From Planoprotostelium fungivorum (lineage: Eukaryota > Evosea > Variosea > Cavosteliida > Cavosteliaceae), in NCBI GenBank assembly GCA_003024175.1, contig MDYQ01000009.1, forward strand, positions 1 through 64,000: DNA of 64,000 nt, read 5' to 3'. Numbering within the stretch: the first letter of the stretch is position 1; each line of letters begins with the position of its first letter. Of this stretch, positions 1 to 64,000 are shown in pieces. The position numbers and the translations under genes are program-made. The notes under the pieces are model-generated. The model was not told the origin of the DNA and did not search any database. It saw only the letters and a program-made list of their open reading frames with translations.

Positions 1-147
1 AGGTGGCAGCTTTTTTTGTCGGTGTTCTCCCGTAGGAATATTCGTTGATGAATGCTAAGGAGAGAAGTTTCGTGGCGAGAAAGGTTACCGCACGTTTCGC
101 GATCTGACCATTCACGAGTCGTCCATAAATCAAACTTACCGAGAAGG

Positions 148-1352
148 ATGAAGGCCACCGTCTTGACCGTTCTCGCTTTACTGATCGCCTCGTCTGTTGG
201 ACAGAACTGCGGTTGTGATGCTGCCTACGATGGAAAATGCTGTAGGTGATGTGACGATCATACAGACGATCTTATCGTGCCTGATCCTCTTTAGTCAGTA
301 TGGATACTGTGGAAACACGGCTGATTACTGCGACAAGGCTAATGGTTGCCAGTCCGGCTGTTGGGGTGACGACGGTGGAAACACTCAGACACCTACACCC
401 ACACCTACACCGACCAATTTCAACAACTCGAAAGATGGGGTGTCCATCGCCAACGATTACGGATTCCTTGGTTTCACTTACGCTTCTTGTGGAAACGCCA
501 ACAACGATCTGGCCAAGATGAGACAGTGGGGAGCTAGACACGTCAGGATGTACGGCTGGTGCGATGACAATCAGAATTGGCTGTCTGAAGTGCTGGATGC
601 TGCTGGTGACAATGGTCTCGGAGTCATCCCAATGATCTGGTTCGGTTACGATGAAAACACCATCAACGACGCTCGTAGAAAGGAGGACGTCGTCGTCAAC
701 ACAATCAAGAGCCACAGGTGATGATCACCTCCCACTTCATTTCTCACAGTCTGATCTCTTTTAGATACGGAAAGAACGTCGTTGCTATTTCGGTCGGTAA
801 TGAGCTCCTCTTCGATAACACCATCGGAGAAGATCAGCTGATTCAGACCATCCAAAGAGTCAAGTCTTCCCTCTCAGACTTCAACATTCCCGTCGGTACA
901 TCAGAAATGCCATACAAGATGACCGACAACGTTGCATCGCACGAAGATCTTCTGATGGCCAATATCCTCCCTTACTTTGCCGACGACGCAACAGACGGAG
1001 GTAACGCATGGAACGACATGACGTACGACATGGACAAGAGCAGGAGTGAGTGAATGTCTCTAGAGGATTTACATCTGACTCTGAGTCAGAACAGACCAGC
1101 GGAAAGTTCATGATCACGGAGACTTACTGGGCGTGGAAATTGAACGATTGGAAGCCTCACTCTGGTAATGCTGTCACTTCCATCGACTCCATGCAAAACT
1201 TTTGGAACATGATGTCCAATCACTGCGACGATTGGAAACAATGGAACGCGGGATACTTTGCCTACTGCTTCAACGATGACTGCATGGATGGATTGGGCAT
1301 CTCTGATGGTAACAACCTGCGCATACAATGGAATCCAAAGACCAACTGTTGA
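148..1352 (+). CDS. Secreted glucan hydrolase (GH17/clan A-like) with hevein-type chitin-binding domain
   Basis: Four exons (148-245, 295-717, 765-1045, 1090-1352) encode about 354 residues. Residues 1-18 are a signal peptide. Residues 20-56 carry the Cys pattern of a hevein-like chitin-binding type 1 domain (CGC, CCSQYGYCG, then YC and C pairs). A Thr-Pro linker (TPTPTPTPT) follows. The catalytic part has an SVGNE motif (Glu about 187, acid/base) and an ITETYWAW motif (Glu about 278, nucleophile), as in GH17 beta-1,3-glucanases; another clan GH-A family is possible. It is probably exported to attack glucan or chitin walls of prey or to remodel the organism's own wall. Introns are 44-49 nt, and splicing restores one frame throughout. 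The start is the ATG giving the signal peptide, not the upstream ATG at 52. Confidence 0.85.
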
Positions 1353-1467
1353 ATACATTGTACAGTGATGAGTTCAAATTTGAATTTTTTCCGTTTCGGT
1401 TTGTTTTTTGTGAGAGTGCGGCGACATTTCAAAGACAACAGCATCATCATCATCACGCACGACACAA

Positions 1468-2680
1468 ATGGATCAACGAGTGAGAGTTGGGGTAGGAAGG
1501 GGAAAGGGGGTCGAGTTGAACTATCAAATCTATGGAAATGGTCCTAACAAAGTTCTCTTTGTGATGGGTGAGATGACATCACTGTCGCTCTTATCAATTG
1601 ACGTCTATTCGATAGGACTTGGTTGTCCACTGGGTAATTGGAAGATGCAGATTGATGCTTTCCGTGTATCTCCGGACGGGCCCATCAACGAGCGCTTTCA
1701 GCTGTGTGCATTTGATAACAGAGGAACGGGTGATTAGAATACATTCACCACGTGAGAACGTAAGTGACGGTCGAATCAGGTAGATCGACTGTGCGTCTTG
1801 GGAGGTATACGACGGACATGATGGCACGAGATGCCCTAGATCTCGTGAGATCATTGGGATGGACGTCATACCATCTCGTTGGTACCTCTTTAGGTAGCTG
1901 TCTTCACACAAGATTCACCCTGACGCTCCATCAGGTGGCATGATCAGCCAGAAGATGACGTTGATGACAATGGAAAGTAAAGACCTCCCCCGAATAGAAT
2001 CACTGACTCTGGCCTCTACTCATTACGGAGGACCGTATTCAAGCATACCTGTGAGACACATCGAGATGATGTCATCATGTTCTAAAGAGGCAACAGAAAG
2101 AGGGAAGACAGTTGTCGAGAAAGAAGATTTTCGCATTCACGAAGAAGAGGAAGACAGATTTGTCCCTGCGAGGCCTCATGTCAAAAGTGAGATCCTCTAT
2201 ACCTCCTGCGTTGACTCGTCATTCAGAGCTATCTATCCGACCCCGCCAAATACGAATCTGCGGCCAAGTTCCTGATGGAAACCGGAAGCTCTTCTCCTCA
2301 CTATCGAGGTCTGCTCTCTCAAGTGAGATCATCATCTCATCTCGATCGGTGGACGTTCGTGACGAACACACTCAGCTCCACGCCATCAACGGACACAGTC
2401 TATCCGATGTAGAGTTGAAGAAGATGAGTGAGATGGGTGTGCCCATCGGCATCATCTGCGGCAGTGAAGATGTTCTGGTGGACACTCGCAATTCGGATGC
2501 TCTCAACGACATCCTTCATCCCTCTCAGTACGTCATCATAAGAGGTGAACGCTCGAAGAGGAAGATGAGGTAGCTGATGAAGTAGGTGTCGGTCATGCAA
2601 ACCACTTGGAGAGACCGGAAGAATTCAATCGGGCCATGATACGAAACATACTCAGAGCCGGGGAGAGATCGAGTTTGTAG
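1468..2680 (+). CDS. Alpha/beta-hydrolase fold protein
   Basis: Seven short introns (40-50 nt; examples 1568-1615, 1730-1779, 1894-1934, 2187-2226, 2545-2585) join into an alpha/beta hydrolase. Visible landmarks are VLFVMGLGCPLGNW near the N-terminus (oxyanion region), FDNRGTGRS, the nucleophile elbow GTSLGG, an acid region in CGSEDVLVD and the catalytic His in GHANHLERP near the C-terminus. This arrangement is typical of single-domain esterase/lipase or epoxide-hydrolase-like enzymes; the substrate cannot be read from sequence. No signal peptide is visible, so the enzyme is probably cytosolic. It starts 115 bp after the glucanase stop, and its 3' end converges on the carotenoid oxygenase gene. 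Confidence 0.82.
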
Positions 2681-2836
2681 ACCATCCAAGGATGTCATTG
2701 TAAATAAACTTTTATGAAAGTCTTCGAGATCATCACTTTGACAATCACTCACATCAACATCACAAAGATAGATCATCACTCGGACACGAACGTGTGATGA
2801 TGATGAGATGACATGTAGAATGGATCGTCTATTGTT

Positions 2837-5206
2837 CTAATTGATGGACACGGCCTTTCGATTTCCATCGACGAAACTTCCGTGAACCGTCTTCGCGTGA
2901 AAGTTTCCCACTTCTGCCCTTGCCACTTCCTTCATGCTCGATGCGTCCAACACCAAGAGGAAGCATTTCTCCGTGATTTCTCCGGTCAACATCTGGTTGA
3001 CGAGACTGTTCACGTCAGAATCTTCTCCTCTGACGTGTGATGACGTCATCACCTGAGTATGACACCGTCGTCCTCTGCCTCGGCACCCGGTCTGGGAATG
3101 AATACCGGCTCGGAGGCGGAACAATTGACGGCGTCCCACCTCTTCGTTTTTTCCGGCTCGTTCAAGTCCCTCTGTACACGTCATCGATGGAAATTCCGAT
3201 GAAATCTAGTCGAATATTCACCTTTGTCAGGGCAGATAGGATGATGGTCTCGTGACCGGGTATTGTGGGCTCTAATTGAGATGCAGTTGTACCCCACAGG
3301 TAGCGGTAGGGTTTGAGGTGATAGAGAGGATTGAATCTGGCCAAGTCGATATCATAGCACATCAACTGGTAGCCGGCAGTGCGGGGTTGGACGGGTCGGA
3401 ATTCCGATTCCGGAAGATCGGGGGTCGGAACGTCCGACAGTTTGTACCTACGTAACTCCGACACGGGACGATCTTCCCCACGGCGTGTACCTGTACCCTT
3501 CTTGTGCTGAGATTTCGATGAGTTTCCTCCGTGATCACGTGATCAACTCACCACGTACGAAGCCGGTTTGACCTTGTTGATGTCAACCGATCCGTACGTA
3601 CCTGTACTTCTCAGTCCTCGAAATTTCACCCAAATTTTTCACCTCTTCCCTCGTGTTCTTTCATCCTACCAAATTCAAAGCTGGCTTCTATGATGCCAGT
3701 GTCCTTGTAGGTACACACGTCCATAAAGATGTTCCTCTTCACTTTTCCATTGTACGTCACCTGTTATGATATTCACCCTCCACGGTACATGTTACGTAAT
3801 GTACGTATGATATCGTGACGTGAGATGTCGTGACGTAAGGTCACCTCTTCTTCGTCCCAGGCGTTTGCGGTGTGAAAAGCGAAAGCTGGATCGGACATGT
3901 AAGTCGCCACATGCTTCCCCGTCTTACGACACAACACATGGAAGAGAGTCGGAACCTGAGTTCCCGTCGATATCTCACGCTCTACAACGTTGTAGACGAT
4001 CACCTCGGGGTCCCATTTGAGACTCTCGTAAGCGTTTCCGTACCACAATACGCCGAGCACGTTCCATCGGAAGTAATAAGACCAATTAGGAAGGATGACG
4101 TAATTCTTGGTAAGGAAGAAAGAGTGGGAGTAACTTGGATTGAGTGGAAGGAGACCCTTGTACGATGACAGATTCCAACGAACTTGATCGAAAACTCTCG
4201 CCTTCTCTTCCTGATGACGTCATCACACGTGGTGACACGTCACGTTGTAGATGCGATCTCACCTTCTCTCCCTTCTTCAAGGAGAAGACGTGCCACGTTG
4301 CCACGGGAAACGGCTCAAGGATGAAATTAAAGAATTCTCCCGTCTCCGTGTCTTCCTGATGGTGAGCCGCTGCAAATCTTCCACCCAAAACGGGATTCTT
4401 ATCGACGTGTCCATACGTGAAGACCTTTTTTGGCTCTGCGGATGATGAGATCCTGTGATGTCATGGTCTCTCACCAAGAGTGTCCTTGTCTAAGAGTTGG
4501 AGCATGTTGCCGTCTGTCTTGACTACGAGTGCGAGACCATGATCTTCATGGAACGTCTCCTCCATCTCGCGGCTCAGCGGAAAATTCGGAGTCACAGTCA
4601 CGTTGATGTTCTCTCCTTGAGCGTCTACAACGAGTCAAATCGATTCGAGTCTCTTCACCATCACCTTCTTCCATGCGACGAGCGATGGTGCCTTTTCCTT
4701 GGTCTCTCACTTGGTTCCAGACACTCTGGACCTTTCCAAAGACGGTCTTGCACGGATCTGGGCCGAAGAAAACGAGAGTCGAATCTTTCTGTCCGATTCT
4801 CTTCTCGACGCCGTTGGCCACGTGACGTGAAGAGTAGTAGACTCTGTGCACGATGTGAGAGGGACAGTAAAATGGTGATGATGAGATGCAGACGTAAGAG
4901 ACGTAAGAGGGGACTCACTTAGTTGTATCACTTTTTCGTATTTCAAAACGGTGAATCATGCTGAGGCCGTCGAATGGATGGTGGAAATGAAAGATAGTGC
5001 CATCTGGTCTGACGACACTGAATTTGCCCAGTCCAGTGCGATAGAGGATACCCTCCACCCACTCAGGAATTTTACCTTGAACGGGAACCTGTGAGAGTTG
5101 AGGAGTATGATGATTGAAAGCGCACCTCTGTCGGTTGGGGTGTCTCTGGAACATTCTTATCACCGAATGGGGAGGTGAGATTAACTTGAGGTGCTTCGGT
5201 CGTCAT
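2837..5206 (-). CDS. Carotenoid cleavage oxygenase (RPE65/CCD family)
   Basis: About ten exons on the minus strand. The N-terminus reads MTTEAPQ, then IPEWVEGILYRTGLGKF and HHPFDGLSMIHRF, the classic start of the family. All four iron-ligand His contexts are present: AAHHQ, NPSYSHSFF, AFHTANAW and TVHGSF. The C-terminal EPVFIPRPG...EDDGVIL and FLLVLDA motifs are also there. The family uses non-haem iron and O2 to cleave carotenoids, apocarotenoids or stilbenes; it is normally cytosolic or membrane-associated. Introns are about 36-90 nt. The intron beginning at the 3037-3052 palindrome is best read as 47 nt, giving DDGVILSLVN. The gene is divergent from the FkbM gene, with 267 bp between their starts. 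Confidence 0.88.
3037..3052. repeat. 16-bp perfect palindrome with TGACGTCA core at an intron 5' end
   Basis: GTGATGACGTCATCAC is a perfect inverted repeat. On the minus strand it forms the first 16 nt of a carotenoid oxygenase intron, so the GT donor is part of the palindrome. The same word occurs at 25778-25793 in the sedolisin intron, again starting at the donor, with shorter cores at 4212-4225, 15266-15279 and 25906-25917. Confidence 0.8.
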
Positions 5207-5473
5207 GTGTGCTGTCGTGCTGCGTGAAGATGATGATGTCACGTGTTTTGGTTCGTGACAAACTCCGGACTCAATGTAGAACGTGACCATTTGGATGGAC
5301 AAGCTTCCATCACTTGCAGCCAGCAGACAACACATCTGCATTCAAATGGTACAAGCTGGAACAGTCGACTTTTCTATGGCTGATGTCAACTGGTGTAAAT
5401 ACGAAAATAAATCAAATTTACATATCTACACCGCGGAAGGGCTTTTGATCATTGCAACGTATCATCAATAGAG

Positions 5474-6666
5474 ATGGGGAAGGGAGTTACACCGAAGAAG
5501 TTGGTCATTCCAACGACACTCCTCATCACATTATTGCTGACTTGGTGGAGTTATTCAGCCGCTCTCAGTCGTGCATATCTGGATATGGAGCGTCTGACAG
5601 ACGATCTCAGACAAGTGTGTATATTCGGATCCATTTGAAGGTATCCTCACGTAACGGAAGGCGAAAGCTCAACTGAGGACGGGTGTTGTGTCCATCATTA
5701 GACAACCTGGAGAGACCACGTACGGTGCTGTCAGCATCCCTGTTATTCCCACTGATTTAGCGGGGAAGACGATCAAACTTCCCTCGAAGGTCTCTAGATT
5801 ATGGTGATTGGATTACATACATCATCGAAATTGTGACATCGCAGAGTGTTTCTGTTTGTGATGACTAACGACCCGAAAAGGCTCGATGTGGGAGCTCACA
5901 GAGAATCCATGATGTGTAGGCCCGCTCTTCTAGAGCAAGACGATCTCGGTGAATCGTCACATCATGATGAAAACTCATCGTCCCAGCCGTCATTGCCTTC
6001 GAACCTCTCTACGATAACTGGGGTCATCTCAACATCAAGAACCATCACGAGAGATTGTTCTCATTCCCCGCTGCCGTCTCTCCCATCGAAGGATATCAAG
6101 CTTTTCGTCGTGCTGGTACCGACATGTGTTCGTCTCTCAAAGGTGACGATCATCTCCTCTGATATCATCGTTCACATTCTCATTCCATCTCAGGAGTCAA
6201 CCCGGAGGCCATCAGAAAGGACTGGCCGGGAGGTTGCACGGAGACTTCTCTCACTTACGAAGTGCCCACTGTCCGTTTAGAGACCATCATCGAGATGGTG
6301 CCATCGGACATTGCCATCGAGTTCCTCAAAGTCGACGCACAAGGATCTGATTTAGACGTCATCAAGTCTGCCGGTATGTTCTCTCCTCTCTTCTCATCAT
6401 CTCATCTTCGATCAGGTAAGCTTCTGTCCAGAATCAGCACCATCGTCGTGGAGGTGCAGCTCCTACGTCCTCTCTATGCAGAGTCCGCCACAGAGCAAGA
6501 CTTTATCGATTACTTCAAAATCCACGGTTTCAAACACACACAGACCAAGATACAAAATTTGGAGAAGACAGAGGCCAACATGTTGTTTGTCAACAGCAAG
6601 ATGGTGGAGCCAAAGAAGGGAAGCCTACCTGTCGACCAGATCTTCAGGGATATTGGAAAGGATTAA
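5474..6666 (+). CDS. FkbM-family methyltransferase with N-terminal membrane anchor
   Basis: The ATG at 5474 opens MGKGVTPKKLVIP followed by a hydrophobic stretch (residues about 12-31), a likely type II signal anchor. After splicing, a SAM-binding motif WLDVGAHRES appears, then IAFEPLYDNW, CSSLK, RLETIIEMV and FLKVDAQGSDLDVIKSAG, all hallmarks of the FkbM domain. The intron before GCTCGATGTGGG runs from a donor after TTATG to ...CCGAAAAG (about 78 nt), which yields KVSRLWLDVGAH. FkbM enzymes O-methylate sugars or polyketides; with a signal anchor this one may act on glycans in the Golgi lumen (inference). The acceptor substrate is unknown. Confidence 0.85.
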
Positions 6667-6772
6667 AGCGTCAGAGTGTTTTGTCTTCATCCAGCATGAT
6701 GAAGAATCATCGCTCTTCTAATATTCTATTCTGACGCCAGCGATTGTCGTTCAGCTAACAGAATTTCCTTCG

Positions 6773-7611
6773 GTGAATCGTGCAGACCCCACCCCTTTCA
6801 TTTTGAACTTATTATACAACTTCGTCAATACCACGCAAGTTTATAACACAGACGAAGGTGTCAAGACGTTCATCCCATTAGGTAGAATTCACTTCGTCAC
6901 TACTAATCGTCTGATCGTTACGCCAGAGAATAACCCTGAGGTCCTCTCTCAGTTGGCTGAAAGTCTGGGAATCAGAGACTTACTGTTTCAAGATGTCTAC
7001 AGTCTTGACGCTGAGCTGCTCTCCAGTATCCAGCGACCTGTCTATGCTCTCATCTTCATCTCTCCAGGCGTAGTCTATCGCAGACGGAGGAATGCAGAGT
7101 TTCCTGCTCCTGCGGAATTGCCTCTATATGATCAGCACGGAGACGATCCCATCATGTGGTTCAGACAGACTATCCAACACTCGTGTGGTCTGATGTCTCT
7201 CATCCATTCTGTCAGCAACGGTCCCGCTCGACGCCACGTCCTGCCTGACTCCCTCCTCGGTCGCCTCCTCCATCAGGCCACACCTCTCAAGCCCGCCGAA
7301 AGAGCTCGCGTACTCTATGATTCTGAAGAGCTCGCGAGAGCACATCAATCAGCCGCCAGATGTGGTGCGACGACTCCACCATCCGACGCAGATGGACACT
7401 TCATCACGTTTGTTAGAGGAAATGATGGTCATCTGTGGAGTTAGAAGGAGGATGGAAGGGTCCCATCGATCGAGGACAGCTTTCAGAAGATGAAGACGTG
7501 CTCAGTGAGAAGGCTCTACGTCTGGGACTGAGACACTTTCTGGACAGAGCTAACGAAGACAATGGATTCAGTCTGGTGGCTGTATCACCCCGAAATGAAA
7601 TGAACGGATAG
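6773..7611 (+). CDS. Ubiquitin carboxyl-terminal hydrolase, UCH family (peptidase C12), with apparent one-base deletion
   Basis: The protein contains KTFIPLENNPEVLSQLAESLG, DVYSLDAELL, RPVYALIFISP, the catalytic RQTIQHSCG (Gln and Cys) and DGHFITFV (His). It then expects LWELEGGWKGPI, but one G is missing after TGTGG at 7438, so the frame stops at 7442-7444 and resumes in another frame to the TAG at 7609. No GT-AG intron repairs this. The base missing from a G run suggests a sequencing or assembly error, though a real lesion is possible. The usual catalytic Asp is Glu here (ELEG). One intron lies at about 6882-6928. No in-frame ATG was found; the start coordinate marks only the open frame, and homology begins near 6860. 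Confidence 0.8.
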
Positions 7612-7809
7612 AGAGCTAAATTTCGGGTCGATGAATTCTCTCGAAATCGAAATTTTATTCACATTTTATTGTCGGCAAGGCGAGCGCATTGTGCAATAAA
7701 GAGGCTGGTGAGCACGTATTGTACTGTTAGAAGGGCGATGCAAGAGCCAGGCTGGCTTCGTGACCCAGATATAGCGTGACAGGACTGAAACTCCGGGGCG
7801 GGTTTATAT

Positions 7810-7970
7810 CTCTTCCTGTTTCTGCAGAAAGAGGAAAGAGGAGAGGAACTTTATACTGCATTTGCTCTGTCCTCCAAGAGTCTTCGTCCTCGCATGAGGG
7901 CGGAACACTGCCGGACGACAGAGTAGGTGCAGTATAGAACAACTTCCTCTCCTTTTCGAGACTGAAAGAG
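7810..7970. repeat. Foldback element, copy 1 of a hairpin family (possible structured RNA or mini-MITE)
   Basis: The core stem pairs 7851-7875 with 7913-7937 around a 37-nt loop. All positions pair, counting G-U, except one internal C/C mismatch. Outside the core, AGGAGAGGAA (7839-7848) pairs perfectly with 7944-7953, and 7810-7822 pairs at 11 of 13 positions with 7958-7970. A related hairpin with the same C/C mismatch lies at 62715-62794. Every stem difference between the two copies keeps pairing. It lies about 200 bp downstream of the UCH stop. Strand and transcription are unknown. Confidence 0.65.
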
Positions 7971-7998
7971 GATGCATCTACATAATGCCGTGAGTCGA

Positions 7999-8078
7999 CT
8001 ATAGACGTGCTCATTGAATATTATACACCCTCTACCCACCCCCTCTCCGAAATCGAGTGGAGAATACAACGTCTATAG
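7999..8078. repeat. 10-bp inverted repeat, arms 60 bp apart
   Basis: CTATAGACGT at 7999-8008 is matched by its reverse complement ACGTCTATAG at 8069-8078. It lies directly beside the 7810-7970 foldback and may belong to the same element or be an independent structure. Confidence 0.5.
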
Positions 8079-8129
8079 AACCATCATTATGCTTTTACGG
8101 TAGACTGAGCTGAATCTTCCTCCTCCAAG

Positions 8130-8148
8130 ATCCTCTTCAGAAGAGGAT
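8130..8148. repeat. 19-bp near-continuous palindrome
   Basis: ATCCTCTTC and GAAGAGGAT form perfect 9-bp arms around a single central A. It sits in the same gene-free interval as the two preceding inverted repeats. Confidence 0.6.
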
Positions 8149-8966
8149 TCTGAACGACCAGACGCGAGACGGAGGTTCATGGAGAATACATGTTCCGCTG
8201 CCAGAGAGAGAGAGGAAACCGCATAATTATTGCACTTACTCCTTCAATCGTGGTCTATTCTCCCTCATGTCGAGGAGCATCACATGCGAACCATCGGTGA
8301 GAATACTCCGCTTCGTTGTCTTTCATCTCTGAGACAGAACGTTCATCATCTGGACGGCAAACATTTACCGCCTACGGTTCACGATTTTCCTCTGTACTTG
8401 AGGTGAGGAGACAGCGTTAATCATTTGAAGGTGAGTGCAAGAATAATTAACATCGTATCCTTCGTATGAGACTGTGCGTTTCATCATTGAAGATACATAA
8501 CAAGGATTTAAGAGCGTCGACCATATGACGATAAATTTCGGCTATTCATTTGCTTCACTCTTCACATAACAGTGTTCATGTTCGATCATGCGACGAAGGA
8601 GGATGAGGGAAGGCCAAAGAAATGTATTCCATAGAAACGACTTAAACCTTGTGGATCTCCGCGATGGTCACTCTAGACAAGGGCTGTGATCAACGAGAGT
8701 GGCACCGATGCTACCTCTTTAATACCCTACGGAGTGCTGAGCACCAAGTGGTGTCTGTCTCGTAGTCGCTCTGAGTTGAGAGACATGAGAGTCAATTGGA
8801 TCATAGGACAGTTATGGATATCAAAAGAGGTACTGCAAACGAGAAATCATAAAAAAAAATACTACCTGGTCGTTGTAAAATGAGCGTCTTTTTGGCTGAA
8901 CTTTGTTACGTGAAAGCAAATTTGCGCAGATTGGGAAGATGGAACCAGATCGAAAGGACTCGCCCA

Positions 8967-10238
8967 ATGCAACCAACCATCCCTCTTACAAATAATGATA
9001 CTCAGACACCAAGGGTCGCATGCACTGCATGTAAGAAAAGCCATGTGATGTGCGATTTTACCAGTGAGTCTATGATGATTTATGGATATAAGTGTGATGA
9101 ACAATCAGATAGACCCTGCTTTCGCTGTAAGGCGAAGGGTATTGAATGCATTGAATCAATCACAAAACAGAGGAAAGGACCCAAGTCGAAGAGGATTGAG
9201 GAGACAACTTCGTCAGCATTGCATTCAAATGACTCTGCAGATCAATTCGCTTACAACCTACCCAGCCCTGGTATTATGACGATGTAATTCAGAGGAATGA
9301 TTGAGTTTCAGCGATATCAACGGATATGGAGCGGCTGTGGAACATGTTAGTCCCTGATATAGAGGAACAAGTTCCACCATCCATGTTCGTGCGAACCGAT
9401 CAACAATACGAAGACCTGTTAAACACGATGTCGAGATTGTGAGTCCAAAACTACTTCTCCAACACCTTCTGCTACATCTTATTGAAACGAGAATGACGTT
9501 GATGCAGTGGTCACAACATTCCAACGGAGACGATGGAGAGATTGAAGAGAATACAATCGAAAGTGAGAGCGCTGCATCGGATCTTGTTGATGACATGGCT
9601 CACAGCAAGGGGATCTGCAAAAATTCATCACACCAGAGCAGAAGGAAGACATCTTGGTCGATTTTGAAAAACAACTACAGGTGCGGATATTGAATCAGCG
9701 AACGCTCATCTTGATCAGAGCTACACTACAATGGCATCATTGTCTGATGTCCCCACCATCATCATCGATCGTGCCCCCTGCGTTCGATATTTAAATTTCG
9801 CTGCCACCAACTTGTTCTCTTGGACCCTCCCACTACCTCAGCCAGATCCATCCTCTATCTTTCACGTGAGGATCTTTCTCAGCCACATCATGCACATCAT
9901 CTGATGTCAACATCAGATCTTATCTCCTGAAGCCACTCAACAACTGCTCGTCAGCACAACACAAAATCTAGAGTGGCAGGAGAGGATCTACTTTCGCTCT
10001 GGGTATCGAAACATGCAAGAGAAGGTGGTGTGATGACTCGTGCTGTCCTCAATCTCTTCAGGAACCACATTATGAAAGTGCCAACTACGTCTGCACGATC
10101 AAGAAGGATCTATTGGGGTTGTTACAGCTCATCATCATCCAAATGTTGCCCGATCAGGTGCCACAAGATCAGCAGCCTCCATCAGTCCTGAGCGATGTGA
10201 TATTCCATCAGAAACCAGAACCAAGATTTGTAGAATAA
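8967..10238 (+). CDS. Zn2Cys6 transcription factor with PAS-like domain
   Basis: The N-terminus carries VACTACKKSHVMCD, an intron, then RPCFRCKAKGIEC, the six-Cys layout of a Zn2Cys6 binuclear cluster, followed by a basic stretch (KQRKGPKSKR). Further exons give ITPEQKEDILVDFEKQLQ and then VPTIIIDRAPCVRYLNFAA, which resembles the start of a PAS domain. Later segments are ERIYFRSGYRN and ANYVCTIKKDLLGLLQ. The protein is about 300 residues and probably nuclear, acting as a DNA-binding regulator. Introns are about 38-68 nt. The start could be 8880 or 8967; I chose 8967 because the cluster follows closely. Zn2Cys6 proteins are best known from fungi but also occur in some amoebozoans. Confidence 0.78.
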
Positions 10239-11491
10239 ATCTTGAGCGGGTAAAAAGAGGCAGAAGATAGGTGATCTGATCGTCACCATCACATCATGAC
10301 GACGGTGATCTCGAGGTCTATTGCTAAAGAATGTGTGGTCGTCTTCGCGTCCAAACTGGTCCCAGATCACGTTAGCTGAGCTGAATTCTATTCTAACGAA
10401 CACGTGATTCGGTTTTTCCGGTTGGTAGTCAAAAGGTGCATTGAGAATGGATCACTTCTCTCCCGGCTTCTGGAATATGCATGACAAAAAAATTAGTGAT
10501 CCAAATGCATGGACACCAACCAGAAAAACCAAATCACGTGTTCGGATTGCACCCAAAAAAGGTGAAATTGAGAGACAGACCAGAACCTGTGACAAATGTA
10601 ACTGGCCTGGAATAAAACCGAGTCAGGTGGTGGAGAGGTTCTCGTAATGCTCCAGCAGACTTCGTAACTGCTCCAATCGATCTAAGACTATCTCACAATC
10701 GAACAGATCTAGTGTGACAATCCCACTACATCGAGGATGACGTCATCAACACGAGAGGCTCAAGGCGCAGAGTAAAAGATTTGATAGCAACCCGTAGCTC
10801 ATTTATGACCCACGACCGACTTATAGCATGTAACACATATTAAGAAATAATATAATACTCTTAAGTGTGCTACAGCTGTAAACCGGCCATTGCATCATCA
10901 CATCCGGCTGTCAGATGTGAAAGATGATCTGCAGATTCAATCTGTTGAACTTCCCTGAATAGGATGATCCTCTTCGACGCTTGGGAATCTGCGAGATCAT
11001 TTCTAAATCACACAAGAGAGAGAAGAAGCATGGACAGCGAGCAGGAGATCCTGAGCAGACGCCTGAGAAAGGCCACACCATTCCGCTTCGAGACGACGAC
11101 TAGCCTGCAAGAGAGAGTCGCCATCGTCTTTCCCTCTTCCCACCCACTTTTTGGAGAGAAGAAGCGAGTGATGGATCTTCCATGATTGGACACCTCTACG
11201 TGCCCATGGTATCGAATAAGACACGTTGCGACCAGATGAGCTTCACACTTTGGAACGGAAACCGGCTGGCCCATCTAGAACGAAACGGCTATACATAAAT
11301 TGAATATACGCTGTAAGCTGCTCTGTTTTTAGAAGATCAACTTGTGAAATAACTCCCGCATTGAACCAGTTCACGTCTTGTTCTGTACGTTCACAGTCAC
11401 TCTATTGGCTGCGAAAATGAAATGTTTCAAATCTTCTACAACGAAAGCGGAAGAATCCACATCACAGACGTCGCCAGGGACATAGTTGAGG
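10239..11491. other. Intergenic region with a MITE-like foldback
   Basis: About 1.25 kb between the Zn2Cys6 gene and TRAPPC8. It contains the foldback at 10397-10544 and a TGACGTCA core near 10740. A 51-codon frame from the ATG at 11030 is open but has no recognisable similarity, and I do not call it a gene. The end of the interval is the TRAPPC8 5' flank. Confidence 0.55.
10397..10544 (+). mobile_element. MITE-like foldback transposon, copy A
   Basis: Terminal inverted repeats of 30 bp (10397-10426 and 10515-10544) match at 28 of 30 positions; both begin CGAACACGTGATT. The 148-bp interior is shared, in opposite orientation, with 30550-30675. It encodes no transposase. I could not define a target-site duplication. 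An open frame crossing it (MDHFSPGFWNMHD...) is partly preserved in the other copy, but there it carries amino-acid changes and a stop, so it is not treated as coding. Confidence 0.7.
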
Positions 11492-14400
11492 ATGAATCTC
11501 GACTTGAATGGATTGTCACATCTGGTCAAGAGCAACTTCATACCTGTTGTTCTTGTCATATACGATCCTTCAGCAGAGACCATCTGCCAGAAGAACAACC
11601 TCAACTTGGTCCAGCTGTTGTCCAAATTCTCGTTCAGTTTTCTGAACGAACAGACGAAAGGTGAGCGACGAGCTCGCATTTTGCATTTCTGTCTTAAATC
11701 ATCTTGGCCTGCACATCTCTATACATTTTGATACGATACAATCCAATTCTATAAGTCATATTTTCAACGTCGTTCGCTCGAATTTAATGTGTCTCCATAT
11801 CTGACCCATCACCTAACATCACCTACCAGTCAAGACAATTGGAGAGCAGCCGTATGATATCAGAGGATTCCAAGTCCGGTTCACGAGTCTGAAAGAACTC
11901 GAAGTGAGATGCAGTCCACCGGAGGAGCAGGAGCCCATGATCGACAATTATCTCACCCAAGTGAGGAGACAGACGCGAAATGAATCTCGTCAAAAACATC
12001 GCTCTCCACGGACACGATATTCAGTTCATCATCACCGAATCCATCTTCACCTCCTTCATCATCGAAACAACATTCACCTCTCACCAGAATTTAATTTGAT
12101 TTTATTTCAGATTTCCGCCCACCACGCAGAAGAGAGAACATACGGCAACGGCTCATCCATCACATCGGCATCGAACCTCATCGACTTCAAGACGGGTGAG
12201 TCATCTCTTCGCTCCATCACGTCCATCTCATCATGCACATCGACACATCATCAGCCGTCCTCGGTGGTGACCCAACACCTTGGTTCACTCACTATCGATG
12301 GCACTACCTGAGATCCCTCGGAGTTTCTGATACGGAGTTTTTTGAACACCCCGTGGCCGCACTCCTCGTTACTGGATCAAGCGTCAGCAACCCTAACGAG
12401 GTACAATTCCATACTTACATATTACACATTCACATATTTTAAATATTTTACATTTACTTTTTCTTATGATGTTGGTTCGTTTTTTCCCTTCCCATTAATA
12501 CATCATCATCATTTTTTATGATTGTGGGGAAGAGAAGAGATGATTCGGATAGGTGTTGATCAATTTGTTCAACGATAGAAATCCACCACAAATCTTCACG
12601 AAGGGTCTGATGGACACGAACATCACAAAGTTCTACCTCTTATTAGACGACGCACAGACCGAGAACACGGGGTGACGCATCTCACTCCGTCTACAACGTT
12701 GTAGATTGATCGAATATCAGTTACGCGAAGAAATTCGAAGAGATGAAAGTTACGTTCGAGAGGAGCAAGTGCCACATGTTACGTATCAACAACCTGACGG
12801 AGACGAATTTTCAGGGAAATTTCTTATCACCCCAAGACCTGAAGGATACGGAGAATTTCGTCAAAGAGCTCATCTTCAAGGGCGTTTTACCCACCATGGA
12901 GCGTAACGTACTTACCCTCAACGAATTTGTGAGTGAACGTTCATGCGATGATCACTCCGCGATCACCAGGATGATGATGAGCTTTCCTCATCGTCATGAC
13001 AGGTGATCAACACCCGTAATCGAGGTATTGGAGGACAGATCAGAGGATGGTTCGGATTATCGAATAAGAAGAAGGGTAACACACCCGGAGCTTTCGCAGA
13101 GAAAGAGACGACCGAGACAGTCAATCCAACGGGTTCCGCTTATTCTTTCAATTCAGTCGAGAGCAGCCAGAAGAGGTGACAATCGAAATCCTCTTCTATT
13201 CGACCTACTCGATGTCTTATATACGCATACTCTAAAAATAGAACCACCATCGCTCGTGCACGTCTTTCGTAACCACTGAGACTCGGTTGTAGATTGGCGG
13301 ATTACTTATTCATGCTGCAAGACTATACAGAGGCTTTGAACATGTACAGAAACTCATCGAAAGACTATTCAAACGACAAAGCGTGGAGATGGTTGGCCGC
13401 AGGGTCAGAAATGGCTGGCTTGGCATCTTTCCTCCTGGATCCTTCCAGGAAAGATCCTGAAAGTTTCTTCGAAAACGCTTACGTACACTACTACAAGGGT
13501 AGGTCACGTGACCGAGAGAAGCTGACGCGTTGTAGATGGAGCCCTGCGATTTGCGGTTCGTACTGCCTTCTTCTGTGCTGAGCTGCTCAAATTGAAAGGA
13601 CAATTCGTTACGGCCGGTAACAAATTGGCCAACACTGCGATCGATCTGGTGAGTATCTACACCGTTGTAGACGAAATAATATTTATCCATATAGGAGCAC
13701 AATCAGTTGTGTAGTGCCATGCTGTACGAACAGGCGGCCTTTGCATTTCTCAATGCAGATCACGGTAGAAAATTCTCTTTCCGCATCGTACAATCTGGTT
13801 CAGCTTTTCTCAACGCCAACCAACCTGTTCACAGCTTCAGGTCCTCGATCTATTTTCAGCCTCCTCTGAAATATCTCAGGTGTTTCAGTACCATCCAACC
13901 GATGTACCAGAAGAGACAGTGGCAAGACATCAACGACGAAGTCAATTTCCTGTTGGCCAGGAGCAGCTTCTTATTAGACAAGTCTGATCTCGCTTCCTTC
14001 CACATCCGACAACTGTTAGAACACAACGATCAGAGTCCATTCAAGCAGAGCTCTTACCTGAGAGAATTCCTCCACATCTGCAGAAAGGTGTGACGTCGCA
14101 TGTCACGAAATCTCACCGAAATTTCGCAGAACATGGACGAGAGCAAGATCGACAGACTACAACTCCCCCTTCCTGCCATTCGCAGCGATACGGTCGTCGC
14201 ATTTTTGAGAGATTATCCTCCCAGGTCACCCATACAGGAGATGTGGAATTCGATGGAGGAGAGTTTAACGGAGACGGGCTTGAAGAAATTTGGAAGGGAG
14301 AAGAAGAAGCCAAAGGGGCTACCCAGACTGGCCGTCCTCGGCGGTGAGACATTTATTTCATTTTATTCTTTTCGTACTGGCGGATGGCTGATGGCAATGC

Positions 14401-16829
14401 AGAACCGGTTTACGTTGAGATCGAATTGCAGAATCCGCTGCAGATCCCCCTTCAATTCACACAGATGAAGTTGAACGCCACACACAAGGGGGAGACAGAC
14501 GGAGAGGGGGTGAGGGTCCGGAGTGGCTCGTTGTAGATTGACATGACCCAGGTGGAAGTACCGTTCTCGACGACACAATTCGATCTACTCCTGACACCCA
14601 ACGAGTGCACGAAGGTGACCCATCTACAACTCGACATTTATTCTCCATAAACATGAAATCGAAATAAATTCGATTTCCATCCTCATTTTCACAGACCCGC
14701 TTCTGCATCACCCCTCTCGCCGAGGGAGAGCTCCACATCAGCTCCATCGACTACGTGTTATGCTCCACCATTCCAGGAACACAGAACATAGAACTTCCCA
14801 AGCGCCGCCTCAACAACACGCATCAGGAGAAGAGGGGAATCTTCTACGAGAACAACACGGACCTCACGTTAAGAGTCACCTCTTCGATGCCGCTGCTCGA
14901 CGTCCACGTCGAAGACTTTCCGGTGGCCATGGTGCAGGGACAAGTGAGATGCCTGCAGATGCTTCTGAAAAATTCCGGGAAATCTGCGTTGAAGAACGTG
15001 AGGTGCAAATTCTTGTACCCGGCCTTCTTTCACTTTGGAGAGATCGAGAGACAGAGTGAGATCTCGAATTAAGAATTTGGGTCGTTGTAGATTGACGGGG
15101 GACAGCCGAGGACGGTAGCTTGGTGAAACTTCAAGTTGAAAAATTGGAACCCGGCGAGGAAATTTCTCTTCCCCTTTGGGTGAGAGCGCACAAGGTTGGA
15201 AATTTCAGCTTCCACTTCCTCTTCTCTTACCAGCCCGTGGTGAGTATCATTTGGCTCGTTGTAGATGATGACGTCATCAGGTCAACAATTCAGCCATGAA
15301 AAATCGATTCCATCGTTTCACGAAGCAAATGAAAGTGTTACCCTCCATCAAGGTGCGATATTTCCACGAATTTTCTGCAAAATCCACACGAAATCTCGGC
15401 TACATCTCACCCCTCGCAGGTCTCAGCGACTTCGAGCGTGTCCTACTCCTCCCTGAACGCTTACCTCCTCAATTTAGAGGTGAGTCGTCACCTTGCACTA
15501 TGTCTGATGTCTGACAGGTGACGAATCTGACGTCCATCAAAGAGGAAGGATCCAGCCGAATCGTGGACGATTTCGAATTGGTCAGCATCTCGTCTGTCAG
15601 CCCCGGGTGGATCGTACAACCCTTATCCCACGAGTGAGTTTTCGCGTTGTAGATGGAATTTTCGCTGAAATGGAATAGTGAGGAGGGTAAGATGTTCAAG
15701 CTCAGCCCGGAGCAGACGACCAACTTATTTTTCCGGATTATTCCGGCCAACAAGGAGAGCCCCACGGAAAACGGTAAATCATCCGAACAATCTTCCGGTC
15801 ATCTACAACGAGGCTGAAGATTTTATTCAGGTCTATATCACACGAAACACCAGCTGCTGAACGTCAACGAAGAAGAAATCCCTTCACAGGAACTCTTGGA
15901 GAGAGAAAAGTTGACGATAGAGATGAAAGATAGAAAGAGAAACAATGCACACAAGGACAACAACATGGACCTCGTTATATCGTGGAGAACTACCGCAGAT
16001 TTCAACAGTCTGAAGGCGGCTTATGGAGGACACACCGCACCCAGCTCCGTGAAAGATGAGGTAGATACGACTTTAATCCATTTCATCCCATTTTATTTCC
16101 ACCTTCACTAGATTTCATTCTATTTCATTCTATTTCATTCTCATCTTTCACTTGTTCTAAAGACTGAACGAATCAGGTTCGAGGGCAGCAGAACATTTGT
16201 TTCGTACCTTTCTTGTCTCCTGCTACGGTGGATCAGACTCTATCTGAATCAGAAGACAACGCCCTGAGATTCTCCATCGAGTCACCCAGAAAGGTTATCC
16301 ACGACTTCTCTCAAGACATGTGAGTCATCATGGCCCATCATCATCATCCATCAGCCACATGATGCGATCTGACGTGACAAAAGTCTCTGCATGGTTCCCG
16401 TTGTTTTTCACGTTAGTAACATCTCTGCGAAACCTCTCACTTTCAGTCTCGAAACTCTGAAGCCACACGAGGATCTTTCATCATCAGCCGCTGCAGGGTG
16501 ACATCACCATCATCGACATCCCATCATCAATTGACACAAGATAGAACTCCTCCCGTTTCAAAGAGGTCGGCTTACTTTTGGGCTGACACAACATTCCACA
16601 TGGTCCACGATCTGATGCCAGATACGTCGGTGTCGTTAGACATGAGTGTCTGTTTCTCATCGCCAGGTGTCTTCAATCTGAACCGTTACAAGTTCAGTAT
16701 CAAAGACGACAAGAGGAGGTGGGATGATGAAAAGATGGATGATGATGACACGTGTGCAGGAACGCTGGAGATATCTATTCGAACTACCAACACATATTGA
16801 CTGTGGAGGATAAGAATGAGAATAATTAA
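11492..16829 (+). CDS. TRAPPC8: TRAPP complex subunit 8 (Trs85-like)
   Basis: About 20 exons over 5.3 kb. The N-terminus (FIPVVLVIYDPSAETICQKN) and TIGEQPYDIRGFQVRF, DPTPWFTHYRWHYLRSLG, YALLLDD-like and NLTETNFQG segments match TRAPPC8. So do the central LADYLFMLQDYTEALNMY, LLKLKGQFV and CSAMLYEQAAFAF motifs and the C-terminal PRLAVLGG, IYVEIELQNPL, LNNTHQEKRG and beta-sandwich repeats. TRAPPC8 defines TRAPPIII, a Rab1/Ypt1 exchange factor acting in ER-Golgi traffic and autophagy. Several introns carry the CGTTGTAG motif. The final exon is uncertain: splicing a 41-nt intron near 16719 gives the stop at 16829, while reading through gives a stop at 16800. The start is the first ATG before the conserved block. 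Confidence 0.9.
12690..12705. repeat. 16-bp intronic palindrome containing CGTTGTAG
   Basis: TCTACAACGTTGTAGA lies inside a TRAPPC8 intron, about 14 nt before the 3' splice site. The identical word occurs in introns of MYG1 (38302-38317) and the H-lectin-RING gene (54001-54016). Near copies with one change are in TRAPPC8 (13658-13673) and MEMO1 (44937-44952). Confidence 0.8.
15266..15279. repeat. TGATGACGTCATCA palindrome overlapping an intron 3' end
   Basis: This perfect 14-bp palindrome sits at the 3' end of a 41-nt TRAPPC8 intron (15240-15280), directly after a CGTTGTAG motif. The two recurrent intron words therefore occur side by side, and the acceptor CAG overlaps the palindrome. Confidence 0.75.
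16111..16140. repeat. Three-unit 10-bp tandem repeat in an intron
   Basis: The unit TATTTCATTC is repeated three times (the first copy starts GA instead of TA). It lies in a pyrimidine-rich TRAPPC8 intron and probably reflects slippage. Confidence 0.7.
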
Positions 16830-18794
16830 ATCTTTTTGTTATAGATCATCTCGCGTGTAACCCCCATCACCATCATCTACATCAAAGTAATCGGCTCTCG
16901 AAACTTTCTAGAATACAACTTTCATTTCGAGTGGTGTGTCCTCCCCACGATCCTCCATCTCATCACATTAACTAGTGTCCATCGTCTTGCATCATTCCAC
17001 CTCTCACCTTGAGCATTCTGACGGCCATCTTAACGGCCACCCTGCAGAACGGATGAGAACACATCCCTTTACAGCTCTATCGATACCACCATTCCTTCTA
17101 GGTGCGATGAGAGACTGATGTACGACCCTTCGTCATCTCAAACAAGTTATGAAAGAGAGAAAGACAATACGAAGGAAAACAGATCCGGCCCAGTTCAATT
17201 TATTCAAAGTCGTCATCTTCGTCCGCAGTGTGTGTCTGTGATCGTCTCACGGCACAATGAGAAAGAGTAGGAACGCCGACGCTCTACCTGGGCTGGGTAC
17301 GGCCATACTCCGTACACCACAGCCTCGTCAGACACTCGCCTGCCTTCACCGTAGAGACCCTCGAAAGGGTTGCTCCACTCCGGCCAGATTCGATCACTTT
17401 CGTGACTTCATCATCTGTGCGGTCGATGCGATGACACACGCTCTTCTGCCCGAAGGCATACTGGCCGTGCATCATCCATCGGTTGTCGGTCTGACTCCTG
17501 GTAGCAGCCTCGTCACCTCACATCGCCAAGTCAGGGACAACAGTCTGTGTTCATCCTCGAAAGGAGAGCTGACGCTACTTGTGATCACTGTCGTTTGACT
17601 TGGTCGTTGGAGGTGGCTGGGGACACGTTCTTGTCTTCTCTCGTGCACTTGTGAGGGTCCTCTTGTGGGTGTGGTGTCCAGATGGAAGATTAGAGTGTTG
17701 ATCTTGTCACAGTCGGTGGCAGTGAAGAAGTTGGCTCTTGGTGGTATCCCAGTGAGGTTCCAAAGAGGATGTAAGCCCATGTGTTCTTGATCAGAAGAGA
17801 GCTTGTGGAGGAATGCATTCGACCGTTGCGACTTGTGTCTCAATGAAGATCCAAGTGAGGATGTTCCATGGTTGTTGTGGCTGTGAAGCTGTTGTTGGCT
17901 TGTTCCTCTGTGTGCTAAGCAGAAAATGATTTGCCGGAACCGCTAACCGTTTCAGTCCTCCTTCTTCGGCTCTTTAACGTGATCATGACGTTAACAACCG
18001 TGAAAATCAAAGAACTCGGCGGATTTTTCAAGTCACGTGACCGGGCGTTCCGCCCTACGGGTCCAGGTCTCCTAAAGGCAGACCGATGGTGCATTCCGAT
18101 ACCGATGGCTCATCTAGATGGGATAGGATCTCTTTCTGAGACTCTGTTGCTTCTCCCTGGAATAAGACATCAATTGATCTAAACATTCAGAATATGTATG
18201 CATACAGTATGTGAGCTCGTCGCGATCGAGAAAACGAGAGCCAAGTATGGATCAATCGCCAAAGGCATTTGATCTCACAAGTCGTGTCTAACGTATCTGA
18301 AGCAATGAACACACTAATTGATTCTAGTAGAGGGATTCACACAATTCTTCATTTCTTCTTCATTTATCTGTGACATGACTAGTCGAAGGGAGACCGTTCG
18401 ATGCCACCCTTCGCAGTGATGAATACTGATCTAAAAGTGTTTCACATAGCTCCGTCTCTATTTCATTCAACAAGTTTGATCTCATCGTCTAACCGTTGAA
18501 AATTACGCAGTATTTTTACCGTTACGATTCCGCCGACGTGGAAGTCTTCCAATCGATATAGATATTGTATAGGTTCGACGTCGTCGATGTGACCAATGCC
18601 ATCGGTCACTCCTCCTGCCTATTCAGGGAGAGTTGTAGATGGATCAGACTCACCAGCACTACCACCCCCTCATCTTTCTCTTCCATGGAAGTCAAAACAC
18701 AACTCTTCTAGTGGAATTACTTTCCATTCGTCTCCTTTGTTCAACAGGCAATCGACGCAGAGACGAAGTGATGCCCCTGATACCTTATCTACAT
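16830..18794. other. Sparse interval between TRAPPC8 and an unknown minus-strand gene
   Basis: Almost 2 kb in which the only coding candidate I can support at all is the small minus-strand gene at 17200-17459. Open frames of 80-125 codons exist on both strands between 17250 and 18180, but none shows a recognisable motif. No tRNA-like or rRNA-like sequence was seen. Confidence 0.5.
17200..17459 (-). CDS. Candidate small protein (about 57 aa) with acidic C-terminus
   Basis: On the minus strand, an ATG at 17459 followed by two candidate GT-AG introns (about 34 and 52 nt) gives one frame: MPSGRRAHESDRIWPEW, then NPFEGLYGEGRRVSDEA, then VVYGVWPYPAQTHTA and an acidic end, ADEDDDFE, before TAA. The phases of both junctions agree. 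The family is not recognised. Upstream exons may exist. Support is only frame continuity and a plausible acidic tail. Confidence 0.33.
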
Positions 18795-19466
18795 TTATTC
18801 ACACTTTACATTTCTGTGCAGCATATTTACACGAGACACACGCGAAGATGTGCCTCTCTTGTTCGGGCATTGCTTCCTGGCCAGTTGAACTTCGTTCGAA
18901 GTCAAGTGGGTCCGTCCGCAGTATCCATTATCCGTCTCGTACTCAACGGTGAAGCCCAGCCGCAGGGCCCTCAGATCACACTTGCCGCCGATCTTGACCG
19001 AGATGGGAGGTGTTCTGCCGTGGGGAATGGACAACAGCGCCTCTTTACCATACGGACCATAGAGGTGCGTCTGCTCGTGGCAGTGCAGAGGCGAGCCGTG
19101 GACGTCTAAGAGTCTGACAGAGACGGTGCAACGTTTCAGACGGTTGTTGAGGGGAGAGGACTGAAGAAGAGTCAGCGATGTGAGAAGAGATGCGATGAGA
19201 CTCACCGGGTGGAGCGCGATGACGGGTCTCGGTGTGAGGAAGCGGCTTTCTCCTTCGTATGATTTTCTCTGTCTTGTTTTGAGGGGCTCTAACAGCTGAA
19301 AGTCTTGATGCTGTTCGAAGGGGAGGAGCTCCTCTGATATAGCCTCATAGTGTTCCTCTTGTGAGTCGGATGACATTGTCACGGGGGCACACTCTTGAGC
19401 CCAAAGCTCATCGATCCACTGCATGACGAGCTGAATTGGAGGACCGGTGAATGACGTATCTTGCAT
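18795..19466 (-). CDS. Hypothetical protein, possibly a DNA-binding or beta-sandwich protein
   Basis: Two or more exons with a 45-nt intron at 19161-19205. The N-terminus reads MQDTSFTGPPIQL, followed by an acidic stretch. After the intron come LKRCTVSVRLLDVHGSPL, GPYGKEALLSIPHG, CDLRALRLGFTVEYETD and VQLARKQCPNKRG. The alternating hydrophobic pattern and the final basic Cys-containing end recall a beta-rich DNA-binding domain, but I do not recognise the family. AATAAA follows close to the stop. No signal peptide or membrane segment is visible. The last few codons may be altered by another intron. Confidence 0.5.
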   Translation of the reverse strand: MQDTSFTGPPIQLVMQWIDELWAQECAPVTMSSDSQEEHYEAISEELLPFEQHQDFQLLEPLKTRQRKSYEGESRFLTPRPVIALHPVSLIASLLTSLTLLQSSPLNNRLKRCTVSVRLLDVHGSPLHCHEQTHLYGPYGKEALLSIPHGRTPPISVKIGGKCDLRALRLGFTVEYETDNGYCGRTHLTSNEVQLARKQCPNKRGTSSRVSRVNMLHRNVKCE

Positions 19467-20306
19467 TTGCGTGTTTGTTCTTGTTCGTGTGGCTGATTAT
19501 GTGCACCAGTCGGACTATATCGTCCGTGTTCAACCGATCTAATGGTGTGGAAGGATCTGACAGGTTTATGATGAAATCATGGAGGTGAGGCCAAACGGAG
19601 GCCGTATCGGTCGTGGGTCAGGCTCCACAATTGGAATTGATACCCACCAAGTTTGCTTTTTGATGGAAATTTCAACGGTCCGTACGCTTCAGGAGTGCTT
19701 TTCTATCACGCGTGGGATTCATCGGTGGAAGCGTCACGCTAGCAGCCCAGCCGAAGTCTATTCATACGAAAACGATGGGAAATTGTATGTCTACTCCTCC
19801 CTGGGACGTTTGTAGCCGTGGGGATAACGCGATGACCTGTCAGTAGCTGGAAAAGGTGCTCCATGGTTACATTACTGTTGGTAACTGCTGTGACACACCC
19901 AACGCACGTCTTTGTATTAATAGGATGGTTGGATTACAATTCGAATCATTGCCGTCTCATGAGCCGAGCAGGAGATTTGATCGGTAAACCTCGTTTTCTG
20001 GTCGCCACTGAAGTCGATACTGATAGGACACCTCCCCCGAGACGAATATGAGATGAAGGTGTCTCGCGACCCGATGATGAAACATGCACCAATCTTCGTA
20101 ATCATTTCCGACACTGCGGAGCACCTGGCTGAGATTGAATGACTATCGTTACGTCTAACTCGAGAAGAAAAGAAGAAAGAAAGAAAACCGAAATCTTTCT
20201 CACTTTATTACAATGAGCCAATCACAATTCTTTCCTCAAAAAAAGCAACAACAGAGAACATCACCTACCCTCGTGATCCTGCAAGCTGTTATCTTGATTC
20301 AATATA
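19467..20306. other. Intergenic region upstream of SNU13
   Basis: About 840 bp. A 78-codon plus-strand frame starts at 19579 without recognisable features. The rest, including an A-rich stretch near 20165-20195, is probably 5' flank of the SNU13 gene. Confidence 0.45.
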
Positions 20307-20828
20307 ATGGTTCGTCATTTCGTTCATACCTATTCTCTGACTGACCTCTTCACCAGGCAGATTCTAACAGCAAAGTTTTTCCCCTCGCCGAAGGTACTCT
20401 GGCCAACCAGATCCTCGAGGTCGTCCAGCAAGCCAAGAACTACAACCAGCTGAAGAAGGGCGCCAACGAGGGTAAAAATTCATACATGATGAAAAGGCTC
20501 AATCTTTGCAGCCACCAAGGCTCTCAACCGTGCTATCGCTGAGTTCATCGTTCTGGCTGGTGATGCCACCCCCATCGAGATTCTGCTCCACCTTCCCCTC
20601 CTCTGCGAGGACAAGGTGTGTCATTCGATTGATAATGTTGATCCGAATGCTGATACATGATCACAGAATGTGCCCTACGTCTTTGTTCCCTCCAAGGTCG
20701 CTCTTGGACGTGCCACCGGAGTGACTCGCTCTGTCATCGCCGTTGCTGTCACCAGAAACGAAGGATCTCAGCTGAGCCAGCAGATCAACAATGTGAAGGA
20801 TGCTATCGAGAAGATGCTCATCAACTGA
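20307..20828 (+). CDS. SNU13: SNU13/NHP2L1 (15.5K) RNA-binding protein, L7Ae family
   Basis: Four exons. The first holds only the start codon ATG (20307-20309); the 47-nt intron 20310-20356 then leads into [15 protein letters not shown]. The rest is nearly textbook for the family: [71 protein letters not shown] and NEGSQL. This protein binds kink-turns in U4 snRNA and C/D box snoRNAs and nucleates the U4/U6.U5 tri-snRNP and C/D snoRNPs in the nucleus and nucleolus. The total of 127 residues fits the family. An in-frame continuation of upstream ATGs is not required, because splicing directly after ATG gives the conserved N-terminus. Confidence 0.93.
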
Positions 20829-21087
20829 GATGAGAGAATAATAGACTTGCGTTGAAGGGTGAAGAGAGTCGTTGATTTCAAGTCTTCGCCACCATCAGTT
20901 CAAGTTGTCATTCGCTTGCATTTGAGTCAATCGATCACATCACAACATTTTCGATGTGATTTGTGTTCACAGTTATAATATCACTGGCAAAGCAAAGCGA
21001 AAATGACGTCAAATATTGTCCAATCGTTTTGTGGTGCGGAAACAGCTCGCTGGCATTTTCCGATCTCACAATCATCGAGACCACGTG

Positions 21088-22162
21088 ATGAAGAACCTCA
21101 ATCAGATGTTACCCAAGAAGAACATCTTCTCTCATCTCCCACCGATGATCAGTCGTTTCTTTGGGTATAGGAAAGAGAAACCAAAGCCTCTTCCTATTCT
21201 CCTGACCATCTTTTGGTCTTTCATCGGGGCGTTTGGAGGTGTGTCTGTGGTGGAGGCCATCTTCTCTAGAGGTCCCGTCTTCATCGAACGGGGCGTCCCG
21301 ATGATTGTTGGTTCTTTCGTGAGGATCTCGAAAATGCAACGTCTGTCACTGATGATGTGAAGGGCGCCACTGCAGTACTCATCTATGGTGCCATCGATTC
21401 ACCTCTGGCACAACCACGGAACGTGATGGGTGGTCACATCATTGCGAGCGTGATCGGTGTCTCTATCACGAAACTGTTCGACATCAACTACGATGGCTCC
21501 ATCGAAGATCTCAGATGGTTGAACGGCGCTTTGGCTTGTGCAGTAACCATCGCTCTCACGCAGGTATCGATCATTCTGCATCGTGATTGACAGCTGTATC
21601 ATTCGTCCAGTTCACTAAGACGGTTCACCCACCGGCCGGAGCTACTGCACTTCTCGCGGCTACGAACGATCCAATACGAAGAGTGGGGTGGTATTACATC
21701 CCGGTGGTCATTCTATCTGCTGTCGTTATGCTGGCTGTCGCTCTCATCGTCAATAATATACAGAGGAGGTGGGATTGCGATGTCACGAGATGTGATTATA
21801 GAATGAAGCATGTAGATACCCCATCTATTGGTGGTCACCGGTGAAACCAGTGGTTACGAATGTATCTCAAGACATGGAGGTGCATCGACTATTCATCACA
21901 TCTGTCATCATCTCAAAATGGTTTACAGATGAAACCAACGGAATCGAAAGCCGAGACAGTGGTAGAGGTACCCGATGATCATCGAAGTTCGGAGGTCATC
22001 ACGATCAGCGGCACGACCGTTCGTCTCCCTCCCGGATTGATTCTTTCCCCTGAAGAGGTAGATGAGGACATGATCGCATGTCAGCCCACTGACGTGGTGC
22101 AGGAGCAGCTATTGAAGGGACTTCAGAACAAATTGAACGGCTACGATGTGAAGGAACAATAA
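21088..22162 (+). CDS. HPP family integral membrane protein
   Basis: Spliced exons give MISRFFGYRKEKPKPLPILL, a first TM (ILLTIFWSFIGAFGGVSVV), then GSFGATAVLIYGAIDSPLAQ, PRNVMGGHIIASVIGVS, NGALACAVTIALTQ, the signature HPPAGATALLAA, a last TM (IPVVILSAVVMLAVALIV) and NNIQRRYPIYWW. HPP proteins have four or five TMs; a plant plastid member is reported as a nitrite transporter, and most members are uncharacterised. A hydrophilic C-terminal tail of about 90 residues follows. The start at 21088 is the first ATG in the frame; non-ATG codons lie upstream. Introns are about 46-55 nt. Confidence 0.87.
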
Positions 22163-22558
22163 CTCTTCTGCTCTCCCGATCCCTTCGTGTCGATCTGCAT
22201 GAGTTATTGTCGGGGCGGACAAACGATAAAGACGAAGGAGATGTCTTGGCTTCTTTCTGCTTCTCACTACGACGATGATGACGTGGTGACGATGATGATG
22301 ACGGTGCTGATCGATGTACTGAGGACTACCTTTCTTGTCTCACATCAATTGATAGAGTCTTGGTTCAGACCTATTCCTAAGGCATCGGTATTTACAAACG
22401 AACCTGCTTCTTCCCTGCACGTGTGAAGAACCGCCAGTTTACAATTCAAAATCCTTTATAAGGATAAATTTGACAATAAAATTTGCTCCGAGTCCGACAC
22501 GTGCAACACGATGCATGAGGTGGAGTGAGTCTCGCGTATAGATGAGAGTATCGTATTG
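22163..22558. other. Intergenic region
   Basis: About 400 bp between the HPP gene and the F-box/ankyrin gene. I see AT-rich flank near 22450-22490 and no coding or structured feature. Confidence 0.5.
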
Positions 22559-24047
22559 ATGAATCGTAGAGATACTTCTCAACTGACTGATCTGCCCAAA
22601 GATGTGCTCGTAATCATCTTCAAGTCACTGGATGATGCCTCTCGTATTTCCTTCAGACAAGTTAATCGAGACATCTGGAATTGTCTTAACGAACAATCGG
22701 TCACAATGAGGCACGCTATCGATCATGCCGCAGGGCTCGTCAGTGAATCTGATTCCATCACGAATCATCTAGACGTCAATCTCGTCACCCACTGACGAAC
22801 ACAGGGAAGCATCACGATGATCGAATGGTTATTAGACAGCAAAGCACCGTGGTCCGTCAACAGCTGTCGCCAAGCCGCATTGCATGGACACTTGAATGTA
22901 TTACAATGGCTTCAGGAGAGGGGGTGTCCATGGTCTGAATCCACCTGCTCTTATGCTGCCATGGGAGGTCATCTAGAGGTCCTCCGTTGGGCGAGAGACA
23001 ACGGCGTGAGTTATCATCCAGAGATGAGATATTCATCTTCATACAACGTCCCATTCGATGACCATCATCAGTGTGGTTGGGGAGCTCAAACTCCAGGCAG
23101 AGCCGCTTTGAATGGACACCTGCATATCTTACGTTGGCTCAAATTTGAATCTGCCATATGGACAGACACAGCTTCTTCTAATGCCGCTCTCAACGGTCAT
23201 TTTGAGGTGACGACAGAAGATGATGATGACACTCAACATCTCTTTAGACGGTAAAATGGATTGTGAAAAATAAATATCCGTTCACAAAGAACACGACAGC
23301 GGCTGCAGCGAAAGGTGGACACCTTCACATCTTGGCATGGTTGAGAGAAGAGAAGGTGCGGCAGTCATCACAAACATCTCATCATCTATTCAACTCCTCT
23401 CACACTCTTCGTAGTGTCCTTGGGATGCTTCGACGTGCGCGAGCGCTGCGAGAAGAGGTGACATCATCCGATGCATCATGTCGCTGAAGGCACGACACAG
23501 GACACCTCCATGTTCTGATGTGGGCACGCGAACACGGCTGTCCTTGGAATTCTTCCACGTGTGAGGCCGCCGCCAGGGGCGGCCACATGGACACTCTCAA
23601 GTGAGTCCATGCATCGTCCATAGGTAGTAATGTGCCACGAAAAGGTGGGCGAGGGCTAACGGATGCCCTTGGTCTCTCAAAACGAGTTCGGAGGCAGCTC
23701 AAAAGGGGGAATTAGGAATCTTGGCTTGGCTTCACGATAACGGCGTGAGACCAATCATCATTAAATGATCTGATTTCATCTCACCTTCACCATAGTGCCC
23801 TTGGAATGCCAAAGTCTGTGCCAACGCGGCGGGTAGAGGCAACTTGGAGCTGTTACGTTGGGCTCACGAACATGATTGTCCGTGGGACATCTGGACGTGC
23901 TCGTCGGCTGCAATGGGAGGTCACCTGCAGGTGTTAAAATACGCCAGAGACAATGGATGCCCCTGGAATGGCATGACCCTCCATTACGCATCGATGGGCA
24001 AGCATTACAAGTTGATGAAATGGGCACAAGATAACGGCTGTGAATAA
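22559..24047 (+). CDS. F-box protein with CPW-type ankyrin-like repeats
   Basis: The N-terminus (LTDLPKDVLVIIFKSLDDAS) is an F-box. After a 60-odd-nt intron, repeats of the form AALHGHLNVLQWLQERGCPW, YAAMGGHLEVLRWARDNG and AAGRGNLELLRWAHEHDCPW follow, about eight in all, interrupted by several introns. These Gly-His...Leu-Trp-Ala...Cys-Pro-Trp repeats are a divergent ankyrin type common in algae, amoebae and giant viruses. With the F-box, the protein probably recruits a substrate to an SCF ubiquitin ligase. The C-terminus ends WAQDNGCE before TAA. Splice choices around 23360-23640 are less certain than elsewhere. Confidence 0.82.
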
Positions 24048-24273
24048 AGATGCATCTTCGCATCGCATCGTCTCTCCAAGTGACGCCACTCAATCGAGTA
24101 ACAGTACCTTGAATATTAGACATGTGTGTCCACTTATATCTGGGCGTGCCTGTCTACGTTTCTTCGACCGCAAAAACCCGTTCATCCTTCGTTGAAAACG
24201 CAAGTACCGCGCCCGAAAGTGTGGAAACGGCCCAACTCATAATACCAGATAGGGCACAGCACAACACACATAC

Positions 24274-27200
24274 ATGATGGACGTCAAGCTACTGGGTATA
24301 GTCTTTCTGCTACTGAGCCTCGGCTGTGCTGAGAAGAGGAAGACTCTGTCCGATCGACAAGGACTACCTAAGGGATGGAGGCAGGGAGTAGAAGCTGACG
24401 CTTCACACCCATTCACCTTTACCGTTCACCTCAAGTGAGATGGCACGGTAATTACGTTTTGATGACGTCGATTAGGCATCAAAACTTGGATGTTCTTGAC
24501 GACATCTTTTGGAAAGTGTCAGACCCTCAGCACACAGACTACGGAAAGTTCCTCTCTTCGGACCAGGTGACCTTCGTGATACACAACCACATTTCTGATG
24601 GAGCAAGGTCGACTCCCTCATTCGACCTGATGCCACGTCTTTCGATTCCGTTATTGCTTGGCTGAACGAAAACAACGTCACGTCTCAATCATTTAAGATT
24701 GGCAACGCCTACGTGAGAGTTAACACGAACACTGCCACCGCCTCTCGAATGTTTCAAACTCGTCTCACCTGGTATCACAGCTCAAAGAGGTCCACCGTCA
24801 GGTGACATCATCCTCTATCACCACCCTCCATCATACTGAACGACTTCTTACAGGAGTACTGAAGAGACGAGTCTTCCCGCTCACTTGTCCTCTCACGTCG
24901 AGCTCGTCACCGGTCTCAATGAATTCCACCCACCGGCTCGCATCACGTCACATCGCCGCAAGAGATCTTCGGGCTCTTCCTCACCCTACACTGCGCCCTA
25001 CTCCGCCTACGCATCAACACCATCGGCTCTCCGAACTACATACAACGTGAGCGTCATCGCGTTGTGATGCGATAATCACAAAAAATCAGATACAGCACAC
25101 TTCGGGCACGAACTCGTCTACAACGCAGGGCGTCATGGGATTTCAAGACGTATACGAACCTACGGCGCTGTCGGTACGTAACATACGTACGGTCGACGCT
25201 GACATCTGATCAGGCATTCGAAAAAGCTAACGGCCTTCCCACAATTTCCCCCATCAACGTTCCCAGCCTGACGTGCCGTGAGGTTTATATGAATGAAACC
25301 ATCACGTGACCTCCGTACAGCTTCTACTTGCGATAAGACGGAGAGCAACTTGGATGTCCAATACATAACTGGTGTAGGATCTGGCATACAAACTTATTTC
25401 ATCTCGTCTGAGGACAAAAACAATGACGAGTTCATCCTGGAAGGATTAGAAGTCAACTTACCCAACGCACCTGTGACACCTCAGGTGATCATCTCATCTC
25501 GATCACCATCATTGTCTATGTGATGATCACGATCTTCGTCCATCAGTGGGGATGTGTGACGAGAGATAGATATTGAGTATCAGCTATGGAATCGGCGAGA
25601 CTGTCATCTGCGATGGAGCCTTCCAGCTCTGCGGCACCACAACAGCCACGGCCACCGCATCGTGAGACAGATCATCCGACGAAATTTCATCTTACGTACG
25701 CAGATATCGCAGCCGCAGTGATACACTCTTCCAGAAGTTGGGTGCCCAAGGGGTCACCATACTCGTCGCATCCGGAGGTGATGACGTCATCACACATCAT
25801 CACTTCGTACTGACTCGTTGTAGACAACGGAGCTCAAGGAGATTCCGGCGTCGGACTGTGCCCAGCCAATACCACAGTGGTGCGTGCGATCTCTTGATGA
25901 CGTGTGATGACGTCATCGCAGTACTGCTTGGCCGGTGGATGCACCTACACGTCGACTCTGTGTCCCACGGTTGAAGTGAAATCTTCGAATTATGGAAATT
26001 ACATCTGGCCCACCATCGGAAAGAATGATCCTCTGTCATCTGTGCAGGTGACACATCTATCCTCATCCTCTATGAGCGACATACCTTCGAACACGTCAGA
26101 TGATGACTGCGATGGATGATGATGATCTGATGATGAATAGAATCTATACACCACGTTCGCTTCAGATAACTCGGCTTGCAATGTTGCCATCGACCAAGAC
26201 ACAGACGGAGTGAGAGCCTACAAATCGTCTCATCGCTCATCATCTCGACAGAACTACCACCTCTATTCCGAATGTGCTTGCAGCCAGCTCGTGTACAACG
26301 CATACAACATCGGAAACGGTTACGGTTCTGCCACGTTCGCGCAGTACAAGGTTGCAACTGCCGACCGATCTCAATACTTCAGCAACGGCTGGCCGGGCAC
26401 TTCACCTTACGTCACATCGTGAGGCGTGAATGTGGATGAGATTTCGACTTACGCATCCCAGAGTTGGAGCCACTCTAGTCTACGCTGACAACACCGAGGT
26501 GGGTGATGATCGTACACTGAAATTTGATCGAAATTTCAGACGACCTGCTCTTCCATTGGAGGATCTGGTATCTCCAGCGAGGGTGGATTTTCCACCGTCT
26601 ACACTCAGCCATCTTATCAATCCACCGTCGTGAATAACTATCTGAACAACCACGCACCGACCAACAATGGCTTGTACACAAAGACGGGCAGAGTGAGCTA
26701 ATAAGAGGAGAATCTTATCTAAATGGATGATAGGGGTATCCAGACATCTCTTTCTCCGGGCACAACTATCCCATCTACACGGGTTGTACTTCGACTTCCA
26801 CGTCATCATGGTGAGACGAGAAGCCTTCGTGACTTCATCTCACGTCATCAGCACCCAGACGAGTGTGGATGGTACGAGTGCTTCCACTCCGATTTTGGGT
26901 GGCATGATAGCACTCATCAACGATCAGCTGATCACGGCCGGAAAATCGACTGTCGGTATGTGATCGATCACCATCATCATCACCATCCTCATCTTGTCTC
27001 ACACTGTCTCAGGTTTCTTGAATCCCATCCTCTATCAAGCTTACTCTCAGAACGTCTCCATCTTCAGAGACATCACGACCGGAGACAACAAGTGCTCCGA
27101 AGCTTACTGCTGCCAGTACGGTTTCCCAGCAGGTGAAGACTCTCTCTCTCCCTCTTCTCATCCTTGTAGCTCCAGGGTGGGACCCTGCGACCGGGCTCGG

Positions 27201-27492
27201 ATCCTTCGACCACGCACAGTTCAGCGCTTACGTCATGGCACAAAAGGTAGGGTCTTCATCTACCTCTCCTCCTTCCTCCACCGCAAATCCTTCCACTTCT
27301 GCACATTCCTCGGCTTCTTCTGAGAGTCGTTCGTCGCAGGTCAATACGGTATACAACGGGACATCTTTCTATCCCACTGCAAGTGGTTCGTCCACTGGTG
27401 GTACGAGCAGCTCGGCCTCGACGTTGAGTCAGTCCATGGGAACGCTTGCAGTTGTGATCGTCACGATCTCGATGATGTTGTCTCTTGCATAA
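24274..27492 (+). CDS. Secreted/GPI-type sedolisin (peptidase S53, TPP1-like)
   Basis: A signal peptide (LLGIVFLLLSLGCAE) is followed by a pro-kumamolisin activation domain (VLDDIFWKVSDPQHTDYGKF). The catalytic part shows ESNLDVQYITG (catalytic Glu and Asp), VTILVASGDNGAQGDSGVG (oxyanion Asp) and GTSASTPILGGMIALIND (nucleophile Ser). The Ca-binding ITTGDNKC and GWDPATGLG follow. The tail is Ser/Thr-rich and ends with a hydrophobic stretch (MGTLAVVIVTISMMLSLA), a likely GPI-attachment signal. Sedolisins are acid proteases of secretions or lysosomes, here probably serving digestion of prey. At least ten short introns are present, several with palindromic cores. The start could be the ATG at 24274 or 24277. 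Confidence 0.88.
25778..25793. repeat. GTGATGACGTCATCAC palindrome at an intron 5' end
   Basis: A perfect 16-bp palindrome that begins exactly at the donor of the sedolisin intron before the DNGAQGDSG exon. The same intron ends in CGTTGTAG, so both recurrent words mark its two ends. Confidence 0.8.
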
Positions 27493-27575
27493 AGGAAGGA
27501 TCGACTTCAGTGTATCGTGGTGGGTATTATATTTGCAAAACATATAGATGAAGAACAAATTTCGATGTCTATATT

Positions 27576-28712
27576 TTATGAACAAGTGGCTGCTGCCGCC
27601 TCCGGTACGATTGTCGCCGACAGTTGCTTGACCAGTCTCTGCATGTTATTCGTCATCCTTCCTTCTGCTTGGACCTCCTTGAGGAACTGTCCATAGTGGC
27701 TGCCTCCGCTGTGCTCTCTGAAGCAGAGGGCCAAGATCATGTCGGCCATGCCTTCGAAACCTTGCATGGTGAAGTGGGTTCCACAAGTCCTCTCGGCGAT
27801 CTCTCTGTGGAAAGGAAGGGAGCAGTTAACTCCGACGGAATAGATCTTGATGCCCTTCTTCCAGCATGCGTCGGTCTCGTTCCTCCAATCGATGGCTCTC
27901 GGCTCAGGGATGTTGAACTGGTTCATCTGTTGGAGGCATACGGCTGACTCGTGGGGAGAAGCGTCACCAATCATGACCAACACTCTTCGGCTACCTTCTG
28001 TCCAAGAGAATTTCTGATGAGCCTGTTCGAGCACCATCTCGTAGTTTTCGTCTCCATCGCCTCCACCAGTCGATGTGACGGTGTTGACCCATTCAGTGAG
28101 CCTGGCTGCGTCTCCGACGTGGACAAAGTCTTGGTGGCGGAGGGCGTTCACGGGTCCATCACAGTAATCTCCGTGTGCGATGAGTCCAATGCGAATGAGA
28201 GGGGTGTCCCGGAAGAGTCGATCGATGGTCTGGTTGACTTTGGTCTTGACCTCTGCGATGGCCCCTGCCATTGATCCGGTGGTGTCGAAAGAGAAGATGA
28301 GCTCGGTCATGCCGCTGTCTAGTCCGGTGGATTGAGGTTGGCGGTCTGAAAAGTCTCCTGTGGGGGGAAGGGCATCGACGGCTCGGATGGTGGAAGATGC
28401 GTGAGCTCTCGATTTTTTCGCTGGTCCAGAAGCACTTCTGGGACGTCTGACCTTGGGAGTTAGCTTCTTCGCTTCTCTCTTGGGAGCTGCCTTCTTCTTC
28501 AGCTGGAAAGAGTGTCCTCTTTGAGTTAATGTTCCATCAGCGACGAGTTTGTCCAGAGCGAGTTTGGTGTATCTCTTCAGATTGTTCTCCGTGACGAAGG
28601 TGTGCTCCTCCTCGATCTGCTTCTTCAGGTAGATGCGTGAGAAGAGAGTTCTGTCCGGCTGAGACTTGATGATTCGGAGGATCATGGATCTGTATGAGGA
28701 ATGTCTTGGCAT
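27576..28712 (-). CDS. Linker-histone-like winged helix fused to a von Willebrand A domain
   Basis: Single exon, about 378 residues from the ATG at 28712 (an in-frame ATG at 28760 would add 16). Residues about 4-70 (YRSMILRIIKSQPDRTLFSR, then VADGTLTQRGHSFQL) look like an H1/H5 winged-helix domain. A Lys/Pro-rich stretch (KKKAAPKREAKKLTPKV) follows, as in histone H1 tails. The rest is a VWA domain with FSFDTTGSMAGAIAEVK (DxxGS-like metal site), THR-like contacts, GGGDGDENYEMVLEQA and RVLVMIGDASPHE. The basic linker suggests a nuclear, chromatin-associated role, while VWA mediates metal-dependent protein binding. No introns, unlike its neighbours. Function is unknown; the domain order is read directly, the role is inferred. 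Confidence 0.78.
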   Translation of the reverse strand: MPRHSSYRSMILRIIKSQPDRTLFSRIYLKKQIEEEHTFVTENNLKRYTKLALDKLVADGTLTQRGHSFQLKKKAAPKREAKKLTPKVRRPRSASGPAKKSRAHASSTIRAVDALPPTGDFSDRQPQSTGLDSGMTELIFSFDTTGSMAGAIAEVKTKVNQTIDRLFRDTPLIRIGLIAHGDYCDGPVNALRHQDFVHVGDAARLTEWVNTVTSTGGGDGDENYEMVLEQAHQKFSWTEGSRRVLVMIGDASPHESAVCLQQMNQFNIPEPRAIDWRNETDACWKKGIKIYSVGVNCSLPFHREIAERTCGTHFTMQGFEGMADMILALCFREHSGGSHYGQFLKEVQAEGRMTNNMQRLVKQLSATIVPEAAAATCS

Positions 28713-28877
28713 GATTATTGTTGTTCGAGAGAAGTAGATTGTGTTGCATGTCCGCCGCAAAACTTGTCTTCCCGGAATTTGTTTTTCTTCCCGGAATTCA
28801 TCATCTACAACGATTTCTGCGATTCCGCGAAGACAGCAATAAATCTTTTTTGAAATTCATTTATTTCATCTGTTCCA

Positions 28878-30503
28878 TCACATGATGGTGACAAGAGAAG
28901 CAACCAAGATGAGAAAAGAAGAGAAGAAGATCGTGTTACCGGATCCGTTGCCTCCGATGTTTCCAGTGCTGCCACCTCCCGTTGCAGTGGCGATGTACGC
29001 TTGGAGGTTGTCTCTGTCATAGCCAACGTACTTTCCTTTTTCCTTTCAGTCCCTTCCTCTCATCACGTCGCATGACAAACTCACCGACTAAGAAGGGAGT
29101 GCCCAAGATACCCAAGGTGCTGCTGCTGCCTGCAGAAGCGAATGGAAAGCCGTAGTAGCCCTGGCTGTTGAGACTGATGTACTCTCTTGGCGTGTTCGTG
29201 ATGGTGACACCGTTGTCAAAAGTAAAGACGAGGTCGGGGAAGAAGCTGTACATCCTGTTGACTTGCGACTGGTAGAGGTGAGACAGACGTTCGTGTTCTT
29301 GTTCTCACCGAAGTCAGCTTGTAGCCGTACTGACCAGAAGTGAATTGAGAGTTGCACCAGACTTCACTGCTGCTGCCGCAGAGATCATCATAGATGCTCA
29401 TGAACTGCGTGTACGAAGCTACGTGACGTCACATGACGTCATCACATCGCGTGACTCACCTTGTGGAAGGAGTGTGATGGATGTTCCAGAGTCCAAAACC
29501 ATAGGTAAGGTGACGCTGAAGGAGCTGCCGCCCCACTTTACGTTCTGAACGTTGACCGCAAAGTCACTGATGCTGTTGACTCCTCGGGTGGGAACGAAGG
29601 ATAGGGGACCCTGCATGGATCCCTGGGAACGTCAGATGATTCGGTGAACGGTTTCTCACCGTGTAGCGGGAAGAGATGGAGCCACCGATGTCGACGTAGC
29701 CGTTGCCGTTGGTTGCGTACAGTACGTAGAAGGAGTTGGGGACTTTGTAGGCGCGAGAGAGTGTCTCCAGGAAGGGAGTGTGGGTGTCGTTGAGAGCGAC
29801 ACCTGAGATGATGAACAGATGTTGCATGGACGATGGTGATACGCACCGACGATACCATCGTATGGAGGCTTCGCGAAACCGGAGCTACTGTACTCCATCT
29901 GTGCGAAATAGGCCTGAGTGGACAGTCCAGCATAGCTGACCACATCGCGAACAATGGTACCTCCATATCGTCAGGAGAAGATGTCGAGTCGCAACGATGG
30001 ATGTTCACCGGACCAACCCGACTTGTCCAGATAGGTGACTGAATCAGTGTACAAACCCCCGTTAGCGTTGCGCGGAATGGTGGCGCTGGAAGAGGAAGAT
30101 GCAGAATACTTCTGTCCGCTCGGGTTGTCGTTACATCCTTGGCTGCAAGCTATGAAGGTCTCTCAGCAACAGATTATGAAAAGATATGTACCTCCATGGA
30201 CTGCCAAGGCAGAGCTGCCTGTATCAAAAATGACGTTGAATGTCCTAGCAGGAGTTCCGAGCTGTGGAAAGGATCATTAAGAGGAATGAATAATCGTCCC
30301 ACCTTGATTGCCAAAGACCAGGATAAGCCGGACTTTGTGATTGGTCCCTCACTCGCGTCCCTCTTAACCAGATTAGGCGTGCCATCGGCTCTACGGCCCA
30401 TTAATGGGACAGAGATAACTCCATTGCTGTGGACCACATGCTGCAGGGTATCAACTGCTGAGCTGAGGGCTAACAGACACAAAAAGAGCGGACCCCTTCT
30501 CAT
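28878..30503 (-). CDS. Secreted/GPI-type pepsin-like aspartic protease (peptidase A1)
   Basis: Starts MRRGPLFLCLLALSSA, a signal peptide. An exon beginning LGTPARTFNVIFDTGSSALA supplies the first catalytic Asp (DTGSS). Later segments are GGTIVRDVVSYAG, KPPYDGIVGVALND, YVDIGGSIS and PMVLDSGTSITLLP, which gives the second catalytic Asp (DSGTS). The end has TNTPREYISLNSQGYYG, LGILGTPFLVGE and YVGYDRDNLQ, then a Gly/Ser stretch and a hydrophobic tail (IFFSSLLILVASLVTIM) compatible with GPI attachment. It probably degrades protein at the cell surface or in food vacuoles. Several introns of 40-60 nt are present, one (near 29418-29456) holding two adjacent TGACGTCA cores. Confidence 0.87.
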
Positions 30504-30549
30504 GCTTGGTTTGTACGAAAATGTCCTTAAAACAGAACGTGATGACAAA

Positions 30550-30675
30550 CAATTGATTTGGTTTTATGCATTTGGAACACTAATTTTGTTGTCGTGCATA
30601 TTCCAGTAGTCGGGAGAGAAGTGATCCATTCTCAATGCACCATTTGACTACCAACCGGAAAAACCGATCAACTTG
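30550..30675 (-). mobile_element. MITE-like foldback transposon, copy B (inverted relative to copy A)
   Basis: Reverse complement of 30567-30668 matches 10406-10510 closely, with about ten substitutions and small gaps over 100 bp. The ends, CAATTGATTTGGTTTT and the reverse complement of the right end CAAGTTGATCGGTTTT, are inverted repeats. One arm lacks about 14 bp present in copy A. It lies in the 5' flank of the aspartic protease gene, 47 bp upstream of its start codon. No target-site duplication was identified. Confidence 0.68.
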
Positions 30676-30841
30676 CCGAAGTGAAACTTCGCGCTCAAGA
30701 TGGGAGCAATATTTGATCTTCACCATCACCGCATATGCGAATAGCGATCCAGCGTGATGTCTTTCAGAATAGGACGAATTTATCGGTGGTGGTACAGTTC
30801 TATTCTAACATATTTCCAGTGGTTATCGTAATCATCGTCCC

Positions 30842-31303
30842 TCAGCACGATTCGTTGACTCGCAATGAAGTCAAGGTGGCTTGGAAGTGAGGGCTATCCA
30901 TGATCAACTTTCTCAACCCACGGATGTGAAAGAATTCCACGTCCTCCACGAGCATGAGCTTCTGCTCTCCAGTCATCTCTGAAGCGTTCAACTTGCCCGT
31001 CTCGAGGTAAGACAAGATGAGACCGAAACTTCTGGGAGCTCGGTCGATGAACATGCGATTGTGTTCGTCAACCTGGTGGTGAGTGAGATAGAGGTCGTGG
31101 ACGGTGTACGAAAAGACACTCACGTGGTACGTCATGATGCGAGACGTGTCGTTCATCAGCGTGGCAAAATCGGTGTTGAAGGTAGTGTGCTGATCGGAGG
31201 CGTCGCATCGAAAGATGACGACGATGCGGCTCATGTCGTGGAATGTTTCGAAGGAGGCAGAGCGGAAGAAGTTGTCCTTATCGCGGATGGTGATGAGATG
31301 CAT
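30842..31303 (-). CDS. BTB/POZ (T1, KCTD-like) domain protein
   Basis: Two exons joined by a 51-nt intron (about 31072-31122). The joined segment reads FRCDASDQHTTFNTDFATLM and then NRMFIDRAPRSFGLILSYL, ETGKLNASEM, LVEDVEFFHIRGLRKLI. This is the K-channel tetramerisation (T1) type BTB fold (iDRdp...F..IL.yLrtGkL...EaeFF.i..L). The protein is only about 137 residues and lacks channel segments, so it is probably a soluble oligomerising adaptor, such as a CUL3 adaptor (inference). Confidence 0.82.
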   Translation of the reverse strand: MHLITIRDKDNFFRSASFETFHDMSRIVVIFRCDASDQHTTFNTDFATLMNDTSRIMTYHVSVFSYTVHDLYLTHHQVDEHNRMFIDRAPRSFGLILSYLETGKLNASEMTGEQKLMLVEDVEFFHIRGLRKLIMDSPHFQATLTSLRVNESC

Positions 31304-31793
31304 GTCGTACGGTGGTTGGCGGAAGGGAAGACTTGGTGTGATGTGTTGTTTATTCGGCGGTTTGTAATGGATTGAACAGTTGCTCAGTTGCTTGTGCTTG
31401 CTCTGTGGTCGCTGCTCGAAAGAATGAATTTCCTTCCGTCCAGAGCTTCTGTTTATTATCCGCGATCAATCACCCGAGCAGTGGTGCACCATGACACGAG
31501 AATCGTAACCTCACTGTCATCCACTGTTGCGTTAACGGGACGGAAGCAGCACGTTCGTTAACGCGGATGCGACCGCTTAACAAACTTCCGAAGTTTCGGA
31601 AATTTAGCCTTCGGATGATTTTCGCCTTCGCAAGTCGCTGAAACGAGAGAATTATCCGGCCATCGGCGAGGCCTTACAAGAGAGTTCGATGAAACTCCCC
31701 GACACTCTCTGAGGTGTGGGGTCAGGTGATCTGAGTTCCACAGGAAGTGGAAACTGAAACGACTTCTGATGTGGATAAGCTGACTTCTCGGCC
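31304..31793. other. Intergenic region
   Basis: About 490 bp. I see no coding frame with recognisable features and no RNA gene. The first part is probably the 5' flank of the BTB gene. Confidence 0.5.
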
Positions 31794-32120
31794 TCACTGT
31801 ACGATAAACTTGTGACGCGAAACTGCTTGTACACCCAACTGCTGAAGGAGATTCACGAAGACAGAAGTGACCACAGTTTGTTCGCGGGCGGGAATTTGAA
31901 ATTCGAAACTTGGAGTCGACAAATGCAAGAAATTGTGATTCATTCTGTGGCTATCGAATACAGCATCGATCTCTCCAGAATAAGCCGCCTCAAAACTGGG
32001 GCTAACATCGTTCGTATTTGGGAAGTCACACCACTTCATGTCGATCGAGCATCTCTCAGCAACTTGACTTACCAACAATAACAAGACCATAGAAGCACAC
32101 ATATACATCAGTCCTTTCAT
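31794..32120 (-). CDS. Small putative secreted protein
   Basis: From the ATG at 32120 the frame gives MKGLMYMCASMVLLLLVSQ, a convincing signal peptide, followed by about 85 residues with two Cys (ERCSIDMKWCDF) near the mature N-terminus and a hydrophobic-basic end (VFVNLLQQLGVQAVSRHKF). Not similar to anything I recognise. It is divergent from the SDF2-like gene, with 112 bp between starts. An intron-free gene of this size is unusual here, so it may be spurious. Confidence 0.42.
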   Translation of the reverse strand: MKGLMYMCASMVLLLLVSQVAERCSIDMKWCDFPNTNDVSPSFEAAYSGEIDAVFDSHRMNHNFLHLSTPSFEFQIPAREQTVVTSVFVNLLQQLGVQAVSRHKFIVQ

Positions 32121-32232
32121 ATCCTCTATGTGCACCATACACCACGGTTTCCAGGTTTGATGTGAGACAATTTTTCCGGTGACGCGTCTGAAAATTTGGG
32201 GCATTCGATCTCATTTTATTTTGTGCATCATC

Positions 32233-33090
32233 ATGTTCAGGTCCGCTCTGGTCTTTGTTCTATGTGGTCTTCTGTTAGTTGCTCTCGCTGAGCACTCTCA
32301 TTCACACGACCACGACCATATCGATGAGCCGGAGGCGGGTGAGAACATCTTTAGAGGTAGAAGATTTGTCTGAGAGATACGTGTAGATGTCTCTCAGGTC
32401 ACATGTGGAAGCGTGATCAAACTTCGCAACATTAAGCATAATACTCGCCTGCACTCTCACTCCATTACCTACGGTTCTGGAAGTGGACAGCAGTCAGTCA
32501 CAGGTTTTCCCAACATCAACGATGCTAATTCTCTTTGGCTGATCAAGGGAGAGTTTGGAAAGCCTTGCTCGACAGGGTGAGTCGATAACACTTAGACTCT
32601 CAACAACTGCGCATTTCTGTATCTATAGAATCTAATTGAATCCAGTACTGCCATTAAGAATGGAGATGTCATTCGTCTCCTTCACCTACAGACGGGCAAA
32701 GCATTACACAGCCACCTCCATCGGTCACCTCTCTCTGGAAACCAGGAGGTGTGTCCAATCGACTGCACACGCGACTCATATGTGAACAGGTCAGCGCTTA
32801 CGGAGACAACGGAGGCGACACGGGAGACAACTGGAAGGTTGTCGTCACCAAAGACTCCACCTGGATGAGATCTTCCAAGATCCGCTTGCAGCACGCAGAC
32901 ACTGGACTCAATCTGATGAACACACATCACAAATTCGGATCACCCATTCCAGGCCAAATGGAGATCGTATGCTCTTCTTCGAATAACAATGAGGCCTCTT
33001 GGATGACGGAGGTGAGTTATGATGTCGATGGACAACCATGGATCTGAACGTGAATAGGAGGGCTTCTATTTCCCTGTCGAAAAGAAATAA
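32233..33090 (+). CDS. SDF2-like MIR-domain protein of the secretory pathway
   Basis: Signal peptide (MFRSALVFVLCGLLLVALAE) then a His-rich stretch (HSHSHDHDH). The MIR repeats read VTCGSVIKLRNIKHNTRLHS, ITYGSGSGQQSVTG, NSLWLIKGEFG, IRLLHLQTGKALHSHLHR, VSAYGDNGGDTGDNWKV and IRLQHADTGLNLMNTHHKFG. This matches stromal cell-derived factor 2, an ER factor working with DnaJ/BiP chaperones on glycoprotein folding, and related to the MIR part of protein O-mannosyltransferases. It ends VEKK without an HDEL-type signal, so retention must be indirect or absent. Four exons with introns of roughly 50-65 nt. Confidence 0.88.
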
Positions 33091-33174
33091 AATAGTTTGA
33101 GCTCAATCGGCAATTACATGTTCTTCTCAGACATCATCATGTGAGAAAAGATCATCATGTTCCTCAGTGTATTC

Positions 33175-34900
33175 TCAACATTGTCCCACTATGGGTGGTG
33201 ACGTGGGGAGCTCTACCTCTGCCAATTCGGTGTCGCTTGACATAGCTCCTCTACTCTTCGCCTCATCTTTGGATCCTGCATCTGTGGTACTGCTCTTGGT
33301 GCTGATGATCATGGAGCGCACGACGCGAGGATTCAGCCACCTATGCCATTCCCAAACCGGCATGAAGATGTTCAAAGCAGTGAACGAGCAGAGCTGAAGA
33401 AGATCAGCATCCCACCTAATGATCTTCACGACATGAACGATGATGAAATAAAACCAATGAATCATCTCTTACCCAATGGAAAGTTGCGAATGCAAAGACG
33501 AACTGCAGTGTGTCACTCATGATCTCATGATGTTGCGAGGAGATTAATTCACCTTCATGGGCTGCAGTCCATCAAAAGAAGCGATACCGAGACCAAATTC
33601 AGTCAGCTGATTAGCCAAACCAAAGAGGGCATATAGACACAGTAGAATGATCATCTACAACGCGTCAGTTGTATTCGAATGCGACTCTTCACCGTTCGAA
33701 TGCGAGAGGCCAAAGCGGGAGGTAAGATTTGTAAAAGCCTAAAACCGTAAAAAATATAGCCTCCAAAGAATAAAATCCACGAGGCTGCCATGAAGCTATT
33801 GTCGAATGTTTGAAATGCAAATACAACGTCAGAGCTCCTTGAGAAAAGGTGAGTGCAGATCTGTCTGACGTCAGCCACCCGATGGTGAGACGATGTCGAT
33901 CACGTGACGACGTTGGCTGGAGAGAGGTGGACTCACCCTGGTGACGTAAAACGTGATGTTCAATACTGCCACCCCGACGTAAGCGAAGCGAAATTTCGAT
34001 ACGAAATGCAGTTTGAGCATGACATCTTCGATAGTCAAGGTAGACTGATAACCTGGCTTGATCTTCTGCAACATCTGCTCTCGTTTCATCTTACGTATGG
34101 CACTGTAATACAGTTCCGCCCTGTTTGAATTTAAATCGAGTCGCACCGAGGAGGATGAGTCGTACCAGTAGAAGAGGAGTGCGCTGAAGACGATCATGAG
34201 AACTCGATCCTTCAAGAAGAAGATGGTGAGATAACCTTGATACGTGAAATTTCCAATCATCCCCCAGTAGTTGAAGCTCTCGATCACACACACTACACGG
34301 GCCATTAGAGAAGCCGACGGTGACGTTTAGATGTCGATAATGACTCACGACTGCTGTGGATGACCAAGAGAAATAGAATCCACCAGACCACAGCGTTCGA
34401 TGTGTGAGATGGATTTTGGTGATTACGTGAGATGACCAGGTCTAACACGAGCCGGTAGATCTCTAAGATGCATAGAGGAAAGAAGATGATCTGTTGGTAC
34501 ATCATGACGGGATGGATGGAGTCATCTATAGCTCCAGGTATGACGGTGGCGTCTGAAATGGATGAGAATGAAGATGATCCAACGTCGAGTCTGGCTTACC
34601 GAAGGGGCAGCTATCGCCTGAGCCACCAGAGTTGGTATTATTCGGACCGAAATACCCAAGAAAGCATCGGCACGTGCCATCATACTGGCAGACACCTGAT
34701 GAAAGTCAGCACCTTCTATCACTCCCCTTATCTACCATTTCCATCACAGTGCGGACTGAAACTCCTCAGTCTCTCAAACAGATCATCGTCTCTCACTTGT
34801 ATAGTTCACAGTTGGCTCCGTCATCCGTTGCGTTTCGTGCGTCACAGGTGACCACCTGGACGATGACAAATAGTAGTACGAAGAGAGTGTGGCTGATCAT
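33175..34900 (-). CDS. Multipass (about 7 TM) membrane protein with EGF-like ectodomain
   Basis: Signal peptide (MISHTLFVLLFVIVQVVTC) and a short ectodomain with an EGF-like piece (CQYDGTCRCFLGYFG). A series of hydrophobic segments follows: IIFFPLCILEIYRLVLDLVI, WWILFLLVIHSS, ARVVCVIESFNYWGMIG, DRVLMIVFSALLFYWYDSSS, FAYVGVAVLNITFYV, MAASWILFFGGYIFYGF and MIILLCLYALFGLANQL. The soluble tail is Ser-rich. The arrangement loosely resembles THH1/TOM1/TOM3-type seven-TM proteins of amoebae, but I am not sure of the family. It may be a surface receptor. Exon borders in the C-terminal third are approximate. Confidence 0.68.
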
Positions 34901-35299
34901 CGTACGGGTGCGAGAGAATAAAGCTCGATCTCCCCCTTTTCTCGTGCCGCCCTGGGAGCCAACCGCGGGCCAGTTGGGAGATTTCGGTACGACGATGGCG
35001 AAAGCGCACGAACGTGACTGCGAATCGACGAGATTTCCCTCGTTGTACAAGTACGACGCCGTGTTCCCAGATTGTGAGCAAAGTGCAGCGGTCTTCTGAC
35101 AGTTTGATCAGTGTAGGGGAGAAGTGTGTAGAGGGGCTATCAGTGTGATCAATTGACTGTGTGAGTGAGGCGTGGTCGATTCAATAGATGTCGAGGAGAA
35201 GAGTCTTGTTGTTATCGTGAATTGGATTGTAGATGGATGGTAATTGTATCACGTGATCGACGGAAGCGGGAGGACATCTGCCGATTCAGAGACACCATC

Positions 35300-37457
35300 A
35301 TGTCCGATCCTGAGGACTCAAACGAAGAAGACGCTTACTCAGAGACATCAGTTCATTCTGAAGACGATGAAGAATGTGGAGCTGATTGCATTCACAAGAA
35401 GAAACAGTACAAGATTTTGACCATGTTCATCACGTGAATAACCGTCGCTCTTACACTCCTTGATTAATTTAACGAAGTTATCAAGCCGAAGCAGAAAAGG
35501 AGAGCGAAGATTCGAAGGACAAGATCGAGAAGCAGCAGCAAGACATTGAAGATCTCAAATCACAAGTGACACCTACGACGGTCATATCTCATTCTAAACC
35601 GATGTCAGTTGGATCAATTAGAGGAAGAGATCATTGAAAAAGAGGATGTCATTTCAAGCCTAGAGACGACTCTCAACAATGAGAAGAGGGAGAACATCGG
35701 TACACTCACTACTCTCATGCAGGAGATTGAATACATGGAGAAGGTGAAGCTCTCCTCTATCGGCCTGAATATCCGCAGGGTAATTCACAATTGGAAGAAG
35801 AGAAGAACGCTCTGGTCATACAGGTGATACATCATGCATCTATCTGTGACGACTCATCAAGTATAGGTAGAGCAACAGAGCAGAGAAATGAAGGAAAAAG
35901 ACGAGAGGATCAGATCATTAGAGGCCCAATTGAACGAGATGACTTCGGCACCGAAGATCGTGTCACAACCATCACGAGATGATGAGCCCACACCTCTGTC
36001 TGATATCTTAAACAAAGTCACACGCATCGAAAACTTGTTACAAGAGAATCTGGTGAGCATGCCTGAACACGTATGTATCACTTCTGATGCGAAGATCATC
36101 AGATGACATCAGAGCAAGAGAAGAAGAACATGCAAGACATGAAGAAACAATTGGACGCTCAACGAAGCAAAAACACCGACAAGTCCGTCAGTCTCCTTCA
36201 GAACAGCATCTCTGCCATGTTGGCCAAGAAAACAGAAGAGAAGGTGAAATCCTCTCCTCTCCTCCTCTCATTCACCTCCCCTCCAGCCACACGATCATCA
36301 GATCCATCATCCACCATCACACGGACATCACCATGGACATCATCTCGGACATCATCACCGATCACGCTCCCCTCGTCACGATGTCTCGTCTAAAACAATC
36401 TCGAATTCACCGAATCTGATCGATAGCACTCTGATTGCACCTGCAAGTCCTAATTCAGAGAGGCCGGCACTGTCTGGAGTGAGCAAGGTGAAGGGACTCA
36501 TGGGAAGGGGTGCGTTCAGGTCGTCGAGAGATCCATCGAAGGATGAGGAGACGTGGAGGGGACCTCTGTTCGGTGAAAACATGGAAGAGGTGATCACCGA
36601 TCATGATGATGATCATGATGATGATATGACGATCACGATCGTGATCATGATTTTGACGTGAATTCAGGTGGCCGAAAGACAACAAGCTCTGATACCAAAG
36701 ATCATCTTAGAGACTGTCGCATGGATGAGACAGAAAGGTCTGCGTGTGAATCACATCGGATCACTCACATCACGCAGAGGGCTACAGACAGATCGGAGTG
36801 TTTGTACTTCCGGCTCTATCGAAACAACTGAAGGGTCTCAGAGACGAATACGACGAGAGTGAGTGTCTATACATCGTCACGCACAGACGAACGTCTTCTC
36901 ACACGTGATAGAGGGATCTGTTGACTTGTCCGTGAATCGACACCTCGTGCACGTCATCGCCGCGCTTTTAAAGAGTTATCTGAAAGAGATACCTGGCTCT
37001 GTCATACCACAAAAATTCCACGCCTCAGCCACTCTCATCGCAGGTAACATAGACGATCACGATCATCGTCCACGATCATCACATCACCGACACATCATCA
37101 GATGCACCACATCAGCAACAGAGCGCAAAGATCAGAGACCTCGTTCAATCTTTACCCCAAGTCCACCGAGACACCTTCCTCATTGTCTCTCAGCTTCTAT
37201 CTCAAGTGGCAGCGAACCACTCCGTCAACAACATGGACGCCGCCCACACGTCTAAAGTCTTCACGCCCATCTTATTCGGCAACGATTCAAAGAAATTGCA
37301 AAAGGTGATGATGATGATGATGTGATGTGTCTAAAGAATGCAGGTGTTAGAGAGGGTTCTGAATGACTTCAAACCGTTCGAAGATCTATTGAGTGGAGAC
37401 GTAAGAGGAGCCATCGCTATCGAAGAAGAGAAAGTCCCCCCACCGGCCCCCTTCTGA
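35300..37457 (+). CDS. Coiled-coil RhoGAP protein
   Basis: The N-terminus is acidic (MSDPEDSNEEDAYSETS). Residues about 50-260 form coiled coils (QLEEEIIEKEDVISSLETTL and MKEKDERIRSLEAQLNEM). A Ser/Thr-rich stretch follows. The C-terminal RhoGAP domain shows IPKIILETVAWMRQKGL, then GYRQIGVFVLPALSKQLKGL, HLVHVIAALLKSYLKEIPG, AKIRDLVQSLP-like and NNMDAAHTSKVFTPILFG. The protein should stimulate GTP hydrolysis on a Rho-family GTPase. The usual GIFRxxG arginine-finger stretch is diverged (GYRQIG), and the splice site just before it allows two readings, so activity is uncertain. The end is VPPPAPF. Confidence 0.78.
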
Positions 37458-37537
37458 AGCCCAATTTAAAATGAAATAAATTTCTCTGTCCTCTCTGAAC
37501 ATTCCATGATGAATTTCGTGCACGAGAGAGACATTCT

Positions 37538-39147
37538 TTATTGCTTCGAAGCAGCCAGAGACTTTCTGGCCATCTCAAGAGCTCCCTCCTTAGTCTTGTT
37601 GCCACCGATGAACCCACTGATGTGGACAAAAACTCCGTTTTCGATTCCACTGGCCTCGCTCAGCTCTTTGTCTCTCATGCCTTGCCACGTGTCAGATCAT
37701 CATCGGACATCACACATCATGTGATGTTCGAGATGATGGTCTCACCCTTCCAAAGGAGGTCCACTCTGTTGCTGAAGGAAGATTCGGTCTTCGAGATGGC
37801 CTGCACTCTCCTTCGATGACGTCACGCTTCATCACGATGACGTGTGATGGAGTCACTCACCACGAGCCGTTCTGATCTCCAAAGAGGGCAAACTTGATGA
37901 CACCTTCCAAGTTCTTCTCCTTCTCTAAATCGTAGAGGTGAGATTTCCAAGGGCAGTGTTTCTCTAAGACAATAATTTCACCGGAAGGGTCGACCTGTCT
38001 AATTCAGAAAGGGTGAAAAGAATAAATGAGAATAAAAGGTCATGGAATGAGATAGAGAGACAAATAAAATGAAATAAAACATTTCTCACCTGCTCGCGTT
38101 TGTCAAAAGCAGACTCTACGATCTCGCGGGCGGGAAACCAAGAGTTGGCAAAGTAATTGACCTTCTCAGTGAACTCTAAGTACTTTCAATCTCTCCAACT
38201 CTCATCATCATCATCATCATCACCTTCCCCCGTCAGATTCATGGCCTTGACGAAGCTCGCGTTGGGGTTGGGGCTGGCATCGTTCCTGTGGGAGTGAGTC
38301 GTCTACAACGTTGTAGATGGAATTTCACCAGTCGGGGTTGAGAGAGGCGACTCTGGCGCCCAGTGTGGTGGTAACGCGATATTTCGCCGGATTTTCCGTC
38401 TCGTACTGGTTGACACCTGATCGTATGTCACACGACTATTATCATAATGCGTTGTAGATCGACAAGTGGCGAGTTGTAGAGTGAGATATGAGAAGATGGA
38501 CTCACCGTTGTCAACACCGTCGATCTCCTCTACAAAGTACTGGAACATGTTAGGATGGAACGTTAAGAGGGTGTTCCTCTTACCTTGTAGACTTTATCGA
38601 AGATGATGTTGATGGTCTTCTCGTCATCCTTGCCCGTCAGGTTTTTGATGATCTCCCTTCCATAATGTCTGCACATGATCAGCGAGAGAGACGTGGAGGG
38701 AAAATTCACTTGTAAACGAGACCGGCGCTGCTCAATTTTGTCTTGTAGCCGTCCAATGTGTGATCAAATCCGATCTGGTGATGATCGAATCGTAATCTGA
38801 TGAAGATGAGAGGGGGAAATGAAAGATCGTATCACTTGGTTGCATCGTAAACACCTCCGACGTCCACGACGATGTCCTGCTCGTCCAGCACCTTGGGATC
38901 TCTCGATCTTGTCACCTCTAAAGTCGAATGAGAATCTATCACGATGTAATTTGAATCACACACCTGAATCACGAAATTCGGCCGTTTGCTTCAACATGAA
39001 GCAAGCCAAAGCCTCATCACAGTGAAAACTATTCAGAAGTCAGATGGTTGGATAGGCGGCAACACTCACGTTCCATCGTGGGTTCCAATTTTCCTCTTCT
39101 GAGGGGGGTCAATAATGTGCAGAAGGGATGAATGATCTCACAGTCAT
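37538..39147 (-). CDS. MYG1: MYG1 family protein (DHH-superfamily exonuclease)
   Basis: The first exon is ATG ACT, then a 46-nt intron leads into KRKIGTHDGTFHCDEALACF, the signature of MYG1/UPF0160. Further segments are VTRSRDPKVLDEQDIVVDVG, YDHHQIGFDHTLDGYKTKLS, SAGLVYKHYGREIIKNL and a C-terminal GLRDKELSEASGIENGVFVH with FIGGNKTKEGALEMA. MYG1 is a 3'-5' RNA exonuclease found in nucleolus and mitochondria of animals and yeast. Most introns are 40-60 nt; the one at 38302 carries the TCTACAACGTTGTAGA palindrome. The gene converges on the RhoGAP gene, with 80 bp between stops. Confidence 0.9.
38302..38317. repeat. 16-bp intronic palindrome containing CGTTGTAG
   Basis: TCTACAACGTTGTAGA within a minus-strand MYG1 intron. 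Two further TCTACAAC words lie in the next intron, near 38450-38480. Confidence 0.8.
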
Positions 39148-39596
39148 TGATATAAATCGGTTGAATTGGGGTTTGAAGACTGATCTGAACTGCTGGCACC
39201 TCACAGTTCGCAAGAACATGTGATGATATGCCGATCTCATTTGCCGTCTTCTACAACCTGGCTTCTCCATACCTCTCATCTTCTTCATCAGAGAACGCCG
39301 TGCATCGTTTTCAACTCTATATCCGCACTATACAATACCCTCAATCCAACACGATCTTCTAAACACAAGATCGAAACGATAGTCACACGCCAATTAGACC
39401 ACTACAATTCAGCCTACCACTTCACAGATGATATAGACAAGAGGATGGACTTGCATGTCACCTGAAGAGGCTGCATGACACGCCTAACTCGATAACTTCA
39501 TTTCAGTGCAATCTTACGGAAATTACCTCTTACGTATTACAGAACGGGGGTCGCGTTCATCACAACTCAACAACAACTCTACGAACTACTTACGCA
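39148..39596. other. Intergenic region between MYG1 and a small plus-strand gene
   Basis: About 450 bp. An 81-codon plus-strand frame (39220-39465) is open but shows nothing recognisable. Part of the interval could be untranslated leader of the small acidic protein gene. Confidence 0.4.
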
Positions 39597-39853
39597 ATGG
39601 ACCCCAGAAACATCTCAGACAAGGACTCCCTCTTCAACGACGACACGTGAGAACAAGACCTACGTTTCATCTTCTAATGGAGATAATTAGTGCTGATATC
39701 GCCGTCGGCCACACTTTGGGTGCTATTCAGACTGACACCGTCACTCCATCCATGTACGACGCCCCTCTATCCAGAGAGGACGACAGCAGCGACATGGGCT
39801 CTAAGGACGTTCCCATCAGTCAGGGAATGACATCCCAAGTCGATCGCGACTGA
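39597..39853 (+). CDS. Small acidic hydrophilic protein
   Basis: Two exons joined by a 44-nt intron give about 70 residues: MDPRNISDKDSLFNDDT, then ADIAVGHTLGAIQTDTVTPS, MYDAPLSREDDSSDMGS and a polar end (ISQGMTSQVDRD). It has no signal peptide or TM. The composition recalls small hydrophilic, LEA-like stress proteins, but no conserved motif confirms that. The frame is consistent across the splice. Upstream exons cannot be excluded. Confidence 0.48.
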
Positions 39854-39999
39854 CTCCCAGTGTATAGGCAGGTTGCCTTCTGAGAATAAATAATTACTGT
39901 AACGTGTGTCTCTATACTTCACATTGCATGATGTAGAACACTGCAGTGCGGGGCGAAGCTACTCAGTTACATTTCCTTAGACACAGATGGTGTCGATTT

Positions 40000-40779
40000 T
40001 TACTCGTTCGAAGCTTGACCTTCTTTGGACTTGTCTGAGCCTTCGGCGGGTGCATCGATGATGACGTCCGTCACATACGGCTTCAGAATCTGGTTGAACT
40101 CTTCGCATGAGACCTCTAACTTGGTGTCCACTTCGCCACCACCTGGATTGTCTCAGTGGTGTCTTCGATTAGACTCTCATTCTCACCCAGCCAAAAGATG
40201 GGAGGATCCAATTCCATGATGTGTTTCGATAATATGATGGGAATCTGTGTTTTCAAACCGAAAGGGGTGACGGCGTTGTGTGAATACCCTACATCACTTC
40301 ATCTCAATCGGAATGCATCGTGATGATGAACGATCATACCCGTCAAAGCGTCAGAGTCTTGCTCTTTCGCGTATCGAAAATGGTAATTCTTCTGAGGAGC
40401 TTTGTCTATGAGCGTCCTCACAAACTTGAAGATCTTATGGCTGTTGTCTACATCAGAGGTGAAAACATGAAGAACATGTTCTTCACCTCTGCAACTGTGT
40501 CGAATATTGAAGGACGATACAATAGAATCGACTGTTTCTGGGATCACTGCAATCCGAATTGATGCACTTCTGATTTTCGAGAAGAATCGTCTTACAGAGA
40601 TGATGGATGGAAGGTGCACCTAACAGAGCCGCACGTTGTTCCAGAGGTAAATCGTAGTAATCGTCCCTGACACGCTTCATTCTGAGCTGTGTCATGCCAA
40701 TCGATCGACAGACGTCGAGAACAGGATGGGTCTCTACGTCTTGAACATCAGGCTTCGTCTTCTGCTCCTCCGCAGACAT
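40000..40779 (-). CDS. YbaK/EbsC-type aminoacyl-tRNA deacylase domain protein
   Basis: The N-terminus (VLDVCRSIGMTQLRMKRV) leads to DDYYDLPLEQRAALLGAPS and IHHLCKTILLENQ, then CSDPRNSRFYCIV. Later exons give FVRTLIDKAPQKNYHFRYA, VTPFGLKTQIPIILSKHIM, PIFWLGGGEVDTKLEVS and EEFNQILKPYVTDV. This is the YbaK domain, with Lys in the position used by deacylases, in the eukaryotic subfamily known from plants and protists. The family hydrolyses mischarged tRNAs such as Cys-tRNA(Pro). Three or four introns of 45-60 nt. It starts 90 bp from the divergent F-box-like gene. Confidence 0.85.
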
Positions 40780-40869
40780 AATATCTGTATGTGATGCTCA
40801 TCGCATTAATCACATCTGACCGCGTTGTAAAGGCTACTAAGAGAAGCCATCACCCACGACAAATTGCCC

Positions 40870-41839
40870 ATGTCGCTCCATCTGGATGACTTGGGCATCG
40901 AAATTTTATCTCTCGTCTTCCAATACCTCCTCTACCCTATCAGCGATAAAAGCCACGATGATGTCAATGGAAATGACAAGGTGTTCGCTCGTGCTCTGAG
41001 AGACTATCGTACAACTCAATTTTCTTGTAGAAGATGGAAAGAGGTGATGTCACAAGTTCGTCACAACTGATCATCACACCAGGTGTCGTCCAACATTCTG
41101 AACATCAACTTTCGAATGGGGTGGCCTCTCAGGAGAGCCATAGAATGCAGCGCAGATACAGTCTCTCACCTTCTTCAAGATCGCCGGCTCCTTCCATCCA
41201 TCAACGACAATCACGCCATGTTCAAGTCCATCATGCACTGCAAGGTATCTCGTCTCCCCTCACGCCTATTTCACTCACAAAACAGTTGTTTGTGTTAGAA
41301 AAACTGTTGAGGGATGATCGATTAGAGTTTCCTCACAATCATGTTCTGAGCTGGGTGATGATCTCAAACGATGCGAGAGTCTTGCAATTACTTCTGAAAG
41401 ATGGGAGGATGAAGCCCTCCTCGGAGGTCCTGACGTATTCTTGTGAGAATGGACTGGTGGAGGTCGTCGATGCTCATTCATGTGCATCGCGTGATACATT
41501 TTAGATGGTGAAGCTCTTATCAGATGACGACCGAATGGACTCTGCAACTCTTCAACGTGCCTTCTTCAACTCCATCCGGTGATCATCCATCATTTCTCAT
41601 CCACCGTTGTCTGATGCATCACAGGTCAGATAAAGTCGAAGTCGTGAGGTAGTGTTATCTTCTCGTCACCCACTCACGACCACAGAGTGCTTCTATCATG
41701 TCCCAGATTAGACCCATCCACCTTCAATGATCGAAGAGTTCAGAGGGTGGCCGCTAGAGGAAGCGGAGAGGTCGCTCACCTCCTGCGACAAGACGAACGG
41801 GTGGCCGTCACATCTTCCATGCTGTGTTCGACCATCTGA
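40870..41839 (+). CDS. F-box-like protein with degenerate helical (ankyrin-like) repeats
   Basis: The N-terminus (LDDLGIEILSLVFQYLL, then FSCRRWKEVM) has the shape of an F-box, with an insertion. After splicing, repeats of the type RRAIECSADTVSHLLQDRRL, SIMHCKQLFVLEKLLRDDRL, WVMISNDARVLQLLLKDGRM and SCENGLVEVVKLLSDDDRM recur about every 33 residues, each ending in LL.D.R. This is a divergent ankyrin-like array. The protein ends SSMLCSTI. It is probably a substrate adaptor of a ubiquitin ligase (inference). Introns near 41500 and 41580-41690 are approximate. Confidence 0.62.
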
Positions 41840-42064
41840 CGTCCACGAAGAACGTCGAACGAGACCTTCTATAAATAAGTGTATAGATGTCGTCTCTCCT
41901 TCATCGTCTCGAGGCAACGACCATGATGTCTAATCCATCGAGGATGAAAAGTGGATGGCGTTCGCGGTATGTGAGCCGGCGGATTACCGCGAGCTAAAGG
42001 TTTTTTAGGTGGTAAATATGCTGTTCCGCTCTCAGCAACCGCCATTCTGAGCAGCACAGACAGC

Positions 42065-44394
42065 ATGAGAACCGCTCTCGTCTTGTGTTTCATCTTCGCT
42101 CTGTCCTTCGCGGCCAGACCCATCAAGTTCGAGAGTGATGATTTGGTTCCAGCAGGTAAAGATGGAGTCCATAGAAAGGTAGCCGACCTCGCCGGAAAGC
42201 ACAAGAGATCAGAGGTGGATGGAAGATGATTGAAGTGGGATCTAATTGGGTCAGGTCTCGTCTCACGATTTGTTGGAGTATGAGGTCGCCTACAACAAGG
42301 ATGTCATTCGTCTCGATCGTGAGCACACTCAGGTGTGATCGCTATAATAACATCTTAATCCATCTTCTCATATTCGTAGGTTGAGTCGGTCGAGTGCTTC
42401 AACGGCCACTTCCGTCTGTCTGTCGGCAAGGGCTCCTCTCTTCCCCGCATCCAGAGAGGACAGATCTTGGTTGGAGGCAAGGAATGGGGCTGCAAAGATG
42501 AGAACGGCAAGCCCGAACGCTTCGCCGCAAGAGTCGAGGAGACGATGGTTCGTGATGGAAAGCTAGTCTTGAAGACGAGCCCAGTCACCGAGCGTGAAGT
42601 CTTCGATCAGTTGAAGATGTCCTTCAAGCCAATCCGCCACCACTTTGCACCTTCCGCAGTCGATGCCCCCAGCAACAATGCCACAAAGTGAATGCGACAC
42701 CATCGTATGATTCCATCATTAAATCACACAGCAACACCGCCAACGTCAAGTGGCACAAGAAGGTCAACTGGAACGGAAACGAGCAGACGAAGAAGGGAAA
42801 CAAGACCATCCTCCTCTACTCCCTCACATGCAAGTCTGCTTCTGTCACCTTCAACCCTCGTCTGAAGTCCTTCTGTTCGAAGATCAACAAGAACATTAAC
42901 GTGAGAGGGAGAAGATGATGGCCGTTTAATATCATCGCAGTTCGAGCTCGTGGGTCTGAGATGCAGCAACTGCTGGTCTCTCTTCAACTTGGACATCTTG
43001 TTCAATTACGACAGCCACGGAACCAAGGACCTCACCTCTATCGGTGTCTCTGACTCCCTCTTTGACGTCACCGTAAGTCCATCATCCAATCATCCGATCA
43101 TCGATCACTCCAAATGACCTCACGATGCCGTTCGTTCCCCTCTTCTAAATGGAACTCCTCCACTCATCTCATCGCAGGTAGATACTTCCGTGACTTACAC
43201 TCTGTCCCTCCCTGAGGTCTTCAAAGTCATCATCCCCATCGATACCATGGGTGTGCCAGGTATCGCCAACATCGATTTAGACTTCCAGCTCGCCATCGAT
43301 GTCAACCTCAAGTGATGATGATGAGCCCAAATATTTGCGACTGACTCGTTGTAGTTGGAACATCATCGGACAAGTCGTGACGGGTTCTTTCATGAACGGA
43401 AATTTCACGACACTGTCTGGAACTCACGGCCAGCAGGACAACAACAACACTTTGTCTTTCAATGCCCTGCCCAACCACGTCAGAGCCAGCTCCAAAGGAG
43501 GTAATTCGGTCGCTCCGAAGAGGAACATCGGTTGACGATGACAGATGGAAGCTTGAAGACTACTTTCCGTGCTGGTCCCCACTTTAGAGTGAGTCACGGT
43601 CATCAACAGCACATTCATCATCATGATCACGAGTGGCATCATCTCACGGTGACAGGTATACCTCTTCGCCAATTCTTTCTTCAACGCCTGGGCTGAGGTC
43701 GCCCCCACCCTCTCCTTCTTGGTCAACACGAACCCCGTCGGCCTCCCCCCCACCAAGACCCCCAGACCTTCCGCTCTCTACCAGGAGCCGTGGATGCTCG
43801 AGGCTTGCCCCAAAATTCATTTCATCGAGTGGGATATCGCTATGGGGGTTGCTGTGAGTCATCTCATCGTCAGAACATCATCATCCACATCATGATCCAC
43901 ATCGTCACGAACATCGTCTCCACATCATCAACAACACCGTCACGAACATCATCATCCACATCATCAACATCGTTCACGGTGCTGATCGAGCGCAGATCAA
44001 CGTGGGTGCCAGCGGACCTCTCGTGTGGGATTACAACAAGGCTCTCATGGCTCACTCGTGGGATCTCGCCGCCGGCTGCATCTTGGGATTCAACGGCACT
44101 CAGGGCAACACTACAACCCAGATCCAGCCCACCACCAGCAACACTCCCACCACATCAGCTGTCTCCACCACATCAGCTGACGTACCCACCTCCTCTGTAG
44201 ATGTAACCACCTCCGAGGACCTGCCCACGTCTTCTTCTGATGTCTCTACCTCTGTGGATGTATCCACCTCCACTTTGAATGTCACCACTTCTGTAGATGT
44301 TCCTACCTCTTCGGTCGATGTCACTACCACTTCTGCTGAGTCCTCCGACGCCGCACCCTCCACGGTGGATCTGAACACCATCACATCTGTATGA
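42065..44394 (+). CDS. Large secreted protein with Ser/Thr-rich repetitive tail
   Basis: Signal peptide MRTALVLCFIFALSFAA. About nine exons encode a protein of some 550 residues with a Cys-containing globular part (LVGLRCSNCWSLFNLDIL, SDSLFDVTVDTSVTYTLSLP, VNLNWNIIGQVVTGSFMNG, HFIEWDIAMGVAINVGASG, SWDLAAGCILGFNGTQGN). The tail repeats VDVPTSS, VDVTTS and VDVSTST motifs and ends in DLNTITSV. N-glycosylation sites are present, and the tail is a likely O-glycosylated stalk. I do not recognise the family. The intron before DGSLKTTFRAG is taken as 44 nt (donor after AAAGGAG); a 14-nt reading was rejected. No GPI signal. Confidence 0.72.
43866..43975. repeat. Intronic minisatellite-like repeat
   Basis: Within an intron of about 140 nt, units such as ACATCATCATCCACATCAT and ATCGTCACGAACATCGTC recur with variation. 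It explains why this intron is longer than most here. Confidence 0.6.
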
Positions 44395-44587
44395 ACATAT
44401 TGATGTCACGATTAAAAAAATTGTCATTCTGATGGTCTTTTGTTGGTGCTCTCTACTTCCTAACCTGATCAGATCCAAATCGCGGACGACATCATCGGCA
44501 TCACTTGACATCGCCATCAGTGACTTCATCTCACTGCCATGAAGATGAACGGACAAAAGAGAAGGATGAAACGGTTTATCTACAACC

Positions 44588-45742
44588 CTATTTCGAGGAA
44601 GATACACCGACAGCATAGCTGACAGACGAGTCCCTCTGACTCATGCACTTGCTCGACTGAGCGTAATGAACGAATCGAATCGTCTGCTTATTTCCCGCCG
44701 CTTTGATCATCTGCCACCGTCGTCAATCATCACATGATCACAGATACCATCACATCATCGCGATCGATGTGATCATCAAGACGATCATGATGACGATCAT
44801 CACCTGCATGAAGATACCAATTGGATGTCTACCACAAATCGTATTCTTTGTCTTCTTCAAGTACGCGTAGAACCCATCCGGTTGGAGCGTCTCGATGGCC
44901 GTCATACCATCACGGTCTAGCCTGAAAAGTCATCAATCTACACCGTTGTAGATGGTTATATATCTCCACACTTTTCGATGCTCTCGTATATTTCGCCTTC
45001 TGATTCATCGTAGTGAAAGTAATTGAATCGTTTGCCCCAATGACAGAAATCAGAAGAGATGACAAAGAAGTTTGTCTCATCATCCAGGTAGGGAGACAAG
45101 AGCTGTTGAGACGATGAGATCGTGTGAGTCATCGTGCAGGATTTCAAATTCTGACCTCGCCGTAAGCCTTCTCGGTGGATGCATCGGTCGAACCGACCAA
45201 GATGGGAACGAGAGTGAAAGGTCGATCGCCCATCATCTTTCGGATGTACGGCAGTTGCATCTCGATGCTGTGCTCGTCTTCGTCTACACTCTTGGACATC
45301 CAATCGAATTTGCCCGTGGCATGCAGGGTGTCGATCACTGCGAGATGTTCAGAAGAGGAAGAGATGCGGAGGTCTTTACGTGGTTTGTCGAGAATGATGT
45401 CACCCAAAGGTGTATCATATCGATCCATTTTGGACAGAGCACATCGAGTGAAATAGTGGTGATGAGAGGGTCCGATAACGAATACTCTCTTTCTATGACG
45501 ACAATGGTGAGCGTGCGGAAGTAAACACATCGCTCACATCTTGTTTTTGTCCATGTTTTTGAAGCCATAAGCGGCTGGTGGACCCGAATAACTGTAGCCA
45601 GCATGTCTGAAGAAATTGAGTTGAAGATGCATTTAGAAGGTGTTCACGGTGAAATGATTCCACGGGCCGAATCATCTGTAGTCTTGGCAATAGTCAACCA
45701 ACCACTGAGCTGCTGATCTAAATGTGTTCCTGCGTGTGACAT
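44588..45742 (-). CDS. MEMO1: MEMO1 family protein
   Basis: Begins [17 protein letters not shown], then [123 protein letters not shown] and [21 protein letters not shown]. This covers the full MEMO fold. MEMO proteins resemble extradiol dioxygenases; in animals MEMO1 links receptor signalling to microtubules and has been tied to redox and iron handling. His residues of the metal-like site (HAGY, HHHYF, DEDEH, CHWG) are visible. One intron of about 93 nt is unusually rich in GATCATG/TGATGATC palindromes. Confidence 0.92.
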
Positions 45743-45984
45743 CAATTCCCATTCCACATTGTCCTCGCACCATCCTCAGAATACCAAGATCCTGCGTGTG
45801 ATGCTAAACGTGTCTTCTGTTCCATCGTCGTGTCCTCGTTTGCATCACGAGCCAAATTTCCTCCACACATTTACAACGACCCCTTTCGAAAAGATGACAA
45901 TGAAGGGGTATGAGAAGAAGACACCTCCATGCGATGCTATTTATTTTCTATCACGCGTGTTCAGATAGAAACGAAAAGACTGCT

Positions 45985-46626
45985 TCAGAAGAAGCGGGAG
46001 AAGCGATCCCACATGGGCTGCGGTACATCGCACAGTCCTCTGAATTGGAGTCCATCGGGGTGGCAGATGAACTTGTCCTTGCCCAAGAAGAAGACGTACT
46101 GTGCGACTTGGATGTAGGCCACCAGCGTGAGAAACTTGATCATCCAAAAGATCTTCTTCTGTGCTCTTCCCCAATGGGAGACGGTCTCGAGGTAGAAGAT
46201 GGCGGTGAGCTCGTCGATGAGAGTCTTGACCATGAAGAGTCCAAAGAGGCCCATCAAGATGGTGACTGCGATCCAAGGTCCGCTGCGGGCGAGTTGGGAG
46301 CCGAAGAAAACGATCCCGTAGCTGCCGTAAACCGTGGCTGCACCCGATAGAGAGACGAGAATGTTCGATAAGACGTAGTCCCAGGGCATGGCCTTGACTC
46401 GAGCGAGCATGTTGGGTTTGACATGGCACGTGGGCTTCTGTACATCGATGTCCTCTTCAGAGATACCTTCTAAGAGACCGGTGGTGGCCTCGGGGTCGTC
46501 GTTTTTGTAGCCATCACGGAGAACATGGGGCAATGCGATGGCGGGGGCATCTTCTTTCTTCTGTTCTCTGTTGAGGCTCGTGAAGTCGATCGCCTGGAGC
46601 TCTTGGGATAGATCGGAAGCTGGCAT
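45985..46626 (-). CDS. Three-TM protein of unknown function
   Basis: Single exon of 213 residues. Residues 1-75 are polar (MPASDLSQELQAIDFTSLNR). Three hydrophobic stretches follow: ILVSLSGAATVYGSYGIVFF, WIAVTILMGLFGLFMVKTLI and FWMIKFLTLVAYIQVAQYVF. A short C-terminal part has two Cys (FICHPDGLQFRGLCDVP), possibly a lumenal disulfide. I do not recognise the family. No signal peptide, so the N-terminus is probably cytosolic. Confidence 0.62.
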   Translation of the reverse strand: MPASDLSQELQAIDFTSLNREQKKEDAPAIALPHVLRDGYKNDDPEATTGLLEGISEEDIDVQKPTCHVKPNMLARVKAMPWDYVLSNILVSLSGAATVYGSYGIVFFGSQLARSGPWIAVTILMGLFGLFMVKTLIDELTAIFYLETVSHWGRAQKKIFWMIKFLTLVAYIQVAQYVFFLGKDKFICHPDGLQFRGLCDVPQPMWDRFSRFF

Positions 46627-47315
46627 GGAAGTTGTCTGTGTGTGGCCTGTGCGGGGTTGGTTCTGGTCGATTATGATTTCTTCGTGCCGGTCTCAAAGCT
46701 CTCTTCTTGGAATAGTCCATTGTAAATTTCCCTCTGAACTTTCCCGACAAAAGTGAGAGGATGTGACGTGGTTGGCGAAAGAAGAGACATCATGAGATGT
46801 CGTCCGTCGTTCTCGAAAGAGTCTCTCGTTCCATACGTGAGATCATCGCTCCTCTATAACGTGGTGAAGAGCGATCATGTTGCGTGAATGATGGAGACGC
46901 GGGAATAATTTTGTGCCTTTCGGTGAACAAAGGCATCCAGGGTGAGGCCCACACGTGCAACGTTGGATGATTCTGGTGTGAGAATGAGAGGTGCGTGGGG
47001 CGGTTGACGTCTGAAAAATGGTCAGCGGTGGCTTATGGAGGAGGATGTTGACAAGGGTCGATGGAAAGTGGTAGAAATGACGTCGTATGCAGTTTCTCAG
47101 CTTACGTTCGTCGACGGTTCAGCGTGATGAAAGGCGGATATTGTGATAATATTGAATCAATTCTACAACGAGAGGTGTGTGATCAAGGGACACAGTTACC
47201 GTGGCACATCATCGAAGGAAGGCTATTCTCATCTGTGATTGAGACTTCTGTATAGAAGGATCGTCACATCGTAATCATCCATCTCAAACTTGATTTTTGG
47301 CGGGAAAACATCACG
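46627..47315. other. Intergenic region, divergent promoters
   Basis: About 690 bp between the minus-strand three-TM gene and the plus-strand CH-domain gene. I see short open frames on both strands without similarity and no RNA gene. Confidence 0.5.
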
Positions 47316-48371
47316 ATGCACGAAGAGGTAATGTTGCGTCTGTTGTTGCGTCTGATCGCAACCTTATGATGTCAGGTTTACGAATGGATTCAGACATGTT
47401 TGGGTCCTGACAATGGCAATCAACAGGTGTGACGGATCATCTATTTCTTCCCCTCTAATGTATGTCTCAGACTCTAGACGATAAGGTGAGCTCTTCTCTT
47501 CCATCCATTCCACCAATCATCATAGATCCTGCGACTATGTAACATACTGGCCCCCGGAAGGATCACACAAGGCGACAGCATCAACATCATCACAGAGACA
47601 GCCAACGTCTTCGACATCGATCTCGCTCGAAGAGAGCCGACCCAATTACTCTCCGCATTAGAAGATCTGGCGCGAGGCCTTCACGAGAAGAAGATAGTTC
47701 CCTTCTTCACCGGTCCCGATCGTCTTAATCAGAGGAAAGAATGGGTCCAGAATACAACCACCGGTGAGCCATCATCCATTATCACATTTAACTCACGGAT
47801 GTGAAGGTTGGAAGTATTCTACCGCCCTACGAAGTGTCAAGAGAAACATCCAAGGCAGCACACCGACACGAACCACTCATTCATCCATCCATCTTCCATC
47901 ATCGACGCCGAGTCTATCCACCCCCTCGTCTAGGTGAGTCCCACACGCTAGAATGACTCTCATTTAGCTCGCAGATATCAACCGATTCAGAACAATGTCT
48001 ATGCCACAACTCCCATGAGAAGAGCTCCGTCTGCAACCGAGAGTGAAAGAGTCCAACACAAGGCTACGAACACACCTTCTGCATTCGACAGCGCCCTCTA
48101 TGGAGATATCGGAAGGTGAATCACCATGATGCAATCATCACCATCGATCACATCGTCATTCGCTATATCGTCCATCATTCGAGAGCGGCATCGTCATGTG
48201 ATCTCATCTGAAAGAAAACATAGAACGAAGATGAGACGCACGGATCATGGAGACACTGTCCCTTTCGACATCACGCCGCTGAGATTGACTTTATTCTGGA
48301 TGTTGCTGCTGTTTGTCTACTCTTCCTACTTTCTTCGCTTCTCATCCAAGATGACGGATCTCAAAATGTAA
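47316..48371 (+). CDS. Calponin-homology-like protein with C-terminal membrane anchor
   Basis: The first exon is MHEE. Spliced exons read VYEWIQTCLGPDNGNQQ, KILRLCNILAPGRITQGDS, INIITETANVFDIDLARREP and LLSALEDLARGLHEKK, the pattern of a single CH domain (calponin/transgelin type). A Ser/Thr/Pro-rich linker follows, then a basic stretch and a hydrophobic segment (LRLTLFWMLLLFVYSSYFLR) close to the C-terminus, giving a tail-anchored layout. The protein may tether actin or microtubules to a membrane (inference). The intron before KHRTKMRRTDHG runs to an acceptor CTGAAAG, chosen because it preserves the frame. Confidence 0.68.
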
Positions 48372-48601
48372 AGATACCCACATCGATCTGGAATATGATG
48401 TCTGCGATGATGGAATAGAGGACCACTCGAATATCGGACTCAAGACGGTATAGAATAAAGAAGATCTGATGTTACGTTGATGACGATGGTGATGGTTTCT
48501 TCTGATTTTCAAGTTGAAAAGGCCCAAACGAGTTTTTCGACAAAAGACGGGCAAGTTCAGTAACAGGAATCACCATATTGACCACAAAGTCGCACGCGTG
48601 A

Positions 48602-50121
48602 ATGCATCCATACAAGACATCTTGGATAATACTCTTCTCAATCCTGTCCTCCATTAGAGGATGTGATGCGATTGCCATCCATTTCACCGCAAAGGCATCC
48701 GAGGAGATGGTCTTCCTCAGATATAATGAACGTTACGAACAATTAGAACTCAACGCAGTCTCCATCTCCCACATCTCAGACGGCCCATACTTCTTCATAA
48801 CCACAGTTGGAAGAAGCAAGGTGAATCTTCATCTCCCAATATACATTTCATCCTCTAATTCACCTCCTCTCATTAGCGTCTAAATCACATGTACAGGCAG
48901 GCAAATCCCACCTCTGCAGTATCCTCTACGATCGAGAATTTCCTCAGAGCGACAGCTACATGCCCGGCACAGAAGGCACCATCTTCTCATCTTTTCCGGG
49001 GAGAAGTGGAGGCACCGTCATCGTATTAGACACGCAAGGGACAGATAACGGAGACGATCGATGGCATCCGAAACTGCAAGCTTTTCTCAGAGGCATTCCA
49101 TCAGTGGTGATGTCGGTCCAGCCGTCGAACACCGACAACGGGGCCTACCTCTATCTATCCGAATTCCTCTGGAGCGCAGACTCGACCGATCAGCCACATT
49201 GCATCATGGTCTGCAACAAGTGCACCGTATCCGACAACGAGAAGTCAGTAGAACAATTCGAAGCCCAATTAGCTCACCAACCACCTCCAGGTGATGCTCC
49301 TCTCCTCATTCCTCATCTGATCACCCTCAGTTCGAACGAACATTCAGAAAGGTTGCCGCTCTGTAGAGTTGATCAATGTTCCATTTTTAGGATCAAAAGG
49401 CTACCCCGAAGCCATAGACCTCCTGCGCGATGTGTCATTGCATCGTGCGATGAGGTTGGTCGACGGGAGAGGAAGCGTATTACGCACCCCCCACCACCTC
49501 ATCACCTACCTGGAAGGTAAATGTCTCGATGATATCATCGCACGTCATGATGACAGAGTTCGCAGGTGTACTGGAACATGCGAATCGCTTACATTTTGAA
49601 CCCGTCGACGTCTGCGACCGTCTCAAATATAGAGCCGTACAAGACAAGAGGGAAGTTGTAGAGGAACTTTTCAAGGAATTTTCAAACATGTCGGTGTGGG
49701 TCAGCTCCCACCCCACCGTGACCACCCCTGGAAAATTCCTCGAATTCTTCCGGTCGCAATATAATGCGACCATCGGTATGATACGCAACGCTCCCGGCTG
49801 CGAGGCGGACATCCTCCTTCAATTGTACCGACAGGTGACCATCTACAACCTGCCAAAAAACATTTGCGACATCTCTCACCCGCGTAGATTGAAACGAGAG
49901 AGCATCATCTCGTCCAACTCTTTATAGAAGAGAAGAAGAGACTGTGGACGTCACCTTGGAAGGAATATGAAAACGTCCTCTATATCGGTGTCGGCACCGT
50001 GACGGTGTTGGGGATGATGTCGATCAGTATGAGATGGTTCGGAATGGCTGGACCTGCGTTCATCTTGGGGGGAGCTGCGGCTGGAATTCACCTCTACACT
50101 CGAGATGTGATCTCATCCTGA
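48602..50121 (+). CDS. GBP/atlastin-like large GTPase with N-terminal signal peptide and C-terminal TM hairpin
   Basis: Starts MHPYKTSWIILFSILSSIRG, which looks like a signal peptide or anchor. The P-loop is assembled across an intron: VGRSKAGKSHL. A conserved TEGT, then TVIVLDTQGTDNGDDRWHP (G3, DxxG) and HCIMVCNKCTVSD (G4-like NK) follow. The middle is helical (LEEFAGVLEHANRLHFEPV and VVEELFKEFSNMSVWV). Near the end are two adjacent hydrophobic stretches (LYIGVGTVTVLGMMSISM and GPAFILGGAAAGIHLY). The overall order is that of dynamin-superfamily GB1/RHD3 GTPases that shape or fuse ER membranes. The signal peptide is unexpected and would put the G domain in the lumen if cleaved. Confidence 0.75.
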
Positions 50122-50378
50122 TCTTCTCCCTTTGTAAATAAAGAGACACACAACGCCATCTGCATCGTGTGATGCATCATCTCACGTCTATTGATGGTGC
50201 CGACGTCGCTTGGTGATAGATTCTCAGAAGGTTGGAATGTCCGTTATTTAATCTCGAAAATGTCGACTGATTCGTGGTTGTGACAGATGGCCCCAGAGCC
50301 GACGTGTGAGCGTTGTAGTCGCACGAACACTCTCCATTTATAGAGGCTTCAGGCTTACAAATAGTTTCTTCTTCCACC

Positions 50379-51746
50379 ATGAGCAACAGCGGAGGAGCTA
50401 ACGAGGAGGTAGACAAGAAGGTCTTGAAGAAATACGAGATCATCCAACGTATCGGAAGAGGAGTGAGTACATTCTGCGTTAGAGATCGACTGGGTCACTG
50501 ATTGTCTGACCTAGGCCTACGGAATCGTATGGAAGGCCACCGATAAGAAGAACAAGGAGACGGTAGCTTTAAAGAAGATATTCGATGCCTTCCAGAATGC
50601 AACCGACGCGCAGAGGACATTCAGAGAGATCATGTTCTTGCAAGAGTTCAACGACCACGAGAACATCATCCGTCTGACGAACGTTCTCAAGGCCGAAAAT
50701 GATAGAGACATCTATCTTGTCTTCGAGTACATGGGTGAGAGGAATAATAGTCTCCACGTATCGAGCTGATTTCACAACAGAAACGGACCTTCATGCCGTC
50801 ATTCGTGCCAACATCTTGGAGGAGATCCACAAGCAATACATCATCTACCAGATCCTCAAGTCTCTCAAATACATGCACACCGGTAACGTCGTTCACAGAG
50901 ACATCAAGGTATGACACGTCATTGCATCATCCAAATTGCCTTCTCACAACGCCATAGCCCAGCAACGTCCTCCTCAATTCAGAGTGTTTGGTCAAGCTCG
51001 CCGATTTTGGTAAACCATCGCAACCGTAACTACACATCTTCTGACTCTCATCGAGGTCTCGCTCGTTCGATCGACGAAGACAAGAGCAGCAATGCCGTCT
51101 ACACTGAGTACATCGCCACCAGATGGTACAGAGCCCCCGAAATTCTCTTAGGTTCCACCCGGTATGACATCTCATATCACCACATCACCTCCGTCTGATT
51201 GTTCCATCAGCTACAACAAGGCCGTAGACATGTGGTCCGTCGGTTGCATCTGCGGAGAGCTCTTGGGAGGCAAGCCCATGTTCCCCGGTACCTCCACTCT
51301 CAACCAGCTCAGCCGCCTCTGTGAAGTCTCCGGCACGCCCACGGCGGAAGACATCGAGGCGATCGACTCCCCCTTCGCTGCCACCATGTCTGAATCCATC
51401 CCCACCTCCACCAGAAAGTGAGCCGATCGCAGATGCCTCGCATGAGACGGTGTTGACGTCGATCAGGTCTCTCAACGATCTGTACCCGAAGGCCAGCCCA
51501 GAGGCCATCGATCTCATGCACAAACTCTTGTTGTTTAACCCCAAGGAGAGACTCACCGCGGAACAAGCTTTAGAACACCCCTTTGTCGCCCAGTTTCACA
51601 ATGCGTCAGAGGAGCCCAGCTACCCCCACCCCATCAAGATTCCCATCAACGATGAGATCAAGTACTCCATCGGTGAATACCGCAACACCATCTACGCGGA
51701 CATCATCAAGAAGAAGAAGCTGCAGAAGAAGAACCGCAAAAAGTGA
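50379..51746 (+). CDS. MAPK15-like (ERK7/8) MAP kinase
   Basis: The N-terminal lobe reads [38 protein letters not shown] and REIMFLQEF. Catalytic motifs are VVHRDIKPSNVLLN and LADFG. The activation loop TEY lies in [15 protein letters not shown]. Further landmarks are [39 protein letters not shown] and [19 protein letters not shown]. The [16 protein letters not shown] wording is typical of the ERK7/8 (MAPK15) subfamily, which includes amoebal ErkB-type kinases used in chemotactic and developmental signalling. The C-terminus is short and Lys-rich ([12 protein letters not shown]) and lacks the long regulatory tail of animal MAPK15. Introns are about 40-60 nt. Confidence 0.92.
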
Positions 51747-52136
51747 GCGAGGGGATCTTTGAATAAAACAATCGTGTAAGAAGCGAGTTACATGATATGA
51801 TTCCGAACGTGTGATCATCAACCCGTTGTCAGCTGACACACATGACCACGTCTTCACGGTTCCCTGATTCATCGTGTGATAGACAGGACGCTTCATGGAG
51901 TGGAATGTGCCAGACTTGTCCAGAGCGGCACCTCTGAATCGTCTCCTTCTCTTTCGTTCTCAGAAACTCCGTCATAAAATCTCAGCGAGAATTACCACAT
52001 CTCCCCCTACCTTCCACTACTTCCGCGTTAAGTACCGCAATGCCTCGCGGTAGGCGAGACGTAGCAGCCAATGTCCCTTATCATTCACAATTACGAAAAC
52101 CGCAATCACACAAGCAACACGCAACGCCAAACACGA
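51747..52136. other. Intergenic region
   Basis: About 390 bp between the kinase and the next secreted protein. No coding feature recognised; it is probably the 3' flank of the kinase gene and the promoter of the secreted-protein gene. Confidence 0.5.
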
Positions 52137-52790
52137 ATGAAATCTATACTCATCCTCTGTCTCATCGGCCTGGCCGCCTGCCAATACCAACAGCAGAATG
52201 GTATTCTGAGCCCCACGACTGGAACACAGATCCCTCTCGGCTCGAATTTCACTCTTGTCGTTAGACAATTCGGCAGCATGGCCGTTGGTGGTTTCGCCGT
52301 CAACATCACCATCACCAATGTGGCCACGAAAGAGAGTCACTTCTATGGACAGTTCAGAGACGTGGGATACCCTGCATCCTTTAATCTCATCGCCCCTGGA
52401 GCTTCATTTGGAGCCGGTCCTGCCAACATCACTGTCAACGACATCGTCGGTCTCGTCCAGAATGATGGATCGGCCACCATCGACCCCAACGTCACGCCAT
52501 TCTACTCTGTCATTGTTCAATTGACCGGATCAAATGGTCACACCAGCCAATCGAGCAGCAACCAGCCAGCCGTCGTACCCACAACAACTGCTGCCAAGGC
52601 ATGTGGAGTGAACGAGGGTTCATGTGACGATGTGAGAGTAGGAAAGGTCTGCTATGATACTACCAACTACCACTGTGTCAGTGATAATGGAAAGCATGTC
52701 CTTTGCCACAAGCCCGATGAGAGCTGCGGAAACTACTGCTACGATATCAACCTGTACACTTGCCACAATGGACAACTTGTTAGAAAGTAA
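52137..52790 (+). CDS. Secreted protein with C-terminal double CYD Cys motif (possible carbohydrate-binding)
   Basis: Single exon, about 217 residues. Signal peptide MKSILILCLIGLAACQ. The mature N-terminal half is a beta-rich domain (LGSNFTLVVRQFGS, FAVNITITNVATKES) with several N-glycosylation sites. The C-terminal 60 residues are Cys-rich: KVCYDTTNYHC and NYCYDINLYTC repeat a CYDxxxYxC motif, a pattern I associate with small carbohydrate-binding modules in amoebozoan secreted proteins. It may act in wall or matrix binding (inference). Confidence 0.72.
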   Translation: MKSILILCLIGLAACQYQQQNGILSPTTGTQIPLGSNFTLVVRQFGSMAVGGFAVNITITNVATKESHFYGQFRDVGYPASFNLIAPGASFGAGPANITVNDIVGLVQNDGSATIDPNVTPFYSVIVQLTGSNGHTSQSSSNQPAVVPTTTAAKACGVNEGSCDDVRVGKVCYDTTNYHCVSDNGKHVLCHKPDESCGNYCYDINLYTCHNGQLVRK

Positions 52791-53004
52791 AGAGGGAGGA
52801 TAATAGTGTGAATCATCTTGTGATGTAAATGAAATAAGCGTTTCATCTTTGTGTGAGGACACCAAACATTCAATACCATCTTAATGGGCGTGATGTAGAT
52901 TCTGATCGTGCTCATGTCATCTATTTGGCGGGAAAGAGTTCGCGGAAAACAAAACAAATAAAACGTCCACAAAATCACAGATCCGACACACTGACACCAT
53001 CATC

Positions 53005-54658
53005 ATGGCCAATGCAGGTGAGAAACATCATCCTAGAGACGAAATTCACAGTCCATCAGCACCTCCCATTCAATCGGGGAAGATCTTACCCGGTGTGAAG
53101 ACAGTTGGGTACAAGTTGCATAAGAATGAGGGGAAGAGGTTCTACTCAGAAAGTGTGAAGTTTCACAAATCATTTCCAGTACCACCGAAAGTCTTTGTAT
53201 CTCTGTGCATGGAAGATATCCTCACTGGTTACGAACACAAGTGAGCGCCTACACCACTTTATACCTTCCATCATCTAGTTGGAATAACTTTCGCAATCAG
53301 AATCAAGGTGGTTGCCACCAACATCGATGAAGAAGGTTTCTCTCTGAACTTTGAGACGTGGGACGACGGAAAGATCTGGTCAGCCGGTGCTACCTGGCTC
53401 GCAGTGTCCGAGAAGCTCTTCCAAGGTATGATCCAATCCACAATCATCATGTTCTGAATCAAATGGAAACAGATAAACACGCTGCCATGGGAATCGCACA
53501 GTTTGACGAAGATACGGTCGATGATTACCCATTGAATGAAGGCGCAGGTGATGATCGAAGTGTAGCTTGTCGCTGAATCGAACAGACTCTCGTTACGCCA
53601 AGGCCGCCATAAAATTTCCCGCTCAATTTTCAGGGTCACCCATGGTACACATCATGTCGATCATCATCACATACATCATCACATCATCATCTCACGACGA
53701 TTCAGATGTTATCTGGATTCTCCAGCATCGACACGGACAACCGTTACGATTGTAGAATCTCTTCCACAATCAAAGATCTTTCCTCGAATGGATTCAACTT
53801 ACAGGTTTGCACCATGATCACTCCAAGAGATGATGATGATGACGTTTCTCGTAGATTTCGACCTGGGGAGACAGTCGAGTGAGGGCGGCGTCAGTCAGCT
53901 GGGTGGCTTTCGATCCCATCTACAACCAGCCACACGAACACCTCCAGATCCAGCAGGGCGACCCCGTCGTCAAGAAGAACAAGACGGTAAATCTCCATCA
54001 TCTACAACGTTGTAGATTGACCGACTTTGCAGCCCGGTTACACTCTCTTCGATAAGCAGGGATCACGCTTCTGCAAAGAAACCATACGATTTCAATCTCC
54101 CTTTGCGAGAGAACCATCCGTCCTCACTTGTCTCAATCACTTGGACGTCTTCAAGTGAGCTGCTTCACCTTCTCTGTCTTGACTCACCCTCGATAGAGAT
54201 CACGATCTCCGTGCCGCCGTGGTGGGAGACAACGTCGCAGCCCACTGCTTCGACTTGAAATTTTCAACTTGGAACGACAGCCGAGTGTGGTCAGTGGGCT
54301 CAGCTTGGTTGGCTTTCACTTATCACGTACCACCACCACCGAAACCGCAGGCACCACCACAAGAGAAGAAAGAGGCGGGAAACAATGTGGCGGACGATGA
54401 CGACGGTGGGCGGGAAATGGAATTGGGACGGGACTGACGAGGGAATAGAGACGAACGAGTGTAAGATATGCTTCTCGAGCAAGATCAATACGGTGTTCAT
54501 CCCGTGCGGTGAGAACGATGAGAAGTGATGGACGTTGATGATGGACAGGTCACATGTCTTCATGCGAGCAGTGTGCGAAGAAAGTGACGCAGAAGAAGTT
54601 TAAATGTCCCATTTGTAATGCGGACATTCAACACGTGCAGAAGATCTTCTTGGTGTAA
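53005..54658 (+). CDS. Triple H-type lectin domain protein with C-terminal RING finger
   Basis: Three H-type (discoidin/Helix agglutinin-like) lectin domains are read in order. The first: VGYKLHKNEGKRFYSESVKF, then FSLNFETWDDGKIWSAGATW. The second: SRYAKAAIKFPAQFSGSP, then NLQISTWGDSRVRAASVSW. The third: GSRFCKETIRFQSPFAREPS, then LKFSTWNDSRVWSVGSAW. Each ends in the W.D.R.W.....W pattern. A Pro-rich and acidic linker follows, then a C3HC4 RING: CKICF, VFIPCGHMSSCEQCAKKV and CPIC. No signal peptide is visible, so it is probably a cytosolic E3 ubiquitin ligase that recognises glycans. Introns of 40-60 nt; the one near 54001 carries the intronic palindrome. Confidence 0.85.
54001..54016. repeat. 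16-bp intronic palindrome containing CGTTGTAG
   Basis: TCTACAACGTTGTAGA in the H-lectin-RING intron preceding the third lectin domain, followed by ATTGACC as in the TRAPPC8 copy, about 15 nt before the 3' splice site. Confidence 0.8.
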
Positions 54659-54839
54659 CGAGAGGAATAAATGAACCCAAGAACAGCTTTTGATGATCAC
54701 CAACGCCCATCATTAACTTTGGTGTCATCGATGATGTCCATCCGTGAGACAAAAGAGACATTCTGTCTTCGATTCGAGATGAAATGGTCCGAAATTCTCT
54801 AAAAAATAATTTATTCCTCGATTTAAATGTCTCGTGGAA

Positions 54840-56593
54840 TCACTGCTGCGCCGGGCGGTTGACGTCCTCCAACGATCTGCGACCGTCATCAGCATCATCT
54901 CCATCATCATCGTCTCTACCTCTTTCTTCTGTCTCTGTCTGTAGACAAACTGACGTTCAACTTTGTCTTCTCTGTGGTGAGTGTGGACAATTCATTGATC
55001 GATCGAGGGCCCAACGGGTTATCTCCCAAGACAATATCCGTGATGGATTTGTTCTTCCTGTATCCCGTCTCAGTCCCAAATTTTGCGCGGGAAAAAATGG
55101 CGGGAAAACGCATTCACCTCAGGGCTTGGATCAATTGGGACATCGATTCGTCTCCCAGGGCGTTCCCGCGCAAATTGAGATAAGTGAGTGAGTTGTTGTC
55201 GCTGACACACTGGCACATCGCATCCACGTCACCGTCTGAAATATGCGAATGACTCAAGTCCAACCACGTGAGACTTCTCGCGCAAGATTAAGATTGGGAC
55301 TCGAATTGGACAACTCACCCGCTCTCTTTGATGCCTTTGAAAATGGACCGAACGCCTTCAACTTGAAAGTTGTTGTTTCCTTCACCGAATCAATTCTGCA
55401 ATGGTAGATGATGAAATTTCACCTAAATCTAAGACTTTGAGGGTGCGATTCAGCTTCAGGGCCATGCCCAGGCAGATGGCCTGGATGTGTCAGTTCCCGC
55501 CAAAAATTTCAGGAAGAATCTTCACCTCGGCATCGCCGACCCAGTTGTTTCCCAAGGACAGAGACGTCAGAGTGTTGTTCATGATCAACGCATCGGCCAA
55601 CTTCTTCACACCTCCATCGATGAGGTTGTTGTGAGAAATGTCCAAGTGGGTCAGACCTCGATTGATGGCCATGGCTTCATCTAAACGCTCTAGGCCTGTC
55701 GTCGTTCAGCATCGACTCGCATGCCATGATGATGGTGATGATCACCTTTCACAGCGATCTTGTTGCGGGACAAGATGAGACTGCGTAGAGTCGTGTTCTT
55801 CTCCAAGGCGGCTGCCACGTGCCTCGCTCCACTGTTACCGATCCAGTTGTTGCTCACATCCAAGAAGGTGAGGTTCTTGTTGACTTCTAATGACTTTGCG
55901 ATGAGGCCGACACCTCGGTTCGAGATGTTGTTGCCGTTGATGGACAGATGCGAGAGTTTGTGATCTTCCATCCTGTGCATGGTGAGACGATGATTGGAAT
56001 GGAGGATCGTACTGTAGGAGCTCAGCGAGGGCTTCTGTCGCCATGAATTGTAGACGGTTCCAAGAGATCTTGATGGTGGTGAGGTGGATCTGCTTCTGAA
56101 GGACCTGCAATGCATCACGTTGATTTTATCATGGTGTCGATTTGAATGCGTACCTTGAACAACTGATTGCTCCCCTCAAAGTCGATGTAGTTACCAGTTA
56201 GATCCAACAAGGTCAGAGTGTTTGGTTCGTAGCCAGAGATGATTTTGGAGAGATATGTGGCATCATCGTCTGAGAGATTACTCCAAGCCAGCTCAAGGTG
56301 GGGCTTCCCCTGTTTGAAGACCTCGAAGAAGTCTTCACGTTTCTGTTGCTTCTTTGCTTCGACCGCTTCTTGCTCCTCTCTCATTGAATCATTTTCCTTC
56401 AGAAGTGAGCACTCCTCTGATTCTGTCGACTCACTTTCAGCTCTCTCTGAGCGATGGCCTCCGTGATCGATTCGGGTCTTCGATTTTCGATCTTGGGCTT
56501 CTTGGGAAGGCCATCTTCTCCTCTCTCGTGTTCTTCGGCGTGTTCCTTCTGTTCTTTCATGTCCGTGTTCGATTGTATGTGTTCTTTGTTCAT
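54840..56593 (-). CDS. Leucine-rich repeat protein (ribonuclease-inhibitor/NLR-type LRRs)
   Basis: The N-terminus is charged (MNKEHIQSNTDMKEQKEHAE, KKPKIENRRPESITEAIAQR). LRRs follow, for example TLTLLDLTGNYIDFEGSNQL, HLTTIKISWNRLQFMATEAL, LSHLSINGNNISNRGVGLIA, LTFLDVSNNWIGNSGARHVA, LTHLDISHNNLIDGGVKKLA and LTSLSLGNNWVGDAEVKILP. The LxxLxLxxNxI...G...LA pattern is that of cytosolic RI-type LRRs. At least eight repeats. The last exon is uncertain: the frame can stop at 54916, or continue through a 43-nt intron to a stop at 54840 (SLEDVNRPAQQ). No NACHT or kinase domain is attached. A scaffolding role is likely. Confidence 0.82.
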
Positions 56594-57267
56594 GATGGCT
56601 GCTAGCGTTGTTGCTTGTTCGTTTTTGTAAATTCGCCGGTCACGTTGCGACGCGATCTAAGGGTTGTAGATTCATCTGCGGTTCAGGGATCAAATATGCC
56701 ACAGATTAAGATGTTCCCCTCAAAAGGGCTCTTCCCATGCGATAGCGCTAGCGAAGATGAGGAGAGATCGGCACATCCTCTCCTGCTCGCCAGAATTTGA
56801 GCATCATCTATTAGTGTTGAGAATTACTTCGCGATGGTTTCATCCATACATCTAATGTGGAATGAAGATCATTGCACACATTGAGTAATACATATCGTGT
56901 TCTATCGTCGCTGCGGTGGTGGTACGTACACGACCCCGATAGGTACATCTCGCATCATCAGCCGGTAGAAACATGAATTCTTAGCCTCCTGTCACCACGG
57001 TGATTTCGGGCGGGATAATTACTGTCCACGCTCCCGCTGACCAATGAACATTAACTCGCTAGAGAATGCCTCAACCTCTTCCTCTCGACAACAGATGAAT
57101 GCTGTATGTAAAGAGAAGTCTTAAAGGTGAAAACGCCAGGGTGTAGGTGTCGTGGTATATTTCGGGTATCACTGTGAAGCCCGAATACCAAAGGGCCGAA
57201 GAGAATTTTCGGGCACCCAGTGTGATAGAATCGACATCACGGGCAGGAGTGAGGTGCAGGAGCGAAG
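56594..57267. other. Intergenic region
   Basis: About 670 bp between divergent genes. A 61-codon plus-strand frame at 56615 has no recognisable features; I see nothing else. Confidence 0.5.
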
Positions 57268-58439
57268 ATGATTTGGTGTTCGTTGTTCCTCTTGACGGTG
57301 ATGGCCAGTGGATTGGCACAGCAACCACGAGCAAACATGACCATCTTGCTAGAACCTAGGGTGGCTACCGTCAGCTCTCAGAGAGGAAAGACTGATCAAC
57401 TCGACATGGTGGTGGCTGTGAATCGATTGCCATACATCGAAATGAGAAAAGTGGAGGATGGTGAGACAGCCTGTTGATCCACTTTTGAGGAAGGATTCAT
57501 TTAATCGTGAACAGATTCATCCCGGTATCGGTTGTCTGTATTAGCCATCTGTCAATACAACCCCCATTCCTCCTCGAAAGCTTACCAACCGGGCAACACC
57601 GTCACTGAGTATGTCTCAGCTTTCCTCTCACTCGATCTCACATTCAACAGCTGCATTCCCATTTACAATCTGACACAGAGCTTCACGGACATCGTGAAAT
57701 CCACGGGCGTCTCTAACGACATCAAATACGCACGCTTCTCTACCGCCCATCGTGGATCTCCAACGTTTGGAATCAGTGCAGACATTGGGGATTACCACGG
57801 ATGGGTCTCCGCTCTGAACCGCACCACCACTCCTGATAGCTTAGATTGCCAGGTGAATCCTCCACGTCTGTACATCATGTCGTACTCATTTTTCCATCAG
57901 ATCCATTCAACCGCACTCAACACTTCGGGGGGCAATTTTGTCTTGAAGTTCTTAGTCGAAGCCAATTCCAATTTCGAGTTGAAGAACAACGCCATCGTCT
58001 TCCCCGGATCCAGCGCCACCGGTGTCCTGATGTGGTCCAGCTACATCTATAACCTACCCAACTACTCCAACATCTTTGAAGTCACCAACAAACACCGTGA
58101 GTCTCATCCATCATCATCCTTCTCACCATGTCCACAGAGACTCTCACGCCAGTCCACGGTGCCTCTCTCTACAACGAAGGAGAAGATCCCATTCCCACGC
58201 AGCACATGATGACAGACTCGCCTGCGCTCATCTCAAAGACTTTGTACATATCCTTCAACACGGCAGGCTCGCCTTGGTATATCTCTGTCTCCTCATCCAT
58301 CAAAGTGCCCACAACGCCGGACACGACATACAATTCGAAACCGATGCATGGAGGTGGAGGTGCGTTAGGATGGGATTGGAAGGTCACAGCGGTGGCCGTG
58401 ATGATGATGGTGATGATGATGTCAACGCGGCATCAATGA
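57268..58439 (+). CDS. Secreted, probably GPI-anchored surface protein
   Basis: Signal peptide MIWCSLFLLTVMASGLA. After an intron the ectodomain reads SRYRLSVLAICQYN, FLSLDLTFNSCIPIYNLTQS, RLYIMSYSFFHQIHSTALN and VLMWSSYIYNLPNYSNIF, with multiple N-glycosylation sites and few Cys. The C-terminus has a Gly-rich spacer (MHGGGGALGWDWK) and a hydrophobic tail (VTAVAVMMMVMMM) followed by a few polar residues, which fits GPI attachment or a short TM. The family is not recognised. An intron lies near 58097-58140. Confidence 0.68.
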
Positions 58440-58602
58440 TATTTGATCGAAATAAATGTACAGCACGAGACGTACAGTGTTCATTCTATACAACATGTTT
58501 TTGAGAACCAGCCAAATTAATAGATGATCTATCCACTTGGACAAAGTGTGTATTTTGAACTATCCCCCTCCTCGGGGCTCTTCATCGTCACTTTGACAAT
58601 CT

Positions 58603-59583
58603 TTATCTGATCTTATATTTATCTTTGTTCAGTTTCTGCTCTTCTGCTCTCCTTGCCTTCTCTTCTTCTTGAGCTTCATAGATCTCTTCTTGTATATCCG
58701 TGGCATAATTCCAGTCCAATTCGCTTGGTGCTGTCAGGAAATGTTTGTAAGCCATGGCTACGTGCATCGTCAGTCACTCGATGGAAGATGGACAATCACC
58801 CATCATCTTGGCGGCGTATTCATGAGGCATCTCTCCATAGAAGGTACCTGTTGTTCTTCGGTTAAATCACGTCAATGTCTAAATGGTGGTCGAAGCGATT
58901 TGCTGATTGACATACCAAGTCCGGGACATGCAACTGATTTGATCTTCTGTTGTGGATCCTTTTTGTTGTGATTCTTGACTGCCATCAACATGGAATGCAT
59001 CGCTCGATAGACGTTGTCGGTCTGTACGATGTTCATGGGACATCTCATCGTGGGTGTGTGGGACAAGTAGGGATGTCTGCGACAATTCTCGGCTTCTTTC
59101 TCATTCTTTAGACTGCAACGTGTTGGTGATTGGGATGATCACGTGCGATTCACTTGTCCGAGAGGGTGTCGATGATGAACGACGTGCCTGTATGTTGTTG
59201 ACCTCCGTATTCTTCGACTATATGTTTCTGAACCCTCTTCTGCAGCTGATCTCCAAAGAAACGAGTTATGGCAGCATCCACTCCTCCCTGTTCAATTAAG
59301 ACAGTGAAGAAGATGGATGACATTGAATTCGTACGTCCATCAGACCGAAACTGTTGGCAGCCGAGACCATGCAGTCAAAATCGGTCAACATTTCGAAGCG
59401 ATTGTGGACAAATTGAACGGAAGGCAATCCTTCAAAGTGCTTCCTCCAAGCGTCGACGACTGATTCCTGCTTATCTACCAGGATGAGATCGAATGACCAT
59501 TCTCCCTGAACGATCGGTCGTTCCGTTTTCTTCAATTGAATGCCCAGATCCTTCTGTGGAACACCGATCTCCATTGCGTCCAT
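58603..59583 (-). CDS. Macro domain (ADP-ribose-binding) protein
   Basis: The N-terminus reads FDLILVDKQESVVDAWRKHF, then DFDCMVSAANSFGLMDGG and VDAAITRFFGDQLQKRVQK, giving the SAANSxGxMDGGVDAAI signature of macro domains. Further blocks are HTGTSFIIDTL, HTPTMRCPMNIVQTDNVYRA, SVACPGLGTFYG and YAAKMMAMAYKHF. The tail has a charged helix (EEIYEAQEEEKARRAEEQKL). Macro domains bind or hydrolyse ADP-ribose derivatives, for example reversing ADP-ribosylation. This subfamily, with PTMRxP and ACPGLGT, is widespread in bacteria and protists. Five or so exons with introns of 40-60 nt. Confidence 0.85.
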
Positions 59584-60143
59584 GATGTGATTCGAAATGA
59601 TATGCGTGAGATGAGAAATTGGTGTTTATCGCTTCAGTGAATTTCATTCGAGGAATGCTTGGCCTGAATCAGCTCAGGTGCTAAACTTGGTTACTCAACA
59701 ACATGTATCTCTCAGAACCCCCACATCTACCTATGCCTCCATCCAGGTAATCATCGTCATCGCATGTCCTTCTCATCCTCTCGTAGACTCCAAATTTCTT
59801 CAGCTACTCTCCGCAGAAGTAGCCGTTTGGAAACTTTGACGTGGACAAGGGTTTACCATCGCCCACGACTGAGACCACGGAGAGCAGTGGAACTGTGGGC
59901 GATAGCTTCTTCACGTTTACCCTGAACTCAATCCCACGCAGCTCTCAATTACTGAGAATAAAATGAGCTGATTGTCGGTTTTTATGTCTCGCTCTCTTCA
60001 CAACGGAGGATAATTTTTTTTAAGAAGAGCTAAATCAAGCTATCCACCAGCCTCTTTGTCTCTACCGCGTGAGCTATTCAAACATCCTCTCACCGGTCGT
60101 GACGCTGGTGCGGAAGATCTGACGCATGATTGCAGGTGCTGGC
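59584..60143. other. Intergenic region
   Basis: About 560 bp of divergent promoter region between the macro-domain and CFAP20DC-like genes. An in-frame ATG at 60126 is an alternative start for the latter. Nothing else recognised. Confidence 0.5.
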
Positions 60144-62699
60144 ATGAGTGGCTTCCAAGGAGGACCCTCCCTTGAGATCTTTTCAACTCAGGGAAAGAAT
60201 CCCGTCGAGCATTGGAAGGTGCCATCTGTCGGGGTTAAGAAAGACTTTGATAAGAATCTGAAAGGCTACGTATATCTCTGCGAGGGAAATGGATACATGC
60301 AGTATCCCAAAGATGAGAAGAAATTAGGTGATGTGATGATGTGATTTGTTTGTAAGTTGAACATCGGCAGCCTCACTGACACACCCGATTCTCGTGTTAC
60401 AGGTTTTGTTGAGCAGACAACCATTTTCGGTCGAATTGAGGTGAGCCGTCACATCACCCCAAAGATGTAACATTTCAACAGTCTCTGCGATAAATCCAAC
60501 AACAAGAGGAGGATCCACCTGTCCACTGTCTTCACAGAATCATCATCGACTCCACTGCATGCCAAAGTTCCACTCGGTTTAGCCGTCGTGGGAGAGGTGA
60601 GGCGTCATTTCTTCTTCGGTTGATCTTCGGTGACCCGATCACAGTGGATCAATCTGTCCATCGACATGGATGATCTGGTGCAATATTATTTCAAGGACCA
60701 ATTCTTCCGTAATCTAGAGATGGTAGTTCTGCGGCAGAACTTTCAGCTTCGAAGAGCTTTCACACTGAAATCCCACGCACCCGACACGACAGACGACTAT
60801 CGTGAGATCATGCGCGTCAAAGATAAACCTTAATCCCACAGAAAATCTGGGCGTACAACCACCACCCTCTCGTGGTGAGATGCCAAAGACGGCTGCGCCA
60901 CCTGTCGGTATCTATTTCTGCAATCAACACTTCAACTCCCTCAAGCTGGAAGCTGCCATCCGTGATGTCAGAGATCTCACACCCAGGTCCGGTGGTGATA
61001 CAGAGGGTAAACCTAAAGTCCTATCATCGACTATCGCTGGAGACGATGGTCCGATGCACATCGCTTTCGGTAGGAGAGCACCGTTACCGGGCGATCGACC
61101 GTTAACTACCGGAACGCCACCGATGACCGCCGGAGGTGTCAGTCGACCAGTCACAAAGGTGAAGTGTGATGAAGGTTTCAGATGACATGACATCGTACAG
61201 CGAGGTGCGTCAATAGCACCTTCTCCCAGCCCTGGGACACCCACACTCCCAAAGAAGAAGATTACAGCTCCACTTCGTAGCTCGAGCGGAAAGATCACAC
61301 CTCAACCGGACGTATTAGATCTATCCGTCAACGGATCCATTCAATCTGCATCGTCTGTCAAAAATTTCATCACACCATCGAAAATTGCCCCCAGACTCAC
61401 TGTGGAAGTCAATATGAATCCCACCCTCGATGCCGAGTGAGTTTGATCCACCTTCACCTCTTAACGATCTCGTCAGCTACACTCGATATTCTCCCGGCTT
61501 TGGTAAGCAAGGGAGTACAGACGATGAATCAGAAGAGGAAGAAGATGTTCATTACGAGGAAGAGTCAAACGTCACGTTCTCTTCTGTCGTTTTAAAGTCA
61601 TCGGAGGAAAAGTCGAATCGTTTCATGAAGAATTACGATTCCGTGTCCGATTCGATGATCAGTTTCTCGGCACCACCGAGAGGTGACTCCATTCAGTCTT
61701 CATTGGATAGCGAAAGAAGTTCTCTTCATGGTGTGTACATGGAATCATAGTCATCATGATCACACATCATCTTGTCATCTTACAGTCAACGCCGTCGTCT
61801 CATTGTCATCACATGATCGTCATCACGTGATCCGTCGCACCATCTTCTCACCGTCCTCCGTGACTTCGATGATAACGATTTTCCAGACTTTGCTCGGTTG
61901 GAAGACGAGATCGCGATGGTGCCCGTCCGTACGATGAGCATCGAGAGAGAATACTACAGTCACGAGAGCCGGCCACGCACCCCATCACGAACACCTTCTC
62001 CTCGTATCTCTAAATCCATGCTCAAGTCCACAGAGTGAGCACCACTCACGTTACGAACCCCTTATATCTCTCACAGGAAGGACTTTGACATCGACGAGGT
62101 CTTATCGAGGGCACCAGAGAGGAGATCTTTCAAAGGTGTAGAGATCAGTTTAGAAGATCCTCTGTACCGTGGGAGGGCTGTGGGAAAAATGGGGCGCAGA
62201 GATATAGAAGACGACTGGTCCGAAGATTCAGAACAGGAGACGACTTATCTACCGCCAGAGGAAGATGATTATGTGGCTGAGATACATCATCATGGATGAC
62301 TTCTTGTACAATTCGGTTATCATTCTTCTCTTACGCCGAGTTAACTCTCACGGTCGATAGAAACGTTAGTAGATATCTTGATGCTCGTATTCTTCTTATC
62401 TCGCCGGCTGGCAGACGGGTCCAACTGTATACAGAACAACAAATGCAGGCTGGCAGACCAACGTTTATATCTCTTCAGGTCAGCAGATTGCTGAGCAGAA
62501 CGTCGTGTCATCAGCTGATGACAGTGTCTCGACTCTATTTCACGTCTTCCCCCGCTCGATCTGTGGATGTGACACGCTTTACGCATTCGAAGTAGAAGGA
62601 AGACGGTGGTTGTGTGAATCTAATATCGATATATCGCGGCAGTTGAAAGTTCCGAGATTATTATATCTGCAGCGAACCAAAGACAAAAACAAACAATAA
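60144..62699 (+). CDS. CFAP20-domain (CFAP20DC-like) protein with long disordered tail
   Basis: The N-terminus reads MSGFQGGPSLEIFSTQGKNP, VEHWKVPSVGVKKDFDK and LKGYVYLCEGNGYMQYPKDE. After introns: KKLGFVEQTTIFGRIE, KRRIHLSTVFTESSSTPLHA and VPLGLAVVGEWINLSIDM, then FQLRRAFTLKSHAP. This is the CFAP20 fold, in the CFAP20DC (C3orf67) variant. About 450 further residues are low complexity, acidic and Ser-rich (TDDESEEEEDVHYEEES). CFAP20 itself is an inner-junction protein of axonemal doublets; CFAP20DC is poorly known. The last exons (after about 62290, YAELTLTVDRNVSRYL) are assigned by frame only and could be a separate gene. Confidence 0.78.
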
Positions 62700-62708
62700 T
62701 CGAACCCC

Positions 62709-62803
62709 GGCCCTCTATACTACGCTTACTCTGTCCTCCCAAGGCCATGAGCTGAAAAGTACGGTCATAGGACGACAGAGTAGGTGTAGTATAGTCCAGA
62801 GCC
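62709..62803. repeat. Hairpin element, copy 2 of the family at 7810-7970
   Basis: The core stem pairs 62715-62739 with 62770-62794 around a 30-nt loop, with one conserved internal C/C mismatch. It is extended by GGCCCT (62709-62714) against AGAGCC (62798-62803) with one mismatch. It begins 16 bp after the CFAP20DC-like stop codon and may lie in that gene's 3' UTR. The right arm differs from copy 1 at one position, the left arm at five, and all changes keep pairing. Confidence 0.68.
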
Positions 62804-63616
62804 ACTGTGTACCCCGCCACGAACATAGACAGTCCAACTATCATGTCGATGATGTATACACGCTCGGGTTTCACAGTCGGTAAGTTTTTCTTACGAATTG
62901 GAGTCAATTTTCAAAGGAAGCCAGATGCATCAGGTGGCTCCAGCATAGTATCCAGATAGACCAGCGAACTTTGTCTTAGGCGGAGTCCATGGTCTCTGCC
63001 TCAAGTCTAAGTCGCCGCGTTCCTGATGGAGAACCTTATCGTCTGGAACGGCTTATTTGTTGCCTTCTCCACAGAGAGCGATTCTGACGGTCAGCTGACA
63101 TCTATGTGATGCAGAGAGGATTCAGATTCAGGTGAGAGACTAATGAGGGAGAGTCTGGATGTACCAGCATATATCCTACAGTAAACAGAGAGATAGAGCG
63201 CTCAGTTATCCATCCTATGGAGTAAGACGTATCATTGACCATCCATTCATTGCTTTGAGTGCGAGATGATTAGATAAACGCGATTATCCGATCGATGATT
63301 GTCATAAAATAATGAAGTCGACAATTCGTTTGATTACGAACCATTGTACGTTCTAGATGACTAGGTATGTTTTCGCAACTGGATCAACCTCGATCTCCTC
63401 GTCACACTGTATCACCATAGAAGCAATCTGTGCTGTATCACCCACCACCTTGAAAACACAAAACATCAATAAACATTGATCGCGATGGCTCATGTTCGCA
63501 GAGAATGGTTTCTTTTTCATCCCAAACGTAACCATCCAACAGATTTGACAGCAAACAACGAGAGCTCGGTAACCCTGTAATTCCAATCTTCCGAACTCAA
63601 ACCGAAGACACAAGCC
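62804..63616. other. Intergenic region
   Basis: About 810 bp with no recognisable gene. A minus-strand frame (62620-62907) overlaps the hairpin and includes a hydrophobic piece, but ends inside the neighbouring gene's coding sequence and is not supported. Confidence 0.5.
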
Positions 63617-64000
63617 ATGCCTCTGAAGACTACCCTCACTGAAATGCTCAATATTAGAGTCCCCATTGTTCAGGGAGGCATGCAGTGTGCGTGTGATTCC
63701 AAAATCATCCATCAATCGATTCTTCGGCATCACAATCACGTCGAAAGAGTCTGAAAGATGTTCAGGGGTGGGTATGGCTCCTCTTGTCGCTGCCATCTCC
63801 AATGCAGGTGCGTTGGGTGTGTTGACTGCGCTCTCCCAAGGTTCACCGGAGGGTCTCCGTCAAGCTATCCGCGAGGTAAAATCGTCTCCACAGATCGCAA
63901 CGTCCATCTGAACATGAGAAGGTTAGAAAGTTGACAGACAAACCATTCGGTGTCAACATCACCATCTTACCCACCATCAACCCTCCTCCATATGATGAAT
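63617..64000 (+). CDS. Nitronate monooxygenase (2-nitropropane dioxygenase family), 5' part
   Basis: MPLKTTLTEMLNIRVPIVQG is followed by GMQWVGMAPLVAAISNAGAL (joined across an 80-odd-nt intron), then GVLTALSQGSPEGLRQAIRE and KLTDKPFGVNITILPTINPP. This is the N-terminal part of the FMN-binding TIM barrel of nitronate monooxygenases, which oxidise alkyl nitronates and detoxify propionate-3-nitronate; enoyl-ACP reductase FabK relatives are an alternative. The gene runs off the window end. Confidence 0.88.

Follow-up and report, generated by a model that had tools for sequence, protein, structure and literature searches.

A candidate microRNA gene family of five hairpins with a nearly invariant 3p arm and a predicted near-perfect site in an IPT/TIG-domain gene

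MicroRNAs (miRNAs) of ichthyosporeans, namely Sphaeroforma arctica and others, were reportedly described by Brate et al. in 2018. Ichthyosporeans encode miRNA genes together with homologues of Drosha and Pasha, according to a review (PMC8061703). Data on S. arctica from 2023 were gathered to learn whether miRNAs play a developmental role, as that paper states (PMC11109566). Since this is the aim of the data, the targets of ichthyosporean miRNAs appear still to be worked out, and the titles and abstract openings of the ichthyosporean miRNA literature describe no target. Here, we analyzed hairpins seen in a 64,000-nucleotide stretch of genomic DNA (hereafter, the window) and searched the whole genome (36.9 Mb in 471 contigs) for their relatives. 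We put at roughly 84% the probability that the five hairpins found, designated A–E, form a family of miRNA genes, each with its own transcript, and that their 3p strand silences a gene with an IPT/TIG domain on contig C235, probably by cleavage. The assignment to a known kind of miRNA gene is well supported, and the target predicted for the family is unusually specific.

An earlier note on the window had described two related hairpins at 7851–7937 and 62715–62794, and both were recovered at these positions (copies A and B; Table 1). The family is larger than the two copies counted there. Searches with 20 nt of the right arm and of the left arm separately, allowing up to 3 mismatches, each recovered all of A–E, which gives a family of at least five, as counts obtained in this way are lower bounds. 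A stricter 24-nt search returned four of the hairpins, and a two-arm pattern search returned three. As the note had reported, the right arms of A and B were identical at 24 of 25 positions and their left arms differed at five positions, at each of which pairing was kept: one G-C pair became A-U by change on both sides, two differences set U-G against C-G, one set A-U against G-U, and one set G-U against A-U. The C/C mismatch that the note had placed in both stems was indeed present in A and B, and also in C, but not in the other two of the five copies: D has a G-C pair there, and E sets A against C.

Table 1. Location of the hairpins and related features. Positions are those of the window unless a contig or another locus is named.
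Feature	Position	Strand	Remark
GTTTATATCTCTTC upstream element of A	7802–7815	+	48 nt upstream of hairpin A; candidate for a core promoter
Basal stem of A, left half	7836–7848	+	13 bp, below the conserved hairpin; fold with 25-nt flanks
Copy A, precursor-miRNA-like hairpin	7850–7938	+	89 nt; fold z −9.39
Copy A left (5p) arm	7850–7875	+	predicted star
Copy A right (3p) arm	7913–7938	+	predicted guide side; core nearly invariant across A–E
Basal stem of A, right half	7944–7956	+	fold with 25-nt flanks
GTTTATATCTCTTC upstream element of B	62463–62476	+	251 nt before hairpin B; within an 18-nt stretch identical upstream of C
TATATC	62662–62667	+	another TATA-like word, some 50 nt upstream of hairpin B; read from the sequence
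Copy B, precursor-miRNA-like hairpin	62714–62795	+	82 nt; fold z −6.84
Copy B left (5p) arm	62714–62739	+	predicted star
Copy B right (3p) arm	62770–62795	+	contains GACAGAGUAGGUGUAGUAUAG, which pairs with the candidate target over 21 nt
Copy C	contig C208
Copy D	contig C387
Copy E	contig C12
MITE-like inverted-repeat family	10386–10556	−	window copy
MITE-like inverted-repeat family	30566–30667		partial
MITE-like inverted-repeat family	C208 (L012 8621–8791)
MITE-like inverted-repeat family	L053 116–175

None of 200 dinucleotide shuffles folded as well as the + strand of A or of B, and the same held for all five copies (z −6.8 to −9.4). The minus strands of A and B likewise outdid all 200 shuffles, with z-scores of −6.00 and −4.21. 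The minus strand folds less well because G-U pairs turn into A/C mismatches; the most likely orientation of the RNA is therefore that of the + strand. The remaining copies, C, D, and E, likewise folded better in their own orientation than on the opposite strand. Annotation of a miRNA gene calls for at least 16 arm pairs without large bulges, a loop of at least 8 nt, and conservation that falls from the mature arm to the star arm to the loop. In A–E, 25, 24, 25, 25, and 24 of the 26 ungapped arm positions were paired, respectively, and the loop between the 26-nt arms was 30–40 nt long and partly self-paired.

The five copies were aligned as five rows over a 26-pair stem (130 cells), and the stem was compared with shuffled alignments; because the rows are paralogues, the counts of shuffles are not to be read as probabilities. 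Paired cells made up 94.6% of the 130, a level reached by 0 of 500 shuffles. Fourteen of the stem pairs were invariant, four varied on one side, seven were double changes, and one departed only through unpaired cells. Seven pairs kept pairing through a double change, whereas shuffles averaged 3.4 such pairs and 1 of 500 reached seven; one of the seven is the edge pair (columns 1 and 93), which may be chance. Slid registers gave at most one such pair. Double-change cells numbered 11 (shuffled, 3.9), and neither this number nor the covariation score was reached in 500 shuffles, whereas the count of further pair types gave no separation (13 versus 12.0; 160 of 500 shuffles did as well). An alignment of the first four copies alone gave four double changes (3 of 500 shuffles). 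The excess of double-change pairs over shuffles and slid registers supports the earlier proposal that selection acts on RNA structure.

Conservation was unevenly spread along the hairpin. Mean pairwise identity among the five paralogues was 97.8% in the right core and 86.1% in the left core, 85.8% and 73.8% over the whole right and left arms, and 34.8% in the loop, so that the order among these paralogues is mature arm, star arm, loop. The flanks were at background level (24.5% and 25.5%), and within the arms variation was greatest at the outermost stem pairs. When about 2.5 kb around each copy were compared by BLASTN (same strand, E ≤0.05), the hairpins aligned, as did one 18-nt upstream stretch shared by B and C; nothing else did.

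This distribution bears on the possibility that the arms are the terminal inverted repeats of a non-autonomous DNA element, a MITE, which the earlier note had kept as the main alternative. The inverted-repeat shape and the dispersal of the copies over four contigs suit a MITE. However, only five copies were found (a lower bound), rather than the large set, uniform in arms and spacer and with conserved terminal repeats, that is expected of a MITE, and repeats flanking the hairpins were no longer than at random positions, with none of the five copies above chance (fractions 0.23–0.70). A transposon would conserve the outer stem pairs, whereas here the outer ends vary and the inner arm is conserved; the loop and flanks are unrelated between copies, and compensatory changes and strand-specific G-U pairs are likewise not what a MITE predicts. 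The same window provides a contrast in the form of a MITE-like family (Table 1) that is 94–97% identical through arms and spacer alike. Its window copy pairs at 26 of 26 arm positions on the minus strand, two of its four copies are partial, and the L053 piece is 90% identical over 60 nt. For the stricter stem scan, a reversed-sequence control is invalid, since reversal keeps pairing. Because of the five copies, the lack of excess flanking repeats, the variable outermost pairs, and the background-level flanks, we consider a MITE origin of A–E very unlikely; the pattern that the earlier note had named as the mark of an ordinary MITE did not appear.

None of the five copies overlapped a coding sequence predicted by a simple gene finder, whose predictions leave UTRs aside. 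An Rfam search that covered the whole window (A and B) and the loci of C and D gave no match at these four copies, and no tRNA was detected within the window. The sole Rfam match in the C208 locus L012 was a tRNA away from the hairpins. The right arm had no exact match in viral and prokaryotic contigs. The predicted gene preceding copy A (5861–7611, + strand) combines FkbM-type methyltransferase and ubiquitin C-terminal hydrolase domains and possibly represents two genes fused by the gene finder. Low-complexity stretches rich in TGATGATG/ATCATC, some of them palindromic, recur in the window (for example, at 25778–25919).

The 14-mer GTTTATATCTCTTC has five exact matches in the 36.9 Mb, three of which precede A, B, and C by 48, 251, and 70 nt. 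The fourth, on C450, falls within what looks by eye like a coding frame; around the fifth, on C90, a stem scan of locus L028 revealed no hairpin of comparable quality. By our own arithmetic, chance would hardly place three of five genomic matches no more than 260 nt away from five hairpins in the correct orientation (<1e-12), even for a word picked after its sharing had been seen. In D and E, the best similar words were at shuffle level (10 of 14 positions at −54 and 9 of 14 at −181; shuffle fractions 0.14 and 0.61). GTTTATATCTCTTC is probably part of a small TATA-like promoter of A–C. A U6-type promoter was considered for the hairpins and rejected, as the U6 genes on C74 lie without GTTTATATCTCTTC. 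Contig C74 carries two tandem U6 genes 3 nt apart (L031 1501–1600 and 1604–1703), the second of which has diverged.

Both the covariation and the common upstream element would suit any structured RNA gene, including an RNA of snRNA or snoRNA type or a protein-bound, cis-acting UTR hairpin that is not cut into a miRNA. We regard such an RNA as improbable. The sequence of one arm is under the strongest selection, with drift via G-U pairs in the other and an unconstrained loop; the lack of an Rfam match at A–D and of overlap with predicted coding sequence also counts against it. Furthermore, a whole-genome scan with the invariant arm showed complementarity to one exon across 18–21 nt.

Outside the hairpins, the 3p core had one match with 2 mismatches in 20 (C235:14285–14304, minus strand) and five more with 3. 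The C235 site is complementary to the 3p core in the sense orientation: it lies in an open frame on the + strand, which forms the last of six exons in a spliced frame. The gene model, which rests on the TIG match and on hand-set splice sites, is without a defined start, and the gene finder called the gene only when pressed, not in ordinary runs. The exon matched the IPT/TIG domain (PF01833) with E-values of 3.9e-6 in the exon frame and 2.4e-5 in the spliced piece; a PDB search yielded no relative of the TIG gene or of its neighbour. By reading, GACAGAGUAGGUGUAGUAUAG of B and C pairs with the site through 20 Watson-Crick pairs and one G:U, and the 3p arm of both copies contains an 18-nt exact complement to the exon. 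Copy A has one internal mismatch to the site, and D and E pair with it over 19 nt. An exact 18-mer is expected by chance about 0.001 times per word, or 0.01 times for ten words.

Taken as a whole, the 3p scan at up to 3 mismatches was noise: it returned 14 matches, eight of them hairpin arms, versus 38 in the control. With the same setting, the 5p arm gave 12 matches versus 14. Outside the hairpins, no 5p site had fewer than 3 mismatches in 20, and the four sites with 3 were at control level. Seven 3p matches outside A–D were folded; they comprised hairpin E, the C235 site, and five three-mismatch matches, which did not form, by eye, a hairpin of the A–E family. The C235 gene, probably a regulatory one, is thus a candidate target, against which it counts that this is a single site from a whole-genome scan.

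Similarity to the C235 exon extends over 18 nt in both arms, with an exact complement in the 3p arm of copies B and C and agreement at 16 of 18 positions in the 5p arm of copy C, as would be expected if the hairpins arose by inverted duplication of the TIG-domain gene and served as a source of siRNA rather than being a conserved miRNA family. This origin is the least likely of the alternatives, and we give it hardly any weight: the likeness to the gene stops, by eye, after about 21 nt, whereas a recent inverted duplication would be expected to continue, and the same arm is kept by five copies whose loops and flanks have diverged.

The genome also encodes the proteins that a miRNA pathway calls for, since an Argonaute, a Dicer, a Drosha-like protein, and a Pasha/DGCR8-like protein were all predicted. 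Piwi-domain matches were found on three contigs, C39, C208, and C92, those on C208 and C92 having identical scores. The predicted C39 Argonaute has ArgoL1, PAZ, and Piwi domains, with ArgoN below the cut-off. The best PDB match of its Piwi part was argonaute-2 (E 4.9e-32; best Piwi protein, 1.1e-24), and the alignment keeps E, D, and H, which we take to be the catalytic residues of AGO2. The Dicer on C173 has a helicase, a dimerisation domain, and two RNase III domains, with the platform domain below the cut-off. A protein on C375 also contains two RNase III domains, and the best PDB matches of its pieces were Drosha: 1.3e-10 for the first piece (best Dicer, 3.5e-5) and 4.8e-14 for the other (single-domain RNase III, 4.5e-8; Dicer, 0.043). 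No helicase was seen ahead of these domains in the one upstream piece scanned, which matched no family.

A search for double-stranded RNA-binding domains (dsRBDs) revealed one Pasha-like gene in two near-identical copies, on C192 and C140. Its dsRBD matched DGCR8 best in the PDB (8.1e-9), followed by adenosine deaminase (2.1e-4), and its WW-like piece also matched DGCR8 best (7.6e-5), with three of four matches so named; the fourth, 4e5r, is presumably frog DGCR8. This set of proteins suggests that the host is a holozoan protist, probably an ichthyosporean. The presence of these animal-type miRNA proteins, together with the structure of A–E, supports the suggestion in the earlier note of a precursor-miRNA-like hairpin, as far as structure and type of element can be judged from sequence.

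Several further features of the assembly were observed. The Argonaute fragments (C208 L038 and C92 L040) and the Pasha-like gene (C192 L064 and C140 L065) occur on paired contigs with identical scores, as if these were unmerged haplotypes or duplicates. Introns and gene content mark the genome as eukaryotic, and the predicted introns are short (median 47 nt; allowed lengths 32–140). The sole match to an 18S pattern (L034, C346:5951) has short, very AT-rich spacers, compared with 48% G+C in the window, and perhaps comes from another organism.

From the hairpins, their strand, conservation, and covariation, their position outside predicted coding sequence, the protein genes, and the complementary site, we infer the promoter role, transcription, processing, strand choice, and silencing that make up the following model. 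Each of A–E would be transcribed independently, A–C probably from the small TATA-like promoter that carries GTTTATATCTCTTC. The transcript would fold as a hairpin, from which RNase III proteins, in this case the Drosha/Pasha-like pair and Dicer, would cut a duplex of about 21–22 bp. Argonaute would then retain the invariant right-arm strand, and this 3p strand would pair almost perfectly with the last exon of the C235 IPT/TIG gene, leading to silencing, probably through cleavage. Two general expectations bear on this model. The end-stability rule and the preference for certain 5′ nucleotides would favour the 5p strand of A–C, with its AU-rich 5′ end, which speaks against the choice of 3p. Drosha substrates are expected to have a lower stem of about 11–13 bp below the mature duplex; with 25-nt flanks, the closing flank pairs numbered 14 in A, 5 in B, 8 in C, 14 (interrupted) in D, and 0 in E (8 with 15-nt flanks). 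A lower stem of this length is clear only in A because the conserved part sits near the base of the hairpin.

The invariant arm, one outstanding complementary site, and Drosha- and Pasha-like genes together yield a specific, testable miRNA–target pair. Taking the host as a unicellular relative of animals, we tentatively propose, with the balance tilted slightly against it, that Drosha and Pasha, acting as an animal-type Microprocessor, make a five-gene miRNA family, and that this family silences a putative IPT/TIG-domain transcription factor through near-perfect, plant-like pairing in the coding region. If this were true, near-perfect slicing of regulatory genes would predate animals, with seed-based targeting arising later, within the animals. 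The pair formed by the miRNA family and the C235 site would allow the pre-animal mode of targeting to be addressed directly.

Among described systems, ichthyosporean miRNAs resemble A–E in being encoded, in animal relatives, by genomes with Drosha and Pasha homologues. A–E differ from them, as described, in forming a five-member paralogous family with an upstream element in three members and a near-perfect site in a coding region; as the comparison is by description, the family may equal a published one. A 15-nt core of the right arm, in RNA or DNA letters, was not found in the searchable literature. MITEs share with A–E the inverted repeat, the short spacer, and the dispersed copies; A–E differ from them in copy number, in their variable ends and diverged loop, and in having no target-site duplication above chance. 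Metazoan miRNAs are similar in their Drosha- and DGCR8-like proteins and in forming paralogous families with one invariant arm, whereas the predicted target of A–E pairs over nearly the full length rather than through the seed alone, and the duplex lies near the base of the hairpin. Near-full complementarity to the target, as predicted for A–E, is characteristic of plant and cnidarian miRNAs; in contrast to those systems, the processing proteins encoded in this genome are of the animal type.
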